Source: Rothia amarae (GTDB lineage: Bacteria; Actinomycetota; Actinomycetes; Actinomycetales; Micrococcaceae). Taken from it: 64,000 nucleotides of DNA. Under the pieces are notes generated by a model. It did no database searches. It was not told where the DNA came from and saw only the letters and a list, made by a program, of their open reading frames with translations. The position numbers were made by a program, and so were the translations under genes. Where the stretch lies: NCBI RefSeq assembly GCF_014705945.2, contig NZ_CP061538.1, positions 496,001 to 560,000 on the forward strand, written 5' to 3'. Positions 1 to 64,000 of the stretch are shown here, piece after piece (position 1 is the stretch's first letter; every line of letters starts with the position of its first letter).

Positions 1-1341
1 AATGTGGTGGGAATTCCCTTCCTTTCGGTCATGGGTAACGCTGCGGCGTTTGCCGTGTTCATGGCGGTTGCCGTAGCGGTCACGCTCTCGCCAGCCATCC
101 TTTCTCTGGTAGGACGCCGCATTATCAGCAAGAAGCGGTGGGCAGATATTGACCGTCGCTCGGCTCTTCATACCGACGACGCTGAAACCGCTGAAGCTGC
201 GCATGTTGCCGCTACCGAGAAAGAAGAGCGCCCCACTGGCTGGTTGAAGGCGATTTTGGCTAAGCCGGTAGTGACTATTATTGCTGTGGTGCTTGCGCTG
301 GGCGCTGTGGCGATTCCTGTGAGTGACATGCGTTTGGGCCTTCCCACCGGTGCAAGCCAGAAGGAAGATACCCCTGCTCACCAAACTTACGAAGCAATTA
401 GTGAAAACTTTGGCGAAGGTCAGAACGGTACCATCATCGCTGCGGCGAACCTGCCCGATGGAACTACCGAAGATCAGGCTAAGGATTTGCAGGTTGAAGT
501 AGGGCAGAAGCTCCTGGAACAAAACGATGTCAAAGCGGTTATACCCGCGTTGATTTCTAAAGATAATTCCACTCTGCTCTACCAAATCACCCCCGATGCG
601 GGACCATCTGAGGTGTCCACGGAAAATCTCGTTTCGAATATCCGCGACTTGAAGCTGGATACAGACGACGGCGAAGTTACTTTTGGTGTGACCGGACAGA
701 CCGCAATGAACATTGATATTTCAGAGAACCTGGCAAAGGTACTCCCCATTTACATCGCTATTGTGATTGGGCTGTCCCTGCTGGTGTTGATTCTGGTGTT
801 CCGCTCCATTTGGGTTCCGCTCACTGCAACCCTGGGGTTCCTCTTCTCCCTCGCTGCGGCATTCGGTGCGACCACCGCCGTCTTCCAATGGGGTTGGGCA
901 GCTAGTCTCTTTGGGGTAACGACCCCCGGGCCTATCCTCTCTTTCTTGCCGATTATTGCCGTAGGCGTGCTCTTTGGCTTGGCGATGGACTACCAGCTAT
1001 TCCTGGTTTCGTCCATGCGCGAGGCATACTCGCATGGTCGAAACGGTAAGAAATCAGTGGTGGTGGGTTATAACCATTCCGCTCGCGTTGTGGTTGCTGC
1101 GGCGTTGATTATGGCGGGTGTGTTCATCGGCTTTGTCTTTGCTGGCGATCCCATGATGGCATCCATCGGATTCGCGCTGTCGGCGGGTGTCTTGTTCGAC
1201 GCATTTGTGATTCGTATGACTCTCATCCCCGCGCTGATGTACCTGCTCGGTGATAGGGCATGGTGGTTGCCCAAGTGGCTCGATAAAATCCTCCCCGATC
1301 TTGACGTCGAAGGCACCCAGCTAGAACGCGAAAAGCACTAG
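1..1341 (+). CDS. MMPL family transporter, C-terminal part (5' end outside window)
   Basis: This is the C-terminal part of an RND/MMPL-type membrane transporter. The reading frame is open to the first base of the window, so the start lies upstream. Visible parts are a helix ending in a basic loop, a periplasmic domain (about residues 110-240), then a block of five to six helices containing GLAMDYQLFLVSSMREAY, which is the transmembrane motif of MMPL proteins with its conserved Asp-Tyr pair. It ends with a basic cytoplasmic tail. MMPL proteins export lipids or small molecules using proton flux; the substrate here cannot be read from the sequence. A second, complete MMPL gene lies at 11890. Confidence 0.9.
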   Translation, partial: NVVGIPFLSVMGNAAAFAVFMAVAVAVTLSPAILSLVGRRIISKKRWADIDRRSALHTDDAETAEAAHVAATEKEERPTGWLKAILAKPVVTIIAVVLALGAVAIPVSDMRLGLPTGASQKEDTPAHQTYEAISENFGEGQNGTIIAAANLPDGTTEDQAKDLQVEVGQKLLEQNDVKAVIPALISKDNSTLLYQITPDAGPSEVSTENLVSNIRDLKLDTDDGEVTFGVTGQTAMNIDISENLAKVLPIYIAIVIGLSLLVLILVFRSIWVPLTATLGFLFSLAAAFGATTAVFQWGWAASLFGVTTPGPILSFLPIIAVGVLFGLAMDYQLFLVSSMREAYSHGRNGKKSVVVGYNHSARVVVAAALIMAGVFIGFVFAGDPMMASIGFALSAGVLFDAFVIRMTLIPALMYLLGDRAWWLPKWLDKILPDLDVEGTQLEREKH

Positions 1342-1353
1342 CAGAGGCTAGCC

Positions 1354-1417
1354 GACCAAGTACCAAAACCCCTTCTTTCGGGGTAGCCTATGAGAATGAA
1401 GGTTTTGGTACTTGGTC
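1354..1417 (+). promoter_or_regulatory. 17-bp perfect inverted repeat spanning the purD start
   Basis: Bases 1354-1370 are the exact reverse complement of 1401-1417. The right arm is codons 2-7 of purD when translation starts at 1396, and the 30-base loop holds both candidate start codons plus an inner CCCC/GGGG pairing (1369-1372 with 1380-1383). As RNA it would fold over the translation start; as DNA it could be an operator. There is no T-run after it, so it is not a normal terminator. Function is inferred. Confidence 0.6.
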
Positions 1418-2682
1418 CCGGCGGGCGCGAACACGCAATTATCCGAGCATTACTTGCAGATCCACAGGTTCAAGAGGTGCACAGCGCACCCGGTAATGCG
1501 GGCATTTCCCAAGATGTACCTGTACATCAAATCGACGCTAATAATCCTGAAGCAGCTGTTTCGCTGGCGCAGGATCTTGGCGTCGATTTAGTTGTAATTG
1601 GCCCCGAAGCTCCTTTGGTTGCCGGTGTGGCCGATGCCCTCCGCGCGAAAGACATCAATGTATTTGGTCCGAATCAGGACGCCGCTGCGCTGGAAGGCTC
1701 TAAAGCTTTCGCTAAGGAGATTATGGCGGCAGCGGATGTTCCCACTGCCCTGGCGTATGTGGCAACGAATGCCGATGAAGCTATCAAGGCTCTAGACACC
1801 TTTGGCGCTCCCTATGTGGTCAAGGACGACGGACTGGCAGCAGGTAAAGGTGTGGTGGTCACCGAAGACCGCGCCGCCGCGATTGCTCATGCTGAGGCCT
1901 GCTTTGAAGCGGGTGGATCAGTTGTGATTGAGGAATACCTTGATGGCCCCGAAGTCTCCCTCTTTGTTCTCTCTGATGGTACAAACGTTGTACCTCTAGC
2001 ACCTGCCCAAGACTTCAAACGCATCTTCGACGGCGACGAAGGCCCCAATACCGGCGGCATGGGTGCGTATTCTCCCTTGGAATGGTTGCCTGCAGGTTTT
2101 GTTGAAGAAGTCGTTGAACGCGTAGCTCGCCCTACCATCGGTGAGATGGCTCGGCGTGGAACTCCTTTCAATGGCGTTTTGTTCTGCGGTTTGGCAGTGA
2201 CTAAGCGCGGCATCCGCGTCATTGAATTTAATGCTCGTTTTGGAGACCCCGAAACTCAGGCAGTTCTCTCCCGCCTCAAGAGCCCTCTGGGGCAACTCTT
2301 GCTAGCAGCCGCTCGTGGCAAACTTGATGTCCAAGGCGAGCTGGAGTGGGATTCTCGGACCGCCCTCGATGTGGTCATGGCTGCTAAGAACTACCCGGAC
2401 ACCCCGCAAAAAGGTGATGTAATCTCAGGCTTGCAAGAGGCTAATGAGCTAAAAAACGTTCACGTAATCCATGCGGGCACCGCTGAGAAAGACGGCGAAA
2501 TTATCACCGCAGGTGGGCGCGTACTTGCTGTCGTTGCCCTCGGCGGTACCCTCACCGAAGCCCGCCAGGCAGCCTACGCCGGGGTCCAAAAAATCAGCTG
2601 GGACAGCGCGCAGTACCGCTCCGACATCGCCCAAGCTGCAGCAGAAAACAAGATTCGCGTTCCAGATACTTCATCTCACTAA
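1396..2682 (+). CDS. purD: phosphoribosylamine--glycine ligase (GAR synthetase)
   Basis: PurD joins glycine to phosphoribosylamine using ATP, the second step of purine synthesis, in the cytoplasm. The N-terminus MKVLVLGPGGREHAI is the family signature, followed by an ATP-grasp domain with GPNTGGMGAYSP and EFNARFGDPETQ. The length of 428 residues is normal. An ATG two codons earlier (1390) is also possible; I prefer 1396 because family members begin at MKVLV. The ribosome-binding site is weak for both, and the start lies inside a long inverted repeat. purC follows after about 90 bases, so the two may be co-transcribed. Confidence 0.96.
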   Translation: MKVLVLGPGGREHAIIRALLADPQVQEVHSAPGNAGISQDVPVHQIDANNPEAAVSLAQDLGVDLVVIGPEAPLVAGVADALRAKDINVFGPNQDAAALEGSKAFAKEIMAAADVPTALAYVATNADEAIKALDTFGAPYVVKDDGLAAGKGVVVTEDRAAAIAHAEACFEAGGSVVIEEYLDGPEVSLFVLSDGTNVVPLAPAQDFKRIFDGDEGPNTGGMGAYSPLEWLPAGFVEEVVERVARPTIGEMARRGTPFNGVLFCGLAVTKRGIRVIEFNARFGDPETQAVLSRLKSPLGQLLLAAARGKLDVQGELEWDSRTALDVVMAAKNYPDTPQKGDVISGLQEANELKNVHVIHAGTAEKDGEIITAGGRVLAVVALGGTLTEARQAAYAGVQKISWDSAQYRSDIAQAAAENKIRVPDTSSH

Positions 2683-2775
2683 ACTTCAGTGGCTACCCAT
2701 ACAGGGTGGTCGCTGATTTCGCTTCTATCTTTTTTCCTTATCCCACTTCAACAACACTGAACACACAGGAGAATA

Positions 2776-3708
2776 ATGAGCTCTCGAAATACCCCACTTG
2801 AGATTCCCGGCTGGACTCACGTTTACTCGGGTAAGGTACGCGAATTGTACGTGCCGAATGAGGGAGCTAGTGATGTCACGGGTATCTGCGTCAAAGACGA
2901 CGCGGAGTTGCGCGCCGGTTCTGTCATGGTGGTTGCTTCTGACCGTATTAGTGCCTTCGACCAGGTAATTCCTAACGATATTCCTGATAAGGGCAAGATT
3001 CTTACGCAGCTTTCGCTGTGGTGGTTCAAGCAGCTTGACGGCGTACCGAACCACGTGCTGTCCACCGACGTGCCCGACGTCGTTGCTGGTCGAGCAATGA
3101 TTTGTAAGTCGCTCAATATGTTTCCTGTAGAGTGCATCGCCCGCGGTTACCTGACCGGTTCTGGCTTGCAGAGCTACAACGAAACCGGCAGCATCGCCAA
3201 TGTTCACCTTCCCGCTGGTTTAGTGGATGGTTCCCGCCTCGACCCGCCCGTTTTCACCCCTACCGGGAAAGCGGAGGTCGGAGAACACGACGAGCAGATT
3301 ACTTACGAGCAGCTCTACGAAGAAGTAGGTCAGCCCATTGGCGAGCGCCTTGAAGAGCTCACCCTGTATGTTTATTCCACTGCAGAGAAGATTGCTCGGG
3401 AGCGCGGCATTATTATTGCCGATACTAAGGTGGAGTTCGGGCTTGATTCCTACCGTGGCGAAATTACTTTGGGCGATGAGGTTCTCACCCCTGATTCATC
3501 CCGTTTCTGGGACGCAGAAAAATATGCCCCCGGTCAGTCACAGGCTAGCTTTGATAAACAGTTCATCCGTGACTGGCTGAAGTCAGACGAGTCAGGTTGG
3601 GACGGCAAGGGAGCTATTCCCGCGCTACCTGAGGAGATTATTGAGAAGACCCGGGCGCGGTATGTTGAAGCCTTCGAGCGTTTGACAGGTGAGACTTTCA
3701 AAGCATAA
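2776..3708 (+). CDS. purC: phosphoribosylaminoimidazole-succinocarboxamide synthase (SAICAR synthase)
   Basis: PurC condenses CAIR with aspartate in purine synthesis. Recognisable blocks are YSGKVRELY near the start (nucleotide-binding loop), ASDRISAFD, the PVECIARGYLTGSG segment and the late block IIIADTKVEFG. The 310 residues fit the longer actinobacterial form. Start ATG at 2776 is preceded by AGGAG at a good distance. It is downstream of purD in the same direction and is followed by a hairpin terminator. Confidence 0.96.
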   Translation: MSSRNTPLEIPGWTHVYSGKVRELYVPNEGASDVTGICVKDDAELRAGSVMVVASDRISAFDQVIPNDIPDKGKILTQLSLWWFKQLDGVPNHVLSTDVPDVVAGRAMICKSLNMFPVECIARGYLTGSGLQSYNETGSIANVHLPAGLVDGSRLDPPVFTPTGKAEVGEHDEQITYEQLYEEVGQPIGERLEELTLYVYSTAEKIARERGIIIADTKVEFGLDSYRGEITLGDEVLTPDSSRFWDAEKYAPGQSQASFDKQFIRDWLKSDESGWDGKGAIPALPEEIIEKTRARYVEAFERLTGETFKA

Positions 3709-3794
3709 ATCCGGTGTAATTTTGCCTTTATTTTTGGATATTGGTCAGTCGGTAGAACCATAAAATATGCTCTTGTGCGGCTTGAGTATTACAA

Positions 3795-3843
3795 CCCTCC
3801 TCAGCAGCCAGAATATTTCTGTGCTGGTGTTGGAGGGTCTTTT
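3795..3843 (+). terminator. rho-independent terminator after purC
   Basis: CCCTCC (3795-3800) pairs with GGAGGG (3832-3837), with an inner CAGCA/TGCTG pairing, and TCTTTT follows. It lies about 90 bases after the purC stop. The rest of the purC-lctP gap (3709-4004) shows no convincing gene. Confidence 0.65.
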
Positions 3844-3939
3844 CGTGAAGTGACCACGCTTTTTCACTGTAGCTCTTATTCCGACTCCCGGATAATCGTA
3901 ATCTGAGCCTTGCCGCGTGTATTTCTTGTTCTTAAAGCC

Positions 3940-3979
3940 CTTCAGCGGCATCTCCCCGCATGGGTGAATGCCGCTGAAG
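3940..3979. terminator. hairpin between convergent purC and lctP
   Basis: A 12-bp perfect inverted repeat (3940-3951 with 3968-3979) lies 25 bases beyond the lctP stop. It is placed to end lctP transcripts coming from the right and back up the purC terminator. The T-run is poor on both strands. Confidence 0.5.
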
Positions 3980-4004
3980 TGGTTAGCGTTACTAAATATA
4001 TGAG

Positions 4005-5687
4005 TTAGTGCCCGGTAACCAAAAAATGCAAAACGTTAGTTTGGAGGAAGACCAGGGTGCAGACCGCAAGGAGGAACACCATGGACCAGGGGAGTACCGC
4101 CTTGAAAATCTCAGACTCCTTACCTTCCATATCCACTGCGGTAGCCGCAATAGCTAAGGACTGGGGTGAAATCATCTTACCGACAACACCACCCGTGGTG
4201 TTCGCAGCTAGCAAAAGCTCAGGAGTTACTCCGGTGACGCCCTGGTGGCTTAGGTTATCTGCAGCTGCTACCTGGAGCTTAGAGAAGAGAGCGTTCGCTG
4301 AGGTGTCGGATCCTGTTACTGCGGTACCAATCCATCCTAGCGAGGGGGCTAGGAAGGCATAGATTGGTCCAAGACCTGCAACAAATTCACCCATGGCTAC
4401 AGTTTGGCCAGAGTAGTTCATGACATAAGCGAGAGCAAGAACCAAAACAATCGTCAGAGCGGAATAACGCATACGATACGCGGTGCGTCCGATTTCTTGA
4501 ACGACATCGCCAAAGCGCAAGGCATAGCGACCCTTTTCGTTGAAAATCATGTAGAGAATAGCCACAATGATGCCCGAGATAAGCAGGAAGGAACCGGGGT
4601 TATTCAACCAAGTAAAAGAATAATCAGACTTGACTGGTTTACCGGCCGCAGTCACCAGTCGCTCTTTGAGCAAAGGCATATGCACGGCAACGTTGGTGGT
4701 CTTGAGCCAGGTAGCAACCCCGGTTGCCAGGTTAGCGATACCAAAGATGAGTACAACGATGGCATAGGGCATAAGAGCCATCCATACCCGCATAGGGGTG
4801 AGGTCGCTCTTGGCGTTTACATCCAAGGGTGGTAGGTTGTATCGCTCGCGCACCCCGGCAACACCACGAGGTTTCCAGAACCGAAGGAAGACTACAGCTA
4901 CGCCAAGGGAAACAATGCAAGCAATAACGTCGGTCAGTTGGTAAGCGAAATAGGTCGCAGTAAACCACTGGGCAACGGCAAACGAAGCACCAATGATGAC
5001 CGCAGGCACCCAAGCATCCTTAACGCCTTTCATTCCGTCCAAGATGAAAAGCAAAATGAGGGGAACAAAAAATGCTAAGAAAGGAGCCTGATGGCCAACG
5101 ATAGCACCGATAGTTGCTGCATCTTTGCCACCAACTTCGCCAGCAGTAGTGATAGGGATTGCCACCGCGCCAAAAGCTACCGGAGCGGTATTAGCAATCA
5201 AAACCGTAATAGCGGCTTTAAGGGGTTTAACGCCCAGGGCCAAAATCATTGTGGCAGTAATTGCAACGGGTGCGCCGAAGCCAGCGAGAGCTTCCAACAG
5301 ACCGCCGAAGCAGAAAGCGATGAGAATTGCCTGGATACGTAAATCTCCACCGCCAATAGCATCAAAGGTTCGACGGAGATCTTCAAAGCGTCCAGAGAGA
5401 ACGGTAATTTGGTAAAACCAAATTGCCATGAGGATAACCCAGACGATGGGAAAAGCACCGTAAAGTCCACCGCGAATAGCGGACATGCCTGCCAAATCCC
5501 AGGGCATACTGAAGCCAAAGATTGCAACTAAGATCGCAACGATAAGCGACACTAAACCAGCGACGTGTGCACGGGCTTTTACACCCAGCAACATAATAAA
5601 GAAGGTGACTAAGGGCAGAGCTGCTACCGCTGCGGAAAGCCCAAGGCTTCCACCTACCGCGTCAGTTTCAGCGAAGAAAGTATTCAT
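4005..5687 (-). CDS. lctP: L-lactate permease
   Basis: LctP/LldP family lactate:proton symporter in the cytoplasmic membrane. The 560-residue protein has a dozen or more hydrophobic segments and the family blocks ALAGFGAPVAI (about residue 135) and GSDTSANALF (about residue 460). Start ATG at 5687 is preceded by AGGA. It is transcribed divergently from lutABC, and a palindrome of the LldR type lies about 60 bases upstream of its start. Uptake of lactate for the adjacent LutABC oxidation system is the natural role. Glycolate or D-lactate are also substrates of some family members. Confidence 0.95.
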   Translation of the reverse strand: MNTFFAETDAVGGSLGLSAAVAALPLVTFFIMLLGVKARAHVAGLVSLIVAILVAIFGFSMPWDLAGMSAIRGGLYGAFPIVWVILMAIWFYQITVLSGRFEDLRRTFDAIGGGDLRIQAILIAFCFGGLLEALAGFGAPVAITATMILALGVKPLKAAITVLIANTAPVAFGAVAIPITTAGEVGGKDAATIGAIVGHQAPFLAFFVPLILLFILDGMKGVKDAWVPAVIIGASFAVAQWFTATYFAYQLTDVIACIVSLGVAVVFLRFWKPRGVAGVRERYNLPPLDVNAKSDLTPMRVWMALMPYAIVVLIFGIANLATGVATWLKTTNVAVHMPLLKERLVTAAGKPVKSDYSFTWLNNPGSFLLISGIIVAILYMIFNEKGRYALRFGDVVQEIGRTAYRMRYSALTIVLVLALAYVMNYSGQTVAMGEFVAGLGPIYAFLAPSLGWIGTAVTGSDTSANALFSKLQVAAADNLSHQGVTGVTPELLLAANTTGGVVGKMISPQSLAIAATAVDMEGKESEIFKAVLPWSMVFLLAVCTLVFLQTNVLHFLVTGH

Positions 5688-5707
5688 ACTTTTCCTAGGA
5701 GAGGGGT

Positions 5708-5725
5708 CTTCGCGATTCCGCGAAG
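5708..5725 (-). promoter_or_regulatory. small hairpin in the lctP leader
   Basis: A 7-bp inverted repeat (CTTCGCG, 4-base loop, CGCGAAG) lies about 20 bases upstream of the lctP start codon. It could affect translation or RNA stability. No T-run follows. Confidence 0.35.
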
Positions 5726-5745
5726 GTGCTATTTGATGTGTGATG

Positions 5746-5756
5746 TGGTCAGACCA
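5746..5756. promoter_or_regulatory. LldR/FadR-type operator
   Basis: TGGTCAGACCA is a perfect palindrome of 5-bp arms with one central base. It matches the TNGTNNNACNA-type site known for GntR/FadR-subfamily lactate regulators such as LldR of Corynebacterium. It sits in the lctP-lutA divergent region, in the 5' leader of lctP, where a bound repressor would block lctP. No lldR gene is adjacent; the only GntR/FCD gene in the window is at 60577. Confidence 0.65.
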
Positions 5757-5850
5757 GAAAATCTGTGAATAGTTTACTGTAGCCTATCTCACCGAGAGGC
5801 GGTGAAGAAAGATGAAAACCTCTTCAATTTTGGCGGTCAAGTCAGCTTTT

Positions 5851-5879
5851 TTGATGCATTTCATGCTGAAGTCTTTAAT
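5851..5879 (+). promoter_or_regulatory. candidate lutABC promoter
   Basis: TTGATG (5851-5856) and TTTAAT (5874-5879) are spaced by 17 bases, about 170 bases before lutA. The region is AT-rich compared with its surroundings. This is a pattern match only. Confidence 0.35.
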
Positions 5880-6048
5880 AAGTTAAGAAAAAATGCGCTT
5901 ATTGCATTCGTAAGTACGCTTTCAAGCATGTTTAGATAGATGAAAAGTAAATTCATTAATTCTTGTCATGAGTACATCAACTTACGACAGAATATGGCCC
6001 AAATTATCGCTGCTGAAGCCAAAATCGCAGTAGTTATGGAGCGAGTCA

Positions 6049-6849
6049 ATGCGAATAGCACTCTTTTCAACGTGCATCGTAGATGGTATGTATCCCAAAG
6101 TTGCGAAGGCAACTGTTGATATCCTCGAACGTCTTGGCCACGAAGTTGTGTATCCCCAAGGGCAGACTTGTTGCTCACAGATGCATGTGAACTCCGGGTA
6201 CTTTGATGACGCTTACCCCATCGTCAAGAACCATGTGGAATCATTTGAAGAATGGGACTTTGATGTAGCCGTGGCTCCCTCGGGATCTTGCGTAGCTTCA
6301 CTAGGTCACCAACAGCCAATGATTGCCCGTCACGGTGGCAATGAGGATCTCGCCAAACGAGCAGAGATGTTGGCCGATCGCACTTTTGAGCTTTCAAACT
6401 TGCTGATTGACGTTTTGGGCATCACCAATGCTTCCGAGCAGCTAGGTTCCTATTTCCCCCACCATGTAACTTTCCATAGTTCATGTCACGGTATGCGCCT
6501 TCTCCACTTAGGAACTCGCCAGCAGGACCTGTTGAGAACCGTTGAAGGTTTGGAATACACCCAAATTGAAGATATTGATCAGTGCTGTGGCTTCGGCGGA
6601 ACTTTTTCCTTCAAAAATGCTGATACATCTGGCGCTATGGTTGCCGATAAGGTTATGCATATTGAAAAGACAGGGGCCAGCGTGTGTGCTGGAGGCGATG
6701 TCTCCTGTCTTATGAACATCGGTGGAGCACTTTCTCGTAAGAAGTCAGATGTTCGCACATTGCACTTTGCTGAAATCCTTGCCTCCACGAAGGAAAGCCC
6801 GCTAAAAATTGATGGACCTGTCTCACTGAGTATCGCAGGAGGAAAATAA
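6049..6849 (+). CDS. lutA: lactate utilization protein LutA (LldE), Fe-S subunit
   Basis: Part of the LutABC L-lactate oxidation complex, which converts L-lactate to pyruvate. This subunit has two CCG (cysteine-rich) domains: TCCSQMHVNSGYF near residue 42 and QCCGFGGTFSFKN near residue 180, with SSCHGMR before the second. The 266 residues fit the family. Start ATG at 6049 has GGAG seven to ten bases upstream. The lutB start follows two bases after the stop, so the three genes form one operon. Confidence 0.94.
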   Translation: MRIALFSTCIVDGMYPKVAKATVDILERLGHEVVYPQGQTCCSQMHVNSGYFDDAYPIVKNHVESFEEWDFDVAVAPSGSCVASLGHQQPMIARHGGNEDLAKRAEMLADRTFELSNLLIDVLGITNASEQLGSYFPHHVTFHSSCHGMRLLHLGTRQQDLLRTVEGLEYTQIEDIDQCCGFGGTFSFKNADTSGAMVADKVMHIEKTGASVCAGGDVSCLMNIGGALSRKKSDVRTLHFAEILASTKESPLKIDGPVSLSIAGGK

Positions 6850-6851
6850 CC

Positions 6852-8486
6852 ATGACAGCTGTATCTCTTGGAATGCCCCGCGTTTATCACGGTGAGGGCA
6901 ACATCTTCGAAACCGAAGCATTCCCCAAGTATGCTGCGAAAGAGCTGACGAATGAACAGCTCCGTGCCAATCTGGGCTTTGCCACCCATAAGATTCGCAC
7001 TAAGCGTGAACACGTGGTCGGTGAATTACCTGACTGGCAGGGTTTGCGTACTGCGGGTTCTATGATTAAACAGCGTGTTATGGCAAACCTTCCCGAATAT
7101 CTTGAAATGTTCGAGAAGAACTTCACTGCTGCCGGTGGACACGTACATTGGGCACGGAACGCGGAAGAGGCTAACCAGATTGCCCTCGATTTGATTCGTG
7201 CGGAAGGTGTAGATGAAGTCATCAAGATTAAGTCCATGGCAACCGCGGAAACCGGACTCAATGAGTATCTGCGTGAAAATGGCGTTGAGGCTATCGAAAC
7301 TGACTTGGCTGAAGAAATTGTCCAGCTAGCAGATGATCGACCTTCGCATATTTTGGTACCGGCAATCCACTTCAACCGCACCCAGATTCGCGATATTTTC
7401 CTGAAAAAGATTGATGGAGTGAGTGTTGACCTCTCCAATGATCCTGCCGATCTTGCGGAAGCTTCCCGAATCCGGTTGCGCGATAAGTTTCTCCAGTCCA
7501 AGGTTGCTGTCTCTGGCGTTAACTTCGGCATCGCAGAAACCGGTAGCTTAAGCATTGTCGAATCTGAAGGTAATGGACGTATGTGCCTCACCCTTCCAGA
7601 TACTCTGATTTCCTTCATGGGCATCGAGAAACTTTTGCCTTCTTTCGAAGATTTTGAAGTCTTCCTCCAGCTGCTGCCACGTTCTTCTACAGGTGAACGC
7701 ATGAACCCCTACACCTCCCTGTGGACAGGTGTAACCCCTGGAGACGGACCCCAGAACATGCACGTCATCCTTATCGATAACGGGCGTACTGCAGTACTTG
7801 ACGATGAGGTTGGTCGTCAAGCTCTTCACTGCATTCGATGCTCAGCATGTATGAATGTTTGCCCCGTTTATGAGCGAGCAGGCGGACACGCCTACGGATC
7901 GACCTACCCCGGTCCTATTGGCGCGATTCTATCCCCCCAACTCGGTGGTATCGAAAATGAGTACAACTCCTCCTTGCCTTTTGCATCATCACTGTGTGGC
8001 GCCTGCTATGACGCATGCCCTGTGAAGATTAATATTCCCGATGTTCTCGTCCACCTCCGCGGCAAAGCGGTAGACCATGAGAAAGCTCAGGGTGACTTCA
8101 AGGGCGGAAAGAAAGACCCTCATTACCAGATGGATGCCATGATGTTTGGAGCCAAGCAACTGTTTAGCTCAGGCAAACTAATGTCTCTAGCTGAAAAGGG
8201 GCTTCCTATGTCTAAGCTGGTTACTGGTAAGGACCACAAGATTTCTAAATTCCCTGGTCTGGTGGGCGGATGGACTAAATATCGTGATATTCCTGAGCCA
8301 CCCAAGGAATCATTCCGCAACTGGTGGAAGAAGGAAGCTCCCAAGGCTTCCCGACGTGATTCATCAGAGCGCGTGGACATCCAGGCTCTCATCGAACAGA
8401 ATAAGGGCAAAGTCGTGGAGGCTCACCAGCAGGCCGAGCAACGGGGGCAGACCATCGCACACCCCGCAGAGGAGAAGGAACAATAA
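6852..8486 (+). CDS. lutB: lactate utilization protein LutB (LldF), Fe-S/LUD subunit
   Basis: Second subunit of the LutABC complex. The N-terminal LUD domain is followed by two 4Fe-4S motifs, CIRCSACMNVCP (about residue 328) and CGACYDACPVK (about residue 383), which would pass electrons from lactate oxidation. The tail after residue 480 is charged and low in complexity, making the 544 residues somewhat longer than the typical 470-500. The stop TAA shares its last A with the lutC start, which suggests translational coupling. Confidence 0.94.
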   Translation: MTAVSLGMPRVYHGEGNIFETEAFPKYAAKELTNEQLRANLGFATHKIRTKREHVVGELPDWQGLRTAGSMIKQRVMANLPEYLEMFEKNFTAAGGHVHWARNAEEANQIALDLIRAEGVDEVIKIKSMATAETGLNEYLRENGVEAIETDLAEEIVQLADDRPSHILVPAIHFNRTQIRDIFLKKIDGVSVDLSNDPADLAEASRIRLRDKFLQSKVAVSGVNFGIAETGSLSIVESEGNGRMCLTLPDTLISFMGIEKLLPSFEDFEVFLQLLPRSSTGERMNPYTSLWTGVTPGDGPQNMHVILIDNGRTAVLDDEVGRQALHCIRCSACMNVCPVYERAGGHAYGSTYPGPIGAILSPQLGGIENEYNSSLPFASSLCGACYDACPVKINIPDVLVHLRGKAVDHEKAQGDFKGGKKDPHYQMDAMMFGAKQLFSSGKLMSLAEKGLPMSKLVTGKDHKISKFPGLVGGWTKYRDIPEPPKESFRNWWKKEAPKASRRDSSERVDIQALIEQNKGKVVEAHQQAEQRGQTIAHPAEEKEQ

Positions 8487-9127
8487 TGAGCACCGCGAAA
8501 GAAGATATTTTAGGGCGTATACGTTCATCATTGAGCGATCATCCTTCACCCCCTGAGCCAATTCGTAACTATCGCCGAACTAGCAAGCTCTCCAAAGAAG
8601 CAACTTTGGAGATGCTGGTGGATCGCCTGATTGATTACAAGGCGAATGTTTTCTACGCTACCGAGGAAACCATCGCTCATCGGATTGACGAGCTCTTACA
8701 GGACGCCAGCCGCTATGTTGTTCCTGTGGGCATCAAGGAGTCATGGTTGCCTGAAGATACCGCGCGTCGATCGAGAATCTTTGACGCTGGTAACCTCAAG
8801 AAGGCAGGTACTCTATCCACTCGTGAACTCGACAGTGTCAATGCTGTGGTGACTAACTCCACCGTTTCTTGCGCTGAGACAGGCACTATCTTCCTGAACA
8901 CCAATTCTGATGAGGGACGTCGAGCAATTACCTTGGTTCCCGACCATCATATTTGCGTGGTAAAGGAAGACACTATTGTTGAACTTATTCCTGAAGCGTT
9001 TGAACGTATCGATTACAAACGTCCAGTGACCATGATTTCTGGTCCCTCGGCAACAAGCGATATCGAATTAATTCGTGTGGAGGGTGTCCATGGTCCGCGT
9101 ACTTTGGACGTCATTATTCTCCAATAA
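8486..9127 (+). CDS. lutC: lactate utilization protein LutC (LldG)
   Basis: Third subunit of LutABC, a single LUD domain of 213 residues. The block VVTNSTVSCAETGTIFLN and the late RVEGVHGPRTLDVIIL are typical of LutC. Start ATG overlaps the lutB stop by one base. A long hairpin follows and separates it from the convergent antiporter gene. Confidence 0.93.
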   Translation: MSTAKEDILGRIRSSLSDHPSPPEPIRNYRRTSKLSKEATLEMLVDRLIDYKANVFYATEETIAHRIDELLQDASRYVVPVGIKESWLPEDTARRSRIFDAGNLKKAGTLSTRELDSVNAVVTNSTVSCAETGTIFLNTNSDEGRRAITLVPDHHICVVKEDTIVELIPEAFERIDYKRPVTMISGPSATSDIELIRVEGVHGPRTLDVIILQ

Positions 9128-9207
9128 TTTGAATTCTTTTTGCTTAAGCGATGCGTAGCGAAGTAGCAAGACCACCCCGGTTGACCTGCTTGTAAAACAA
9201 ATCTTGT

Positions 9208-9275
9208 GAAAGTACATGACCCTCGTAAAGATACATAATTACATGTGTATCTTTACCAGGGTCATGTACTTTTCA
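9208..9275. terminator. long bidirectional terminator between lutC and the antiporter gene
   Basis: Roughly 9208-9239 and 9242-9275 form an imperfect inverted repeat with arms near 30 bp, with one mismatch and small bulges. The arms end in GAAAG on the left and CTTTTC on the right. The position between convergent genes fits a shared terminator. Confidence 0.65.
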
Positions 9276-9307
9276 CCAGTAGTTAGTCCAACTAAAAAGT
9301 AGGGTTC

Positions 9308-10681
9308 TTAGTTGGTCTTCTCAGTAGCCTTCGAAGGCTTAACCACCGGTATCGTAGAAGTTACCGTGCGTACGGTTTTCGTGCGCTCACTCTTTTTCCG
9401 ATTAATTTTCTCTTTAGTGCTACTCACCTGTGGTTCTTTAACCGTTGATCCAAAAATTCGGTGTATTGCTGTTGCCTGCAAGGGAAAAATAAGGATGGTC
9501 AGAGCCCCGCCTGCTACCAACAGTGAGGCGGCTTTTTCTGAAATGAGTGCATTATGGAGCGCTACGTTGGTGACTGCCACCAGAATGGGCAGTCCCGCCG
9601 CTGCGTAGAGCCCCAGCTGAACCCGCTCATGGGTAGATTCCAAACCGGAGTGGGTATTAAAGAAGATTTCGCAGAGGACGACGGGAAGCCCGCGCACTGT
9701 CAAGAGCGCAAAGACGATTCCGATGAGCACGAGTGGTTCTTCGGCGAGGACTGAAACCTTGATACCCATGCCGGAACAGACGAAAAATAGTGGGATGAGG
9801 AAGCTGAACCCCAGCACGTCAAGACGCTTAGAGAAAGGCTCAAAGGCACCGTGAGGCGTGAGAGAGCGTAATATGATGCCCGCAGCAAATGCCCCCAGCA
9901 CTACATCGAGTTCAAAGACCGCAGCGGCCATCATCAGAGTCACTAAAATAAGCATGGCAAGGCGCAACATGGTTTGGGTGGTGGCGCTGGCGTTTGCCGC
10001 CATTGTGCGGCGTAATCCCGGAATATGCTCGAAAGCGCGGTGAGGAACTACTGCGGTAATAAAAGCCACCAGCATGAAACCCAGCAGAATGAGCACGGAA
10101 ATTAGCGTGTTATGGCGGGAGAGGAGCAACGCCATAGCAAAGATAGGAAGTACCTCACCGATGGCGCCGTGAATTAAGATAGCATCACCTAATCGAGTGC
10201 CCGTCTTACCGTTATTACGCACCATCGGCAAGATAGTGCCCAGCGCAGTAGAGGTGAGCGCAATAGCAAACACCGCCATCTCATCGATGCCTTCCGCCCA
10301 TCCGGTGACTACCCCGCCAACTACCAGCCCCAGGGCAAAACTCACCAACCAGGTGCCCGCAGCAAATCCGCCCTGGCGCGTTTTGAGGGCGCTGGCATTG
10401 ACTTCATAACCGGCAATAAGAAAAAGAATGCCTAACCCTAAATCTTTCAGCAGAGAGACACCGTTGGACGTATCTGCCAGTCCTAGCGCGTGGGGGCCGA
10501 TGATAATGCCCAGTACTAGAAGGATGACGACGTCGGGTAACTTCTTACCGGTCATGGAAGAAATCAAGGGCGAGAGCATCGCAGCCAGCGCAATCCAGAA
10601 CATTGAGATATAAGCGCTGGTGTTTGCCGTTTCAGAGCTGGCGAGTAGCGCAGCGTGAGAGACAGCGTAAGCAGTGTTCAC
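9308..10681 (-). CDS. cation:proton antiporter (CPA2/Kef-type membrane domain)
   Basis: A 457-residue membrane protein with about 12 hydrophobic segments of the Na+/H+ exchanger fold. Features include VVILLVLGIIIGPHALGL near residue 50, ALTSTALGTILPM near residue 140 and a GAFAAGII segment near residue 265, all typical of CPA2 antiporters. No TrkA-N/RCK domain is attached. The last 45 residues form a very basic Lys/Arg/Thr-rich cytoplasmic tail. It would exchange Na+ or K+ for protons; the ion cannot be told from the sequence. It is divergent from the gene at 10810. Confidence 0.85.
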   Translation of the reverse strand: MNTAYAVSHAALLASSETANTSAYISMFWIALAAMLSPLISSMTGKKLPDVVILLVLGIIIGPHALGLADTSNGVSLLKDLGLGILFLIAGYEVNASALKTRQGGFAAGTWLVSFALGLVVGGVVTGWAEGIDEMAVFAIALTSTALGTILPMVRNNGKTGTRLGDAILIHGAIGEVLPIFAMALLLSRHNTLISVLILLGFMLVAFITAVVPHRAFEHIPGLRRTMAANASATTQTMLRLAMLILVTLMMAAAVFELDVVLGAFAAGIILRSLTPHGAFEPFSKRLDVLGFSFLIPLFFVCSGMGIKVSVLAEEPLVLIGIVFALLTVRGLPVVLCEIFFNTHSGLESTHERVQLGLYAAAGLPILVAVTNVALHNALISEKAASLLVAGGALTILIFPLQATAIHRIFGSTVKEPQVSSTKEKINRKKSERTKTVRTVTSTIPVVKPSKATEKTN

Positions 10682-10809
10682 AATGAGTTCCTTGAGTTCG
10701 GGGAGAAGACCTGCACATTCTATTCTCTTTTGCGGGTTGCCTCCAAAGTGGAGGCACCCAAGGTAGGCTGTACCTCGTCACCCCTGTTTCACCCTATGAG
10801 GAGCCATGA

Positions 10810-11823
10810 ATGACCGCTGCATTTTCCCCAGGCGGCAGACTCATCGGTATCGATATAGCACGTTGTGTGGCGCTATTGAGTATGTTTGTAGCGCATACCG
10901 CGCCTTCCCCCGGTCCCGCCGGCGTCCTGAATCTCACAGAGTTTCTTACCGTAGCGCTTTTTGCCCTATTAGTGGGTGTGTCTGCTGATCTTTCTGCCGA
11001 CCGCATGACATTTTCTGCTCTTTTTGCCGGTTCGGTGGTGAGAGCTCTCGCACTGATTTTTCTCGGATTATGGTCTGATACCTGGGGCGCGCAGGTTGAT
11101 AATGTTCTGCCTTATTTGGGGGTGTTGAGTCTTTTTGCGGCTCTTTTGGTTTATTTACCGACGGTGGTGCTAGCGGTGTTGGCCCTTCTTTTTTGGTGGT
11201 TTACTCCCTGGGCTATCACTGCTTTTGAGGAGCTGCATGTGCAGCTTTATCAGTCGGGCTCATGGATGCACTATCTGACCCTGTGGATGTTCGAAGGGTC
11301 TTCTTATCGTGTCTTTACCATGCTGGGGTGGGCGTGCGCTGGAATTGTTCTGATTCGTTTGATGCACCGGTGGGGAGCCGTCGGTGACATAGCCGGCGCT
11401 CTGGTCTTTACCCTGGCGGCGGGCTCTACGTGGTGGTATGCCAGCCAACAGTTCGAGTTCTTCCCCTATACCGGTAACCGCTGGGAAGTGGGGTTCGATA
11501 TGCTCCTGGCGGTAGCCATCGTCTGCTGGTGCTCCCTCCTTGCTCGTATCTTCAGCTCCCGGCCGTCTGCTCTAGAACCATTAGCTGTCACCGGTCGAAT
11601 GACCCTCACCCTCTATCTCGCTCAACTGGCTTTGCTGGCGGGGTATGTGAAGCTGGCGCAAGAGAAAAGCTGGGGAGGTACTGACGATTCATGGTGGGTC
11701 ATGGCAGGGCTCATCATCTTCGCCCTCGTCTTTGCGAACCTTTGGCACCGTTTACTCGGTGGGACCTTTGCAGCCCGAGGGCCTGTGGAGACCGTTTTGG
11801 GATGGGTTTCCGGACGCCGCTAG
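10810..11823 (+). CDS. multi-spanning membrane protein, acyltransferase-like (DUF1624/DUF418 type)
   Basis: A 337-residue protein with about ten hydrophobic segments. The N-terminal RLIGIDIARCVALLSMFVAH resembles the first helix of the YeiB/heparan-alpha-glucosaminide acetyltransferase-like family, in which an Arg-Asp pair and a His in helix 1 are conserved. The function is unknown; acylation of an extracytoplasmic glycan is a family-level guess. Start ATG at 10810 is preceded by GAGGAG at good spacing; an ATG at 10806 is in another frame and leads nowhere. The MMPL gene begins 66 bases later, so the two may be co-transcribed. Confidence 0.7.
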   Translation: MTAAFSPGGRLIGIDIARCVALLSMFVAHTAPSPGPAGVLNLTEFLTVALFALLVGVSADLSADRMTFSALFAGSVVRALALIFLGLWSDTWGAQVDNVLPYLGVLSLFAALLVYLPTVVLAVLALLFWWFTPWAITAFEELHVQLYQSGSWMHYLTLWMFEGSSYRVFTMLGWACAGIVLIRLMHRWGAVGDIAGALVFTLAAGSTWWYASQQFEFFPYTGNRWEVGFDMLLAVAIVCWCSLLARIFSSRPSALEPLAVTGRMTLTLYLAQLALLAGYVKLAQEKSWGGTDDSWWVMAGLIIFALVFANLWHRLLGGTFAARGPVETVLGWVSGRR

Positions 11824-11889
11824 GTAAGATACCCCAACTTTGTATAGGGTGGAGGGTAACCATCGTCGTCTTCCCCACCAAGGCTTTTC

Positions 11890-14091
11890 ATGCCCTCTTC
11901 AAGTACCTCAGCCCCTACTCAACAAAGGCCGAAGAACTGGTTACGTGTACTTCTCGCCGCCGCTCTTGTCATTGTATGGATCGGCGTAGCTGGTACTGGC
12001 GGACCTTACTTTGGCAAAATCTCCGAAGTCTCCACCAACTCTTCCACGGACTTTCTCCCCGCTTCCTCGGATTCCACGAAGGTTGCCCAGCAGATTACTG
12101 ACTTTTATGATTCAGATTCTGCCCCTGCCATCATTCTGTTTGAATCTGATCAGAAACTGAGCAAGGAGCAGAACGCCTATCTGCAGTCCCTGCCTGAAAA
12201 ATTTAAGGACGCCGGAGTAGCCTTTGACCAGGCGTCCCCGGTAATCCCCTCTGAGGACGGCAAAGCCGCGCAAATCGTCATTCCGCTAAGTGACCCTGAG
12301 GCGCTGGCAGATAACGTCGAGACCATCCGTTCGGAAATCGAGAACGCACCCGAAGGTCTAGAAGGCTATGTGACGGGACCTGCCGGTTTCGCCTCTGATC
12401 TCACGCAGGCGTTTGCCGGCATCGATGGCATTTTACTGCTGGTAGCCCTCGCCGTAGTCTTCGTTATCCTTCTCATTGTTTACCGCTCACCTATCTTGCC
12501 CCTCATCGTGTTGATGTCCTCCATGGTCGCGCTCTCTGGCGCAATCTTTGTGGTCTGGCATATGGCAGATGCTGGTTGGGTGAAAATCAACGGGCAGGTT
12601 CAGGGCATTTTGCTTATCCTGGTGGTAGGCGCCGCCACCGATTACGCCCTGCTCTACGTGGCGCGCTACCGTGAGGCACTCATCGCCCACCAGAATCGTT
12701 TTGCCGCTACCAAGGCAGCATGGCGCGGTTCGATTGAGCCCATTGCAGCATCGGGCGGTACCGTCATCGCCGGTTTGCTGTGCCTGCTTTTCTCCGAGCT
12801 TGCTTCCAACAAGGCACTGGGCCCTGTAGCGGCTACCGGTATTGTGCTGGCAATGCTGGCATCTTTGACCTTCCTCCCCGCAGCGCTCGCCCTGTGCGGA
12901 CGCGCGGTGTTCTGGCCCGCGCGTCCTCGATTCGACTGCCATGCCGTTGAGCACGGTGTGGAACATGACTCGAAGCTGTGGACCAAGATTGCAGATTTTG
13001 TGGCAGCAAAACCCCGCCCCATCTGGATAGTTTGCTTTGTTGGGCTCGCGATTTTTGTGGTAGTTTCCACCGGCTTCAAAGCTGAGGGTGTTCGCCAGTC
13101 TGATTTGGTCTTGGGCGGTTCCCAAGCGTCAACTGGACAGGAAGTTTTGGCTGAGCACTTCCCCGGCGGCTCAGGTACACCGGCTAACGTGATTCTGCCT
13201 GCGGCAGATGAAGCCAAAGCGGTGGACGCCATTGAGCAGCTTGCAGGTGTCTCCTCCGTTGCGGTAGTTTCGCAAGATTCGCCGTCGGGCACCATCCCGG
13301 TGGGGGAGAGCGCCAAGAACGTGCCACCCATGATTGCTAACGCACAACCTACTGAATCTAATGGTCGCATCTTAATGCAGGTAACCTTATCCGACCCCGC
13401 TGACTCCCAGGCAGCTACCGATACCGTGGTACAGATGCGGGAGAAGCTAAAGAGCGTCTCACCCGATGCACTCGTGGGTGGAGACACCGCTTCAGATCAC
13501 GACACGATTGTCTCGGCTCAACGTGATAGAGCGGTCATTATCCCCATCGTTTTGGTTGTCATTACGCTGATTCTGATGTTGTTACTACGCTCCATCGTGG
13601 CGCCCATTCTGCTGGTTGTCATCACCCTGATGTCTTACCTGGCTACTTTGGGTATCGCTACTTTGGTCTTTGACCACCTGTTCAAATTCCCCGGTGCAGA
13701 TCCCTCAGTACCTCTCTACGGGTTCGTTTTCTTGGTAGCACTGGGTATTGATTACACCATCTTCTTGATGACGCGCGTGCGAGAAGAATCGCTCAAGATA
13801 GGCACGCGCCCCGGTATGCGCCGTGGTTTGATTGCTACCGGCGGTGTGATTACCTCAGCGGGTATCGTGCTGGCGGCAACCTTCGCGGCATTGGCAGTAA
13901 TTCCGCTGATGTTCATGGTGCAGCTAGCGTTTATCGTTGCCTTTGGCGTGCTACTCGATGCCACGCTGGTGCGAGCTTTCTTCGTCCCCGCGCTAGTAGA
14001 AGATATTGGACGCAAGGTTTGGTGGCCCTCTCGCCTGTCTAAGGAGGAGCGCGTTTCTCCCAACGAGTTTGACCGCCCCGAGGTGCGCTAA
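11890..14091 (+). CDS. MMPL family transporter
   Basis: A complete 733-residue MMPL/RND-type transporter with two repeats, each with one helix, an extracytoplasmic domain and a five-helix bundle. The signature Asp-Tyr motifs are GAATDYALLYVARYREAL (about residue 250) and GIDYTIFLMTRVREE (about residue 620). The substrate is unknown. Lipid export, siderophore export and drug efflux are all known in the family. The start ATG at 11890 has no strong Shine-Dalgarno. Its terminator has been split by the IS element downstream, so transcripts may read into the IS. Confidence 0.92.
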   Translation: MPSSSTSAPTQQRPKNWLRVLLAAALVIVWIGVAGTGGPYFGKISEVSTNSSTDFLPASSDSTKVAQQITDFYDSDSAPAIILFESDQKLSKEQNAYLQSLPEKFKDAGVAFDQASPVIPSEDGKAAQIVIPLSDPEALADNVETIRSEIENAPEGLEGYVTGPAGFASDLTQAFAGIDGILLLVALAVVFVILLIVYRSPILPLIVLMSSMVALSGAIFVVWHMADAGWVKINGQVQGILLILVVGAATDYALLYVARYREALIAHQNRFAATKAAWRGSIEPIAASGGTVIAGLLCLLFSELASNKALGPVAATGIVLAMLASLTFLPAALALCGRAVFWPARPRFDCHAVEHGVEHDSKLWTKIADFVAAKPRPIWIVCFVGLAIFVVVSTGFKAEGVRQSDLVLGGSQASTGQEVLAEHFPGGSGTPANVILPAADEAKAVDAIEQLAGVSSVAVVSQDSPSGTIPVGESAKNVPPMIANAQPTESNGRILMQVTLSDPADSQAATDTVVQMREKLKSVSPDALVGGDTASDHDTIVSAQRDRAVIIPIVLVVITLILMLLLRSIVAPILLVVITLMSYLATLGIATLVFDHLFKFPGADPSVPLYGFVFLVALGIDYTIFLMTRVREESLKIGTRPGMRRGLIATGGVITSAGIVLAATFAALAVIPLMFMVQLAFIVAFGVLLDATLVRAFFVPALVEDIGRKVWWPSRLSKEERVSPNEFDRPEVR

Positions 14092-14116
14092 CTAGCCGTT
14101 CTCTCAGAGACAAAGA

Positions 14117-14139
14117 AAAAGCCCCAGAAACTTCATGTT
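14117..14139. terminator. left half of a bidirectional terminator split by the IS
   Basis: Bases 14117-14131 are the exact reverse complement of 15577-15591. Removing the IS and one copy of its GTT duplication rebuilds a 15-bp stem with a 5-base loop and A/T-tracts on both sides. It would end both the MMPL gene and the tRNA-Pro gene. The arms are now 1.4 kb apart. Confidence 0.8.
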
Positions 14140-14184
14140 TGAACTGCTCCCCATTAGTTGGACTGAGAAATCAGTTTCTAACTA

Positions 14185-14682
14185 GTGGGGAGTATTTTTT
14201 TGAGAGCACGAAGTTCTTTGAGTGAATCTCAGCGCGAGCAGCTCGTTGATTTGTTTGAGCAAGGGCTGGGCTATGCGGCAGCGGCTCATCGGTTAGGAGT
14301 TGGCCTCTATTCTGTAAAGAGATTTGAGCGTCGTTTCAAGCTGCATGGCAGACTATGTCTTGTGGAGAGACCAACTAAGCAGCACTTTTCCTTCGAGGTG
14401 AAGAAGGAAGTCGTCGATCGGTTCATTGCCGGCCAGTCCAAGATGGAACTGGCTCGGGAGTTTGGTTTGTCATCGGATCAACTTGTCGCTAATTGGGTGA
14501 GGGCTTGGCGTGCGGGTGGCGATGAAGCGTTGCAGCCGAAACCGAAGGGACGACCGAAAGGCAGCGCCCGCTCGACACCGTTGACCGAGGAAGATCGGCT
14601 CCGCCGAGAGGTGGAGAAACTACGGGCAGAAAATGCGTACTTAAAAAAATTGCGGGACTTGAGGAACCAGCGACGAGGCTGA
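14185..14682 (+). CDS. IS3-family transposase OrfA (helix-turn-helix subunit)
   Basis: A 165-residue DNA-binding OrfA with two helix-turn-helix segments (about residues 12-45 and 70-105) and a C-terminal leucine-zipper-like stretch RLRREVEKLRAENAYLKKL. The start is GTG 14185 or TTG 14200; neither has a strong ribosome-binding site. Seven adenines at 14643-14649 form an A_AAA_AAA slippery site in the right register, from which a -1 shift continues without a stop into orfB to make the OrfAB transposase. Confidence 0.9.
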   Translation: MGSIFLRARSSLSESQREQLVDLFEQGLGYAAAAHRLGVGLYSVKRFERRFKLHGRLCLVERPTKQHFSFEVKKEVVDRFIAGQSKMELAREFGLSSDQLVANWVRAWRAGGDEALQPKPKGRPKGSARSTPLTEEDRLRREVEKLRAENAYLKKLRDLRNQRRG

Positions 14683-14789
14683 AAGTAGAAGCTATCGTCA
14701 TCCTCAAGTCAGCCCACCGCCTGGAGGACCTACTGGTTGCGGCAGGTCTTGCCCGGTCAACATTTTTCTATCACCAACAACGCCTCACC

Positions 14790-15542
14790 ATGGCTGATAA
14801 ACATGCCCAGCTCAAGCAGGCAATCGTCGATGTCTTTGAGCGTATGAACCGTCGTTATGGTTACCGGCGGGTGCATGCTCAGCTACGCCGGGAAGGATGG
14901 GTGGTCAACCATAAGCTGGTCTACAAGCTCATGGATCAACTAGGGCTTAAATCCAAGATCAGGGCGAAAAAGAAGTACAACTCGTACAAAGGCACGGTAA
15001 GTCACATCGCAAGCAATGTGTTGAATCGATGTTTCACACCTGATGAGCCAAATACGGTGTGGGCAAGTGACGTCACGGAGTTTCGCGTTGCTGGCACCAA
15101 GGTCTACCTGTCGCCGATCATGGACTTATGCGATCGGTCGATCGTGTCGTACAGCATTTCAACCTCACCGAATACGGCGTTTACGTCGCAATCTTTACGC
15201 GATGCCATCGCGCAAGAATCACCAGATAAAGGTTTGCTTGTACATACCGACCAAGGATTCCAATATCAACATTCCAGCTGGCGCACACTCATCACAGCTA
15301 TCGGTGGCACACAATCGATGTCAAGGAAAGGAAACTGTTACGACAATGCGGTAATGGAAAACTTCTTCGGACACCTCAAATCAGAGATGTACCACGGGGA
15401 ATCATTCACCAGTCTGGAGACGTTCTACCACGCAATTGATGACTACATCCGTTGGTACAACCATGAACGCATCCAAAAACGACTCAAGGGCCTGACTCCG
15501 ATGCAATACCGGAACCAGACCCTAAAGCCTCTAACCGCCTAG
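14790..15542 (+). CDS. IS3-family transposase OrfB (DDE integrase domain)
   Basis: The catalytic part of the transposase, rve integrase fold. DDE residues are visible: Asp in WASDVTEFRV, Asp in VHTDQGFQYQ and Glu in NCYDNAVMENFFGHLKSE. The ATG at 14790 is the first in frame, but the same frame is open back to the slippery site at 14643-14649. The upstream codons encode a normal OrfB N-terminus (segment RLEDLLVAAGLARSTFFYHQ). The real product is therefore probably the frameshift fusion from 14185 to 15542, about 452 residues. Confidence 0.92.
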   Translation: MADKHAQLKQAIVDVFERMNRRYGYRRVHAQLRREGWVVNHKLVYKLMDQLGLKSKIRAKKKYNSYKGTVSHIASNVLNRCFTPDEPNTVWASDVTEFRVAGTKVYLSPIMDLCDRSIVSYSISTSPNTAFTSQSLRDAIAQESPDKGLLVHTDQGFQYQHSSWRTLITAIGGTQSMSRKGNCYDNAVMENFFGHLKSEMYHGESFTSLETFYHAIDDYIRWYNHERIQKRLKGLTPMQYRNQTLKPLTA

Positions 15543-15576
15543 AATAAAACCAGTCCAACTTTCGGGGGCCAGTTCA

Positions 15577-15591
15577 GTTTCTGGGGCTTTT
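15577..15591. terminator. right half of the split bidirectional terminator
   Basis: GTTTCTGGGGCTTTT, the partner arm of 14117-14131, begins with the target duplication GTT. It lies nine bases beyond the 3' end of tRNA-Pro, for which it was probably the terminator. Confidence 0.75.
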
Positions 15592-15599
15592 CTATTCTG

Positions 15600-15673
15600 T
15601 CGGGATGACAGGATTTGAACCTGCGGCCTCGTCGTCCCGAACGACGCGCGCTACCAAGCTGCGCCACATCCCG
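15600..15673 (-). tRNA. tRNA-Pro (CGG anticodon)
   Basis: The minus strand folds as a 74-base tRNA. The acceptor stem is CGGGATG with CATCCCG and discriminator A. The D arm contains AGCTTGGTAGC. The anticodon stem CGTCG/CGACG encloses loop TTCGGGA, giving anticodon CGG. The T arm contains GGTTCAAATCC. CCA is not encoded. Anticodon CGG reads the proline codon CCG. Its 3' end faces the IS, whose insertion removed its terminator hairpin. Confidence 0.95.
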
Positions 15674-15757
15674 ATTGTTAACTTCACAGAAGAATCTGCA
15701 AGCAACTGTTCTATTTTAGCGCAAAGTGCACACTGCGCAAAGAAGGGGGTGTGTGAG

Positions 15758-18667
15758 CTAGCGCGTAGCGCGCTCCAACAGCTGCAAAATATTTTGATAA
15801 GTATGCCCGGTAGCTTCGGTCATTCCCTGCTCGCAGGTGCGGTTAGAAGAAGCATAGGCAGCATATTCTCGGGCATTGACTTCTGCAGTTTCCGCGCGAG
15901 TAGCCGAAGCGGTCAGCTCAGGATGAAGCATTCCACGGTCGCCAGCATAGGCGCAGCACCCCCAGTTCAAGGGGACGACGGCGTCCTCAGACAGTGCCTG
16001 TGCAATCATCTCGAACTGGGGCTGAATGCCCAGGTGAGTCATGGAACAGGTGGGGTGAAGTACCAACGAATCGAGTTTATGCTTGACCTCTAATCGGGGA
16101 AGTATCTGCTCGGCAGTAAAAGCTACGGCATCTATGAACTCAATACGAGAGAAATCGGGCTCATCGGCGTCTAGGGAACGTCCTGCCTGATATTCCGCGG
16201 CTGCGCGGACCTTAGCCTTCATGGTTTCTAGACCCTCGGTACAGGACGTTGCATCGCAGACCACCGGTAGCCGTCCACCGCGCGTCGCCAACCAGAGATT
16301 CTGCAAGACTCGATCGCTCATCACCTGATATCCCGAGGTAAAACCCTTGGATTTCCAGGGCGTGCCGCAACACATCGCCTCAATACCTGTGGGGATATTG
16401 AACTCAATTCCTGCCCGCTCACACAGCAGCTCGAAAGCCTGGGAAGCATTGGTTTCATCTGCCTTGCCCCGGTGGTCAACGCCACCAAACATTGCGTTGA
16501 CGCAGGCGGGGAAGAACACGATTTCCGCCAGTGGGTTCGCGCGGGGCTGGCGCCGCCGTCCACCGGCAGGTAACTGCGCGTTGTACTGGGGAACCGTATC
16601 TTCATCGAGCACTTTGCGGGCGATTTGGGTGGCTGTGCGGGGGAGGAGCGACGGCACCAGATGAGCGAGGTTGAGCGCCTGAGAGGCAGCAGGGGCGAGA
16701 GCTCCCCAGCCCTGAGCCGCTACCTTCCACCCCTGTGCAGCCACAGGGTTTTGATTTTTGGCACGCAGGTCTCGGATGAGGTCACCGGTATTGATGTGCA
16801 CGGGGCAGCGTGTCAGGCACATACCATCAACCGCGCACGTCTCAATACCCGAGTAACGGTAGTCATGCTGGAGCCGGTTCAGTAACTCGGTATCCCCGGC
16901 TGCCTCAGCATTTTTCATTTCCCGCCGAATCACAATGCGCTGGCGTGGTGTCAGCGTGAGGTCCTTGGACGGGCATGCTGGCTCGCAATATCCGCACTCC
17001 ACACAACGGTCGACGGTATCTTCTACTTCTTCTGCAACCTTGAGGTTCTGAACTAGTGATTGCTTATCTTCGTTGATGAGCACACCGGGGTTGAGCATGC
17101 CGGTGGGGTCAATGAGGCGTTTGATAGCTACCATGATTTCATAGAGCTCATCCCCGTACTGCTGGCGCACGAACGGAGCCATAATCCGACCCGTTCCGTG
17201 TTCTGCCTTGAGCGAGCCGGCATTTCCGAGAATCAGTTCTACCATGTCCTCGGTAAAGGCTTGATAGCGGCTGAGTTGGGCGGCATCATTAAACTGCTCG
17301 TTGAGCATGAAATGAATATTGCCGTCCTTCGCGTGGCCGAAGATGACGGAGTCCCGGTAGCCGTGCTGGTCGAACAATTCGCTGAGATTTCTACAGGTCT
17401 CTCCTAGCTGTTGGACGGGTACGACGACGTCCTCAAGCAGCGCGTTGGTACCTGAGGGGCGGTTGCCCGCAACCGTGGTGTAGAGCCCGCGGCGTGCAGC
17501 CCAGAGCTTATTGCGCTCTGCTGGGTTCGAGCTCATTGTTACCGGAGACGCTAAATCAAGCGATTTCCAGAGCGGTTCGGCGCGGTGGGAAAGCTCATCA
17601 ATCTCACCCTGGGTTTGCCCCTGAAATTCTACGAGCACTGCCGCGTGGTTCTCTACATTAATCTGTGCCAGCGCATCGGCTACCAAACCGGTTCGCTGAG
17701 CTACCCGGATAGAGGTGGCATCCAGCAATTCGGCGGTAGCTGTGTCGTGAGCTATCAAATCAGGAATGGACTCAGAGGCGTCAATCAGATTTTTGAAAAC
17801 CAACAAACCCGTGGTGACAGCTGGCAAAATGGGGAGGGTTCGATAGGTCGCCGAGGCAATAAATCCTAGGGTTCCCTCTGAGCCAATCAGCAGATGTTCC
17901 AGAATATCCACAGGTTTTTCAAAATCCAGAAAAGCATTGATGCCGTAGCCCATGGTGTTCTTCATAGAGAACTGCTGGCGGATTTTATCGACAGAGGCAG
18001 GATTTTCTACTACCCGCTTGCGCAGGCGAATAAGTCCTTCGTGGATCTCAGGTTCTTGTTCGCGTAACTGGGCATCGGCATCGTGGTCTGCTGTATCAAT
18101 GACGGTGCCAGAAGGCAGCACGAACACCATAGAATCCAGTGTGTTATAGGTGTTGAACTCGGTGCCAGAACTCATTCCCGAGGAATTGTTAGCGACTACT
18201 CCACCGATGGTGCATGCGGACCAGGACGCCGGATCGGGCCCTAACTTATATCCGTAGGGCGCCAGATGGTTGTTGACCATCATGACCGTAGCACCGGGTG
18301 CAACCCGGACTCGCCGTCCTGAATCAAGTACCTCAATCTTCTTGAAGTGCTTGCGGGTATCCAGCAAAATACCGTCAGAAGAAGATTGACCAGACAGCGA
18401 TGTACCCCCGGAACGGAAAGCTAGAGGGATCTGATGCTCGCGGGCAGCAGCGAAAATTTTACCGATGTCCTGGGCATTTTCGGGTCGAACAATACCGCCG
18501 GGTACCAAAAGATAATGCGAGGCATCGTGGGCAATTGCTAACCGGTCAATCTCTCGCCCTGAAAAGTTCTTTTCATCCATCGCACCCTGCAACGCCGAGG
18601 TGAGCTTGATAAAGTCCTCCTGCACTCCATTTTTGAGTGCATCAGGAGTATGAGTCACGGTGGGCAT
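15758..18667 (-). CDS. FAD-linked oxidase with 4Fe-4S and CCG domains (D-lactate/2-hydroxyacid dehydrogenase-like)
   Basis: A 969-residue fusion. An FAD-binding PCMH domain (residues 40-270, with FRSGGTSLSGQS and the GTLGFIASATYR block) and an FAD-oxidase C domain (290-530, with EHGTGRIMAPFV) are followed by two 4Fe-4S motifs, CVECGYCEPACP (about 552) and CAVDGMCLTRCP (about 611). A C-terminal CCG-type domain contains CCGTPWKSKGF and WGCCAYAGDRG. The architecture matches Dld-II/YdiJ proteins, which oxidise D-lactate or D-2-hydroxyglutarate and pass electrons to the membrane. With LctP and LutABC in the window, D-lactate is the likelier substrate (inference). Confidence 0.85.
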   Translation of the reverse strand: MPTVTHTPDALKNGVQEDFIKLTSALQGAMDEKNFSGREIDRLAIAHDASHYLLVPGGIVRPENAQDIGKIFAAAREHQIPLAFRSGGTSLSGQSSSDGILLDTRKHFKKIEVLDSGRRVRVAPGATVMMVNNHLAPYGYKLGPDPASWSACTIGGVVANNSSGMSSGTEFNTYNTLDSMVFVLPSGTVIDTADHDADAQLREQEPEIHEGLIRLRKRVVENPASVDKIRQQFSMKNTMGYGINAFLDFEKPVDILEHLLIGSEGTLGFIASATYRTLPILPAVTTGLLVFKNLIDASESIPDLIAHDTATAELLDATSIRVAQRTGLVADALAQINVENHAAVLVEFQGQTQGEIDELSHRAEPLWKSLDLASPVTMSSNPAERNKLWAARRGLYTTVAGNRPSGTNALLEDVVVPVQQLGETCRNLSELFDQHGYRDSVIFGHAKDGNIHFMLNEQFNDAAQLSRYQAFTEDMVELILGNAGSLKAEHGTGRIMAPFVRQQYGDELYEIMVAIKRLIDPTGMLNPGVLINEDKQSLVQNLKVAEEVEDTVDRCVECGYCEPACPSKDLTLTPRQRIVIRREMKNAEAAGDTELLNRLQHDYRYSGIETCAVDGMCLTRCPVHINTGDLIRDLRAKNQNPVAAQGWKVAAQGWGALAPAASQALNLAHLVPSLLPRTATQIARKVLDEDTVPQYNAQLPAGGRRRQPRANPLAEIVFFPACVNAMFGGVDHRGKADETNASQAFELLCERAGIEFNIPTGIEAMCCGTPWKSKGFTSGYQVMSDRVLQNLWLATRGGRLPVVCDATSCTEGLETMKAKVRAAAEYQAGRSLDADEPDFSRIEFIDAVAFTAEQILPRLEVKHKLDSLVLHPTCSMTHLGIQPQFEMIAQALSEDAVVPLNWGCCAYAGDRGMLHPELTASATRAETAEVNAREYAAYASSNRTCEQGMTEATGHTYQNILQLLERATR

Positions 18668-18768
18668 AATTGACCTCGCACACTAGGGGATATTTCTTTC
18701 ACTCTAGTCTGTTTGAACAGGAAAGCGGAGAATTATTAAGTCATTTTCATATGCCCGAATAGGTATTT

Positions 18769-20586
18769 CTACGCTGCCATGGCGTCGTCCCACGCCTGAA
18801 CCATCTGGGCGAATTTGCCGGTGCCAGCGGTCAATTCCGCCGGAGAGCCGTCTTCAATAATGCGTCCGTCATCCACCACCAAGACTCTGTCCGAATCCAG
18901 AACGGTAGAGAGCCTATGGGCAATAACGAACGAGGTGCGCCCGTCCAGTAATTTTGCCAATCCTTCTTGAACGAGTCGTTCGGTAGGAATATCCAGCGAT
19001 GCCGTCGCCTCATCCAAAATGAGCACCGCAGGATTCACTAAGAATGCCCGGGCAAAGGAAATCAGCTGTCTCTGACCAGCAGAAACACGTCCGCCGCGCT
19101 GCGCTAGATTGGTTGAATAACCCTCCGGTAAAGACATGATGAAGTCGTGGGCGCCTACTTTGCGAGCGGCCTCTTCTACTTCTTCATCGCTCGCATCGGG
19201 GCGTGCTAAGCGAATATTATCGGCAACCGTGCCTTGAAAGAGGAATGCCTCCTGCGTCACCATCACTACCTCCTGGCGCAACTGCGCATCAAGGAGCTCT
19301 CTAATATCGACGCCATCCAGTAGCAACCTGCCTTCGGTCAGGTCATAAAAGCGAGCAACGAGTTTGGCTATGGTTGATTTACCCGCTCCGGTTTTCCCGA
19401 CGAGCGCGACATGCTGCCCCGCAGGCACGGTGAGGTTGAAGGGGTGAAGTGCCGGGCGACCTTCAATGTAGCTAAATGAAGCGTTCTCAAAAACAACTTC
19501 ACCTTGAGCTGGGCTTCTGCGTTCAATCGGATGCTCAGGATCAGCTACCGTTGGTTTTTCGGCTAAGAAACCTGAGACCTTTTCCAATGCGGAGACCGCT
19601 GACTGAAACATGTTGTAAAAGTCAGAGAGCATCACCACAGGTTCGAAAACACGGGTTGAATAAATGGTCAGAGCCAGTAGCGTACCTACCTGCATACTGC
19701 CGCCGAGCACAGCATACCCACCAATAATCAGAGCGGCTCCCACAAAGATATTGCCCAGCGCAATCAGAGTGGGCATGTAGATGCCATTGAGTTTGATTGA
19801 GTCCATGACTTTCACGCGGAGGTCTTCGGCTTCAACACCGAATTTATCGCGTGATTCTGCCTCTGAACCGAATGCCTTGACCGCGCTGATTCCGGTGAAT
19901 GTTTCGACAAAGCGACCAATCAACCGGGCATTAGCTACTCGTTGAGCACGATAGGCAAGGGTGGAATGCTTGCGGAACCATTTCGTCAGGAAAAACAGCG
20001 GAATGGCAGCAACGAGCAAACCGAGCCCTGCCCGCCAGTCCAGCAGAATGATTGCAACAACGGTAAAACACATGTAGAGCAGGGTTGATGCAACCTGCGA
20101 GAGTCCCGAATCGAGAAAGGCTTTGAGCGTATCGAGATCAGAAGTCAATCGTGAGACTACCCGCCCCGAGGTATATGTCTCGTGAAAACCAACAGAGAGG
20201 GTTTGAGCCTGGGCAAACATGCGTTGTCGCAGGTCAAAGAGCGCCTTTTGAGAAACGCGGGCGGTCAAAACGGTATTGAAATAGAGCGTGATAGCCGAGA
20301 CGGCGGCCACCCCAAAATAAATCACAACAACTGTTGTGGCGGGCGCACCGTTTCCTTCTACCAGCGGCGTAATAGTGCGGTTGATTCCGTAGGAAAGGAG
20401 CAGGGGCAAGGCGGTGGAGAGGATTTCCGAGACGACTACCAGCGCAATCGTCCAGATCAGTTCCTTCTTCAGCGGTTTCAGCACAGATTTCAAAAGCGCC
20501 ATCGACCGCGCCCGAACCTCTTTTTGTTCCTGCGCCGAGAGTTTCACGCGGTCTTCCGCCAGCGGAGCCATTGAACCGTGAGGCAT
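18769..20586 (-). CDS. ABC exporter half-transporter, canonical Walker B subunit
   Basis: A 605-residue half-transporter with six transmembrane helices (about residues 40-330) and an ATPase domain. Walker A is GKTGAGKST (about 405), the signature is VSAGQRQ rather than LSGGQ, and Walker B plus catalytic Glu is LILDEATASLD. The altered signature together with the normal Glu is what one partner of a heterodimeric exporter (TM287/288, LmrCD, BmrCD type) shows. Its ATG overlaps the stop of the upstream partner gene (TAATG), so the two are translated together. The substrate is unknown; drugs or lipids are typical. Confidence 0.92.
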   Translation of the reverse strand: MPHGSMAPLAEDRVKLSAQEQKEVRARSMALLKSVLKPLKKELIWTIALVVVSEILSTALPLLLSYGINRTITPLVEGNGAPATTVVVIYFGVAAVSAITLYFNTVLTARVSQKALFDLRQRMFAQAQTLSVGFHETYTSGRVVSRLTSDLDTLKAFLDSGLSQVASTLLYMCFTVVAIILLDWRAGLGLLVAAIPLFFLTKWFRKHSTLAYRAQRVANARLIGRFVETFTGISAVKAFGSEAESRDKFGVEAEDLRVKVMDSIKLNGIYMPTLIALGNIFVGAALIIGGYAVLGGSMQVGTLLALTIYSTRVFEPVVMLSDFYNMFQSAVSALEKVSGFLAEKPTVADPEHPIERRSPAQGEVVFENASFSYIEGRPALHPFNLTVPAGQHVALVGKTGAGKSTIAKLVARFYDLTEGRLLLDGVDIRELLDAQLRQEVVMVTQEAFLFQGTVADNIRLARPDASDEEVEEAARKVGAHDFIMSLPEGYSTNLAQRGGRVSAGQRQLISFARAFLVNPAVLILDEATASLDIPTERLVQEGLAKLLDGRTSFVIAHRLSTVLDSDRVLVVDDGRIIEDGSPAELTAGTGKFAQMVQAWDDAMAA

Positions 20587-22439
20587 TAGAGCACCTCCTG
20601 ATTCTGCGAAGTATGGTTTTTCGCCGTTGAATCGTCGGGGTTCAGCAACATTAACCGGGCATAGGCAGGGTTCTTCATCAATTCGCTATGGGTTCCTATC
20701 GCGGCAATCCGTCCTTTATCGAGGAGCGCCACTCGATCAGCTAACGCAACCGTAGAGGGGCGGTGGGCGGTAATGATTGTCGTCGTATTCTTGAGTTGCT
20801 CTTTGAGCATGCCCACCACCGCTTCCTCTGTGTTCACATCTAGTGCTGAGAGCGGATCGTCTAAGAGTAGGACGCGCGGGTCGCAAGCGATAGCGCGCGC
20901 CAGCGAGAGGCGTTGCCGCTGACCGCCAGATAGACTCATGCCTTCTTCGCCAATGAGAGTCTCGACGCCGTCGGGCAGTGTGTCTACGAAATCTGAAGCG
21001 GACACGCGCAGGGCTGTGGCGACGATAGACTCCAGTTCTTCAGAGTTGAATTTTTCGGTTTCAACCCCCATGAGAACATTCTCGCGAACCGATGAGGAAA
21101 AGAGAACGGGCTCTTCAAAAGCAATAGCCATCTGCGCGCGTAGCTCAGGCAAAGGAATAGTTGAGATATCTGTGTTATCCAGCAGTACCTTCCCTCGGGT
21201 GGGTGCATATAGGCGGGGGATGAGCTGCAAAACCGTGGACTTTCCGCTGCCGGTAGAACCCACCAGCGCGAGAATTTCGCCGGGAGCGACGTCGAGGGTC
21301 AGTTCGTGAAGAACCTCTTTTTTACCCCTGCCAAAAGTGAAGCTGACATGCTCGAACTTTACACCTGCGGCGTCGTGCCTGCTCACTTGCGGGGTAGTAA
21401 CTCCGCTGACCAGAAGAACATCCTCGCCCACTGGTTCCTGCATAATTTCGCGGTGACGTTCCATGGCAACTTTGGAGTCCAGCCACATACTAATGAGCAT
21501 TCCCGCACGTTGAATCTGGGGAGTCAATACTGCGGTCGTGGCAAAGTACGCGGTGAGTTCGCCGAGGGACAATTTCTCTTGCGCCACCTGATGAATACCC
21601 ACAAAGAGCGAAATCGCCATAGTGACTGCTGTGATGCTGATGGTTTTCACCAACATGCTACCCACCGCTTGAGAGCGGGCGATTTCGGTATTCATAAGAG
21701 TTGAAGCTTGCGCCGTAAAACGGGAGAGCGAGTTTTGTCCCTGCCCCAGTGCCTTCAGCACGCGAATACCCTGTACCGATTCTTCAACAGACGTTGCCAA
21801 ATCACCCGACTGTTGCTGTACGCTGCGGGTCAGGCTCTTCATCGTCCTCACAAACAACCACAGCGTCAGCAACATAAAGGGCACCGAGCACAGATATATC
21901 AGCCCCAACAACCAGGAGCCTCGAAACAAATAAAACAGACCAGCCGCAAGCATCACGGTGGAAGAAATGGACTGAATAGAACCAAACGCTATCCAGCGGC
22001 GCATCAATGACAGGTCTGAGGTTGAACGGGTCAGCAGCTGCCCCGACGGCCAGTGGTCATGGAAAGCTGCAGGCATACGCATGAGGTGGTCGAAGAGAGA
22101 CATCCGCATGCTCATCTCGACGGTCGACGCCTGGTCAATCACCAGCATGCGGCGGACAAAAATGAGACCTGCTTGGAGTAGCCCGAGCCCAATCATCAGC
22201 AAACCACCGGCCCAGACCGTGGAACCTGACGGGTTTTCGTTTGCCACCAGATGATCCACAATCCACGCCAAAACCTGCGGAATGGAAATACCAATAACTG
22301 ACGCACAAATCGCAACCGCCACACCTGTCAGCCACTTGGCGCGAATGGGCTTCATATACTGCCACAGCGTAAGGTTTTGCGGCTGATCAACAACGGTGGG
22401 AGGAGGAACGGGCAGATGGGAGGTGTGGATCAGGCTCAT
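20586..22439 (-). CDS. ABC exporter half-transporter, degenerate-site subunit
   Basis: The 617-residue partner of the gene at 18769. Six transmembrane helices (about 35-320) precede an ATPase domain with Walker A GSTGSGKST (about 393), a canonical LSGGQRQ signature (about 501) and Walker B LLLDDPLSALD, in which the catalytic Glu is Asp. That Asp pairs with the non-canonical signature of the partner, so one of the two ATP sites should be nearly inactive, as in known heterodimeric exporters. The start codon lies inside a 15-bp perfect inverted repeat, and no good ribosome-binding site precedes it. Confidence 0.92.
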   Translation of the reverse strand: MSLIHTSHLPVPPPTVVDQPQNLTLWQYMKPIRAKWLTGVAVAICASVIGISIPQVLAWIVDHLVANENPSGSTVWAGGLLMIGLGLLQAGLIFVRRMLVIDQASTVEMSMRMSLFDHLMRMPAAFHDHWPSGQLLTRSTSDLSLMRRWIAFGSIQSISSTVMLAAGLFYLFRGSWLLGLIYLCSVPFMLLTLWLFVRTMKSLTRSVQQQSGDLATSVEESVQGIRVLKALGQGQNSLSRFTAQASTLMNTEIARSQAVGSMLVKTISITAVTMAISLFVGIHQVAQEKLSLGELTAYFATTAVLTPQIQRAGMLISMWLDSKVAMERHREIMQEPVGEDVLLVSGVTTPQVSRHDAAGVKFEHVSFTFGRGKKEVLHELTLDVAPGEILALVGSTGSGKSTVLQLIPRLYAPTRGKVLLDNTDISTIPLPELRAQMAIAFEEPVLFSSSVRENVLMGVETEKFNSEELESIVATALRVSASDFVDTLPDGVETLIGEEGMSLSGGQRQRLSLARAIACDPRVLLLDDPLSALDVNTEEAVVGMLKEQLKNTTTIITAHRPSTVALADRVALLDKGRIAAIGTHSELMKNPAYARLMLLNPDDSTAKNHTSQNQEVL

Positions 22440-22469
22440 AGGGATTTACTTTACCCCTATGAGCCTGAT
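22429..22469 (-). promoter_or_regulatory. 15-bp perfect inverted repeat covering the ABC start codon
   Basis: Bases 22429-22443 are the exact reverse complement of 22455-22469, with an 11-base loop. The ATG of the first ABC gene (22437-22439, minus) lies within one arm. As RNA it would hide the start codon and the weak ribosome-binding region; as DNA it is a typical size for a repressor operator. No T-run follows on the minus strand, so it is not a terminator for the upstream phosphoesterase. Confidence 0.6.
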
Positions 22470-22493
22470 GACAGTTTGTGTTTCTCTGCTGGT

Positions 22494-23447
22494 TTATTGA
22501 CGCGCAGCGGTAAGCGTCACTACCACTGCTTCTGGTGGGCAGAACAAGCGAACTGCAGCAAAGCGAGAGGTGCCCAAACCTGCAGAAACTTCCACGGGTA
22601 CGCCTGACTGCAGGGACACTCCCTTCGCGCGGGATGGATCCAAATCACAGTTTGAAACCAGGGCTTTTCCGCCGGGTAGGCAAACCTGCCCACCGTGGGT
22701 GTGCCCGGCAAAGATTGCTTGAGCGCCGTCGTCCACAAACCGAGTGAGCGTGCGCATATAGGGTGCGTGGCACACCCCCAAACGAACAGACGGCGCAGGT
22801 TCTGTATCAAAAGCAGTGGGGGAGAACCCCGGGTGACGGTCGAATTCCAGGTGGGGATCATCCACACCGGAGAACTCTAAACGCAACCCATTGAGGGTCA
22901 ATGTGTCGAAGCGGTTGATGAGTCCTACCCAGCCGCGAGCGTCAAAAGCGTCGTGCATATCTTGGGTTGGTAGGCGCTCCTTAGAAGGGTCCACGCCCTC
23001 ATCAGAAGTAGATTCTTTCCACAGATACCGTGCGGGGTTTTTGAAAACCGGCGCGTAGTAGCAGTTAGACCCTGGCACATAGACGCCGGGGAAATCCAAC
23101 AGCGGATCCAACGCATTTAGCAGAGAGGGCAGAGCTTTCATATGTGAGAGATTGTCACCGGTGTTGATGACCAAATCAGGATTGATTTCAGCCAGCGAAT
23201 GCATAAATTCATGCTTCTTCTTTTGACCGGGAACCATATGCATATCTGAGATATGCAAAATGGTGAAATCATCAGATCCGGCAGGCAGAATCGGCAAGGT
23301 TTCGTGCCGTATCTGGAAATTGTTGAGCTCAATAAAGTGAGCATATGCGAGGGTGGCGGCCCCTGCGAAAGATCCCGCAGCGGTCAGGGCGCCAACGCCC
23401 TTAGCCACAGAAACAGCAGAAGCCGCCACATTGGTGGAATTCACCAT
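22494..23447 (-). CDS. metallophosphoesterase
   Basis: A 317-residue calcineurin-like phosphoesterase with one N-terminal hydrophobic segment (about residues 12-35), so probably membrane-anchored. The metal-binding blocks are HISDMHMVPG (about 70), NTGDNLSH (about 97) and FAGHTHGGQVC (about 240). The usual GNHD block is replaced by GSNCYYAP, as in related actinobacterial proteins. It follows the PBP gene by only 18 bases, an arrangement common in Actinobacteria that suggests a role at the envelope. The substrate is unknown. Confidence 0.92.
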   Translation of the reverse strand: MVNSTNVAASAVSVAKGVGALTAAGSFAGAATLAYAHFIELNNFQIRHETLPILPAGSDDFTILHISDMHMVPGQKKKHEFMHSLAEINPDLVINTGDNLSHMKALPSLLNALDPLLDFPGVYVPGSNCYYAPVFKNPARYLWKESTSDEGVDPSKERLPTQDMHDAFDARGWVGLINRFDTLTLNGLRLEFSGVDDPHLEFDRHPGFSPTAFDTEPAPSVRLGVCHAPYMRTLTRFVDDGAQAIFAGHTHGGQVCLPGGKALVSNCDLDPSRAKGVSLQSGVPVEVSAGLGTSRFAAVRLFCPPEAVVVTLTAARQ

Positions 23448-23465
23448 GAATATATTTTCTCCTCG

Positions 23466-25604
23466 TTAGTACTGAGTACCTAGAACCTTCTCAGAAGGCA
23501 TATTGAATTTCTTGGTGTTGTACTTCTTCGCCTGGGATTGCATGAACTGCTGCCACTGACCACCTGCGTAGGTTGCACCGTCCACGTAGTTCAAGGTCTT
23601 GCCGTTGATCGCCAAGTTGTTGAGGGGGCGGTTTTGCTGATCCAAATTACCTACCCACGATGCAGTGGAGAGGCCACGGGTGTAACCGACGGTCCAAGTC
23701 TGAGTGGAATTATCGGTAGTACCGGTCTTTGCCGCTGAAGCATCGGGCAAATCAATACCGCGCCTCCACGCCGAACCATCGACCAAAACCTGCTTGAGAA
23801 CGTAGTTCACACCGTTGGCAACGTCCTTATCGAGAGCTTTGGAGCAGTCAGCCTTGAATTTCTGAATGACTTTACCGCGGCGGTCTTTGACCTCATTGAT
23901 TGCCTGAGGGGTGCAATAGGTGCCTTCGTTAGCGAAGGTTGCGTAGGCTGAAGCCATCGTCAGAGGGGTAGTTTGCTGAGTACCAATGAGGGACGCTACG
24001 TCGGGAACCGAGTAAGCGACTTCTTTATTGTCCGGAGTTGAGCTACCGGTGTACAGGCGGAGGTCTTCCGCTGTCTTCTTCACTCCGCAGAGGTCTTCTT
24101 TAGAAGCCATCGAGTAAAGGAAAGAGTTGATGGAGTTCTTGATGCCGTAAGCTACGGTGTTCCAGGTTTGGTAACCCTCTTCTGCGTTGCCAAACTTCCA
24201 TCCACCAGGAACATAAATGCTCCCGCCATCTACACAGGAGGCTTTCCACCGGAAAGATTCTGGGTAGCTCAGGCTGGTGCCGTCAATGAAAGCGTTGACT
24301 CCCTTGCCTTCCCTAATCCACTCGGCAAGCACAATGGGTTTGAACGTAGAACCAGGCTGGAAGCCAGAAGAACCACCGTCGATAGCACCGACGTTGTAGT
24401 TGTAGCCAGAAACCTGGTGCGATCCGTCATCTACATCGCCTAGCTTACTGTTCTGAGCCATAGCAACAATCTTACCGCTACCAGGCTCGACAGAAACCAA
24501 AGAGGTATTGACATTATCGGGATTATTATCAGAAGGCTGCGTTGATTCAACGGCGTCCTTCGCATCATTCTGAGCAGAGGTGCTCAGTGTGGTGGTGATT
24601 GTGTAACCCGCTTGGTACAGGTTCTTCAAACGGTCATCCTTAGTTGCACCGAACGTTTTGTCCTGCATGACTTTAGCCACGATGTAGTTGCAGAAGTAGT
24701 CAGCATTTCCTGCGGTCGAGCAACCACTATCGGTGGTGTGAAGGTCAAGATCAAGTTCGGAGTTGACGGCTTCGTTGTATTCGTCTTCAGTGATCTTGCC
24801 GTCGCGGTACATCGTTCCTAGCACCACGTTGCGACGTTCTTTAGCCAGCTCGGGGTTCACATCGGGGCGGTACTGGTTAGGCGACTGCACCATACCAGCC
24901 AAGAGAGCGGACTGCTGAACGTTGAGCTTAGATGCGGGAATGCCCCAGTAATACTGAGAAGCAGCTTCTACACCGTAGTTAGAACCACCGAGGTTCACGA
25001 TGTTGAGGTAACCTTCAAGAATTTCGTCTTTGGACTTATTTTGCTCCATGGAAATCGCAAGCTTGATTTCCTTGACCTTATCCATGTAACCCTTGTTTGC
25101 GCCCAGAGTTGAGGCTTCTTCGCCGTTGACTTCAGCCTGATCAATCAAAAGATTGTTGACGTACTGCTGAGTGAGCGTAGACGCGCCCTGGCGATTGCCG
25201 GGGCGGAGAAAGTTATTAATGACAGCGCGGAACATACCAAGCGGAGATACCGCACCGTGCTCATAAAACGTACGGTCTTCCACAGAAATAATGGCGTCCT
25301 GCATATGCTTGGACATGTCCGAAAGAGGCACCGAGGTGCGGTTCTGAGAGTAGAAAGAAGCCAACTCGGTTTTACCATCGGAGGCAAGGATGGTGGACGG
25401 CTGAGAGAGCGGTCCATCGGACATATCCTCTGGTAGACCCTTGAACCAGTTAATGGAGGACGTCGCGGCAACTCCCATGCCAACGGTAGGGGGTATCAGA
25501 ATGCCGGCGGTCAAAAAACCGGCGATAATACTCAGTGCTATGAACTGAATAAAGTCACCTGGAGTGCGCTTGGTACGAACGTTCTTGGATGAAGCCATTC
25601 CCAC
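23466..25604 (-). CDS. class A penicillin-binding protein (transglycosylase/transpeptidase)
   Basis: A bifunctional peptidoglycan synthase of 712 residues. A membrane anchor (about 22-48) is followed by a GT51 transglycosylase domain with EDRTFYEHGAV and GASTLTQQYVNNL. The penicillin-binding transpeptidase domain contains GSTFKP with the acylated Ser (SxxK), the SIN of the SxN motif and KTGTTDNS. The start is GTG 25604 or ATG 25598. Neither has a clear Shine-Dalgarno, so the message could be leaderless. The gene corresponds to the ponA-type genes that precede a metallophosphoesterase in relatives. No WhiB gene is seen next to it, unlike what I recall for relatives. Confidence 0.95.
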   Translation of the reverse strand: MGMASSKNVRTKRTPGDFIQFIALSIIAGFLTAGILIPPTVGMGVAATSSINWFKGLPEDMSDGPLSQPSTILASDGKTELASFYSQNRTSVPLSDMSKHMQDAIISVEDRTFYEHGAVSPLGMFRAVINNFLRPGNRQGASTLTQQYVNNLLIDQAEVNGEEASTLGANKGYMDKVKEIKLAISMEQNKSKDEILEGYLNIVNLGGSNYGVEAASQYYWGIPASKLNVQQSALLAGMVQSPNQYRPDVNPELAKERRNVVLGTMYRDGKITEDEYNEAVNSELDLDLHTTDSGCSTAGNADYFCNYIVAKVMQDKTFGATKDDRLKNLYQAGYTITTTLSTSAQNDAKDAVESTQPSDNNPDNVNTSLVSVEPGSGKIVAMAQNSKLGDVDDGSHQVSGYNYNVGAIDGGSSGFQPGSTFKPIVLAEWIREGKGVNAFIDGTSLSYPESFRWKASCVDGGSIYVPGGWKFGNAEEGYQTWNTVAYGIKNSINSFLYSMASKEDLCGVKKTAEDLRLYTGSSTPDNKEVAYSVPDVASLIGTQQTTPLTMASAYATFANEGTYCTPQAINEVKDRRGKVIQKFKADCSKALDKDVANGVNYVLKQVLVDGSAWRRGIDLPDASAAKTGTTDNSTQTWTVGYTRGLSTASWVGNLDQQNRPLNNLAINGKTLNYVDGATYAGGQWQQFMQSQAKKYNTKKFNMPSEKVLGTQY

Positions 25605-25686
25605 AGTTTACAAGTTGAATCTGGGAATTGGGGAGTGGGAACGTTTTAACTTTCCAAATCCTTATCACAAGCACTAGGCTAGGGGT

Positions 25687-25884
25687 ATGGAAAAATGGGA
25701 ATATGCAACTGTGCCCTTGATGATTCACGCTACCAAGCAGATCCTCGATAACTGGGGTGAAGATGGCTGGGAACTCGTAACCGTTCTCCCTTCATCTGCA
25801 CCTGCTTCTTCTGCTCCTGAAGGCAACATGGTTGCCCCTACTGCGGGAAACCCCATCGCTTACTTCAAGCGCAAGAAGGCATAG
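25687..25884 (+). CDS. small conserved protein, DUF4177-like
   Basis: A 65-residue protein starting MEKWEYATVPLMIHATKQI, with DGWELVTVLP in the middle. This EYATVPL...GWELV pattern is that of the small DUF4177-type proteins found in Actinobacteria, often close to ridA as here. No function is known. A hairpin follows the gene. Confidence 0.85.
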   Translation: MEKWEYATVPLMIHATKQILDNWGEDGWELVTVLPSSAPASSAPEGNMVAPTAGNPIAYFKRKKA

Positions 25885-25905
25885 CCACTACTACACTTGA
25901 ACAAA

Positions 25906-25943
25906 CGACCGGTTTTTCGTGCTGTTGAGGTACGAAACCGGTC
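25906..25943 (+). terminator. hairpin after the DUF4177-like gene
   Basis: GACCGGTTTTTCGT pairs with ACGAAACCGGTC with a two-base bulge, and TTTGTG follows. It lies between the small gene and ridA and may act as a weak terminator or attenuator. Confidence 0.45.
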
Positions 25944-25986
25944 TTTGTGCGCTTTATATACAGCGATTTATTTACAAGGACACACG

Positions 25987-26475
25987 ATGAGCGAAAATAA
26001 CTCTTATATTGAGGAACGCATCCGCGAACTGGGGTATGAACTACCCCAGGCGCCCGAGCCTGTCGCAGCCTACGTGCCGGCAGTTATCAGCGGAAACTAT
26101 GTGTATACCTCGGGTCAGCTTCCTTTCGTGGACGGTAAACTGCCCGCTGTGGGTAAAGTCTCTGATGTTGCAACAGAGGGAACAGTTAGCCCCGAGGAAG
26201 CGAAGAAGCTAGCCGCTATCTGTGCCTTGAACGCCTTGGCTGCGGTCAAGCAGGTCATCGGTGATTTAGACCGTGTGAAGAAGATTGTTAAAGTTGTCGG
26301 ATTCGTGGCATCGGAAACCTCTTTCTTCGGTCAGCCCGGTGTTATCAACGGTGCCTCCGAACTGTTTGGTGAGATTTTTGGCGACGCCGGTATCCACGCC
26401 CGCTCTGCGGTAGGTACTCCTGTGCTGCCCATGGATTCGCCTGTAGAAGTTGAGATCATTGTTGAGTACATCTAA
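25987..26475 (+). CDS. RidA family protein (YjgF/YER057c/UK114)
   Basis: RidA proteins hydrolyse reactive enamine/imine intermediates made by PLP enzymes. This 162-residue member belongs to the longer cluster with an N-terminal extension. YVYTSGQLPFVDGKL and the C-terminal ARSAVGTPVLPMDSPVEVE match the family. I chose ATG 25987 because AAGGA lies just upstream and the product begins MSENNSYIEERI; the frame is open further upstream without a better start. The NUDIX gene begins about 30 bases after the stop or overlaps it. Confidence 0.9.
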   Translation: MSENNSYIEERIRELGYELPQAPEPVAAYVPAVISGNYVYTSGQLPFVDGKLPAVGKVSDVATEGTVSPEEAKKLAAICALNALAAVKQVIGDLDRVKKIVKVVGFVASETSFFGQPGVINGASELFGEIFGDAGIHARSAVGTPVLPMDSPVEVEIIVEYI

Positions 26476-26506
26476 AACCGGTTTATATACAGGTGCCCTC
26501 AATACC

Positions 26507-27454
26507 GTGCGTCCTAAGCGTCCGGTATCCCCTGCAGAACCCAGCGCCACCTGCGAGCGGTTTTTTAAGATTCCTGAAGAATTTGCTCCCGCTGTCAAAG
26601 CATGGATTGAAGAGGGCGCTGAAGGCGCATGCCAGGCAAAAACTGCCTCCTCTATCGTTTATGTACGAGACGGTCGCGGAGGGCTAGAAACTATCCTGAC
26701 CTACCGTCCGGGATTCTCTCCCATGGGCACGGTGGCGTTCCCCGGTGGTTTATGCACGCCAGAAGATTCCGAACAGGTGCCCTGGATCGGACCCAGTAAC
26801 GAAGTGTGGCGCGACGTCTTCCACCATGACAATCTCGAAACCGCGCACACGGCGGTAGTGGGCGCTATCCGTGAATCGTTTGAAGAAATCGGTATTCTGT
26901 TGGCTGGCCCCGATGAGCTGAGTACCGTAGAGATCAGCTCAGACGGATGCGATCAGATGGCCGTGCGTGAAGCCGTAGCCAACGGCGATAAGAACTTCGG
27001 TGACTACCTGGTCAAGCGCGGGCTCAAACTGCGCACTGACCTTTTGCGCCCCATCGTGCGCTGGCACTCACCAGATTTTCGCCATAAACGCTACGACACC
27101 CACTACTTTGCGTGTGCCGCACCGGTGGGGCAGAACCCTAAGCTGCTGACCTCCAAAGGGATTTGGGGCGATTGGGTGAACGTGCGCGAACTGTTGGCAC
27201 AGAAGGAAACTTCTTACCTGGGTGATCTCATCGACCAGGAAGAAACTCGCGGTCGGACCTTTGAAGAGCTCATTACTCCTGGCTCACTGTGCGTTCTTGA
27301 AGATCTTGCCCGCGCGTCCACATCTGTCGCTTATCTGGCGCAAAAGCGCGCCGTCAGCGTGAAAAAAGCGGACGTCGTAATGAAAGACGGCGAGTTTATG
27401 CTGCGTTTTACCGCACCCACCAAAGCGGGCGCCCGCGAGAAGTGCCGTCTTTAG
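26507..27454 (+). CDS. NUDIX hydrolase with long insertion
   Basis: A protein of about 315 residues with a NUDIX fold. The first half of the box, FPGGLCTPEDSE, is separated from the catalytic helix AIRESFEEIGILL by an insertion of about 35 residues. This occurs in a subgroup of larger NUDIX hydrolases. The substrate is a nucleoside-diphosphate derivative or CoA-type molecule by family, not known here. The frame is open from TTG 26450 and overlaps ridA; GTG 26507 is the most natural start. A strong bidirectional terminator separates it from crp. Confidence 0.82.
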   Translation: MRPKRPVSPAEPSATCERFFKIPEEFAPAVKAWIEEGAEGACQAKTASSIVYVRDGRGGLETILTYRPGFSPMGTVAFPGGLCTPEDSEQVPWIGPSNEVWRDVFHHDNLETAHTAVVGAIRESFEEIGILLAGPDELSTVEISSDGCDQMAVREAVANGDKNFGDYLVKRGLKLRTDLLRPIVRWHSPDFRHKRYDTHYFACAAPVGQNPKLLTSKGIWGDWVNVRELLAQKETSYLGDLIDQEETRGRTFEELITPGSLCVLEDLARASTSVAYLAQKRAVSVKKADVVMKDGEFMLRFTAPTKAGAREKCRL

Positions 27455-27475
27455 CGACTCATTTATCAAAGACAT

Positions 27476-27510
27476 AAAAATTCCCCGTGGAAATTTCCAC
27501 GGGGAATTTT
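27476..27510. terminator. bidirectional terminator between NUDIX and crp
   Basis: AAAATTCCCCGTGGAAATTTCCACGGGGAATTTT is an essentially perfect hairpin with an A-run on the left and a T-run on the right. It serves both convergent genes. Confidence 0.9.
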
Positions 27511-27539
27511 GTTTGCGCCCATTGTGGGGCGATGAAAAT

Positions 27540-28217
27540 TTAGCGTGAGCGGTTGCGTAGACGCTGCAGGTCAAGAATGACCACCGCGCGTGCTTCCAAA
27601 CGAATCCAGCCGCGGGACACAAATTCAGCCAGCGCCTTGTTCACGGTCTCGCGTGAAGCGCCAACCAACTGAGCCAGCTCTTCCTGAGTCAGCTCGTGAG
27701 CTACCAAGATGCCGTCGGTAGCGGGGCGGCCAAAGCGGTCTGCCAAATCCAGCAGAGCTTTAGCAACGCGACCGGGAACGTCGGAGAAGACCAAGTCTGC
27801 AAGGTTCTCGTTGGTGCGGCGCAAACGACGAGCCAAAGCCTGAAGAACCTGAGCAGAAATCTGAGGTGACTTCTCCATAGCCTTGCGCAAAGATTCGTGC
27901 TTGACGGCTGCGAGACGGGTTTCAGAAACAGCGGTTGCGCTGGTGGAACGAGGTGAAGGGTCGAACAGAGCCATCTCACCGAAAATTTCACCGGGGCCCA
28001 TGATAGCTACGAGGTTCTCGCGGCCGTCTGATGCGGTGCGTCCGAGCTTAATCTTGCCGGAAACGATGAAGTAGAGCTGATCTCCGGGATCGCCCTCATA
28101 AAAAAGGTTAGCGCCTCGTGAAAGGTCGACCTCGGTGATGTCTTCGGTTAGTGCGGCAAATGCCTGGTCGTCGAGGGATGCAAAGAGGGGTGCGCGACGC
28201 AGTACTTCAAGATCCAT
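27540..28217 (-). CDS. Crp/Fnr-family transcriptional regulator (GlxR/Crp type)
   Basis: A global cAMP-responsive regulator of the GlxR/Crp actinobacterial group. At 225 residues it has a cyclic-nucleotide domain (residues 1-120, with GEIFGEMALFDPSPRSTSA matching the phosphate-binding cassette), a dimerisation helix around 115-140 (ALARRLRRTNENLADLVF) and a winged helix (LTQEELAQLVGASRETVNKA). The recognition helix is nearly identical, as I remember it, to M. tuberculosis Crp. It is divergent from marP. I found no clear TGTGA-N6-TCACA site in its upstream region. Confidence 0.94.
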   Translation of the reverse strand: MDLEVLRRAPLFASLDDQAFAALTEDITEVDLSRGANLFYEGDPGDQLYFIVSGKIKLGRTASDGRENLVAIMGPGEIFGEMALFDPSPRSTSATAVSETRLAAVKHESLRKAMEKSPQISAQVLQALARRLRRTNENLADLVFSDVPGRVAKALLDLADRFGRPATDGILVAHELTQEELAQLVGASRETVNKALAEFVSRGWIRLEARAVVILDLQRLRNRSR

Positions 28218-28501
28218 GTCTCTCCTTAAAATCTTAGGGTGTGGATGCCATATCTTTGAGGCGTAGAGAAAGAGTATAAACCCGGCTGTCTATACACGCC
28301 AAAAATGGTGTGACATATTCAACTAGTATCGAGACTACCTCAATTTATGGCTGGACACACCCCTATTTACCGGGCATTCACTTTCCACAGGCGACTCTAA
28401 GGATGATTTGGGGGCATCCCAGAGAAAAACCTACTAGAGTCGGCATTTCTATCTACGGCACAATAGATAGGTCAGCCTGTCTCAACATGAGGGGAGCACC
28501 C

Positions 28502-29692
28502 GTGGGATTTCATCTGCTCGATATTATTTTGGTGCTTATTCTGGTGCTCTATTTCTTGAACGGATTACGCCGGGGATTTTTCGTATCCTTGGGAACCCTA
28601 GCTGGATTTGCGCTAGGTGTTCTTGCCGCTTTCTACATCACTCCCTGGGTCATCACCCAGGTGGATGCCAACTGGTATGTCATTGCAGCTGTCATCTCAG
28701 TCGTATTATGCGTGGTGGTTGGCCAGTGGCTTGGTTTCCTCGTAGGACGTGCCATTCGGCGGTTTTCTGACGCCACCCCCTTACGCGGCGTCGAGCGAGT
28801 AGCAGGAGCAATTCTGAATCTTGTGGTTGCTTCTTTGGCAATCGTGGTGCTTGCCCTAATCGTGAAACCTTTGGGTGTAACGCCCATCAATACAGCTGTC
28901 TCTGAATCCAAGGTAATTGAGATGCTCGTTCGTCTCACCCCCGATTCCTGGGAAACTCAGGTAGAAAAAGCTCGGGCACAGGTCATGAGTTCAGGAGTAA
29001 TTCCTGAAGTTCAAAATCTTTTGTTCCCCTCAGAAGAAGCACCTACCGAGGTTATTTCTAATCCTGCGCTAGAAGCTGCTCGGGAATCGGTGGTGCAAAT
29101 TTGGGGAGCGGCGGAGGCATGCAGTTTCAGTTCCGAAGGATCAGGCTTTGTTGCTGCACCACATGTAGTGGTGACGAACGCGCATGTGGTCTCCGGCGTC
29201 GAGCAACCCGTGGTTCAGGACGCAGCAGGCAAGTCCCACAGGGCAGATATCGTTTACTATAATCCCACCGAAGACTTAGCGCTCTTGCGAGTCGATAATC
29301 TTGAAACCACGCCGCTTACCCTGGGAAGCAACGCCGCAGCGGGAACCACCGTTGCTTTTATGGGCTTTCCGCAGGGTGGACCGTTCCAGAATCGCAGCGC
29401 CACGGTGCAGGGGCTCGGTTATACCCAAACCATCGATTCAGCAACAGGCGAAAAGAACCCGGTGCGACTGGTGTATCAATTGGCTGCCAATGTTGAGCAG
29501 GGAAATTCTGGTGGTCCGGTACTTGATGTAAACGGCAACGTAGTGGGCATTATCTTTGCCAAAGCAACTCAGGGACAGACGGGCTACGCTATTCCGGTCT
29601 CGATCCTCTCCGACGTCCTAGCATCTCATTCCGCCGATACGCAGACTGTCGATAGTGGCCAGTGTACTCCCGGCACGATACCAACTACCTAG
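28502..29692 (+). CDS. MarP-like membrane serine protease (CvpA domain plus trypsin-like protease)
   Basis: An acid-resistance-type periplasmic protease of 396 residues. Four N-terminal transmembrane helices (residues 5-125, CvpA-like) are followed by a chymotrypsin-fold protease with His in VVTNAHVVSG (about 225), Asp in EDLALLRVD (about 258) and Ser in QGNSGGPVLD (about 335). In M. tuberculosis MarP this protease maintains pH homeostasis and processes a peptidoglycan hydrolase. I chose GTG 28502 because AGGGGAG lies just before it and the product begins at the first helix. The longer frame from 28310 would add 64 unlikely residues. Confidence 0.9.
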   Translation: MGFHLLDIILVLILVLYFLNGLRRGFFVSLGTLAGFALGVLAAFYITPWVITQVDANWYVIAAVISVVLCVVVGQWLGFLVGRAIRRFSDATPLRGVERVAGAILNLVVASLAIVVLALIVKPLGVTPINTAVSESKVIEMLVRLTPDSWETQVEKARAQVMSSGVIPEVQNLLFPSEEAPTEVISNPALEAARESVVQIWGAAEACSFSSEGSGFVAAPHVVVTNAHVVSGVEQPVVQDAAGKSHRADIVYYNPTEDLALLRVDNLETTPLTLGSNAAAGTTVAFMGFPQGGPFQNRSATVQGLGYTQTIDSATGEKNPVRLVYQLAANVEQGNSGGPVLDVNGNVVGIIFAKATQGQTGYAIPVSILSDVLASHSADTQTVDSGQCTPGTIPTT

Positions 29693-29698
29693 CGCTCT

Positions 29699-30145
29699 TT
29701 ACGATTTCTCATTCAAGTAATGGGCTAGGAAATCTATTGCCATGGTGTAACCCCATGCGCCCGCTCCAGCGATCACTGCGGTGGCTTGCAAAGACACAAA
29801 TGAACGGTGTCTAAAGTCCTCCCGGCGGTGCACATTCGAAAGATGAACCTCTACTACCGGTAATTCGGCGGCTTCTAGAGCATCGTGAATCGCCACCGAT
29901 GTGTGCGTATAAGCTGCCGGATTGATGATGATTGCCGCAGCTTCGGTGCGTGCTCGCTGGATTTCGTCGATGAGCGCACCTTCATGGTTTGACTGCATAA
30001 ACTGCACATCGAACCCTGCTTGTGCGGCGCGCTTTCGTACCTGTTCCTCAATATCAGCGAGGGTGGTGATTCCATAGATTTCGGGTTTGCGGGTGCCCAG
30101 CATATTCAGATTGGGGCCATTGAGGACGAAGATGGTTTGCGACAT
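29699..30145 (-). CDS. aroQ: 3-dehydroquinate dehydratase, type II
   Basis: Converts 3-dehydroquinate to 3-dehydroshikimate in the shikimate pathway (or in quinate breakdown). At 148 residues, [20 protein letters not shown] carries the catalytic Tyr loop, then [16 protein letters not shown] and [17 protein letters not shown] with the catalytic His. Both length and motifs are normal. It stands alone, away from other aro genes in the window, and ends only six bases from the convergent marP stop. Confidence 0.94.
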
Positions 30146-30235
30146 GGCTTTAGTCTAACGGTCAGTATTTTCTGCAGAAAGTTGCTCGGCGCGTCTACAA
30201 CGAATGTGCGTCATCGTGAAGCTCCGATAAATACG

Positions 30236-30325
30236 ACTCGCGAGTTATAAACGCCGGCGGGCGTCCTCCCAACTATCTGCTAAAGCTGAGATTTTAGCTA
30301 AGGCTGGTGGGACGCCCATCGGCGG
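30236..30325 (-). other. palindrome and nested hairpins between acs and aroQ
   Basis: GGGCGTCC (30259-30266) pairs with GGACGCCC (30310-30317) and encloses a second stem GCTAAA/TTTAGC (30279-30284 with 30293-30298). To the left is a perfect 10-bp palindrome ACTCGCGAGT (30236-30245). The nested hairpins lie just beyond the acs stop and may end acs transcripts, although the T-run is short. Confidence 0.45.
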
Positions 30326-30371
30326 TTATTGTTCGAGCTGGAGTGTTTGTCGGAGCGGAAGAGCGCGACTG

Positions 30372-32306
30372 CTACTTTTTGTACGTCTCTACAATCGCAT
30401 CCATGACGGCCGAGTCAGCCAAGGTTGTGACGTCGCCTACCTGGCGGTCTTCTGCGACGTCTTTGAGCAGGCGGCGCATAATCTTGCCGGAGCGAGTCTT
30501 GGGTAGCTCGGGCACGATGACCACTCGCTTGGGTTTAGCAATCGGTGATATTTCTACGCCCACGTGCGCGCGGATTTCCTGCTCCAGTTCTTCGTGGTTG
30601 AGGTTTTGTCCCTGCGCTTCGTCGGAGAGGATGACGAATGCCATGACTGCCTGGCCGGTGGTTTCATCGGTTGCGCCTACTACTGCAGCTTCTGCGACTG
30701 AGGGGTGGGAGACTAGAGCGGACTCAATCTCGGGGGTGGAGAGGCGGTGGCCGGAGACATTCATGACGTCGTCCACGCGACCCAGCACCCAGAGGTCGCC
30801 GTCGGCGTCGCGCTTTGCGCTGTCGCCCGCGAAGTAGCGGTCGCCAAAGCGTGCCCAGTAGGTGTCGACGAAGCGGCCGTCATCGCCCCAAATGGTGCGT
30901 AGCATAGAGGGCCAGGGCTCGGTGATAGCCAGCAGTCCGGGTTGTTCATTGGGTAGCGGATCGCCGAGGTCGTCTACTATATCGATGCTGATACCGGGGA
31001 TAGGCTGCTGCGCCGACCCGGGCTTTGCAACGGTGACGCCGGGTAGCTGAGAAATCATGATTGCGCCGGTTTCTGTCTGCCACCAGGTATCGACGATGGG
31101 GCACTTGCCGCCACCGATGACTCGGTGGAACCAGACCCAGGCTTCGGGGTTGATAGCTTCGCCCACGGTTCCCAGAACGCGCAAGGAAGAAAGGTCGTAT
31201 TCAGCGGGGATGTCTTCGCCCCACTTCATCATGGTACGAATCGCGGTAGGGGAGGTGTACATGATGGAAACGCCGTATTTTTGCACAATTTCCCAGAAAC
31301 GGCCGCGGTGCGGGGAGTCTGGGGTGCCTTCGTAAATGACCTGGGTGGCGCCATTGACCAGCGGGGCGTAGGCAACGTAGGAGTGACCGGTTACCCAGCC
31401 AACGTCAGCAGTGCACCAGTACACGTCGGTTTCGGGTTTGAGGTCAAAAATGTTTTTGTGGGTGAAAGCACCTTGGGTGAGGTAGCCTCCGGTCGTGTGC
31501 AAAATGCCCTTAGGTTTGCCGGTAGTGCCGGAGGTGTAAAGGATGAACAGCGGATCTTCGGCGTTCTGTACCGAGGGGGTGTGTTCAGTTGAAGCAGCAT
31601 CGACAACGTCGCTCCACCAGAGGTCACGCCCTTCGACCCATGCAACCTCAGCTTTATTGCGCTTGACAACCACAACGTTGGTAACTGACTTGCCACCCTT
31701 TTCCAGTGCCTTATCGACGGCTGGCTTGAGCATGGAAGGCTTGCCGCGGCGGAAGGAGCCATCGGCAGTGACCACGAGCTTAGCTTCGCCGTCTTCAATG
31801 CGGGAAAGAAGCGCATCTGCAGAGAAACCGCCGAAAACAACCGAATGAATGGCGCCAATGCGGGCACAAGCCAACATGGTGATGACGGCTTCGGGAATCA
31901 TGGGCAAGTACACTGCCACGCGATCGCCTTTGCTCACGCCCAGGGATTCGAAAGCGTTTGCAGCCTTGGAGACTTCATCTTTGAGCTGAGTATAGGTGTA
32001 CTCGCGGGTATCGCCAGGTTCACCTTCGAACAGGATGGCGGTGCGGTCGCCCTTGCCAGCTTCTACATGGCGGTCCACGGCGTTGTAGCAAGCGTTGAGT
32101 TCACCGTCTGCAAACCATTTGGCAAAGGGAGGGTTCGACCAGTCCAGAGTCTGCGTGAAATCCTTGCTCCAGGTGAGAAGTTCTCGTGCTTGATGAGCCC
32201 AGAACTCGGGGCCCTGCTCGCGAGCGGTCTCGTACAAATCTGCGGTGGCATTTGCCTGTGCGGTGAATTCTGCCGGGGGAGCAAACGTTTGAGGAGCCTC
32301 TGACAT
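30372..32306 (-). CDS. acs: acetyl-CoA synthetase (acetate--CoA ligase)
   Basis: AMP-forming acetyl-CoA synthetase of 644 residues, a normal length. Blocks: [19 protein letters not shown] (phosphate loop, about 255), [13 protein letters not shown] (adenine/acetate site) and the C-terminal [14 protein letters not shown]. The Lys in that last motif (about 606) is the residue whose acetylation shuts the enzyme off in many bacteria. Family members such as Bacillus AcsA are reactivated by AcuC-type deacetylases; an AcuC homologue lies at 58179. Start ATG 32306 has a good AGGA upstream. Confidence 0.96.
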
Positions 32307-32426
32307 GGGAATATCCTTTCAGCTGACGTTGAGCAATATGCTCAGCGGGAAGTGTAACTACTTTTCACAGTAAGGGAATTTGTTGCTCCTGTCACATTTA
32401 TTCCGTCATAAGCTCGTAAAAATCAG

Positions 32427-33347
32427 GTGAAATATTCAGCGTGTAATCTTGAACGAGTGAGCAGATTAACGCCAACCGAGCCTTTATCAGAACAGGAGCT
32501 GAGCCTCCTGGAAATTCGCCAGGTGCCGCCTTTTAAGGCGGAGGACGCCGCTCGTCGTCGCCGGAAAAATCCTGAATCGTCCCTGGGCAAGAAAAGACGC
32601 GCCCGCAAGATCAATCGAATCCTGGCAGACACTTTCCCCTATGCTGTTGCTGAATTAGATTTTGAGAGCCCCTTTGAACTGCTCGTTGCCACGGTACTCT
32701 CTGCCCAAACCACCGATGTGCGGGTCAACTCGGTGACTCCCACTCTCTTTCAGCGTTATCCAGATGCTCACGCACTGGCAGAGGCTCCCTTGGAAGCAGT
32801 AGAAGAAATAGTGCAACCGCTTGGTTTTTACCGTTCTAAGGCAGCCTCTATCGTGCGCCTGGCGCAGCAGCTCACTGAAGACTATGACGGCGTAGTTCCC
32901 CAGGAATTAGAGGAGCTCGTCAAACTTGCAGGGGTCGGTCGGAAGACCGCTTTTGTGGTGCTAGGTAATGCTTTTGGGCGGCCTGGTCTAACCGTTGATA
33001 CGCATTTTGGACGGTTATCGCGCCGGCTTGAATTCACTACTCATGAGGAACCTGCGAAGGTTGAAAAGGATGTCGCTGAACTCTTCGATTCTTCTGATTG
33101 GACTGATCTCTCTCAGCGTCTCATCTATCATGGACGGCGTATTTGTCACTCTAAAAAACCGGCATGCGGAGTGTGCCCTATCGCCGATTTATGCCCCAGC
33201 TATGGAATCGGCGAAACCGATGAGACAAAAGCGGCACAATTATTGAAGTACGAAATGGCACCGGGGCGCGAACACCTGCATCTCAGGTTTGTGCAGGGTG
33301 CATCTCGCCGAGAATTGCGAAGTGAAGGGTGGAGTCTTGGAGCATAA
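32427..33347 (+). CDS. nth: endonuclease III
   Basis: Base-excision-repair DNA glycosylase/AP lyase that removes oxidised pyrimidines. The HhH motif with catalytic Lys is LAGVGRKTAFVV, the catalytic Asp is in TVDTHFGRLSRRL, and the 4Fe-4S cluster ligands are CHSKKPACGVCPIADLC (C-X6-C-X2-C-X5-C). About 65 residues precede the core, rich in Arg/Lys. The start may be GTG 32427 or GTG 32457; neither has a clear ribosome-binding site. The following NUDIX gene overlaps its 3' end, as in the conserved nth-NUDIX-marP gene group. Confidence 0.94.
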   Translation: MKYSACNLERVSRLTPTEPLSEQELSLLEIRQVPPFKAEDAARRRRKNPESSLGKKRRARKINRILADTFPYAVAELDFESPFELLVATVLSAQTTDVRVNSVTPTLFQRYPDAHALAEAPLEAVEEIVQPLGFYRSKAASIVRLAQQLTEDYDGVVPQELEELVKLAGVGRKTAFVVLGNAFGRPGLTVDTHFGRLSRRLEFTTHEEPAKVEKDVAELFDSSDWTDLSQRLIYHGRRICHSKKPACGVCPIADLCPSYGIGETDETKAAQLLKYEMAPGREHLHLRFVQGASRRELRSEGWSLGA

Positions 33348-34080
33348 AACTGAGCATCGGGCTCTAACGCAGCTCAAGAAGCTTGCACAGGCAGAGAACT
33401 TGGTGAACGATCCTGCAGAAAGCTGGCGAGTGGGGGAGCTAGATGATTCCAGCGTCAAACAAGCAGCCGTGTTGATTCTGTTTGGTGTTTTGGATGAGGT
33501 TCCCGCGACCCATCGTCAGGGACACGTTGCAGATGATTTAGATGTCCTGATTGTGGTGCGCGCGGCAACCCTACGCCAACACGCTGGTCAACCTGCATTT
33601 CCCGGTGGAAAGGTCGACCCAGAAGATCTAGCGACCGCCTCTGAAACCAACAAACCCGTCTCCTATGTTGCCGCTTTACGCGAAGCCGTGGAAGAAACCG
33701 GGCTCGACCCCTCCGGCGTCGAAATCTTAGGAGAATTTGGCGAAATCGGGCTACCCGTGAGCAATTTCAGCGTAACTCCCGTGCTGGCGTGGTGGAACAA
33801 ACCGTCGCTCGTGGCTGCCCAGGACGCCAAAGAATCCGCCTTGGTTCTACGCGTTCCAGTCGCTGATTTGCTGAACCCTGCAAACCGGCATATGGCAACG
33901 GTCAAACATGGAAAGAGCGTTCATTCCTCCCCGGCTTTTACCGTACAAAACGCCGAACAAGAATTTGTGATTTGGGGTTTTACGGGCATCGTTCTGGACC
34001 AAATCTTTACCCAGTTAGGGTGGATCGAAGAATGGGACTCCACAGTTCGCCGTCCGGCACCTGGGTACGAGAAAAAATAG
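33322..34080 (+). CDS. NUDIX hydrolase, CoA pyrophosphatase-like
   Basis: About 250 residues with the NUDIX box FPGGKVDPEDL ... ALREAVEETGLDPSGVEI, interrupted by a short insertion. GQPAFPGGK matches the CoA-pyrophosphatase signature of the NudL/PCD1 group, whose members cleave CoA to phosphopantetheine and ADP. Its position directly after nth is the conserved actinobacterial arrangement. The start is uncertain: GTG 33322 overlaps nth by 26 bases, while TTG 33337 has AAGGGTGGAG just before it and may be the true one. Confidence 0.85.
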   Translation: MKGGVLEHKTEHRALTQLKKLAQAENLVNDPAESWRVGELDDSSVKQAAVLILFGVLDEVPATHRQGHVADDLDVLIVVRAATLRQHAGQPAFPGGKVDPEDLATASETNKPVSYVAALREAVEETGLDPSGVEILGEFGEIGLPVSNFSVTPVLAWWNKPSLVAAQDAKESALVLRVPVADLLNPANRHMATVKHGKSVHSSPAFTVQNAEQEFVIWGFTGIVLDQIFTQLGWIEEWDSTVRRPAPGYEKK

Positions 34081-34086
34081 GGAACC

Positions 34087-35868
34087 CTATTTCGCTGTGG
34101 AATAGTTATCCGTGACGGCAATAGTTACGGGAAACTCCACCGAAATATGACCAAATAGAAGCTCACCGGCAGCTTGTGCGGCGTCCCGAACTATCTGCTC
34201 GCACAGTGAAGCCTCGCGTTCAGGGCCGTAAATCATGATCTCATCGTGGAGGAAATATACCAGTTGAGATTGCAAAGGCTTTCCGAACAGCGTGGTGGCG
34301 CGGAGCTTTTGTCGAATCTGCGCCATCCAGCACAGAGCCCACTCTGCGGCGGTACCCTGAACCACAAAATTGCGGGTAAAACGACCCCAACTACGAGAAG
34401 CAGCCATCGCCGCCCGCTCGTCTTCGGCTGTAGCCTGGCGGCGTTGGCGTTCAAACCACTCGGAAGAAGGCGCCGGAGACACCCTGCCCAAATAAGTGCT
34501 GACCTGCCCGCCCTGCTCTCCAACGCGGGCCGCGCGTTCAGTAAATTCAATCGCCTGAGGGAACATCGTGCGTAGGTGAGGCATGAGCTTTCCAGACTCG
34601 CCGGTGGTCGCCCCATACATGGCACCTAATAGCGCAATTTTTGCCTGAGCACGCTCGTTCAGCGCTGACCCGGTATGCTCACCAATTTTGGCAATACCCA
34701 GGTATAAATCAGTTCCTCTGCCGGCAAGCGCTAGTTTTTCGTCCCCGCTCATTGCCGCCAGGATACGAGGCTCCACCTGGCTGGCATCAGCAACTACCAG
34801 CATTTTGCCGGGCTCAGCGGCGACGGCAGTGCGCACGTCGCGAGGAATCTGCATGGCACCACCACCATGAGCACCCCAGCGCCCCGTCACCACACCTCCC
34901 ACCTCATAGGAAGGATGAAAGCGGTCATCTTGTACCCATTCGTCTAGCCAGTTCCACCCGTTCGCGGTAAAAAGCCGAGCAAGTTTTTTATAAGCAAGGA
35001 GGGGTTCGATGAGGGAGCGACGTTGCTGAGCCAACTGAGGATTCTCCTCAGCCCACCCCTTCAATGCCCACTTGCTGGTAGATTTCACCCGAATCCCTGC
35101 AGACTGAAGCGCTCGTAAGAGCTCCTGCGGTGAATCCACATTTAGCTTGGGTGTAGCGAGTTTTTCGCGAATTTCTGTGGCTAATTTTTCCATTTCGGCA
35201 GGGCGCTCGAAAGGAGCAGGTCTGGGACCTAGCGTTTCAACGAGGAGCTTCTCATGCAGAGATTTGTTCCAGGGCATGCCGTGAAATTTCATTTCAGCGG
35301 CAATCATTCCACCGGTAGATTCCGCTGCCGCCAAGAGTTTGAGACGGCGGGGATGGGGTGCAGCTTCTATTGCGCGGAGTTGAGTTTGAAGTTCGACGGC
35401 AAGTTGCGACGCCGTTGGTGCCGTTTTCTGACCTGTATCCGGCTTGCTAGCAGATAAGAAACCGTCATCGAATAGGGAATCTTGCCCTTGAATTTGCCGT
35501 GCGGGCGGGAGCATTCCCCAGGGTTTTTCAGGAGATTCTTGCAGTAAATCAAGGGTGGGGGCAAAAGTGATGTGGCTCTGGGAATGTGTAGTGGCGATAC
35601 TCAAAATTCTTTGAATGAGCCGCAAATCATGGGATCGTTCGGGCGAGATACCCTGCGCCAAGAAGAGGGGCATGATCTGACGCGAATCAGCCCATACCCA
35701 GCGAATCGGTGCGGGGCGGTTAGAGTCTTCAACCTCATGGACGAACTGCCCCAGTTTAGATTCAGGTACCGTGCGCCGGGAACCTACACGACCGTCTGCA
35801 ACAGTGACGGCTTCCCAGAGAAACTCGCCTGCTGCTCCGCTCTCGGACGCGCCCAACACAATGTACAT
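34087..35868 (-). CDS. PolA-like bifunctional 3'-5' exonuclease/DNA polymerase
   Basis: A second, short family-A DNA polymerase of the actinobacterial type, about 593 residues, without a 5'-nuclease domain. The N-terminal third is a diverged exonuclease-like domain. The polymerase part has motif A VVADASQVEPRILAAM (about 359), an O-helix-like region AKIALLGAMYGAT and motif C FLHDEIMI. Its role is probably repair; the replicative PolA would lie elsewhere. I chose the internal ATG 35868 (MYIVLGAS) because AAGGAGG lies just upstream, although at 16-18 bases. Two perfect DnaA boxes lie in its upstream region. Confidence 0.85.
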   Translation of the reverse strand: MYIVLGASESGAAGEFLWEAVTVADGRVGSRRTVPESKLGQFVHEVEDSNRPAPIRWVWADSRQIMPLFLAQGISPERSHDLRLIQRILSIATTHSQSHITFAPTLDLLQESPEKPWGMLPPARQIQGQDSLFDDGFLSASKPDTGQKTAPTASQLAVELQTQLRAIEAAPHPRRLKLLAAAESTGGMIAAEMKFHGMPWNKSLHEKLLVETLGPRPAPFERPAEMEKLATEIREKLATPKLNVDSPQELLRALQSAGIRVKSTSKWALKGWAEENPQLAQQRRSLIEPLLAYKKLARLFTANGWNWLDEWVQDDRFHPSYEVGGVVTGRWGAHGGGAMQIPRDVRTAVAAEPGKMLVVADASQVEPRILAAMSGDEKLALAGRGTDLYLGIAKIGEHTGSALNERAQAKIALLGAMYGATTGESGKLMPHLRTMFPQAIEFTERAARVGEQGGQVSTYLGRVSPAPSSEWFERQRRQATAEDERAAMAASRSWGRFTRNFVVQGTAAEWALCWMAQIRQKLRATTLFGKPLQSQLVYFLHDEIMIYGPEREASLCEQIVRDAAQAAGELLFGHISVEFPVTIAVTDNYSTAK

Positions 35869-35918
35869 GTACTCATTATGACCGAACCTCCTTAAGCCGA
35901 ACTTAGGTACCTGCAAAA

Positions 35919-35974
35919 TGTGGATAACTTTTTACCCCTTTCTTTCGCGAAAATCATGAATCGGGTTATCCACA
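35919..35974. promoter_or_regulatory. pair of inverted DnaA boxes
   Basis: TGTGGATAA (35919-35927) and TTATCCACA (35966-35974) are perfect matches to the consensus DnaA box, in opposite orientation with 38 bases between them. They lie between the divergent polymerase and cpaF genes. They may titrate DnaA or link one of the genes to replication state. Confidence 0.6.
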
Positions 35975-36053
35975 GATTCTCGAATTTCGATTTTGACGCG
36001 CGAAAAACAGGTGCAATGGGAACGACCCGTTAGCTCACCGGCAGGAGAAATCC

Positions 36054-37397
36054 GTGGCGAACATCCCAACCATTGCATCAGATGCCTCTACTGAGTCATC
36101 TCTTGACCTCGTGGTGCGTAAGGCCCGCGATCGCTTCTTGCTCCAAGAATTTGAGGGACTAGAGGCAGAACCAGAACCGAAGCACACACCCCAGCACAGT
36201 GCGCCAGCAGAATCTCCTCGCTTTACCCTCAAAGCGCAGTTTTCCCCTGTACCCGAGGCACAGAGGTTTACCGCTCCCACAGATTTACCGCAGCTTATTC
36301 AAGACATTGATGAAGAAGAAAACAGTCAGTTGGATACGAGCGAACAGCAGGAAGCTCTGCAGTATCTCAAAGCGCAGATGTATGGGCTCGGTATCTTAGA
36401 AGGACTGCTCGATATCCCCGGTGTCACCGATATTTTTGTGAACGGCCCGCAAGACATTTGGTACGAAGCCAACGGCGCACTCCATCGCTCAGACCTCGCA
36501 TTCATCGCTGAACCTGACCTCAGAGCACTGGCCACTCGACTCATTCATAGTGCGGGCGGACGGCTCGATGAAGCTTACCTCAGCGCTGATGTTCTTAACG
36601 ATCGAGGGCAACGAATCCATGCCATGCTGCCACCTCTCTCACGGCATGGAACTGTACTTTCCATCCGTATTCAGCCTGCGCACCGCGCGTCGTTGGAAGA
36701 ACTTCAAGAGAGCGGCATGTTCGATGACGACATCGCCGCCGTGCTGCGCTACCTGGTGCGTACCAAAGCTAATTTCCTCGTCAGCGGTGGCACCGGAACA
36801 GGAAAAACCACTCTGCTCAACGCCATGCTCTCGCACTGCGAAGAGACAGACCGAATCATTACGATTGAAGATTCCGCTGAGTTAGCGCCTGTCCATCCCC
36901 ATGTGATTTCTCTGCAGTCCAAAGCGGCCAATGCTGAAGGTAGAGGAGAAGTTTCCCTGACAGAACTAATCCGTCAGGCACTGCGTATGCGGCCGGAAAG
37001 ACTCATTCTGGGTGAATGCCGTGGAGCGGAGCTTGCAGATATGCTCACCGCAATGAACACCGGGCACGCCGGTTCAGGCGGTACTCTGCATGCCAATTCT
37101 GCCGCGGCGGTGCCCGCGCGTCTTCTAGCAATGGGCGCTATGGCAGGCATGACGCCTGAGGCTCTTACTCTTCAAGCACTCACCGCCGTCGAATACGTCA
37201 TTCATATTTCTCGCGCCGACCACCGGCGATTTATCAGTGAAATTGGTGTGTTCAAACAACACCAGAAGACTCTCAGCGTAGAGCCTTTGTGCCGTTGGGA
37301 ACGCGGTCGGCGCGGCCAGGTGTTGCACTGGACCGACGCAGGAGAGCTTCTCAAAGAGGTTGCTCATCAGCGGGCTGGGGGTAGCGGTGAAGACTAG
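36054..37397 (+). CDS. cpaF: TadA/CpaF family secretion ATPase
   Basis: Hexameric ATPase that powers assembly of Flp/Tad pili. After a low-complexity N-terminus of about 100 residues come the N-terminal CpaF block DIFVNGPQDIWYE, Walker A SGGTGTGKTTLLNA (about 243), Walker B region RPERLILGECRGAEL and GHAGSGGTLHANS. The 447 residues fit. Start GTG 36054 is preceded by CAGGAG. It opens the operon cpaF-tadB-tadC-pilin-tadE-like genes. Confidence 0.93.
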   Translation: MANIPTIASDASTESSLDLVVRKARDRFLLQEFEGLEAEPEPKHTPQHSAPAESPRFTLKAQFSPVPEAQRFTAPTDLPQLIQDIDEEENSQLDTSEQQEALQYLKAQMYGLGILEGLLDIPGVTDIFVNGPQDIWYEANGALHRSDLAFIAEPDLRALATRLIHSAGGRLDEAYLSADVLNDRGQRIHAMLPPLSRHGTVLSIRIQPAHRASLEELQESGMFDDDIAAVLRYLVRTKANFLVSGGTGTGKTTLLNAMLSHCEETDRIITIEDSAELAPVHPHVISLQSKAANAEGRGEVSLTELIRQALRMRPERLILGECRGAELADMLTAMNTGHAGSGGTLHANSAAAVPARLLAMGAMAGMTPEALTLQALTAVEYVIHISRADHRRFISEIGVFKQHQKTLSVEPLCRWERGRRGQVLHWTDAGELLKEVAHQRAGGSGED

Positions 37398-38112
37398 GAG
37401 AAAGAATATTTCTAGACCACTACCTCACCGGCTGACTCACAGCAAGGCGGGCATTGAAGAAATGGAGCTGTGGCCCGATACGGTGTGGCGTCTTGCCGCC
37501 ATGCTGAGGGCAGGTCTAGCTCCAGCGCGAGCGTTCCAACTTCTGGCAGAAGAAAACGCTGAGGACGAAGAAACATCCGGGGAATCCCAGGCGAAGTCAC
37601 TTTTTACTGGAAAAGAGAATCCACTCCGTGCGAAGAATCGTGCGCTGGAACTGGCCCAGGAAGATATCCAGACTCTACTGATCACGTGTGCGGAGACCGC
37701 TGCGAAAGGGCTACCTCTGGCCGAAGCTATGCAAGCGGCTACTGTGAAACGAAACTACTCGAACCAACGGGTCGAGGAACTACGCGCCTGCTGGTATATC
37801 GGCGAGCGCACCGGCGCCCCTTTAGCTTCGGTTTTAGAACGATTAGCTCGTTATCTAGAACAAGAGATTGATCTTTCTCAGGCACGAGATTCTGCTATGT
37901 CTGGCCCTAAATCGACAGGAACTATCCTCTCGTGGTTGCCGTTGTTGGGTCTGGGATTGGGCATTTTGATGGGGACTAATCCGGTGGGCATCCTCTTGGG
38001 GTCGATACCGGGGGCAGTTGCCGGTGTGCTCGGTGTGTTTTTGGCATTAGCTGGACGCCGATGGACCGCGCGTCTGGTTCAACGGGCGGAGCGGGGGATT
38101 GAGCCATCATGA
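37387..38112 (+). CDS. tadB: TadB-like type II/Flp pilus assembly membrane protein
   Basis: A type II secretion F-domain protein of about 241 residues that forms part of the inner-membrane platform for Tad pili. The F domain covers roughly residues 20-190 and contains LAAMLRAGLAPARAFQLL and IGERTGAPLASVLERLARYL, followed by hydrophobic helices near the C-terminus. GTG 37387 overlaps the cpaF end by 11 bases; the frame is open further up but inside cpaF. It overlaps tadC by four bases (ATGA). Confidence 0.88.
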   Translation: MKTRRKNISRPLPHRLTHSKAGIEEMELWPDTVWRLAAMLRAGLAPARAFQLLAEENAEDEETSGESQAKSLFTGKENPLRAKNRALELAQEDIQTLLITCAETAAKGLPLAEAMQAATVKRNYSNQRVEELRACWYIGERTGAPLASVLERLARYLEQEIDLSQARDSAMSGPKSTGTILSWLPLLGLGLGILMGTNPVGILLGSIPGAVAGVLGVFLALAGRRWTARLVQRAERGIEPS

Positions 38113-38600
38113 ACCGGCTTCGTCTTAACCGTGTAGTCCGCAGAGAAATTTCTGAAGAAGAGCCCCAGCCCCTGAGCCCAGCTCTTTATCTTGATTTGAC
38201 TGCTTCGATGTTAGCAGCCGGTCTCTCATTGCAGCGGTGCTTGCTAATGATTGCTAACGTCGGCTCGATGCACGCTCGCCGGCAGCTGCGAATGGTGGAG
38301 CGGCGTCTTTCGTTAGGTGCTGATTGGCAGACTGCCTGGACTTTTTCTGAGCCAGTTCCTGAGCTAAAGGACTTGCAACGAACCTTGGGATTTTTGCTAG
38401 AGACTGGCGCGCCCACCGCAGATTTACTGACCGTGATGGCAGATCGCCAGCGACGCCACAGCTTCCGCTTTGCCGAACAATCGGCAGCGAAATTGGGTGT
38501 GCATCTAGTGGTGCCCTTGGGGTTGTGTTCTTTGCCTGCATTCATCTGTTTGGGGGTGATACCGGTACTTATCTCATTGGTTCCAACACTGGGTTTTTAA
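38109..38600 (+). CDS. tadC: TadC-like pilus assembly membrane protein
   Basis: Second platform protein, 163 residues, F-domain type, with LTASMLAAGLSLQRCLLMI and GFLLETGAPTADLL and a C-terminal hydrophobic pair (about 130-163). It is short compared with proteobacterial TadC, as usual in Actinobacteria. Start ATG 38109 overlaps the tadB stop. Confidence 0.87.
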   Translation: MNRLRLNRVVRREISEEEPQPLSPALYLDLTASMLAAGLSLQRCLLMIANVGSMHARRQLRMVERRLSLGADWQTAWTFSEPVPELKDLQRTLGFLLETGAPTADLLTVMADRQRRHSFRFAEQSAAKLGVHLVVPLGLCSLPAFICLGVIPVLISLVPTLGF

Positions 38601-38656
38601 CTCAGCCTTCTTTCTGACAATTCAACTTTCATGACAAATTATTTTGAGGAGAAATC

Positions 38657-38893
38657 ATGCAAAAATACACCGCATTCCATCAGGCAGAATCCCAAGAAAT
38701 CGCTCCCCTTGTAGAAGGCGAGCTCGTGGATTTAGCTCAGGATCCTGAAGCGGGTGCGACCACCGCAGAGTATGGGATTGTTCTACTAGCCGCAGTCGGT
38801 TTCGCCGGGCTACTAGTAGTAATCCTCAAATCTGATGCAGTGCGCGCTTTACTGATGGGCATCGTAGAGAAAGCTCTCTCTACGGGGATGTAA
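38657..38893 (+). CDS. DUF4244 Flp-type pilin
   Basis: A 78-residue pilin candidate. A charged leader of about 35 residues ends in DPEAGATTAEYGIVLLAAVG, which is the prepilin type: Gly before the hydrophobic helix and Glu five residues in. DUF4244 proteins sit at this position in actinobacterial tad loci. It has its own AGGAG ribosome-binding site, and a GC-rich hairpin follows it, consistent with a higher level of pilin message. No prepilin peptidase gene is seen in the window. Confidence 0.88.
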   Translation: MQKYTAFHQAESQEIAPLVEGELVDLAQDPEAGATTAEYGIVLLAAVGFAGLLVVILKSDAVRALLMGIVEKALSTGM

Positions 38894-38921
38894 TTCTAGG
38901 CGCTATCTTGCAGAACGCATC

Positions 38922-38965
38922 GGGCAGGGCACTGTTTGGAGAATCTATCACCGGTTGCCCTGCCC
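38922..38965 (+). terminator. hairpin after the pilin gene
   Basis: GGGCAGGGCA (38922-38931) pairs with TGCCCTGCCC (38956-38965), and TCCGTTATCTTTTT follows. It probably terminates part of the transcripts between the pilin and the TadE-like genes. Confidence 0.65.
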
Positions 38966-39001
38966 TCCGTTATCTTTTTCAGTTGAGAGGGGAGAACCCG
39001 C

Positions 39002-39475
39002 ATGAAGACTTCATCACCCCCAACAGGTTGGGGGGTTCAGCCTATGCCTTTCCCGCACCGGCGGGGCAGGAAAGGCTCGGCGTCTTGCCGGGCTACCTCT
39101 GGTTCTTTCGATTCTTCAGAAGCAGGCGCCGTCACCGCTGAATTTGCCGTTGCTCTACCTGCGGTTATTTTTCTACTGGCTCTCCTAATGGGCTCTATAG
39201 CTACCGGCGTGGTTCAGTTGCAACTGGAAGAATCGGCGAGGGTAGGCGCCCGTGCTGCCGCTCGGGGAGAAGCTATGGAGGACGTGCGACGCGTTGCCCA
39301 AGACGTAGGCACAGATATTTCGGTAGTAGTAACAGATCATTCCGAAACGGTGACCGTGCAGACGAGTAGGCAAGCACCGGGGCTCATCGGGGAAATCACA
39401 GGGTGGACCCTGTACGCCGATTCGACCATTCCCGCTGAACCGGCGGCGATAAAACCGGGGAAGGAGAAGTCATGA
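39002..39475 (+). CDS. TadE-like pseudopilin
   Basis: A 157-residue TadE family minor pilin. An unusually long basic leader of about 40 residues precedes EAGAVTAEFAVALPAVIFLL, which copies the pilin motif of the gene upstream. One transmembrane helix and an exported domain follow. Start ATG 39002 has GGGGAG upstream at good spacing. The last bases overlap the next gene (ATGATG region). Confidence 0.85.
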   Translation: MKTSSPPTGWGVQPMPFPHRRGRKGSASCRATSGSFDSSEAGAVTAEFAVALPAVIFLLALLMGSIATGVVQLQLEESARVGARAAARGEAMEDVRRVAQDVGTDISVVVTDHSETVTVQTSRQAPGLIGEITGWTLYADSTIPAEPAAIKPGKEKS

Positions 39476-39855
39476 TGACGTCGCCGTCTCGTGAGCACGA
39501 TAGTTCAGAGCGCGGTTCTGGAACGGTACTGGCTTTGGGGCTGGTTTTTGTACTGCTGATTTTCTTCGTCGTCATTGCAGGAGTTATTACTGCTATATCA
39601 GCTCAACATAAAGCAATGGCTGCCGCCGATTTGAGCGCGCTCGCTGCCGCCGATACCGCACGTGGTCTGAGGGAGGGGGAGCCTTGTACCGTAGCTGCGG
39701 AGATAGCACGTGTTAACCACGCGGAGTTAAAAGGGTGCGCTCAGCCTGAAGGGTACAGCGGCATTGTGGACGTGCGAACCACCGTGCCTATCGGCGGGCC
39801 CTTTACCTGGCTTGGCTTGGCAGAGGGGCTGAGCCGCGCGGGCCCGCCAGAGTAG
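39472..39855 (+). CDS. TadE-like protein of the helicase/secretion neighbourhood (Rv3654c-like)
   Basis: A 127-residue small protein with one hydrophobic segment (about 22-45) after RGSGTVLALGLVF, then KAMAAADLSALAAADTA, which is the hallmark of this group of flp-associated proteins placed before a DECH-box helicase. It overlaps the preceding gene by four bases and its 3' end overlaps the convergent helicase gene by 53 bases. Confidence 0.85.
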   Translation: MMTSPSREHDSSERGSGTVLALGLVFVLLIFFVVIAGVITAISAQHKAMAAADLSALAAADTARGLREGEPCTVAAEIARVNHAELKGCAQPEGYSGIVDVRTTVPIGGPFTWLGLAEGLSRAGPPE

Positions 39856-42331
39856 AATGCTCCTCGCTGATTCGTCCAGATTGTTCATCTCTTGGCATCG
39901 CATGCATGAGCATTGCTTCCAGGAGGCGGGCTGCGCCGTCTTTCTCCAGCGGATCATTGCGGTTCCCACATTTAGGAGATTGCACGCAGGAGGGGCAACC
40001 GGTTTCGCACTCGCAGGAGCGGATGGTATCGAGGGTAGCTCGAATCCAGTGCTGCGCGGCAGCAAATCCTCGTTCTGCGAATCCTGCCCCACCCTGGTGG
40101 CCGTCATAGACAAAAATGGTGGGTTTCTCGGTATCCATGTGCAGGGCTGTAGAAAGCCCCCCAATATCCCAGCGGTCACACGTAGCAATCAACGGCAACA
40201 GCCCTATCGCCGCGTGTTCGGCTGCATGTAAAGTACCCGGGAAATCGGGTTCTTTGACTCCCGCACCGCTCATTACAGTGGGTTCCATCGTGAACCAAAT
40301 AGCGGTGGTCATCAGATTTTGCGGGGGCAGATCAAGAATTTCCTCGCCGAGAACCTCTTGACCGATAAGAGATTTGCGTTGATAAGAGACCACCTGCGTG
40401 CGGACTCGAACGTGCCCAAAATGCAAGGTGACTGGGCCCCACTGCTCGGTCTTGTCTTCAGAGAGAATCTTTACCTCGGTCAGGTCGCGCGATTGAGTGA
40501 AGTAATCGGGAAAGACGCGCGAAACAGCAATGACTCGGTTTTCAAGATCTAAGTCTTCAACCACATAGGTGGCAGATTGGTGGGTGTAAATCGCGCCCAC
40601 ATGGCCTTGGTGTTGCGCCTGAGAAGCATCCATCGTCCCCACCACAGTGCCCGTTTCTATCTCAATAATTTGAAGCGGTGAGCCGCCGCCCCCGCGCAAA
40701 TCTACAAGCTCGGAGGCATTTTCAGGGTGGGTCCAGAACCAACCCGTGGCTCGACGACGTAGGTAACCCTGGGCAACGAGCCGTTCTAATAGTTGCCCGG
40801 CGGTCGGGCCAAAGAGCGCCACTTCTTCGGTGCGCAAGGGCAGTTCTGCGGCTGCGGCACACAAATGTGGAGATAGCACGTAAGGATTGGTGGGATCAAA
40901 AACGGTAGATTCAACCACCGTAAAGATATCTTCGGGGTGGTGCACCAGATAGGTATCCAGCGGGTCAGCACTGGCGATTAACACCGAGAGCGATTCCTGC
41001 CCCGCGCGTCCGGCACGCCCAATTTGTTGAAAGAACGACGCGCGGGTGCCCGGCCAGCCAGCCACGAGCACGGCGTCTAACCCGGCGATGTCTATGCCCA
41101 GTTCGAGGGCGGAAGTAGAAGCAATACCTAACATTTCGCCGCTACGTAATTGCCGTTCGAGTTCGCGGCGTTCCTCGGGCAGAAAACCTGACCGGTAGGC
41201 GGCGACTCGATGGGAGAGGCCAGCTTCCACCTCATCAAGATAGCGGGAGGCGGTTTGAGCAATTGCCTCTGCTCCACGGCGCGATTTGATGAAGGCAATA
41301 GTTCGGGTGCGTTCAACTACTAAATCGGTGAGCATTTCAGCGCTTTGTTCAATGACCGATTTACGCTGCGGAGCATTCTTCTCGGCTTCAGATTGACCGG
41401 TTTCCCGTGGGGCGGAGAGCTTATCGGTAACTGGCTCGCGAAATTCAGGTTCCCAGAGGATTGTGTGGGTTGCGCCGTGCGGAGCAGTGTCCTCGGTAAT
41501 CGCGGTCACGGCGGAGGAATCAACTCCTAGTAACTTAGCGAAGGATTGCTCAGGTTCGGCAGAGGTCGCGGAGGCGCCAAAGAAGACGGGAGAAGCACCG
41601 TGATAACGGCAGATACGGCGTAATCGGCGCAGAAGCACGGCAATATGAGCACCAAAAACCCCTCGATAGCTATGCGCCTCATCGAGCACCACATATTTAA
41701 GGCGGCGCACAAAGGAGGACCACTGAGCGTGGTTGGGCAAGATTCCATAGTGCAACATATCGGGGTTGCAGAGAATGACATTGGCGTGCTGCCTAATCCA
41801 ACGGCGCTCGGAGGCGGGGGTGTCGCCGTCGTATGTTTCAGCTCGCACGGTCGAAAGCTCCAGTGCGCGAATCGAGTTGAGCTGGTCAGCGGCGAGCGCT
41901 TTAGTGGGGGAAAGATAAAGGACGGTGGCGCGTTCGTCATCCATACCCTTTTTAGGTGCTATTTCGCCGCGGTGGACGGCGTCCAGCGAGGGGAGAAGGT
42001 AAGCCAGTGACTTGCCTGAGGCTGTTCCCGTTGCCAGGATCAGATGCTGGCGAGAACCTGTCGCCATCGAGGTGTGGGCGAGATCAGCTGCCTGCACTTG
42101 ATGCAGGTAAGGTTCAGGAACGCCCAAGGATTCGAAGGCATCTTGGACGTCCGGATGAACCCACTCCGGCCAATGTGCGGTGATAGCTTCGCGAGCAGGA
42201 GTGGAGCGGACGTGAAGAATTTGCTCGGGTACAGGACCGTACCCCAGTTTGGAGATGAGCGAGACGACGCTCGGAGGTAGCTGGGCTATGCGCTGGGAGA
42301 GCGAGAGGGGTTCTGCTGATTCTTCGGACAC
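39803..42331 (-). CDS. DEAD/DECH-box helicase with DUF1998-type C-terminus
   Basis: A superfamily 2 helicase of about 842 residues. Motif I is ATGTASGKSLAYLL (near residue 97), motif II LDEAHSYRGVFG, motif III FGASATSAEP, and motif VI QQIGRAGRAGQ. The C-terminal part has a zinc-binding cysteine set, CECETGCPSCVQSPKCGN. It is the standard convergent neighbour of actinobacterial tad loci, and related bacterial proteins (MrfA type) act in DNA repair. The frame is open to TTG/GTG positions up to 42370; I chose GTG 42331 (MSEESAEP). Confidence 0.9.
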   Translation of the reverse strand: MSEESAEPLSLSQRIAQLPPSVVSLISKLGYGPVPEQILHVRSTPAREAITAHWPEWVHPDVQDAFESLGVPEPYLHQVQAADLAHTSMATGSRQHLILATGTASGKSLAYLLPSLDAVHRGEIAPKKGMDDERATVLYLSPTKALAADQLNSIRALELSTVRAETYDGDTPASERRWIRQHANVILCNPDMLHYGILPNHAQWSSFVRRLKYVVLDEAHSYRGVFGAHIAVLLRRLRRICRYHGASPVFFGASATSAEPEQSFAKLLGVDSSAVTAITEDTAPHGATHTILWEPEFREPVTDKLSAPRETGQSEAEKNAPQRKSVIEQSAEMLTDLVVERTRTIAFIKSRRGAEAIAQTASRYLDEVEAGLSHRVAAYRSGFLPEERRELERQLRSGEMLGIASTSALELGIDIAGLDAVLVAGWPGTRASFFQQIGRAGRAGQESLSVLIASADPLDTYLVHHPEDIFTVVESTVFDPTNPYVLSPHLCAAAAELPLRTEEVALFGPTAGQLLERLVAQGYLRRRATGWFWTHPENASELVDLRGGGGSPLQIIEIETGTVVGTMDASQAQHQGHVGAIYTHQSATYVVEDLDLENRVIAVSRVFPDYFTQSRDLTEVKILSEDKTEQWGPVTLHFGHVRVRTQVVSYQRKSLIGQEVLGEEILDLPPQNLMTTAIWFTMEPTVMSGAGVKEPDFPGTLHAAEHAAIGLLPLIATCDRWDIGGLSTALHMDTEKPTIFVYDGHQGGAGFAERGFAAAQHWIRATLDTIRSCECETGCPSCVQSPKCGNRNDPLEKDGAARLLEAMLMHAMPRDEQSGRISEEHSTLAGPRGSAPLPSQAR

Positions 42332-42417
42332 GCCTCTATTGTCCCACTCCCCGGTAGAAAGCTCATACACCGGGGTAAGGGCTCAAAATTCCTACCAAAA
42401 ACTGCAATAATGTGACC

Positions 42418-42867
42418 ATGACTACACCTAAGATGAATATTCAATCCACTCACCAGAACTCATCAGCGCCCCAGCAAGCTCCTGTTACTGAGCTCACCGA
42501 GCCTGAGTGCTGGGAACTGGCAGAAAAAACTAGTTTTGCTCGCCTGGGCACGGTAGATAACGGAGAAGTCTTCATTACCCCGCTCAATATCGTTACTTCT
42601 GAAGGAAAAATCTTTTTCCGCACCGCGCACGGTTCTAAACTCACAAACCTTATCCTCAATGAGAAAGTCACGATTGAATTTGATAAGGCTGAGGGCGGTT
42701 CTGCCTATTCAGTGAATATTTTTGGGACTGCACGGTTGCTTACGGACTCTTCTGAATTGGAGCGAGCTGCGCAGCTGCCTCTTACCCCGTGGATTCGTAC
42801 GGAGAAAATTGAGTTTGTAGAGATTACTCCTAGCACGATGACCGGGCGGCGTTTTATCCTGGGCTAA
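42418..42867 (+). CDS. pyridoxamine 5'-phosphate oxidase-like flavin-binding protein
   Basis: A 149-residue split-barrel protein of the PPOX family. LTEPECWELAEKTSFARLGT and the final TGRRFILG are typical of small actinobacterial members that bind FMN, F420 or heme. A paralogue with the same layout lies at 50148. Start ATG 42418; GTG 42412 is possible. The true substrate is unknown. Confidence 0.85.
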   Translation: MTTPKMNIQSTHQNSSAPQQAPVTELTEPECWELAEKTSFARLGTVDNGEVFITPLNIVTSEGKIFFRTAHGSKLTNLILNEKVTIEFDKAEGGSAYSVNIFGTARLLTDSSELERAAQLPLTPWIRTEKIEFVEITPSTMTGRRFILG

Positions 42868-42899
42868 GACCATATTCACTGTGAAAGGTGTCTTTTTCC

Positions 42900-43985
42900 A
42901 TGGCTTCTCAGCTTTTTGAACCCATCACATTGCGCGATGTGCAGTTTCGTAATCGCCTCTGGGTTCCGCCCATGTGCCAGTATTCGGCGCTCAATAAAGA
43001 TGGTGTGCCCACTTCTTGGCATGAAGTTCATTATGCTTCAATGGCGCGCGGTGGAGCAGGCGCCATCGTGGTGGAAATGACCAACGTGGAACCGGAAGGG
43101 CGTATTAGCCCGCACTGTCTAGGCTTGTGGAATGACGAGCAGAAAGAGGCATTTGTTCCCATTGTTCAGGGCATCAAAGCCGCTGGTGCCCGAGCTGGAA
43201 TCCAGATTGGTCACGCGGGGCGAAAAGCTTCCACCCACCCCGAATGGGGTACCGACGGTTCGGGATTGCTGGCAGAAGATGAAGGCGGCTGGCCTACAGT
43301 GGGGCCTTCAGCAGTGGCTTTTCCCGGCCTTAAAGATCCAGAGGAACTGGACACCGAAAACATCAAGCGGCTCGTGAAAGCCTACGGCGATGCCGCCGCG
43401 CGTGCGGTCGACGCTGGTTTTGAGTTCCTCGAAATTCACGGCGCACACGGTTATCTTCTCACCGAGTTTCTCTCGCCGCTGTCAAATGAGAGAACCGATG
43501 AATATGGTGGCTCTTTAGAAAATCGCGCTCGCTTTCTGCTCCAAGTAGCCGATGCTATGCGCCAGCGGATGCCTGAGGGCATGCCGCTTCTCGCTCGTCT
43601 TTCGGCAACAGAGTGGGTCGACGGCGGCATTACAGTCGATGAAACCGTGCAGGTAGCACGCTGGCTCAAAGAGCACGGGGTGGACATGATTGATGTTTCT
43701 ACCGGCGGAAATTACCCTGCCAAGATTTCGGTTTTCCCGGGATACCAGGTGCCGGCGGCAACGCGCATCAAGAATGAAGCCGATATTCCTGTTAGCGCTG
43801 TAGGAATGATTAATGAGCCGCGTACAGCAGAATTTTTGGTCAGTAGCGGTCAGGCAGATGTCATCATGAACGGTCGAGAAATCCTGCGTGATCATGCTTA
43901 TCCGCTACACGCGGCAGCAGAGCTCAAAGCAGAAATCGATTACGTGCCCCCGCAGTATCAGAGGGCTTACAGAACCCGCCGATAA
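42900..43985 (+). CDS. NADH:flavin oxidoreductase, Old Yellow Enzyme family (YqjM-like)
   Basis: An FMN-dependent ene-reductase of about 361 residues. FRNRLWVPPMCQYSA carries the Cys of the YqjM-type active site, IGHAGRKAST the second block, and EIHGAHGYLLTEFLSP the His pair that binds substrate. It ends in arginines (TRR), which in YqjM contribute to the neighbouring subunit. Start ATG 42900 with AAAGG at good distance. It probably reduces activated C=C bonds of electrophiles. Confidence 0.92.
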   Translation: MASQLFEPITLRDVQFRNRLWVPPMCQYSALNKDGVPTSWHEVHYASMARGGAGAIVVEMTNVEPEGRISPHCLGLWNDEQKEAFVPIVQGIKAAGARAGIQIGHAGRKASTHPEWGTDGSGLLAEDEGGWPTVGPSAVAFPGLKDPEELDTENIKRLVKAYGDAAARAVDAGFEFLEIHGAHGYLLTEFLSPLSNERTDEYGGSLENRARFLLQVADAMRQRMPEGMPLLARLSATEWVDGGITVDETVQVARWLKEHGVDMIDVSTGGNYPAKISVFPGYQVPAATRIKNEADIPVSAVGMINEPRTAEFLVSSGQADVIMNGREILRDHAYPLHAAAELKAEIDYVPPQYQRAYRTRR

Positions 43986-44107
43986 TTTCGCGCTCTCTAC
44001 CACCACCGGGCGTAGGCCGAACCCTTTGCGGTTTACTGTGCCTGGCGGTGGGGGTGGCTCTTTTAACATCGTGGAATAAGGCGGGAACGAGTCGTGTTGT
44101 ACTTGCT

Positions 44108-45130
44108 ATGACTGAACATCTTCACACCAGCACCCAGATTCAACTCGTCCAGCGCCCTCAGGGCATTCCCACCGAACATGATTTCCATATTCAGCGCGTA
44201 GAACTGTCGCCCTTGAATGAGGGTGAGGTACGCGTACGCAATGAATTCATTTCCTTTGACCCTTATATGCGCGGACGTATGAACGATTCGAAATCCTACA
44301 TCCCACCCTTTCCTCTAGGGGAGACCATGACGGGTTCGGCGGTAGGGCGCGTCATCGAAAGTCGTGCCGAGGGGTTCTCTGAAGGTGATTTGGTTACCCA
44401 CTTTATGGGGTGGCGTGATATCGCTCAGGGGAGTGCCGAAGAATTTACCGCAGTACCCGAGTTGGGGGATAAGCCGGTCTCGGCGTACTTGGGTGTTTTG
44501 GGGCTTACCGGCATGACTGCTTTTGCCGGGCTTACTAAAGTGGCTCAGATGAAAGATGGTGATACCGTCTTCGTCTCTGGTGCCGCAGGAGCTGTGGGTT
44601 CCATTGTGGGGCAGATTGCCCGCCATCGCGGTGCCCGCGCCGTCATCGGGTCGGCAGGCTCAGCAGAGAAAACAGCGCTTTTGACTGAACGCTACGGGTT
44701 TACCCACGCCATCAATTACAAAGAAGCGCCCATCCTCGAGCAGCTTGCGGAGGTAGCTCCCGAAGGCATCGACGTCTACTTCGATAACGTCGGAGGTGAC
44801 CATCTCGAAGCAGCCCTAGCGCACCTGAACCGTTATGGACGCGCCGCCCTGTGTGGAGCAATCTCGGTGTACAACGCAGAGGACCCCCTATCACTACAGG
44901 GTCCGCGCTTCATGACCAACATCGTTACCCGATCCCTCACCCTGCAGGGCTTCGTTTTGCAGGACTACCTCCAGTACGCCGATGAATTCCGCGCCGAGAT
45001 CGCCCCGCTGGTTATGGACGGAACTATCAAGGACGACGAAACGGTAGTCGAAGGTCTCGACCAGGCCATTGAGGCCTTCCTTGGACTTTTCGAAGGAAAG
45101 AACACCGGCAAGATGGTCGTCCGCATTTAG
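44108..45130 (+). CDS. NADP-dependent medium-chain oxidoreductase (CurA/leukotriene B4 dehydrogenase type)
   Basis: A zinc-free medium-chain dehydrogenase of 340 residues. [20 protein letters not shown] and the Rossmann motif [16 protein letters not shown] are characteristic, and [16 protein letters not shown] closes the domain. Relatives reduce the alkene bond of curcumin and other enones, the same chemistry as the OYE gene just upstream, so the pair may detoxify unsaturated carbonyls. Start ATG 44108; the frame upstream of it is unlikely to be coding. Confidence 0.9.
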
Positions 45131-45143
45131 AGCAAAGACTAGA

Positions 45144-46052
45144 ATGGTAACCGTGGCTCAAGAACGAATTATCCTGTATTACTGCTTTGCTCCTATCACC
45201 GACCCCACCGCCGTCATGCTCTGGCAGCGTGCTTTGTGCGAAAAATTGGGTCTGACAGGGCGAATTCTTATTTCCAAACATGGAATCAACGGCACTCTCG
45301 GTGGCGACGTCAACGCCCTCAAACAGTACGGCAAAACTACCCGCCAGTACCCCGGCTTTGGCAAATTGGAACTCAAGTGGTCCGACGGCGGTTCGGCTGA
45401 CTTCCCCAAACTGTCGGTGCGTGCCCGCGATGAAATCGTGGCGTTTGGTGCCCCGGATGAGTTGAAGGTGGATGAAAACGGCGTGGTCGGCGGTGGCATC
45501 CATTTGAAGCCCGAAGAGGTGAACAAGCTGGTTGAAGAGCGCGATGACGTGGTCTTCTTTGATGGTCGCAACGCCTACGAGGCAAAAATCGGTAAATTCA
45601 AGAACGCAATTGTTCCCGACGTCAACACCACCCACGATTTCATCAAGGAAATCGAATCAGGTAAGTATGACGATTTGAAGGACAAACCCGTTATTACGTA
45701 CTGCACCGGTGGTATCCGCTGTGAAATTCTTTCGGCGCTGATGAAGAACCGCGGGTTCAAAGAGGTTTATCAGATTGACGGCGGCATCGTTCGCTACGGC
45801 GAGAAGTATGGGGATTCGGGGCTCTGGGAAGGTTCTCTCTATATTTTCGATAAGCGCATGACGATGAATTTCTCTCCCGATACTCTCACTATTGGCGAGT
45901 GTGAGCACTGTGGTGCCCCGGCGAATAAGTTTGAAAACCTTGATGATATGGGCGGGCGCGCGCTAGTTTTGCTGTGCGATAGCTGCATTGAGAAATCTCA
46001 GGCTAAGCGTGAGGCAATGCAGAGCGACCCAGAACCTGTTCAGACTCAGTAA
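45144..46052 (+). CDS. trhO: tRNA uridine(34) hydroxylase (rhodanese family)
   Basis: TrhO (YceA) forms 5-hydroxyuridine at tRNA position 34 using oxygen. The 302-residue protein has the N-terminal acylphosphatase-like domain with [11 protein letters not shown] and a rhodanese domain with [10 protein letters not shown] (about residues 187-196) and [13 protein letters not shown] zinc-type ECEHCGAP...LCDSC pair follows, as in longer members. ATG 45144 begins [16 protein letters not shown] 45153 is also possible. Confidence 0.92.
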
Positions 46053-46067
46053 ACGCAGTAGGAGTTT

Positions 46068-46550
46068 ATGGAAACCGCGCTCATTGAATACGGTACGTTT
46101 CTGGTAGCGGGTAAGACGATCCAAGCTACCCCGCAGAGCGATTTTGCGCAGGTGTGGCAGGATTTATTCACCCAGTTAAGCCCGGAACAGGTTCAGGCTT
46201 GTGAGAAGTTGCAGGCGGTGGGCGTGATGATGCCCGACGCCGACGACACCGGTTTCACCTATACCGCTGGTTTTATGGTGAAGGGTATCGCTGAAGTTTC
46301 TGCGTTAGGACTTACCGGTGTGGTGGTGCCTGCAGCAATGTATGCCACAGTGCTCGTGCAGGGAGCCGTACCCGATTGCATTAAGCCCGGTTTCGAGTAT
46401 CTTCACTCGGAGTTTATTCCTGCCAAGGGGGCTGAGCCCACGGGTGTCAATCTTGAGGTGTATGGGCCGGGTAATCGTGAGTCTGAGGATTATCGGATGT
46501 ATCTGTGGAGTGCAGTGTCCGGACTTGAGGTTCAACCACATCGCGCCTAA
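46068..46550 (+). CDS. GyrI-like/effector-binding domain protein
   Basis: A 160-residue stand-alone domain that looks like the GyrI-like small-molecule-binding fold. Supporting parts are YTAGFMVKG in the middle and the C-terminal NLEVYGPGNRESEDYRMYLW, similar to the strand and acidic residue of AraC-type effector-binding domains. No DNA-binding domain is attached. Such proteins bind or hydrolyse small toxic molecules. It starts 15 bases after trhO and a strong hairpin follows. Confidence 0.7.
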   Translation: METALIEYGTFLVAGKTIQATPQSDFAQVWQDLFTQLSPEQVQACEKLQAVGVMMPDADDTGFTYTAGFMVKGIAEVSALGLTGVVVPAAMYATVLVQGAVPDCIKPGFEYLHSEFIPAKGAEPTGVNLEVYGPGNRESEDYRMYLWSAVSGLEVQPHRA

Positions 46551-46565
46551 TGCTTTGTTAAACAG

Positions 46566-46599
46566 CTGTGACCGTGTATCCCTAAACACACGGTCACAG
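46566..46599. terminator. bidirectional terminator
   Basis: CTGTGACCGTGT (46566-46577) pairs perfectly with ACACGGTCACAG (46588-46599) around a 10-base loop, with CATTT following. It lies between the GyrI-like gene and the convergent small gene at 46648. Confidence 0.75.
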
Positions 46600-46647
46600 T
46601 CATTTAAAGGTGCCTAAAAGTGACTTCAGAAGGTAGATGCGGAGCAA

Positions 46648-46800
46648 CTAAGCGTTCTTTGCGGATTGGAGGTCCGCTTGGAGCTTGTTAAGGATTTCTT
46701 CGACTATCTCGGGGGAGACAGGAGAAGTACCATTTGCAAGCCGCGCCTGCCAGTCAGCAATTGACTTTTCAATGTTTTCAATATTCTGAGCATCTGCCAT
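46648..46800 (-). CDS. small hypothetical protein, 50 residues
   Basis: An open frame of 50 codons on the minus strand, starting MADAQNIENIEKSIADWQAR and ending QADLQSAKNA. The product is acidic and strongly helical in appearance, with hydrophobic residues at i, i+3 and i+4 spacing around one Trp, so it could form a short two-helix bundle separated by a GTSPVSP turn. A terminator lies just after its stop and an AT-rich stretch upstream, as expected for a real gene. The ribosome-binding site is weak. Not recognised as any family. Confidence 0.6.
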   Translation of the reverse strand: MADAQNIENIEKSIADWQARLANGTSPVSPEIVEEILNKLQADLQSAKNA

Positions 46801-47109
46801 AAGGTCAGTCTACTGGATAATTTGCTGTTATTACTAGTCGGTAATGAAAATTACGGCGGAAGGAATAAATTTTTTTTACCGCATGCAGTCATACCTCTAT
46901 CTTTTAGATTGAGCACCCCTGGTCCGGAAAAATATGCTTCTGACAAGCCATAACGCAACTTGGTAAGAATTTGAAATATTGAGCAGAGGGAGTATTGATG
47001 CATATAAATATTGCTGCGCTCTATTTTTATTATATTTTCGGGTTTTACCCAGACTAGGAGAAAATGATGGAGAAACCTGATAGACGGGGGCGGAACGCTC
47101 TGTTAGTTT
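46801..47109. other. AT-rich intergenic region between two divergent genes
   Basis: About 300 bases, clearly richer in A and T than its neighbours, between the 50-residue gene and the acetyltransferase gene. It should hold both promoters. No RNA gene or repeat is evident. Near its right end AGGAG (47056-47060) precedes a short frame that overlaps the acetyltransferase start. Confidence 0.5.
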
Positions 47110-47168
47110 GTGCTCATGGATTACTTCATTCGCGATGCTCAGGTCCAAGACGCGCGGGCATTAGCTGA
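47067..47168 (+). CDS. possible leader ORF overlapping the GNAT gene start
   Basis: A 33-residue frame with ATG 47067 six bases after AGGAG, the best ribosome-binding site in this region. It overlaps the first 50 bases of the acetyltransferase gene in another frame. The product is Arg-rich with no recognisable family. It may be a translated leader that couples to the GNAT gene, which has no good ribosome-binding site of its own. Confidence 0.3.
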   Translation: MEKPDRRGRNALLVCAHGLLHSRCSGPRRAGIS

Positions 47169-47655
47169 GATTTATACGTTGGGGTGGCAGTTTGCTTATG
47201 AGGGGCTGATGCCCCAGAACTACCTGGATTCCTTAGAGATAGAGGCTCGGGTACCATTTTGGGAAGAAACACTTTTAATCGCTCCTGCTCAAAGAAAATC
47301 GACACGTCGAGTTGCACTAGATAGCGAAGGAGCTGTTCTGGGAGTAGTCAGTTTTGGAGCTGATCGTGAAGGCAACGTTGAAAGAGGGGAGATCTATACG
47401 CTCTATGCGCGCCCATCGAAGATTGGACAAGGCATAGGGTTTGCCCTCCTCGCACATGCGTTAGGAGCACTGACGGAGCAGGGGGTTGAATCAGTCATTT
47501 TATGGGTTCTTGAGGGAAATGAACGGGCGATGAGTTTTTATGAAAGCCAGGGATTTAGACTGACGGGACGAGTCCGCGAGGAGCCGTTGGGCGACGTCGT
47601 CCTTAAAGATTTGCAGATGCTGAGGCATCTTGGGTCTGTAGCGGTGGAAGATTAA
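47116..47655 (+). CDS. GNAT family N-acetyltransferase
   Basis: A 179-residue GNAT. FIRDAQVQDARALAEIYTLGW forms the N-terminal strand-helix, and the acetyl-CoA site is around YARPSKIGQGIGFALL (about 100-115). The late block ERAMSFYESQGFRLTGR is typical. The substrate is unknown. GTG 47110 and ATG 47116 are both in frame; neither is preceded by a good ribosome-binding site, whereas a small upstream ORF has one. Confidence 0.88.
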   Translation: MDYFIRDAQVQDARALAEIYTLGWQFAYEGLMPQNYLDSLEIEARVPFWEETLLIAPAQRKSTRRVALDSEGAVLGVVSFGADREGNVERGEIYTLYARPSKIGQGIGFALLAHALGALTEQGVESVILWVLEGNERAMSFYESQGFRLTGRVREEPLGDVVLKDLQMLRHLGSVAVED

Positions 47656-47684
47656 ATCTCCCCTGAACTATAAGCGCAGGAAAG

Positions 47685-48131
47685 CTAAATGTCTTTCACT
47701 TTCTCCCACGGTTCAATACCGCCGGGAACGATGAAGAAAAGCGGGTGAAGCGCTGGTTTCTCTAGTCCGTGAAGATGCTCAGCAAACCACTTTTCATCCC
47801 GCTTTTCGACTTTCTGCATCAAAAAAGCAAGCTCGTACTCTGCTTGCCCCACGGTTACGGGAATGAGAGGCTTTTCAAGCTGCGCAATGCCCGCAATCTT
47901 TGAACGGTCAAAATGGTAGTCACGTGAGTCTGCTTCGTCGCACAGACCGTGAAGGTAGCTGGCGATAGCCTCTAAAGGGTTCGACGTCGTGCGAAAGCGG
48001 TGAAGCTGGGGATGGTTGGTGTAGCCTCGCGTGAGCCCCTGGAGCACTTTTTGGGCAAGGAGGGTTTCGCGCCAGCACGCAACCAGCCCCTTCGAATCCA
48101 AGAGCGACGGGTGGATTGACCAGATACGCAT
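47685..48131 (-). CDS. pyrimidine dimer DNA glycosylase/endonuclease V-like protein
   Basis: A 148-residue member of the Pyr_excise family (PF03013 by recollection), related to phage T4 endonuclease V. MRIWSIHPSLLDSKGLVACW, the RGYTNHPQLHRF block, HFDRSKI and EYELAFLMQKV match cellular members that occur widely in bacteria. A role in repair of UV photoproducts is inferred from the family; the catalytic Thr2 of the phage enzyme is not present. Its start overlaps the stop of the truncated acetyltransferase gene by one base. Confidence 0.8.
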   Translation of the reverse strand: MRIWSIHPSLLDSKGLVACWRETLLAQKVLQGLTRGYTNHPQLHRFRTTSNPLEAIASYLHGLCDEADSRDYHFDRSKIAGIAQLEKPLIPVTVGQAEYELAFLMQKVEKRDEKWFAEHLHGLEKPALHPLFFIVPGGIEPWEKVKDI

Positions 48132-48409
48132 TATGACATCTCCTGAGGGTGAGTGGAATAAAGAGTGTGCGTCAGAAGCACAAGTTTAAAATCGCTCAGA
48201 TAAGCAAAACCCGCCACCGCATCATGCTCATCTACTGCCACCATGACCGGATAGCCCTGTGCCTGTAAACCCTCCCACCAGCGTGTCTGATCTTCTACCG
48301 TGAGCGGTTCGAGATCGTAGCTGGCAGTAGTTCCTACGCCACTCTCGTTGTAGATGGCGTTAATAGCAGGTATGTCTTTTTCGTTGGCGTGGCGAAGTGA
48401 AAGGCTCAT
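48131..48409 (-). pseudogene. truncated phosphinothricin acetyltransferase-like GNAT
   Basis: Ninety-two residues beginning MSLSLRHANEKDIPAINAIY. This matches the first half of PAT-type GNAT proteins up to GFAYLSDFK, at the strand where the acetyl-CoA site should begin. After that, the last 18 residues (VLLTHTLYSTHPQEMS region) do not match and the frame ends at the start of the glycosylase gene. About 85-90 residues including the acetyl-CoA loop are absent, so it cannot be a working acetyltransferase. An internal deletion is the likely cause. Confidence 0.7.
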
Positions 48410-48487
48410 AAATGCAAGGCTAGCAGGGGAGTGTTTCAGCGGTGTTACTCTTCCAAAACGAATGGGCGACTGTGCCACAATAAGACT

Positions 48488-50137
48488 GTGACTATCTCTG
48501 ATTTTTCTCATGTTCCAGGCGCACCCCAAAGTACTGATTTGCCCGCTCTTCAGCAATTCGCTGAAGGTTTACGGGCCGCTAATTATTCTCAAGAAGCGAT
48601 TGCTACCCTCTTAGGCGATGGCGCCTATGCGGCTTTACAGCGCGATCAGATAGTGCCCGCACAACTACAGATAGAGAAACTCACCGCTTCCACAGATTTA
48701 TCTGAGCAAGAGGACGCGCTTGCCTTGATTGTTTCTTTCTTTCTGCTGGGAAACCCACTGACAGCATCCGAGCTTGACCAGGCACTGAACAGCAACTCAG
48801 GAAACGCTGTAGCGCTACTGCGCTCCTTAGGTGTTGCCGAGCCAAATATTGCAGAGACAGCCGAACCAACTTTCCGCGCTTCGGTAGATATACGCCCTCA
48901 TTCAGCAGACGACGGCGTCGACATCTGGGTGGCTTCAGACCTTCCAGCTCACATCCGCCGTGGTATCTTGCGCAAGGACCACGTTCTGGGAATCGGACAT
49001 GCGTCGAGAAATCTTGCTCAATTCATCGAACGTCAGGCTACGAGGCGAGCACTTGATTTGGGAACCGGCTGTGGAATTCAGACCTTTCACTTGCTGAGCC
49101 ACTGCGAACACGTCACTGCCACAGATATATCCGAGCGGGCTTTGGGGTTTACCGCTTTTAACCTTTTACTCAACGCTTCGGCATTGGGGATCGACCCCCA
49201 GCAGCAGGACGAGCGAGTCACCCTCAAGCTGGGATCCTTACTAGAGCCCGTGCAGGGAGAAAAATTCGATCTAGTAGTGTCCAACCCTCCCTTCGTTATT
49301 ACCCCGCGTTGTGAAGGAGAAGACGCCACATCCCAATTTACCTATCGCGATGGCGGCATGGCAGGAGACCAAATTGTTTCTACTTTAGTTCGCCAGCTCG
49401 GAACTGTACTTAACGACGGCGGAACCGCGCAGATGCTGGGTAACTGGGAAATCCCCGGCGATTCTGAGGGACAAAAAGAGTGGGATGAACGCCCCCGCCA
49501 GTGGGTCGGCGACTCCATGGAAGCATGGTTTATTCAGCGTGAAGAGCTCACCCCTGAGCAGTATGCCGAAACCTGGTTGCGAGATTCGAGTGAAACCGCA
49601 GATAGGGCTGCCTTTGAGGCGTCTTACCGTCGGTACCTGCTTGATTTTTCTGCACGCTCGGTCAGTGCGATCGGATTTGGCATGATTTGGCTACGCCGCC
49701 CCGCAAAGGACACTACCGAGCCCTTATTGCGCCGGTTCGAGGAAATCACTTACCCCATCCAGCAGCCCTTGGGGCCGTTTATGACCGAAGCAATCGACCT
49801 ATTCGATTCTTCAGCTCACCTCAGCGATGAGGAACTTCTTTCCCTTCATCTCATGGTGGCGCCCGACGTCACCGAAGAACGACATACCGAACCAGGCGCT
49901 GAACATCCCGGTGTAATTTTGCTGCGCGAAGGAGCAGGTCTGCGTCGAACTATCTTGGAGTCAACGGCGACTGCCGGCTTCGTTTCCGCCTGCGACGGCG
50001 AACTTTCGGTGGGGCAAATCGTCGGCGCTTTAGAAGCACTCCTAGGGTGGGACGGCGATTCCGAGCGGCAGGAACTCTTAGGTCACATTCGTGAGTTGAT
50101 CCTCAAAGGTTTCCTGAGAATAGATGCGGGGAACTAG
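48488..50137 (+). CDS. SAM-dependent methyltransferase (PrmC/RsmC-like, with extra domains)
   Basis: About 549 residues. The central methyltransferase domain has motif I LDLGTGCGIQTF (about 190) and motif IV VVSNPPFVITPR (about 264); NPPF is typical of enzymes that methylate nitrogen in glutamine, adenine or guanine. The N-terminal 140 residues and C-terminal 200 residues are extensions seen in a group of actinobacterial methyltransferases of unknown target. GTG 48488 (MTISDFSH) is the likely start; earlier codons overlap the divergent region. The next gene starts only 10 bases after the stop. Confidence 0.85.
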   Translation: MTISDFSHVPGAPQSTDLPALQQFAEGLRAANYSQEAIATLLGDGAYAALQRDQIVPAQLQIEKLTASTDLSEQEDALALIVSFFLLGNPLTASELDQALNSNSGNAVALLRSLGVAEPNIAETAEPTFRASVDIRPHSADDGVDIWVASDLPAHIRRGILRKDHVLGIGHASRNLAQFIERQATRRALDLGTGCGIQTFHLLSHCEHVTATDISERALGFTAFNLLLNASALGIDPQQQDERVTLKLGSLLEPVQGEKFDLVVSNPPFVITPRCEGEDATSQFTYRDGGMAGDQIVSTLVRQLGTVLNDGGTAQMLGNWEIPGDSEGQKEWDERPRQWVGDSMEAWFIQREELTPEQYAETWLRDSSETADRAAFEASYRRYLLDFSARSVSAIGFGMIWLRRPAKDTTEPLLRRFEEITYPIQQPLGPFMTEAIDLFDSSAHLSDEELLSLHLMVAPDVTEERHTEPGAEHPGVILLREGAGLRRTILESTATAGFVSACDGELSVGQIVGALEALLGWDGDSERQELLGHIRELILKGFLRIDAGN

Positions 50138-50147
50138 ACTAACTTCC

Positions 50148-50561
50148 ATGGTAGACCCAACACCGAACGACCATCCGCTCACCGATCTCAACGAAGAGAC
50201 CTGCTGGGCGCTTCTCAACGCGCACAGCATCGGTAGACTCGCTCTGCGGTCGGGAAACAAGATAGATATTCTGACCGTGAAATACGCCGTGTATCAAGGA
50301 CGTATCTATTTTCAGTCCAAAGCGGGTGAAAATTTTAGCTCTATTGTGGTGAGCCGCCAGGTTGCTTTTGAGATTGATGAGGCACGTAGCGATACCGTGA
50401 AATCGGTGATTGTACACGGAACTGCCGAATGGCATTTTCATGAGATGCCGATTAATCCTGCTGTGCTGGATGACGTGCGGATAGACAGCGGGGAGAACAT
50501 GAATTGGGTGGTAGTGACACCGGAATCTATATCGGGGCGAGAGCTCAGAATCCTCGGTTAG
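50148..50561 (+). CDS. pyridoxamine 5'-phosphate oxidase-like protein
   Basis: A 137-residue PPOX split-barrel protein with LNEETCWALLNAHSIGRLAL at the start and SGRELRILG at the end, the same layout as the paralogue at 42418. Probably binds a flavin or deazaflavin. It starts 10 bases after the methyltransferase stop, so the two are likely co-transcribed. Start ATG 50148 is preferred over the longer frame from 50124. Confidence 0.82.
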   Translation: MVDPTPNDHPLTDLNEETCWALLNAHSIGRLALRSGNKIDILTVKYAVYQGRIYFQSKAGENFSSIVVSRQVAFEIDEARSDTVKSVIVHGTAEWHFHEMPINPAVLDDVRIDSGENMNWVVVTPESISGRELRILG

Positions 50562-50600
50562 TGTTACGGTTTTGTTGAGATCTATTCAATATATGAGGAG

Positions 50601-50709
50601 CCAGGCAAGCACAGCACTAAGGTGAACTGGCTGGGTCTGGCATGAATCACCTAGTGAGCGCCAGCGAACTCGGTGAGAAGGTTAGTTCACCGGTGCTGTG
50701 CTTGCCTGG
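50601..50709 (+). repeat. structured repeat element, copy 1
   Basis: A 109-base element with a perfect 17-bp outer stem (50601-50617 with 50693-50709), a second 8-bp stem (50621-50628 with 50684-50691) and an inner CTGGC/GCCAG hairpin (50637-50641 with 50660-50664). TCACC (50647-50651) could also pair with GGTGA (50672-50676) as a pseudoknot. The core is about 90% identical to copy 2 on the other strand at 55502-55611. The remainder of the PPOX-topA gap (50562-50888) holds only a further 7-bp hairpin at 50712-50739. Confidence 0.8.
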
Positions 50710-50888
50710 GGACTGAGGACACTTTTGAATAGCCTCAGTTACATCAACGGGTGAGGTTCAACTTGCGGTGCAGAGTTCTTTGAATGTTGTGACCGCCCTG
50801 GAGCTATCTACCCACCCACTCAACTTTTGCCAGTCAATGTGCGCTATTGTTGAGCAATATATACCAGAGACCATTTTCAAGGAGCGCT

Positions 50889-53726
50889 GTGCCCACCACT
50901 GCCAAGGCCACTGCAAACCACGGTAAATCCCTACTCATCGTAGAGTCGCCGTCTAAGGTGAAGACTATTAGCGGCTACCTCGGTGATGCCTTTGAGGTTG
51001 AATCCTCAATGGGTCATATCCGCGATCTTCCCCAGCCCTCAGAATTACCTGAAGAGTTGAAGAAGTCGCCGGTGGGCAAGTTTGCGGTTGATTTGGAAGA
51101 TAACTTTGAACCCTACTATCAGGTGAATCCTGATAAAAAGAAGAAAGTTACCGAACTGAAGCGCAAGCTGAAAGAGGCAGACGCCCTCTATCTGGCAACC
51201 GATGGGGACCGCGAAGGCGAAGCTATTGCGTGGCATCTTTTGCAGGTGCTCAAGCCCAAGGTTCCTGTGTATCGTTTGACGTTCCCAGAAATTACTCGTG
51301 AAGCTGTAGAGCGTGCTTTCGGTGAATTACGTGATATCGATCAGGACTTAGTGGACGCGCAGGAAACCCGCCGTGTGCTTGATCGTCTCTATGGATATGA
51401 GCTTTCACCAGTGCTGTGGCGTAAGGTATCCCGCGGTCTTTCGGCAGGTCGTGTACAGTCTGTTGCAACTCGTTTGGTGGTTGAGCGCGAGCGCGAGCGT
51501 ATGGCTTTCCGATCGGCTAATTACTGGGATTTGACCGGTACATTCTCTACGGCAAAGCAGGAAGAATTCACCGCTAAACTCTCGGCGATAGACGGCGCTC
51601 GCGTGGCAACGGGTAAGGATTTTGGCGACGACGGCGTGCTTAAGGCGGCGTCCAAAGCTAAGGTGGCTCATCTCGATGAGGCGAATGCGCACTCTCTTGC
51701 AGAGGCTCTGAAGGATTCGACTTTTGCCGTTCGCTCGGTTGAAACCAAGCCTTATACCCGCCGTCCAGCGGCTCCTTTTACCACTTCTACTTTGCAACAG
51801 GAAGCTGCTCGCAAGCTACGTTTTTCTTCCCGTTCTACGATGCAGGTAGCTCAGCGCCTGTATGAAAACGGCTATATCACCTATATGCGTACCGACTCGG
51901 TGGCGCTCTCTACCCAGGCGATTAATGCGGCTCGTACACAGGCGAATGAGCTGTACGGTGCTGAATTTGTGCCGAGTTCACCTCGCAACTATGCATCGAA
52001 GTCGAAAAATGCTCAGGAAGCCCACGAAGCAATCCGCCCCGCAGGTGATTCCTTCCGCACTCCGAGCCAGGTGAAGAGCGCGCTGAGCCCTGATGAGTTC
52101 CGTCTCTACGAGCTTATTTGGAAGCGCACCGTTGCATCCCAAATGGCAGATGCCAAGGGTTCGACCGCTTCTATCAAACTGGGTGCCCAGGCATCCGATG
52201 GTCGCGACGCCGAATTCTCAGCGTCCGGCACCGTGATCACCTTCCGAGGTTTCCTTGCAGCTTATGAAGAAGGACGCGACGCCACTCGGGCAGAATCCAA
52301 AACCGAAGAGGTAAAGGGTGAGAAGCGCCTTCCTCAGCTGGCAGAAAAGGATGCCCTGAGCGCATCCGATATTCAGGCTGTAGGGCATGACACTACAGCA
52401 CCTCCTCGCTACACCGAAGCTTCTTTGGTGAAGGCACTCGACGAGCTTGGGATTGGTCGCCCCTCGACCTATGCAGCCACGATTTCTACCATCATGGATC
52501 GCGGTTACGTCAACAACCGCTCAGGTTCGCTGGTTCCTTCCTGGACGGCGTTCTCTGTGGTTCGCCTGCTCGAAGAGCACTTCAACCGCTATGTAGACTA
52601 CGAATTCACCGCAGCGATGGAAGAAGACCTCGACCGTATTGCCCGGGGCGAGGAAAATCGTCCTCATTGGCTGGGGGAGTTCTACTTTGGTGGAGAAGAC
52701 AAAAAGGGTCTCAAGCCTATCGTCGATAACTTGGGAGATATTGACGCGCGTGCCATTAACTCCATTGAGATCGCAGACGGCATTACCCTGCGCGTAGGCA
52801 AATTCGGCCCTTACCTTGAAATGGGCGGCGAAATTAATACTGAGACCGGTGAAATTACCGATCCCATCCGCGCTAACGTTCCATCCGATATGGCTCCCGA
52901 TGAACTCACCGCTGAAAAAGCAGCTGAACTCATCGAAAAGGGTAAATCAGACGGGCGGGAGCTCGGTGTAGACCCGGAGACCGGCCGAACTATCGTCGCC
53001 AGGGATGGCCGATACGGCCCGTACGTCACCGAAGTAATCCCCGAGATGAGCGAAGAAGACATCCAGAAGTGGATGGATGAGCAGCCCACCGAGTACTACA
53101 AGAACGGGCGGGCTAAACCGAAGAAGAAGCCCAAGCCTGAAAAGCCCCGCACAGGTTCACTGTTCAAGTCGATGGACCTTGCCACGGTAACTCTGGAAGA
53201 TGCTCTCAAGTTGATGAACCTTCCCCGCGTTCTGGGGCAGGACGAAGAGGGCAACGATATTACCGTGCAGAACGGTCGTTTTGGTCCTTACCTGAAAAAG
53301 GGCACCGATTCGCGTTCGCTGGGTTCTGAAGAAGAGATTTTCACTATCACGTTGGAGCAGGCGAAAGAAATTTATTCTCAGCCTAAACAGCGTGGTCGTG
53401 GCACTGCTAAGCCACCTCTGGCTGAGCTGGGCGTTGACCCGGTTTCTGAGAAAAAGATCGTGATTAAGGACGGCCGCTTTGGTCCCTACATCACCGACGG
53501 CGTCACCAACATTACGGTTCCCCGCAGCGAAACTATAGAGTCGGTAACGCACGAACGCGCGGTAGAGCTTCTGGCAGAAAAACGTGCTAAGGGTCCGGTC
53601 AAACGCAAAACGACAGCAAAGAAAGCCCCTGCCAAGAAGGCTCCAGCTAAGAAGACAGCAACAAAGAAACCCGCTGCCAAAAAGGCGCCGGCGAAAAAAG
53701 CTCCGGCGAAGAAAACTGCTGAATAA
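50889..53726 (+). CDS. topA: DNA topoisomerase I
   Basis: Type IA topoisomerase, 945 residues, that relaxes negative supercoils. TOPRIM domain: LLIVESPSKVKTI and ATDGDREGEAIAWHLL. The active-site block is YITYMRTDSVALS with the catalytic Tyr (YMRTDS). The C-terminal half consists of actinobacterial repeat modules (GRFGPYLKKG, DGRFGPYITDG) instead of zinc fingers. It ends in a Lys-Ala-Pro tail (KKAPAKKAPAKK repeated), which in relatives binds DNA and aids processivity. GTG 50889 has AAGGAG upstream and is preferred over the longer frame from 50847. Confidence 0.96.
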   Translation: MPTTAKATANHGKSLLIVESPSKVKTISGYLGDAFEVESSMGHIRDLPQPSELPEELKKSPVGKFAVDLEDNFEPYYQVNPDKKKKVTELKRKLKEADALYLATDGDREGEAIAWHLLQVLKPKVPVYRLTFPEITREAVERAFGELRDIDQDLVDAQETRRVLDRLYGYELSPVLWRKVSRGLSAGRVQSVATRLVVERERERMAFRSANYWDLTGTFSTAKQEEFTAKLSAIDGARVATGKDFGDDGVLKAASKAKVAHLDEANAHSLAEALKDSTFAVRSVETKPYTRRPAAPFTTSTLQQEAARKLRFSSRSTMQVAQRLYENGYITYMRTDSVALSTQAINAARTQANELYGAEFVPSSPRNYASKSKNAQEAHEAIRPAGDSFRTPSQVKSALSPDEFRLYELIWKRTVASQMADAKGSTASIKLGAQASDGRDAEFSASGTVITFRGFLAAYEEGRDATRAESKTEEVKGEKRLPQLAEKDALSASDIQAVGHDTTAPPRYTEASLVKALDELGIGRPSTYAATISTIMDRGYVNNRSGSLVPSWTAFSVVRLLEEHFNRYVDYEFTAAMEEDLDRIARGEENRPHWLGEFYFGGEDKKGLKPIVDNLGDIDARAINSIEIADGITLRVGKFGPYLEMGGEINTETGEITDPIRANVPSDMAPDELTAEKAAELIEKGKSDGRELGVDPETGRTIVARDGRYGPYVTEVIPEMSEEDIQKWMDEQPTEYYKNGRAKPKKKPKPEKPRTGSLFKSMDLATVTLEDALKLMNLPRVLGQDEEGNDITVQNGRFGPYLKKGTDSRSLGSEEEIFTITLEQAKEIYSQPKQRGRGTAKPPLAELGVDPVSEKKIVIKDGRFGPYITDGVTNITVPRSETIESVTHERAVELLAEKRAKGPVKRKTTAKKAPAKKAPAKKTATKKPAAKKAPAKKAPAKKTAE

Positions 53727-53748
53727 TTAGTTTTCTTCTGTCAGTATC

Positions 53749-53778
53749 AAGCACCCTTCCTTTTCAGGAAGGGTGCTT
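53749..53778 (+). terminator. terminator after topA
   Basis: AAGCACCCTTCC (53749-53760) pairs with GGAAGGGTGCTT (53767-53778) around a 6-base loop, and a short T-run follows. Confidence 0.8.
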
Positions 53779-53840
53779 ACACTTTTAACGGATAGTGTTA
53801 ATGTGCAGTTACGCTGATGCAAATCGCCAAGGAGACCACG

Positions 53841-54638
53841 ATGGATAGTACGCAGAATCATCAAATAGAGGTAGCGCTTTCTACGTCGTGCCTCTTTCCG
53901 CCTAGCGTTCCCGAGACCTTTTCGACGGCGGTCGATTTAGGGTATGACAGCGTGGAAGTCATGATTACCGGAAACGCACTTTCCCAAGAACCCCACGATC
54001 TCTTGGAGCTAGTGCAAAAGTTTCAGATTCCTATCTCTGCCATCCACGCGCCTACTCTTCTGCTTACCCAGCAGGTGTGGGGTCGTGCCTGGAACAAGAT
54101 GCAGATGGCAGCGAAAATGACCAATGATGTGGGCGCGAACGTCATTGTTGCTCACCCACCTTTCCGCTGGCAAAAAGCGTATGCCAAGAACTTCGTGGAG
54201 GGCGTCCGCGAAATTTCGCAGGCAGAGGGCGTCAAGATCGCTGTGGAGAATATGTACCCGTGGAGTGCTGCTGGGCAGGAAGTAGAAATGTATGCCCCTC
54301 ACTGGGATCCTACGCGGTTTGACTATGACTGGATGACGTGGGATTTCTCCCATGCTGCCGCAGCCAGGGTAGATTCGTTAGAATTCGTGAAGAAAATTGG
54401 AGACCGCCTAGGGCACGTGCATCTGACAGATGGTAGTGGGGACAAGGTCATGGACGAGCACCTCATGCCCGGATACGGGTCGCAGCCGGTAGCTGAGACC
54501 CTCGAATATTTGGCAGAGAAGAAGTGGAACGGCGTCGTCTGCGCTGAAATCTCAACCAAGGGTAAGAGCGCAGCTCTTCGAGATGAAATGTTGTATGAGA
54601 CTTTGCAGTTTGCACACCGCCACTTGGGCAGATCATAA
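53841..54638 (+). CDS. sugar phosphate isomerase/epimerase family TIM-barrel protein
   Basis: A 265-residue xylose-isomerase-like/AP endonuclease 2-type TIM barrel. STSCLFPPSVPETFSTAVDLG begins the barrel. Metal ligands are suggested by IVAHPPFRW, IAVENMYPW, TWDFSHAAAA (Asp-His), GHVHLTDGSGD (His-Asp) and CAEIST (Glu). The reaction is unknown. Start ATG 53841 follows AAGGAG. proC begins 10 bases after the stop, so the two form an operon. Confidence 0.85.
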   Translation: MDSTQNHQIEVALSTSCLFPPSVPETFSTAVDLGYDSVEVMITGNALSQEPHDLLELVQKFQIPISAIHAPTLLLTQQVWGRAWNKMQMAAKMTNDVGANVIVAHPPFRWQKAYAKNFVEGVREISQAEGVKIAVENMYPWSAAGQEVEMYAPHWDPTRFDYDWMTWDFSHAAAARVDSLEFVKKIGDRLGHVHLTDGSGDKVMDEHLMPGYGSQPVAETLEYLAEKKWNGVVCAEISTKGKSAALRDEMLYETLQFAHRHLGRS

Positions 54639-54648
54639 AGGAGAGATG

Positions 54649-55497
54649 ATGAGCGAGAAAATTGTAACTTTTATTGGTACTGGCTCCATGAATGGAGCCA
54701 TTGCATCAGGGCTGTTAGCTAGTGGCTTTCATGCCCAGAACGTGCGTGCTACCGTCCACAGCGCCAAAAGCGCTCAGGAGCTTCCAGAGAAGCTGGGAGA
54801 AGAAGCAGAAGGGGTAGAGGTCTTTTCCTCTGAGGTGTCCGCAGATGCCAACCAGAAAGCTGTTCAAGGCGCTGCGGCAGTCTTGCTTGGAGTGAAGCCC
54901 TATGACATCCTGGATGTCCTTGAATCTCTCAAAGACGCGCTGGATGAGGAAACCGTGGTGATTTCCGTTGCCGCGGGCGTTTCACTGGATTCCCTCCAAA
55001 AAGCGGCAGGGAAAAAACAACCTGTCATTCGCTGCATGCCTAATACTCCCGCGCGCGTAGGCAAAGGTGCCCTTGCATATTCTGCAGGTTCAACCGTCAC
55101 CGCTGAGCAACGCAAACTGGCAGAGGAAATCCTCGGAGCAGTCGGAATGGTTTTCCAGGTAGAAGAAGAACAGATGGATGCCGTCACCGCCCTCTCTGGC
55201 TCGGGTCCCGCCTACGCCTTCCTGCTAGCAGAATGCATGAAGAAAGCAGGTATGGAACTGGGGATTGACGAAGAACTGGCTAAAAATCTCGCCTCAACCA
55301 CCGTGGCAGGCGCAGGAGCACTTCTAGAAAAAGACCCTAATCCTGAGGATCTCCGCAAAGCTGTTACCAGCCCAGGTGGAACCACAGAACAAGCTATTAA
55401 GGCTTTTCAGGAGGGCGGTATCGAAGAGCTTACGTTGCGTGCCATGACAGCCAACGCGCAGAAATCTGCCGAGATGAGCCAGGAATATAACAAGTAA
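54649..55497 (+). CDS. proC: pyrroline-5-carboxylate reductase
   Basis: Last step of proline synthesis: NAD(P)H reduction of pyrroline-5-carboxylate. 282 residues. The N-terminal Rossmann fold is TFIGTGSMNGAIASGLL. The family block GVKPYDILDVL and the C-terminal signature VTALSGSGPAYAFLLAECM with VTSPGGTTEQAI are all present. ATG 54649 lies at proper distance from AAAGGAG; the ATG three bases earlier is too close. Copy 2 of the structured repeat begins five bases after the stop. Confidence 0.95.
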   Translation: MSEKIVTFIGTGSMNGAIASGLLASGFHAQNVRATVHSAKSAQELPEKLGEEAEGVEVFSSEVSADANQKAVQGAAAVLLGVKPYDILDVLESLKDALDEETVVISVAAGVSLDSLQKAAGKKQPVIRCMPNTPARVGKGALAYSAGSTVTAEQRKLAEEILGAVGMVFQVEEEQMDAVTALSGSGPAYAFLLAECMKKAGMELGIDEELAKNLASTTVAGAGALLEKDPNPEDLRKAVTSPGGTTEQAIKAFQEGGIEELTLRAMTANAQKSAEMSQEYNK

Positions 55498-55501
55498 CTT
55501 G

Positions 55502-55611
55502 CTAACTAGGCACAGCAACGGGAAACTAACCTTCTCACCTGAATTCGCTGGCGCTCATTGAGGTGATTCACGCCAGACCCAGCCAGTTCACCTTGTGCTG
55601 TGCCTGGTTAG
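55502..55611 (-). repeat. structured repeat element, copy 2
   Basis: Read on the minus strand, this 110-base segment matches copy 1 (50601-50709): same inner hairpin, same unpaired blocks, same order of stems. The outer 17-bp stem (55595-55611 with 55502-55518) has two mismatched positions. Its outer eight base pairs differ from copy 1 in sequence but still pair, so both arms changed together. The 8-bp second stem is weaker here. It lies directly after proC, antisense to it. Confidence 0.8.
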
Positions 55612-55635
55612 TCTCTTCGACATAAGTTAAAAAAA

Positions 55636-55835
55636 GAAAGCTTCGACTGTAGGGAATCAGTCGAAGCTTTCCTGAATGCTCACTCGAAAGTTTGCATTCC
55701 AGTTTTGTTGTCTCAACGTCCGGCTTAGGGGATGCCAGCTCTTTGTCGAGAGTCCTAAACTGATTTGAACGGGTTCGCAATCCGTTCAGTAATCACTCGC
55801 ACCTTTAGAGGTGACTCCATCATAAGCACCTTGAG
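55636..55835 (-). ncRNA. candidate small RNA with own terminator
   Basis: On the minus strand, 55671-55636 forms a perfect 14-bp hairpin followed by TTTTTTT, a strong rho-independent terminator. Upstream of it on the same strand are three compact hairpins: GAATGC/GCATTC, GAACGG/CCGTTC and CACCT/AGGTG. No conserved protein is encoded, and a 10-bp inverted repeat near 55903-55952 separates the region from trkA. I cannot match it to a known RNA family. The 5' end is a guess from the AT-rich stretch at about 55835-55890. Confidence 0.45.
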
Positions 55836-55902
55836 GGCATATTGCCAATACAAAAACAGAAAATATTTGACGTTTTTTTAACAAAAATGATAGTTATGTA
55901 GA

Positions 55903-55952
55903 TTTTCTACGGAGAAGTAGGTTGTGACTAGGTGGTTTAAACCCGTAGAAAA
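55903..55952 (-). terminator. hairpin after trkA
   Basis: TTTTCTACGG (55903-55912) pairs perfectly with CCGTAGAAAA (55943-55952) just beyond the trkA stop. The loop is 30 bases. An AT-rich region follows on the minus strand. Confidence 0.5.
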
Positions 55953-55964
55953 AACCAAAGAATT

Positions 55965-56633
55965 TTAGGGGCGATCAGCAAAACGTTCTAGTAAATCCAC
56001 CTGGCCGGAGACAATCAACAAATCCCGGCTGGAAACTTTGGTACTCGGTGTTGCGTACGTAAAATCATCGCCGGGAGTCTTCACTCCAACGATAGTGACG
56101 CCGTACTTACTGCGCACATCGGATTCTGCCAAAGTGAATCCTTGAGTCTCCTTGGGCGGGCGCATTTTGACGATCGCGAAGTCATCATCAAACTCGATGT
56201 AGTCTAAAAGACGCCCTGAGACCAGGTGCGCCGCGCGTCGTCCTGCATCTGCTTCGGGGAATATGACGTTGTGCGCCCCAATACGGGAGAGAATCTTGCC
56301 GTGGGAGGGTGTGATTGCTTTAGCCCAGATTCGCTCAATTCCTAGGTCAACCAGGTTTGCTGTAATGAGAACCGATGCTTCCACCGAAGTTCCAACCCCC
56401 ACGACGGCAGCGGTGAAGTCTGTTGCTCCTAGTTGGCGCAGGGCGTCGATATCCGTAGCATCGGCTTCGACCACGTGGGTGAGCAAACCTGACCATTTCT
56501 GAACGAGAACGGGATCTTTTTCTACCGCCAGAACCTCTTTGTTCTGCCGTTTGAGTTGGGCTGCTGTAGCGGCACCGAAGCGGCCTAACCCAATGACCAT
56601 AACGGGCACGTTGTTTTTGTTGCGATCAGCCAA
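55965..56633 (-). CDS. trkA: potassium uptake regulatory protein TrkA (RCK domain)
   Basis: A 222-residue cytoplasmic gating ring subunit with an NAD-binding RCK N domain (PVMVIGLGRFGAATAAQL, then AVEKDP for ribose binding) and a TrkA-C domain from about residue 140. It partners with the TrkH-like channel encoded directly upstream. I chose TTG 56633, which overlaps the trkH stop by 8 bases and follows AGAAAGG; the frame is open further up but inside trkH. Confidence 0.92.
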   Translation of the reverse strand: MADRNKNNVPVMVIGLGRFGAATAAQLKRQNKEVLAVEKDPVLVQKWSGLLTHVVEADATDIDALRQLGATDFTAAVVGVGTSVEASVLITANLVDLGIERIWAKAITPSHGKILSRIGAHNVIFPEADAGRRAAHLVSGRLLDYIEFDDDFAIVKMRPPKETQGFTLAESDVRSKYGVTIVGVKTPGDDFTYATPSTKVSSRDLLIVSGQVDLLERFADRP

Positions 56634-58044
56634 TGATGGGCCTTTCTTCTGGGTATTTGTAGAGACGGCGACGCGAACGTAGCGCAAGGCCGGTCGCTAC
56701 TGTAATGATGCCGATACGTCCGACGAACATAAGGGCAGTTAAGACATAGATACAGGATGGCGGAAGGGATGCTGAGAGTCCCACGGAGAGGCCACAGGTA
56801 GCGTAGGCGGAGATGACCTCAAAGAGCACCCGGTCCAGGCTCTCGCCGGTGATGAAGACGATGGCGGCGGTGCCGAGAAAAACGATGATCGCGCTCATCA
56901 TGATGACCGAGATAGCGATGCGCAGAACCGAATCGGGAATTGTTCTATTGAAAGCGACGACGAACTGGTCGCCTCGTGCTTCGGCGATGACCGCAAGGAT
57001 AACTACGGTGATGGTGGTAATTTTGACGCCGCCGGCGGTAGACGCCGAACCGCCGCCAATGAACATGAGCACATCGGTAATCAGAAGCGTGATGGGGTTA
57101 GCATCGTTCATATCTACCAGGTTGAAGCCGCCAGAGCGTGTCATCACCGAGGCAAAGAACGAGTTCAACAGCTTGTCTCCCATGCCTAAAGAACCGATAG
57201 TTTTGGCATTAGACCATTCGAAGAAGCCCCATAAAACCGCGCCCAATACGAGAAGGGTGACTGTGCCAATCATCGTGAGTTTGGTGGTGAGGTTCCAGCG
57301 GTTGAATCGGAAGGGATTCTGCTGGATGACCAGAATAACGGGAAAGCCCAGCGAGCCAATGAAAACGCCGATGCACAGAGGCAACAGCAACCATAAATCA
57401 TGTCCATAGGGGACTAGACCATCGCTGTGCGGGGTAAAGCCGGCGTTATTGAAAGCAGAAACGGAATAAAAAATTCCATGCCAGATGCTTTGGAAAACTG
57501 ACTCGCCTAACAGCATGAAACGCGGAATGAGAACCAGGGCAATGACCGCTTCAAAAGTAATAGAAGTGACCGCGACCGTTTTCAGCACCGAACCCAGCTC
57601 GCCGAGTTTACCGATATTCATTGCTTCCTGGGCAATCAGCTTGGAACGTAATCCGAGTTTTCTGCCGACTGCCATGGCGAGCAGTGACGTCATGGTCAAC
57701 GTACCGAGTCCGCCAATTTGGAAGGCGAGAAGGATCATAAGTTGGCCGAAAAATGACCATTGAAGGGCAGTCGAGACCGTGGTCAATCCAGTCACGGTCA
57801 CGGCAGAGGTCGCTGTGAACAGGGCATGGTGGAATGCGACTGCGTGGCCGTCGTTAGAGGAAAGCGGCAACATGAGCATCACGGTGAAGAAAATAATGAC
57901 GATGCCGAAGGCGAAAATTGCCATGCGAGAGGGCGAGCTGCCCACGGTGCGGTCGATCAGGTCACGGATACCAGTTAAGAATTGAAAAAAACGATCTCTA
58001 CCTTCTGTGGCATCAAATTCGCTCTCTAAGCGGTTTGAGCTCAA
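56626..58044 (-). CDS. potassium uptake protein TrkH/KtrB family
   Basis: A 472-residue K+ channel-like transporter with four M1-P-M2 repeats. The four selectivity-filter loops are readable: TVTGLTTV (about 85), SAFNNAGFTP (about 190), TRSGGFN (about 300) and YATCGLSVG (about 420). The gating loop between repeats is followed by SASTAGGVKITT. It works with TrkA, which overlaps its 3' end. It is divergent from acuC. Confidence 0.94.
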   Translation of the reverse strand: MSSNRLESEFDATEGRDRFFQFLTGIRDLIDRTVGSSPSRMAIFAFGIVIIFFTVMLMLPLSSNDGHAVAFHHALFTATSAVTVTGLTTVSTALQWSFFGQLMILLAFQIGGLGTLTMTSLLAMAVGRKLGLRSKLIAQEAMNIGKLGELGSVLKTVAVTSITFEAVIALVLIPRFMLLGESVFQSIWHGIFYSVSAFNNAGFTPHSDGLVPYGHDLWLLLPLCIGVFIGSLGFPVILVIQQNPFRFNRWNLTTKLTMIGTVTLLVLGAVLWGFFEWSNAKTIGSLGMGDKLLNSFFASVMTRSGGFNLVDMNDANPITLLITDVLMFIGGGSASTAGGVKITTITVVILAVIAEARGDQFVVAFNRTIPDSVLRIAISVIMMSAIIVFLGTAAIVFITGESLDRVLFEVISAYATCGLSVGLSASLPPSCIYVLTALMFVGRIGIITVATGLALRSRRRLYKYPEERPIIG

Positions 58045-58178
58045 TTTCGCCTCCTTTCCTAGCGGTTTTGGCGTTATTTAGCTTAGTCTGCCTCGTCAAA
58101 AAGTGGCATAGGCGCTCAGAAAGAGTAGGGTGTGTTTAGTATTAACTGTGAGCAACATTACTAGTAAGAGGTTGGGTT

Positions 58179-59387
58179 ATGAGCTTCACTAATCGATGCC
58201 ACCCTGTGCCCACGGGCATCATTTGGGGCTCCAGCATGGGCGAATACTTTTTCGGTGACTACCACCCCATGCATCCCAGTCGTCTGGACGCTACCGCTCG
58301 CCTGGCTTCAGACCTAGGTATTTTTGATCTTCCTCAAGTGAATGTCGAAGAGCCTGAAGTTGCCGGGGACTCGGTTCTCTGCCTTGCCCACGACCAGAAA
58401 TATATTGATGAAGTAAAAGCTGTCAGTGCTAACCCTCAACTCACCATTGAAGACTGTGGGTTGGGAACCGAGGATACTCCGGGATATGCGGGCATCCACG
58501 AGGCTAGTGCGCGTTTGGCTGGTGGCAGTTATCAAGCCGCAGAAATGATTTTGAATGGCTCTGCAGTTCATGCGGTGAATTTCGGCGGAGGGATGCACCA
58601 TGCTGCCCGCAACCGTGCCAGCGGGTTTTGTATCTATAACGATTGTGCGGTTGCTATCCAGCAACTACTCGATCAGGGGGTTAAGCGCGTGGCGTACATC
58701 GACGTCGACGCCCACCACGGCGATGGCACGCAGAGCATCTTTTGGGATAACCCCAACGTGATGACCATATCCATGCACGAAACGGGAATGAAACTGTTTC
58801 CCGGCACTGGGTTCTGCAACGAGTCAGGCCCCGAAGGAATCGCCAGCGGCACTTCAATCAACGTGGCGATGCCAGAGAACGCAAGCGATTCCGACTGGAT
58901 TCGCGCCTTCGACGCGGTAATCCCTGCGATATTGCGAGCCTTTCAGCCAGAAGTTATCGTCAGCCAGCACGGGTGCGATTCCCACTTCAGCGATGATATG
59001 TCCCATTTGGGAATTAGCATCGAATGCCAGCGGGAAATAGCAGGATATGTGTCTGTCTTGGCGGACGAGCTCTGTGAAAGTAGATGGATCGCCACCGGCG
59101 GGGGAGGGTATTCGATTTATGATGCGGTTCCTCGGGCATGGACCCACCTGATGGCAATCGCTGCAGGCTCCCCGTTGGGTGTTCAACTGCATACCCCCAC
59201 ATCGTGGCAAGAATACATGCTGGAAAAGTACGGAACTCGTGCCCCTACTGTGATGGGTGATTTTACGGATTTGTGGTGGAGTTCGTGGGAAATCGGTTTC
59301 AATCCGGCAGATGAAACGGATCGAACGGTCATGGCAACGCGTAAAGAAATCTTCCCCCACTGGGGTCTTGATCCCTGGTATGACTAA
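58179..59387 (+). CDS. acuC: acetoin utilization protein AcuC/histone deacetylase family
   Basis: A zinc-dependent deacetylase of 402 residues. GGGMHHAARNRASGFCIYND carries the catalytic His pair, and IDVDAHHGDGTQSIFW the metal-binding Asp and His. VSQHGCDSHFSDDMSHL and GGGGYSIYDAVPRAW complete the site. AcuC-type enzymes remove acetyl groups from lysine, including that of acetyl-CoA synthetase, which is encoded at 30372. Start ATG 58179. Two regulator genes follow in the same direction. Confidence 0.92.
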   Translation: MSFTNRCHPVPTGIIWGSSMGEYFFGDYHPMHPSRLDATARLASDLGIFDLPQVNVEEPEVAGDSVLCLAHDQKYIDEVKAVSANPQLTIEDCGLGTEDTPGYAGIHEASARLAGGSYQAAEMILNGSAVHAVNFGGGMHHAARNRASGFCIYNDCAVAIQQLLDQGVKRVAYIDVDAHHGDGTQSIFWDNPNVMTISMHETGMKLFPGTGFCNESGPEGIASGTSINVAMPENASDSDWIRAFDAVIPAILRAFQPEVIVSQHGCDSHFSDDMSHLGISIECQREIAGYVSVLADELCESRWIATGGGGYSIYDAVPRAWTHLMAIAAGSPLGVQLHTPTSWQEYMLEKYGTRAPTVMGDFTDLWWSSWEIGFNPADETDRTVMATRKEIFPHWGLDPWYD

Positions 59388-59454
59388 ACGCCTCACGGAA
59401 CTGTGCACATATAATCCCAGCGGAATAAAGCCAAGTGGAGTTGAAGTCTGAAGC

Positions 59455-59490
59455 AATTCTGAGAGCTCTCCTAAAACTTTAAGGAGAATT
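59455..59490. promoter_or_regulatory. overlapping inverted repeats upstream of the ArsR-type gene
   Basis: GAGAGCTCTC (59461-59470) is a perfect palindrome. TCTCCT (59467-59472) pairs with AGGAGA (59482-59487), and AATTCT with AGAATT around it. It could end acuC transcripts or be an operator for the ArsR-type gene that begins about 60 bases downstream. Confidence 0.4.
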
Positions 59491-59547
59491 CGAAACTTCA
59501 CAGTGTCTATGCATTCGCCGTCGGGTATATATGTAATTATTGTGCTT

Positions 59548-60537
59548 ATGATTGATGACGTTTTTGCAGTTATCGCAGATCCGACTCGTCGCCAAATTCT
59601 GCGCACCTTGTCTTCCGGGCAGCGTGCAGTAGGTGATTTGGTGGATGAGCTGGAAGTCAGTCAGCCCACAGTCTCAAAGCACCTGAAAGTTCTTCGAACC
59701 GCCGGTTTAGTTGAGACTCAAGCAGCCGGTCAGAAGCGCTACTATTCACTGACCCCAGCACCACTTGCAAAAGTTTCGCTGTGGATAGAGAGCCTTTCTT
59801 CCGCTGATGAGCAGACCAACGCTTCCCCCGAATCTGTTGAACAGATCCCCGAATCCCCCTTGTCCGTCGCTCAGACTGCTTCTGTAGAAAAAACTGCAGA
59901 AGACACTGGTACGGACTTAGCTGAAGATTCAGAACCTACCGCTGAAGCCGAGGTGCCTGAGAATCGCGAAGAGCCACAGCAAGCCGAACCTTCAGAGCGA
60001 TCTCAATTCGACATGGGGGCAGAAGGGGGACCGTATGTGTCTCATCAGCCCAGACACTCCAGCGCTGCTATTAGCTTCTCCCCGCTCAAACCTTTTGTGC
60101 CGCAACCTTTCACTCCTTTGAAGCCTTCAGAGAAGACTTCGCAGGAAGCTCTGCCAGGGAAAACCGTGTCAGAAGAGGTGCCCAAGTCTTCCCAATCTGC
60201 TGAGCCTGGTGTTCACCCAGAACCAGAAGCAGAGACGCCGCGAGAAACAAATCTGTCCCTTACCCCGCAGGAAGACACCGCTGGGATGGAGCAAAAAGAC
60301 AGCGAACTCGAAGAAGTTGAAGCACCTGCAGCTTCTGCCCTCGATGCGGATGAGCACGGCTCAGACGGCTTAGAGGAAGAGCCACACGTTGCTGAATCTT
60401 CACCAGAATCGTCGCCGCATATTCAGGAGCTACCCGGTTTGCCGACTGCCGCTGAGCAGGATAGCTCCCGCCGCGAGGAAGAACATCGAGGATTGTTCGC
60501 TACGCTCTCTCGCTGGGGACGACGTCGTTCTCGCTAA
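59548..60537 (+). CDS. ArsR-family winged-helix regulator with a long disordered acidic tail
   Basis: A 329-residue protein. Residues 1-85 are a clear ArsR-type winged helix (VIADPTRRQILRTLSS, then DLVDELEVSQPTVSKHLKVL and GQKRYYSLTP). Typical members stop near 100 residues. Here about 240 residues follow that are rich in Glu, Ser, Pro and Ala with no visible fold. They include a double motif FSPLKPF...FTPLKPS (near 175-192) and a basic end RGLFATLSRWGRRRSR. No metal-binding Cys pair is seen in the ArsR part, so the signal is unlikely to be arsenic. ATG 59548 (MIDDVF) is preferred over frames opening at 59503. Confidence 0.85.
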   Translation: MIDDVFAVIADPTRRQILRTLSSGQRAVGDLVDELEVSQPTVSKHLKVLRTAGLVETQAAGQKRYYSLTPAPLAKVSLWIESLSSADEQTNASPESVEQIPESPLSVAQTASVEKTAEDTGTDLAEDSEPTAEAEVPENREEPQQAEPSERSQFDMGAEGGPYVSHQPRHSSAAISFSPLKPFVPQPFTPLKPSEKTSQEALPGKTVSEEVPKSSQSAEPGVHPEPEAETPRETNLSLTPQEDTAGMEQKDSELEEVEAPAASALDADEHGSDGLEEEPHVAESSPESSPHIQELPGLPTAAEQDSSRREEEHRGLFATLSRWGRRRSR

Positions 60538-60576
60538 TACCCACCCTCTTTTCTGGAAAGACTATAGAAGCCGTTC

Positions 60577-62307
60577 ATGTCTGTAAACCGAAAAATTCTT
60601 ACCTGGCTTGAAACTGAATTGTTTGAGGGTCGCCTTGAACTAGGGCAAAATTTGCCCGATGATCGCAAACTAGCCAACATTATCCATGCCAGCCATTCCA
60701 GTACTCGTGAAGCGCTAAAACAGCTGGAAATTATGGGTATTTTGCGACTCTACGAGGGTAAGCGCAAGACCATCATCGCTCGTCTGGTGAGTGAGCCCTT
60801 TGTCTCGGCCGCACCGGCTTTGCGCCTACATATGTCGAGCTCTCGTCATCCTATGCGCGATATTGTGCAAACTCGTATCCTGCTGGAATCGTGGGCTGTG
60901 CGCCATGCTATTCCTAGTAGCCCCGTGTTGGAGGAGCTTGAAAGCATTCTCACAAGCATGCAACGAGAGGGCATTTTGCCCCAAGAATTTCACCAGTACG
61001 AAGTTGACTTTCATATCGCTCTCACCAAGCTTTCAGGCAATCAGCTTCTGGCTGGTCTGATGACCTCAATGCGCGAACCCATCTACGAATATTTGCTGTC
61101 GATTATGGGCAAAGTTCCGCTGTGGAGCGCTACTGCTATTCGCCTGCGAGCTGAACACCAGGCTATTTTGGCTGCGTTGCAGGCTGGCGATGTAGAAATG
61201 GCTAGCCAGCTGGTTATTTCGACTATAGAGCGCCAGTATTCTGAAGCGGGAATAGACTTGGACGAGGCAACCGAGGTGGTCAACGATCTTCCCGGTACCC
61301 GCGCGTCCATAGCCCCTGTGGAGGTAGAGCAGGACGACCTGATTCCTCAGGATTGGGAAGTTCCCGTGGCATCCTCGCTTATTGAGGCATTAGAGAATAT
61401 TGGGGCTTCCGCTCATGCAAGTGATCACCAGGCCTACGAGCACCGATCTTCTTTAGTCGATTCAGCCCCCAGAGATGCTGAAAATGAGGAATCAGAAGAT
61501 AGCGAGACCGCTCAAGACGCCGAATCAGCCAAGCCTTCAGAATCCGCTGAAATGATTACTCATCAGCGATCCACCACGTCGGCAAATTTCATTGCAGTTG
61601 CAGACCAGAAGTCTTCGGCAGGTTCCTCTCGCCGGCGTCGCGGCGTGGTGAGTTCTGCGGTTCATGCGACCGTCATTAAACCTATTAATCGTTCTCAGCC
61701 TGCCGTTTCAACTCCCTCCGAGCCTGAATCCGCAGAGGCACGCGAATTAGCGGAGCAAGAGCGTTTACAACGAATAGCGCAACTAAGTGAAGAAGGGAAT
61801 GTACCAGCTTCTTTGCCAGAAGAGCCTCAGATTGAGTCAGTTGCGGCTCAGGAGGTGGAGCCCGCGGAACCGGCTCTTGAAGCTGAGACCCCTACTCCTA
61901 AAAAACCGCGCCGTCTCCGGGGCTGGTTAGGGCTGGGCAAGAATTCCAACGCCAGCACTTCTGCGCAGGAGAAAGAAAACTCGCAAGAAGAAAATACCTC
62001 TGAAGAGCTCAACACTCCCGTCGAGGAAGAACCTCCTGCAGGTTCTTCTACAGACGTTTCCCCTGAATATTCAGCAGAGGAAACTGTCTCAGAGGATTTT
62101 TCCGCAGAACGAGAAGATTTCCCGGAGCCAGTGCAACCTCAAGCTCCTGAGGGGTACGTCTTTGCTAATGAAGATCACCTCGCACCAGAAATTATCGACG
62201 AAACCCCCAGAGAGCCGAAGACCAAGAAAGTCGAAGAGCAGGCAAGTCTCTCGGATTCTTTTACGATTAATAAAAAGAGCCAGAAGAAAAAGAAGCGGAA
62301 ACGCTAG
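60577..62307 (+). CDS. GntR/FCD-family regulator with a very long disordered tail
   Basis: A 576-residue protein. Residues 1-75 are a GntR winged helix (LPDDRKLANIIHASHSSTRE, ALKQLEIMGILRLYEGKR). Residues 85-224 form a FadR-type FCD domain (ILLESWAVRHAI, DFHIALTKLSGNQLL, RAEHQAILAALQAGD). By hand alignment two of the four usual metal ligands differ (Asp to Glu before FH, last His to Thr). A tail of about 350 residues follows that normal members lack: acidic, Ser/Pro/Glu/Ala-rich, with basic islands (SSRRRRGVV, KKPRRLRGWLGLGKN) and a Lys-Arg end. It lies 39 bases after the tailed ArsR-type gene. Confidence 0.85.
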   Translation: MSVNRKILTWLETELFEGRLELGQNLPDDRKLANIIHASHSSTREALKQLEIMGILRLYEGKRKTIIARLVSEPFVSAAPALRLHMSSSRHPMRDIVQTRILLESWAVRHAIPSSPVLEELESILTSMQREGILPQEFHQYEVDFHIALTKLSGNQLLAGLMTSMREPIYEYLLSIMGKVPLWSATAIRLRAEHQAILAALQAGDVEMASQLVISTIERQYSEAGIDLDEATEVVNDLPGTRASIAPVEVEQDDLIPQDWEVPVASSLIEALENIGASAHASDHQAYEHRSSLVDSAPRDAENEESEDSETAQDAESAKPSESAEMITHQRSTTSANFIAVADQKSSAGSSRRRRGVVSSAVHATVIKPINRSQPAVSTPSEPESAEARELAEQERLQRIAQLSEEGNVPASLPEEPQIESVAAQEVEPAEPALEAETPTPKKPRRLRGWLGLGKNSNASTSAQEKENSQEENTSEELNTPVEEEPPAGSSTDVSPEYSAEETVSEDFSAEREDFPEPVQPQAPEGYVFANEDHLAPEIIDETPREPKTKKVEEQASLSDSFTINKKSQKKKKRKR

Positions 62308-62423
62308 CGATGGGATGACCTGCCGGTTTCGCCCAGAACGAGAAAATCCTCTCATTTCGTAGCAGAATGCGGAAAATTCACAGATTGCTTGTACGCTATA
62401 CAGAGAGCGTTTTTCAACCGTTT

Positions 62424-62454
62424 AGGCACTGTTGTGCCTATTTTGGTTTTTATG
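62424..62454 (+). terminator. terminator after the GntR-type gene
   Basis: AGGCAC-TGTT-GTGCCT (62424-62439) is followed by ATTTTGGTTTTTA. A compact hairpin and T-run about 115 bases after the stop codon. Confidence 0.65.
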
Positions 62455-62458
62455 AAGC

Positions 62459-62476
62459 GTTTATACCGGTATAAAC
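62459..62476. promoter_or_regulatory. 18-bp perfect palindrome upstream of bS22
   Basis: GTTTATACCGGTATAAAC reads the same on both strands over all 18 bases. It lies about 80 bases before the bS22 start in an otherwise gene-free stretch (62308-62556) and could be an operator or a symmetric promoter element. A further small hairpin (GCCC/GGGC, 62506-62517) lies closer to the gene. Confidence 0.5.
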
Positions 62477-62556
62477 CGCAACCCGGCTTAGCTAACGCTT
62501 TACTCGCCCTAGCGGGCAAAGTGGCTGGGTGTTAATTGTTAAGTGAGGTGAATCCA

Positions 62557-62655
62557 ATGGGTTCAGTTATCAAGAAGCGCCGCAAGCGTATGTCCAAGAA
62601 GAAGCACCGTAAGCTTCTCCGTAAGACCCGCCACCAGCGTCGCAACAAGAAGTAA
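62557..62655 (+). CDS. small ribosomal protein bS22 (AURKAIP1/COX24 domain)
   Basis: A 32-residue, extremely basic protein, [20 protein letters not shown] followed by [12 protein letters not shown]. This is the tiny actinobacterial ribosomal protein bS22 seen in mycobacterial ribosome structures, with near-identical sequence as I remember it. It is below the length limit of most gene finders. AAGTGAGGTG lies before the ATG, and a strong terminator follows, as expected for a highly expressed single gene. Confidence 0.93.
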
Positions 62656-62670
62656 ATTCTTGTCAGCTTT

Positions 62671-62707
62671 TCGAGCCCCGCATTCTTTCGTGGAATGCGG
62701 GGCTCGA
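62671..62707 (+). terminator. terminator after bS22
   Basis: TCGAGCCCCGCATTC (62671-62685) pairs perfectly with 62693-62707 around a 7-base loop. One of the strongest hairpins in the window. Confidence 0.85.
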
Positions 62708-62733
62708 ATACTTAACCCTCTAAACTGGAGGGT

Positions 62734-63003
62734 ATGAATTCTCAGCAAATACCTCAGGTATCGCTTTTAACCAGACCAGGTTGCCACCTTTGTGACGATG
62801 CACGGGAAGTAGTTGACAGGGTCACCTCCGAGTTAGGGCTGGGCTTTGAGGAGATTAACGTGGATGAGTATCCTGAGCTCAAAGCCGCTCACGATACGGA
62901 AATACCTGTGGTGCGCGTCAACGGCGTGCCTAAAGATTTTTGGCAGATCAATGCCCGTCGGCTCACAAAAATTCTGCGTACTGAGCTGGAACGCGCAGCC
63001 TAA
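62734..63003 (+). CDS. glutaredoxin family protein
   Basis: An 89-residue thioredoxin-fold protein with CHLC as the redox CxxC (residues 17-20) in LLTRPGCHLCDDAREVV and the cis-Pro block EIPVVRVNG. It belongs to the small glutaredoxin-like (DUF836) proteins found in Actinobacteria near cytochrome c biogenesis genes. Start ATG 62734 with GGAGGG just before it. Confidence 0.9.
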   Translation: MNSQQIPQVSLLTRPGCHLCDDAREVVDRVTSELGLGFEEINVDEYPELKAAHDTEIPVVRVNGVPKDFWQINARRLTKILRTELERAA

Positions 63004-63079
63004 ACACAAGTAAGTTTGATTCAAATAAACTTGCGTTCTTGGCTGGGCACGCCCGCCACAATTTGAGAGACTGGTCAGT

Positions 63080-63760
63080 ATGAGTTCTTCACACGTCAAA
63101 GTACACGTTATGCGCCACGGCGAAGTAGAGAATCCTGAGCGGATTGTCTACGGTCGTTTGCCTGAATACCATCTCTCCGCACTGGGACAGAAGATGGTGC
63201 GAATGAGTGCTGAGGAATTCAAACGTATGTCGGATGAGGGCGCTAATATCGTATATTTGGCGATGTCACCGCTCACCCGTACTCGTGAGTCTGCCGCTCC
63301 AATTACTGAGCTGTTGGGACTAGAAGGACATCCGGACGAGCGTGTGATTGAGGCAGATAACCATTTTGAGGGTTTGCACGTGAATCGTGAGGAGATCTTG
63401 AAGAACCCCCGCCATTGGCCTCATCTTCTGAATCCGCTGCGCCCATCCTGGGGGGAGCCTTTTACTCATCAAGCTCACCGGATGGCAGAGGCAATAAAGG
63501 ACGCCGGCGCTCAGGCGCTCGCTAGAGGTGGGAGCGGTGCCGAAGCTATCGTGGTGTCGCATCAGCTTCCTATTTGGATGGCACGAAGATCAGCAGAGGG
63601 CAAGTTCCTGCCCCATGACCCCCGTACTCGCCAGTGTAATTTGGCATCTATCACCACCTTCGAATTCGATGACTTGTGGTCACCTCAACGCCCTAAAATC
63701 AGTTATAAAGAACCGGCTGCGCCCCTGTACTCAGGTGTTATCCAGCTACCCGGGTCATAA
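63080..63760 (+). CDS. histidine phosphatase family protein
   Basis: A 226-residue phosphoglycerate-mutase-fold phosphatase. The catalytic block is VHVMRHGEVENPERI, with the nucleophilic His in RHG, and the second His is in IVVSHQLPIWMARR. The substrate is unknown. Its place before a TlpA-like gene copies the M. tuberculosis Rv0525-Rv0526 order (remembered), the start of a cytochrome c maturation cluster that would continue outside the window. Confidence 0.9.
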   Translation: MSSSHVKVHVMRHGEVENPERIVYGRLPEYHLSALGQKMVRMSAEEFKRMSDEGANIVYLAMSPLTRTRESAAPITELLGLEGHPDERVIEADNHFEGLHVNREEILKNPRHWPHLLNPLRPSWGEPFTHQAHRMAEAIKDAGAQALARGGSGAEAIVVSHQLPIWMARRSAEGKFLPHDPRTRQCNLASITTFEFDDLWSPQRPKISYKEPAAPLYSGVIQLPGS

Positions 63761-63802
63761 TTAAGTTTTGTCCTGTGCCCTTTATCTACTGTGAGAGTGT
63801 TT

Positions 63803-64000
63803 ATGCCTGCGTTTTCAAGTCCAGATCGTGAGCTACGCGGATTTTCCCGCAAGCAAGCCTTATCGCTCGCCGGAGTTGCTACTGCTCTGCTTTTGACTGG
63901 TTGCTCTTCATCGAATGATTCGCTGGCTAGCCAGGCAGACGCTGGAGATTCTAAAGGCTATATTGCTGGGGACGGCTCGGTCACTGAATATTCTGAGGAA
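63803..64000 (+). CDS. lipoprotein, probable TlpA/ResA-like thiol-disulfide protein (3' end outside window)
   Basis: The first 66 residues of a lipoprotein. RKQALSLAGVATALLLTGCS is a signal peptide with a lipobox whose Cys would carry lipid. After it comes a Ser-rich linker and GYIAGDGSVTEYSEE, a segment I recognise from the start of actinobacterial TlpA-family proteins. Those keep apocytochrome c reduced before heme attachment. Start ATG 63803; GTG 63797 is possible. The catalytic CxxC would lie beyond the window. Confidence 0.75.
   Translation, partial: MPAFSSPDRELRGFSRKQALSLAGVATALLLTGCSSSNDSLASQADAGDSKGYIAGDGSVTEYSEE

Follow-up and report, generated by a model that had tools for sequence, protein, structure and literature searches.

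The MITEs of prokaryotes that derive from IS5 are short, non-coding, intergenic elements that occur in many copies and fold into a stable hairpin, and the units of REP elements are 20–40 nt long. Correia elements of Neisseria are MITE-like too, can be inverted in place and are described as lying mostly upstream of genes, with promoters, and the BOX, RUP and SPRITE repeats of pneumococci are structured intergenic repeats that insert into one another (PMC10969869). Template switching between the arms of an inverted repeat is reported to homogenise the arms and to invert the spacer between them (PMC8604942), and to create and maintain RNA hairpins (PMC8794818). Here we describe a dispersed family of hairpin elements in the genus Rothia, two copies of which lie in the window, that is, in the whole 64-kb stretch of DNA that was analysed. 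The family resembles IS5-derived MITEs in its complete copies and carries a core that is conserved inside stems of variable sequence.

Two copies of the element in the window

The window holds copy 1 at 50595–50713 on the plus strand (109.8 bits) and copy 2 at 55498–55617 on the minus strand (100.6 bits), both matched by R2, a covariance model built from 84 copies of many genomes; no third copy was found in the 64 kb with this model at E ≤ 0.1. The two copies lie where an earlier note on this DNA had placed them, and their likeness, which that note had also reported, amounts to 90% identity over about 97 bases, including gap-free blocks of 34 nt (97%) and 30 nt (90%). The folding energies are −69.8 kcal/mol for copy 1 (z −7.7) and −48.5 kcal/mol for copy 2 (z −3.7), and none of 200 shuffles did as well in either case.

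From its 5′ end, the element consists of an outer stem P1 of about 16–20 bp, a second stem P2 of 7 bp, a conserved unpaired strand TGGCTGGGNCTGGCRTGAA and the inner stems P3/P4, which end in GAGC–loop–GCGA and are followed by AGARGG and by the way back through P2 and P1. In copy 1, the left arm of P1 (50601–50617) pairs with the right arm (50693–50709) as covarying helix 1, and the arms of P2 are GGTGAAC (50621–50627) and GTTCACC (50685–50691), in place of which other copies have GGCAAGC and GCTTGCC. The unpaired stretch TGGCTGGGTCTGGCATGAA occupies 50628–50646, its columns being mostly invariant in an alignment of 24 copies from the same genome; P3/P4 with the GAGC–loop–GCGA tip, covarying helix 3, lie at 50647–50676, and the 3′ strand GAAGGTTA, partly conserved in the same alignment, at 50677–50684 (all on the plus strand). 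As had been claimed from these two copies, the sequence of the outer stem is unlike between them and yet paired in both, with one unpaired outer-stem position in copy 2.

Copy 1 follows a 145-aa ORF (50124–50561, plus strand), the stop codon of which (50561) lies 15 bases ahead of it, and is upstream of topA (ORF listed from 50847). Copy 2 comes directly after proC, encoding pyrroline-5-carboxylate reductase (54583–55497, plus strand; Pfam P5CR_dimer and F420_oxidored). The contexts first given, before topA and after proC, need rewording: as copy 1 comes after the stop codon of the 145-aa ORF and copy 2 directly after proC, both copies sit at the 3′ end of a gene. Among the matches listed, none in other genomes lies beside topA, and at the site of copy 1 the 288 bases of the window correspond to 113 in genome G032. 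A terminator-like hairpin with a long T run, noticed by eye, adjoins copy 2 at 55620–55690 of the window on the minus strand.

A dispersed family within Rothia

The genome from which the window comes contains about 30 copies of a hairpin unit of about 115 nt, as expected of the structured dispersed family that had been proposed. BLAST with copy 1 as query gave 27 matches, two of which are pieces of one copy; R1, a covariance model built from 24 own-genome copies, gave 32 at E ≤ 0.1, and model matches overall number 30–32. Further copies in relatives, the absence of which the earlier note had named as refuting its reading, were found in 20 of 35 Rothia genomes, with 2–86 matches each (R2, E ≤ 0.001), at most 104 candidates being scored per genome so that these counts may be low. 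When 197 genomes drawn from the taxonomic family were searched (R2, E ≤ 1e-4), matches appeared in 8 of the 13 listed as Rothia and in none of the 184 from other genera (31 genera), in a search with stricter filters than that of Rothia and with 18 candidates scored per genome among those listed. The exact core pattern occurs in the genome collection in 13 stretches, all from records named Rothia, R. nasimurium, R. nasisuis and R. terrae among them. The same pattern had no match in viral contigs, and carriage of the family by phages was rejected on this ground. Within the genomes searched, the family is restricted to Rothia.

At the gathering threshold, the element in the window has no match in Rfam. 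At relaxed thresholds, 8 of 18 loci gave nine weak matches, all of them outside the element, and 10 loci gave none. A known RNA family was rejected for want of an Rfam covariance-model match.

A conserved core inside covarying stems

In a plain MAFFT alignment of the 24 own-genome copies, the covariation score of the structure is 0.496 against 0.204 after shuffling, 94% of cells are paired and double changes occur in 24 of 33 pairs; slid structures score 0.055–0.111. Because the genome holds about 30 copies and double changes are present in 24 of 33 pairs, chance is excluded. For 84 copies in an alignment fitted to the structure, covariation is 0.814 against 0.203 and 96% of cells are paired, and pairs with a double change number 29 against 26.3, a value reached by 11 of 500 shuffles and one of five measures taken.

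The sequence of P1 is highly variable, the left arms of 118 copies falling into 65 groups, the larger of which are largely made up of orthologues. The outer stem differs between most unrelated copies and is still paired, and the core is recognisable throughout while P1 varies. Free variation in the core loops, which would have spoken against a selected fold, was not seen, as the unpaired core columns of the 24-copy alignment are mostly invariant. A pseudoknot of CTGGC with the P4 loop, suggested by eye, was dropped because some copies do not keep it.

Other structured sequences were noticed alongside the family. L338, L340, L341, L343 and other loci carry a second family of dispersed hairpins, in which the stems vary and the tip TTCCGAGCGCGCGAGGAAA is constant, and the tip pattern, with one mismatch at most, is present in 24 of 35 Rothia genomes, a control pattern giving 1 match in all. 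At L254/L314, L339 and L347 this second family is nested in the core or inner loop of the first. At L024, L067, L070, L307 and L311, the usual P3 side gives way to an inner module, inserted or alternative, of approximately the form GATGAG–stem–GGATGCGAGC...GCGAGCA–stem–CGAAT. A hammerhead-like reading of the nested GATGAG–stem–CGAAT, based on the hammerhead motif, was abandoned, as it has no Rfam match and is not kept in other copies.

Copies lie at gene ends

Position relative to genes was determined for 140 copies (144 matches minus 4 that overlap better ones, other genomes being represented by their best-scoring matches), none of which lies inside a gene predicted by a home-made gene caller. 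The gaps that hold them are codirectional in 84 cases, convergent in 43 and divergent in 11, with 2 at an edge. Of the intergenic bases in 14 control stretches, namely the window and 13 loci that hold copies themselves, 28% belong to divergent gaps, and copies avoid divergent sites (p 4e-9). Within codirectional gaps, the copies are a median of 35 bases from the preceding stop codon and 101 bases from the next start, with 61 of 84 nearer the stop. A tie between orientation and the neighbouring gene was ruled out, as 39 of these copies point the same way as the gene and 45 the opposite way. The suggestion in the earlier note that a cis-regulator of one pathway is unlikely was borne out. Divergent inverted pairs of copies stand at several places; two copies in divergent orientation flank a small ORF at L151:9838-10272, PIN/VapC-like as judged by eye.

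An A- or T-rich tract is found at the stem base, on either side, in 12 of 111 stems (a few cases, for example in set A of the orthologous sets described below), and ordinary intrinsic termination is therefore not general. The hairpin followed by a T-rich tract by which an intrinsic terminator is defined is not a property of the family.

Ends resembling those of an IS5-like insertion sequence

The same genome contains an insertion sequence (IS) of 904 bp with ends GAGGCTTATTCATAAGG at five places (G000:C1:1549730-1550625 and four more; loci L102, L104, L108, L112 and L114), and the proteins of these copies are 97–100% identical. The transposase has the domains DDE_Tnp_4 and HTH_Tnp_4 and resembles IS5-family models, scoring below their cut-off. 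Ten further places in this genome encode relatives at 63–64%, and one more encodes a fragment. In all 16 IS copies read, both ends are within one mismatch in 12 bases of GAGGCTTATTCA.

Such IS-like ends (three mismatches at most) were found on both sides of 8 of 140 element copies, compared with 0 of 140 in the wrong orientation and 0 of 537 distant control windows. For a single IS-like end the margin is smaller, with 21 of 140 element copies and 12 of 140 wrong-orientation controls. The eight two-ended copies are 146–173 bp long, and two of them, like 5 of 16 IS copies, have the identical 3-base flanks looked for as a target-site duplication. Five genomes show, at the orthologous site of set D, a complete element bounded by G[AG]GGCTTATTCA...TGAATAAGCCCC. 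In the window, copy 1 probably has a full extent of about 160 bp (50577–50736, plus strand) with weak terminal inverted repeats, GAGATCTATTCA on the left (50577–50588) and TGAATAGCCTC on the right when set against the IS repeat GAGGCTTATTCA; taken alone, these repeats are not convincing as evidence of ends. No terminal repeat is recognisable by eye in copy 2.

Relatives of the transposase (E ≤ 1e-10) occur in 19 of 35 Rothia genomes, namely in 18 of 20 with the family and 1 of 15 without it (Fisher p 7e-7, relatedness ignored). For IS256 transposases, taken as a control, the figures are 9 of 20 carriers of the family and 4 of 15 non-carriers (p 0.31). The exceptions are G017 and G032, with 86 and 2 element matches and no detected IS copy, and G005, which has the IS, in copies with stops, and lacks the family. 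Presence of the element differs between genomes in sets B–F; several of the absences are due to deletion, and none of the sites showed a clean pre-insertion state.

Because IS-like ends are present in a minority of copies and the transposase co-occurs with the family, we conclude that the family is a MITE lineage, most copies of which have lost their recognisable ends. As befits MITEs, the elements are short and non-coding (146–173 bp; 0 of 140 overlap predicted genes), and terminal inverted repeats are shared at the level of the family and missing from most single copies. The MITE half of the MITE- or REP-like origin first suggested is thus supported by the IS-like ends and the co-occurring transposase; the REP half falls, no RAYT transposase having been found in the own genome. 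The Y1/RAYT transposase PF01797 was detected in 3 of 35 Rothia genomes, all three of them carriers of the family, and not in the other 32, which include the own genome.

Inversion and turnover at orthologous sites

Orthologous copies of sets A–F were found by their flanks, six of eight joined flanks being used, and a further set, arg, came from the model matches. In the arg set, which occupies the gap between argD and argF (genes named by eye), the core has one orientation in three genomes and the other in two; the outer stem is retained in place, changes in one arm being matched in the other, and all five share the same 69-base core. The core is also flipped inside a retained stem in set C, in G018 compared with G003, G017 and G028, and in set D, in G028 compared with G004. 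The complete element is inverted in set D between G017, G018 and G019 on one side and G015 and G030 on the other. No inversion was seen among the 7, 5 and 3 copies compared in sets A, B and F.

At the same sites, other genomes show a deletion, replacement by another element or no element. In set C (L287, L288, L289, L290 and L291), the gap between the same convergent genes keeps a canonical terminator, judged by eye, in five of ten genomes, and the terminator is missing in the five that have the element stem in the gap (a stem remnant in G015). In set F (L315, L316 and L317), three genomes have at the element site what by eye is an unrelated long hairpin with no core.

Template switching would explain the core inversions, as it fits both the matching of the arms and the flipping of what lies between them, and for this reason covariation alone is no proof of selection. 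The compensatory change on which the earlier note relied is real, but taken alone it is weaker evidence of a selected fold than that note assumed, because template switching, too, can maintain matching arms in a hairpin (PMC8794818, PMC8604942). Site-specific inversion is unlikely, because the stems are without any conserved sequence. Since the stems vary so much, an outer stem formed from a palindrome already present at the target was considered as well. The case in point is G015 in set C, which keeps the stem without the core; it retains part of the inner left arm in addition, and we therefore read it as a deletion and not as the ancestral target.

Strand bias in stem mismatches and slow change of the core

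When one base of a paired arm mutates, the result is a G–U mismatch on one strand and an A–C mismatch on the other, and the two are expected in about equal numbers if neither strand is selected. The counts are of isolated mismatches only, in arms aligned by a symmetric score; the analyses of arms cover 114, 111, 114 or 118 of the 140 copies, the rest being duplicates or without recognisable anchors or arms. On the element's own strand, there are 54 G–U and 13 A–C isolated mismatches in 114 copies (p 4e-7), and counting once per position and cluster leaves 47 and 13 (118 copies, 65 clusters; p 1.2e-5). Counts from outside the own genome come from best-scoring matches, which could slightly favour G–U, and the own genome, which is free of this, gives 13 to 1 by itself (p 0.002). 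The frequency of A–C is about that of other mismatch types (47 over eight types). A coarser count that includes internal loops shows a weaker bias, 127 to 90 (114 copies; p 0.014).

Divided by context, the ratio of G–U to A–C is 20:3 in copies of the same sense as the gene, 9:2 in those of opposite sense (small numbers) and 18:8 in the remaining contexts. This surplus of G–U over A–C suggests that the element's own strand has been selected for its fold, and it is seen in copies with and against the gene. It thus appears that this strand mattered in its folded form, whether as RNA or as single-stranded DNA, which agrees neither with a symmetric cruciform in the DNA nor with a hairpin in the neighbour's mRNA.

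The core was also compared with its flanks (mostly genes, 60–330 bases away) by mean pairwise difference, substitutions only, in six sets, set E being unused. Core and flank differences are 0 and 0.073 in the arg set, 0.017 and 0.097 in set A, 0.012 and 0.05 in set B, 0.029 and 0.088 in set D and 0.078 and 0.129 in set F. Set C is the exception, with 0.067 in both and one copy with an internal deletion. Orthologous cores are therefore slower than their flanks in five of six sets, in a sample that leans towards conserved copies, as the query copies were high-scoring matches. The excess of G–U over A–C on one strand and the slow core at orthologous sites are the evidence for selection.

Origin and possible role of the family

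We consider it probable that the family is a Rothia-specific lineage of MITEs spread by an IS5-like element and reshaped by template switching, that the fold of one strand is selected, and that the working molecule is single-stranded, most likely RNA. An IS5-like (DDE_Tnp_4) IS with GAGGCTTATTCA ends most likely spread complete elements of about 160 bp into gene ends past stop codons, with a module between the ends that folds into two successive stems, the outer one long, around a conserved unpaired strand and an inner hairpin that ends in a GA-type tip. The ends would then have decayed, most copies presumably being fixed and the fold kept. Template switching at the nearly perfect hairpin very likely contributes to the complementarity of the arms and flips the inner module. 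Selection would act on one strand's fold whatever the direction of the neighbouring genes, from which it follows that the working molecule is probably a single-stranded form, most likely RNA made by read-through or by transcription of its own, and some partner may bind the conserved core of this form.

More tentatively, the internal fold could have become, or have been from the start, a functional single-stranded unit encoded by the element, whose core stayed under selection after mobility was lost; a small RNA, present in as many as 86 copies in a genome, would be its most likely form. The stem could then be rewritten and the orientation flipped by template switching harmlessly, because the strand that matters is the element's own.

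The copies could instead be hairpins used by the host at the 3′ end of the preceding gene, as terminators or mRNA stabilisers, which we regard as somewhat unlikely. Their position just after stop codons, their depletion between divergent genes, the set C terminator (by eye) that is kept in five of ten genomes and missing where the element stem stands, and the loss of the core but not the stem in G015 would all suit such a role. However, a terminator or stabiliser has no need of the conserved core, an A/T-rich tract stands at the base of only 12 of 111 stems, and the mismatch bias follows the element and not the gene, the opposite-sense copies giving 9:2 (small numbers).

It is unlikely, too, that we are looking at neutral MITE remnants in which template switching alone makes the covariation and the inversions and no fold is selected. 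Homogenised arms and an inverted spacer are its reported outcomes (PMC8604942; for the upkeep of hairpins, PMC8794818), and both are seen here. Neutral correction between arms should give A–C and G–U equally, however, and the ratio of G–U to A–C is 47:13; moreover, the unpaired core is conserved while the stems diverge, and is slower than the flanks in five of six sets.

That one strand's fold appears selected whatever the direction of the flanking genes would also suit a hairpin of single-stranded DNA that serves as recognition site for a recombinase or replication protein, in the manner of integron attC sites or IS200/IS605 ends. With Y1 transposases in 3 of 35 genomes and complete elements that end like DDE-type IS, we give this reading a low probability. 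A REP element moved by a RAYT transposase is very improbable, for although divergent inverted pairs at several places, gene-end location and tens of copies are in keeping with it, Y1/RAYT was not found in 32 of 35 genomes, the own genome included, and the unit is about 115 nt instead of 20–40.

If the selection on one strand that we favour is real, the family provides a genome-wide natural experiment, with tens of copies per genome in which the core is fixed and the paired stems vary. Losses and in-place inversions between close species would then allow template switching to be separated from selection in bacteria, and a genus-wide structured nucleic acid that is absent from Rfam would have a partner to be found. 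The second nested family, of similar design with a variable stem and a constant tip, suggests a wider class of such elements in Rothia.

Comparison with known systems

Among open-licence papers, as represented by their titles and the starts of their abstracts, no description of the family was found; no mention of Rothia was found in PMC2267715, and no paper among them was found on Rothia-sucC RNA. As a mobile element, this is a new MITE family. Its strand-specific invertible fold, apparently kept after the loss of mobility, would be an undescribed variant within the open-licence literature.

The conserved unpaired core inside covarying stems is a feature shared with the riboswitch and ribozyme families of Rfam, none of which matches the element (in the window at the gathering threshold and at 18 loci at relaxed thresholds). 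With BOX, RUP and SPRITE of pneumococci, compared by description, the family shares its structured, intergenic nature and the insertion of repeats into one another (PMC10969869) and differs in that a terminator-like tract is mostly absent. It is like REP, BIME and REPIN elements in its gene-end location, free orientation and occasional divergent inverted pairs. Unlike them, it is much longer, has another fold and comes without a RAYT transposase found in the own genome.

Correia elements share with the family that they are MITE-like and subject to inversion in place (PMC10969869). In Rothia, however, it is the inner module that is turned round, within a stem that has different sequences in different copies, and the elements stand at gene ends, whereas Correia elements are described as mostly upstream of genes and with promoters (PMC10969869). 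IS5-derived MITEs of prokaryotes resemble the family in being short, non-coding, intergenic, numerous and folded into a stable hairpin, and in having terminal inverted repeats in common with a resident IS, in Rothia in a minority of copies. The Rothia family differs from them in that most copies are without ends and nevertheless have the fold and the strand-specific pattern of mismatches, the core being for the most part slower to change than its flanks.
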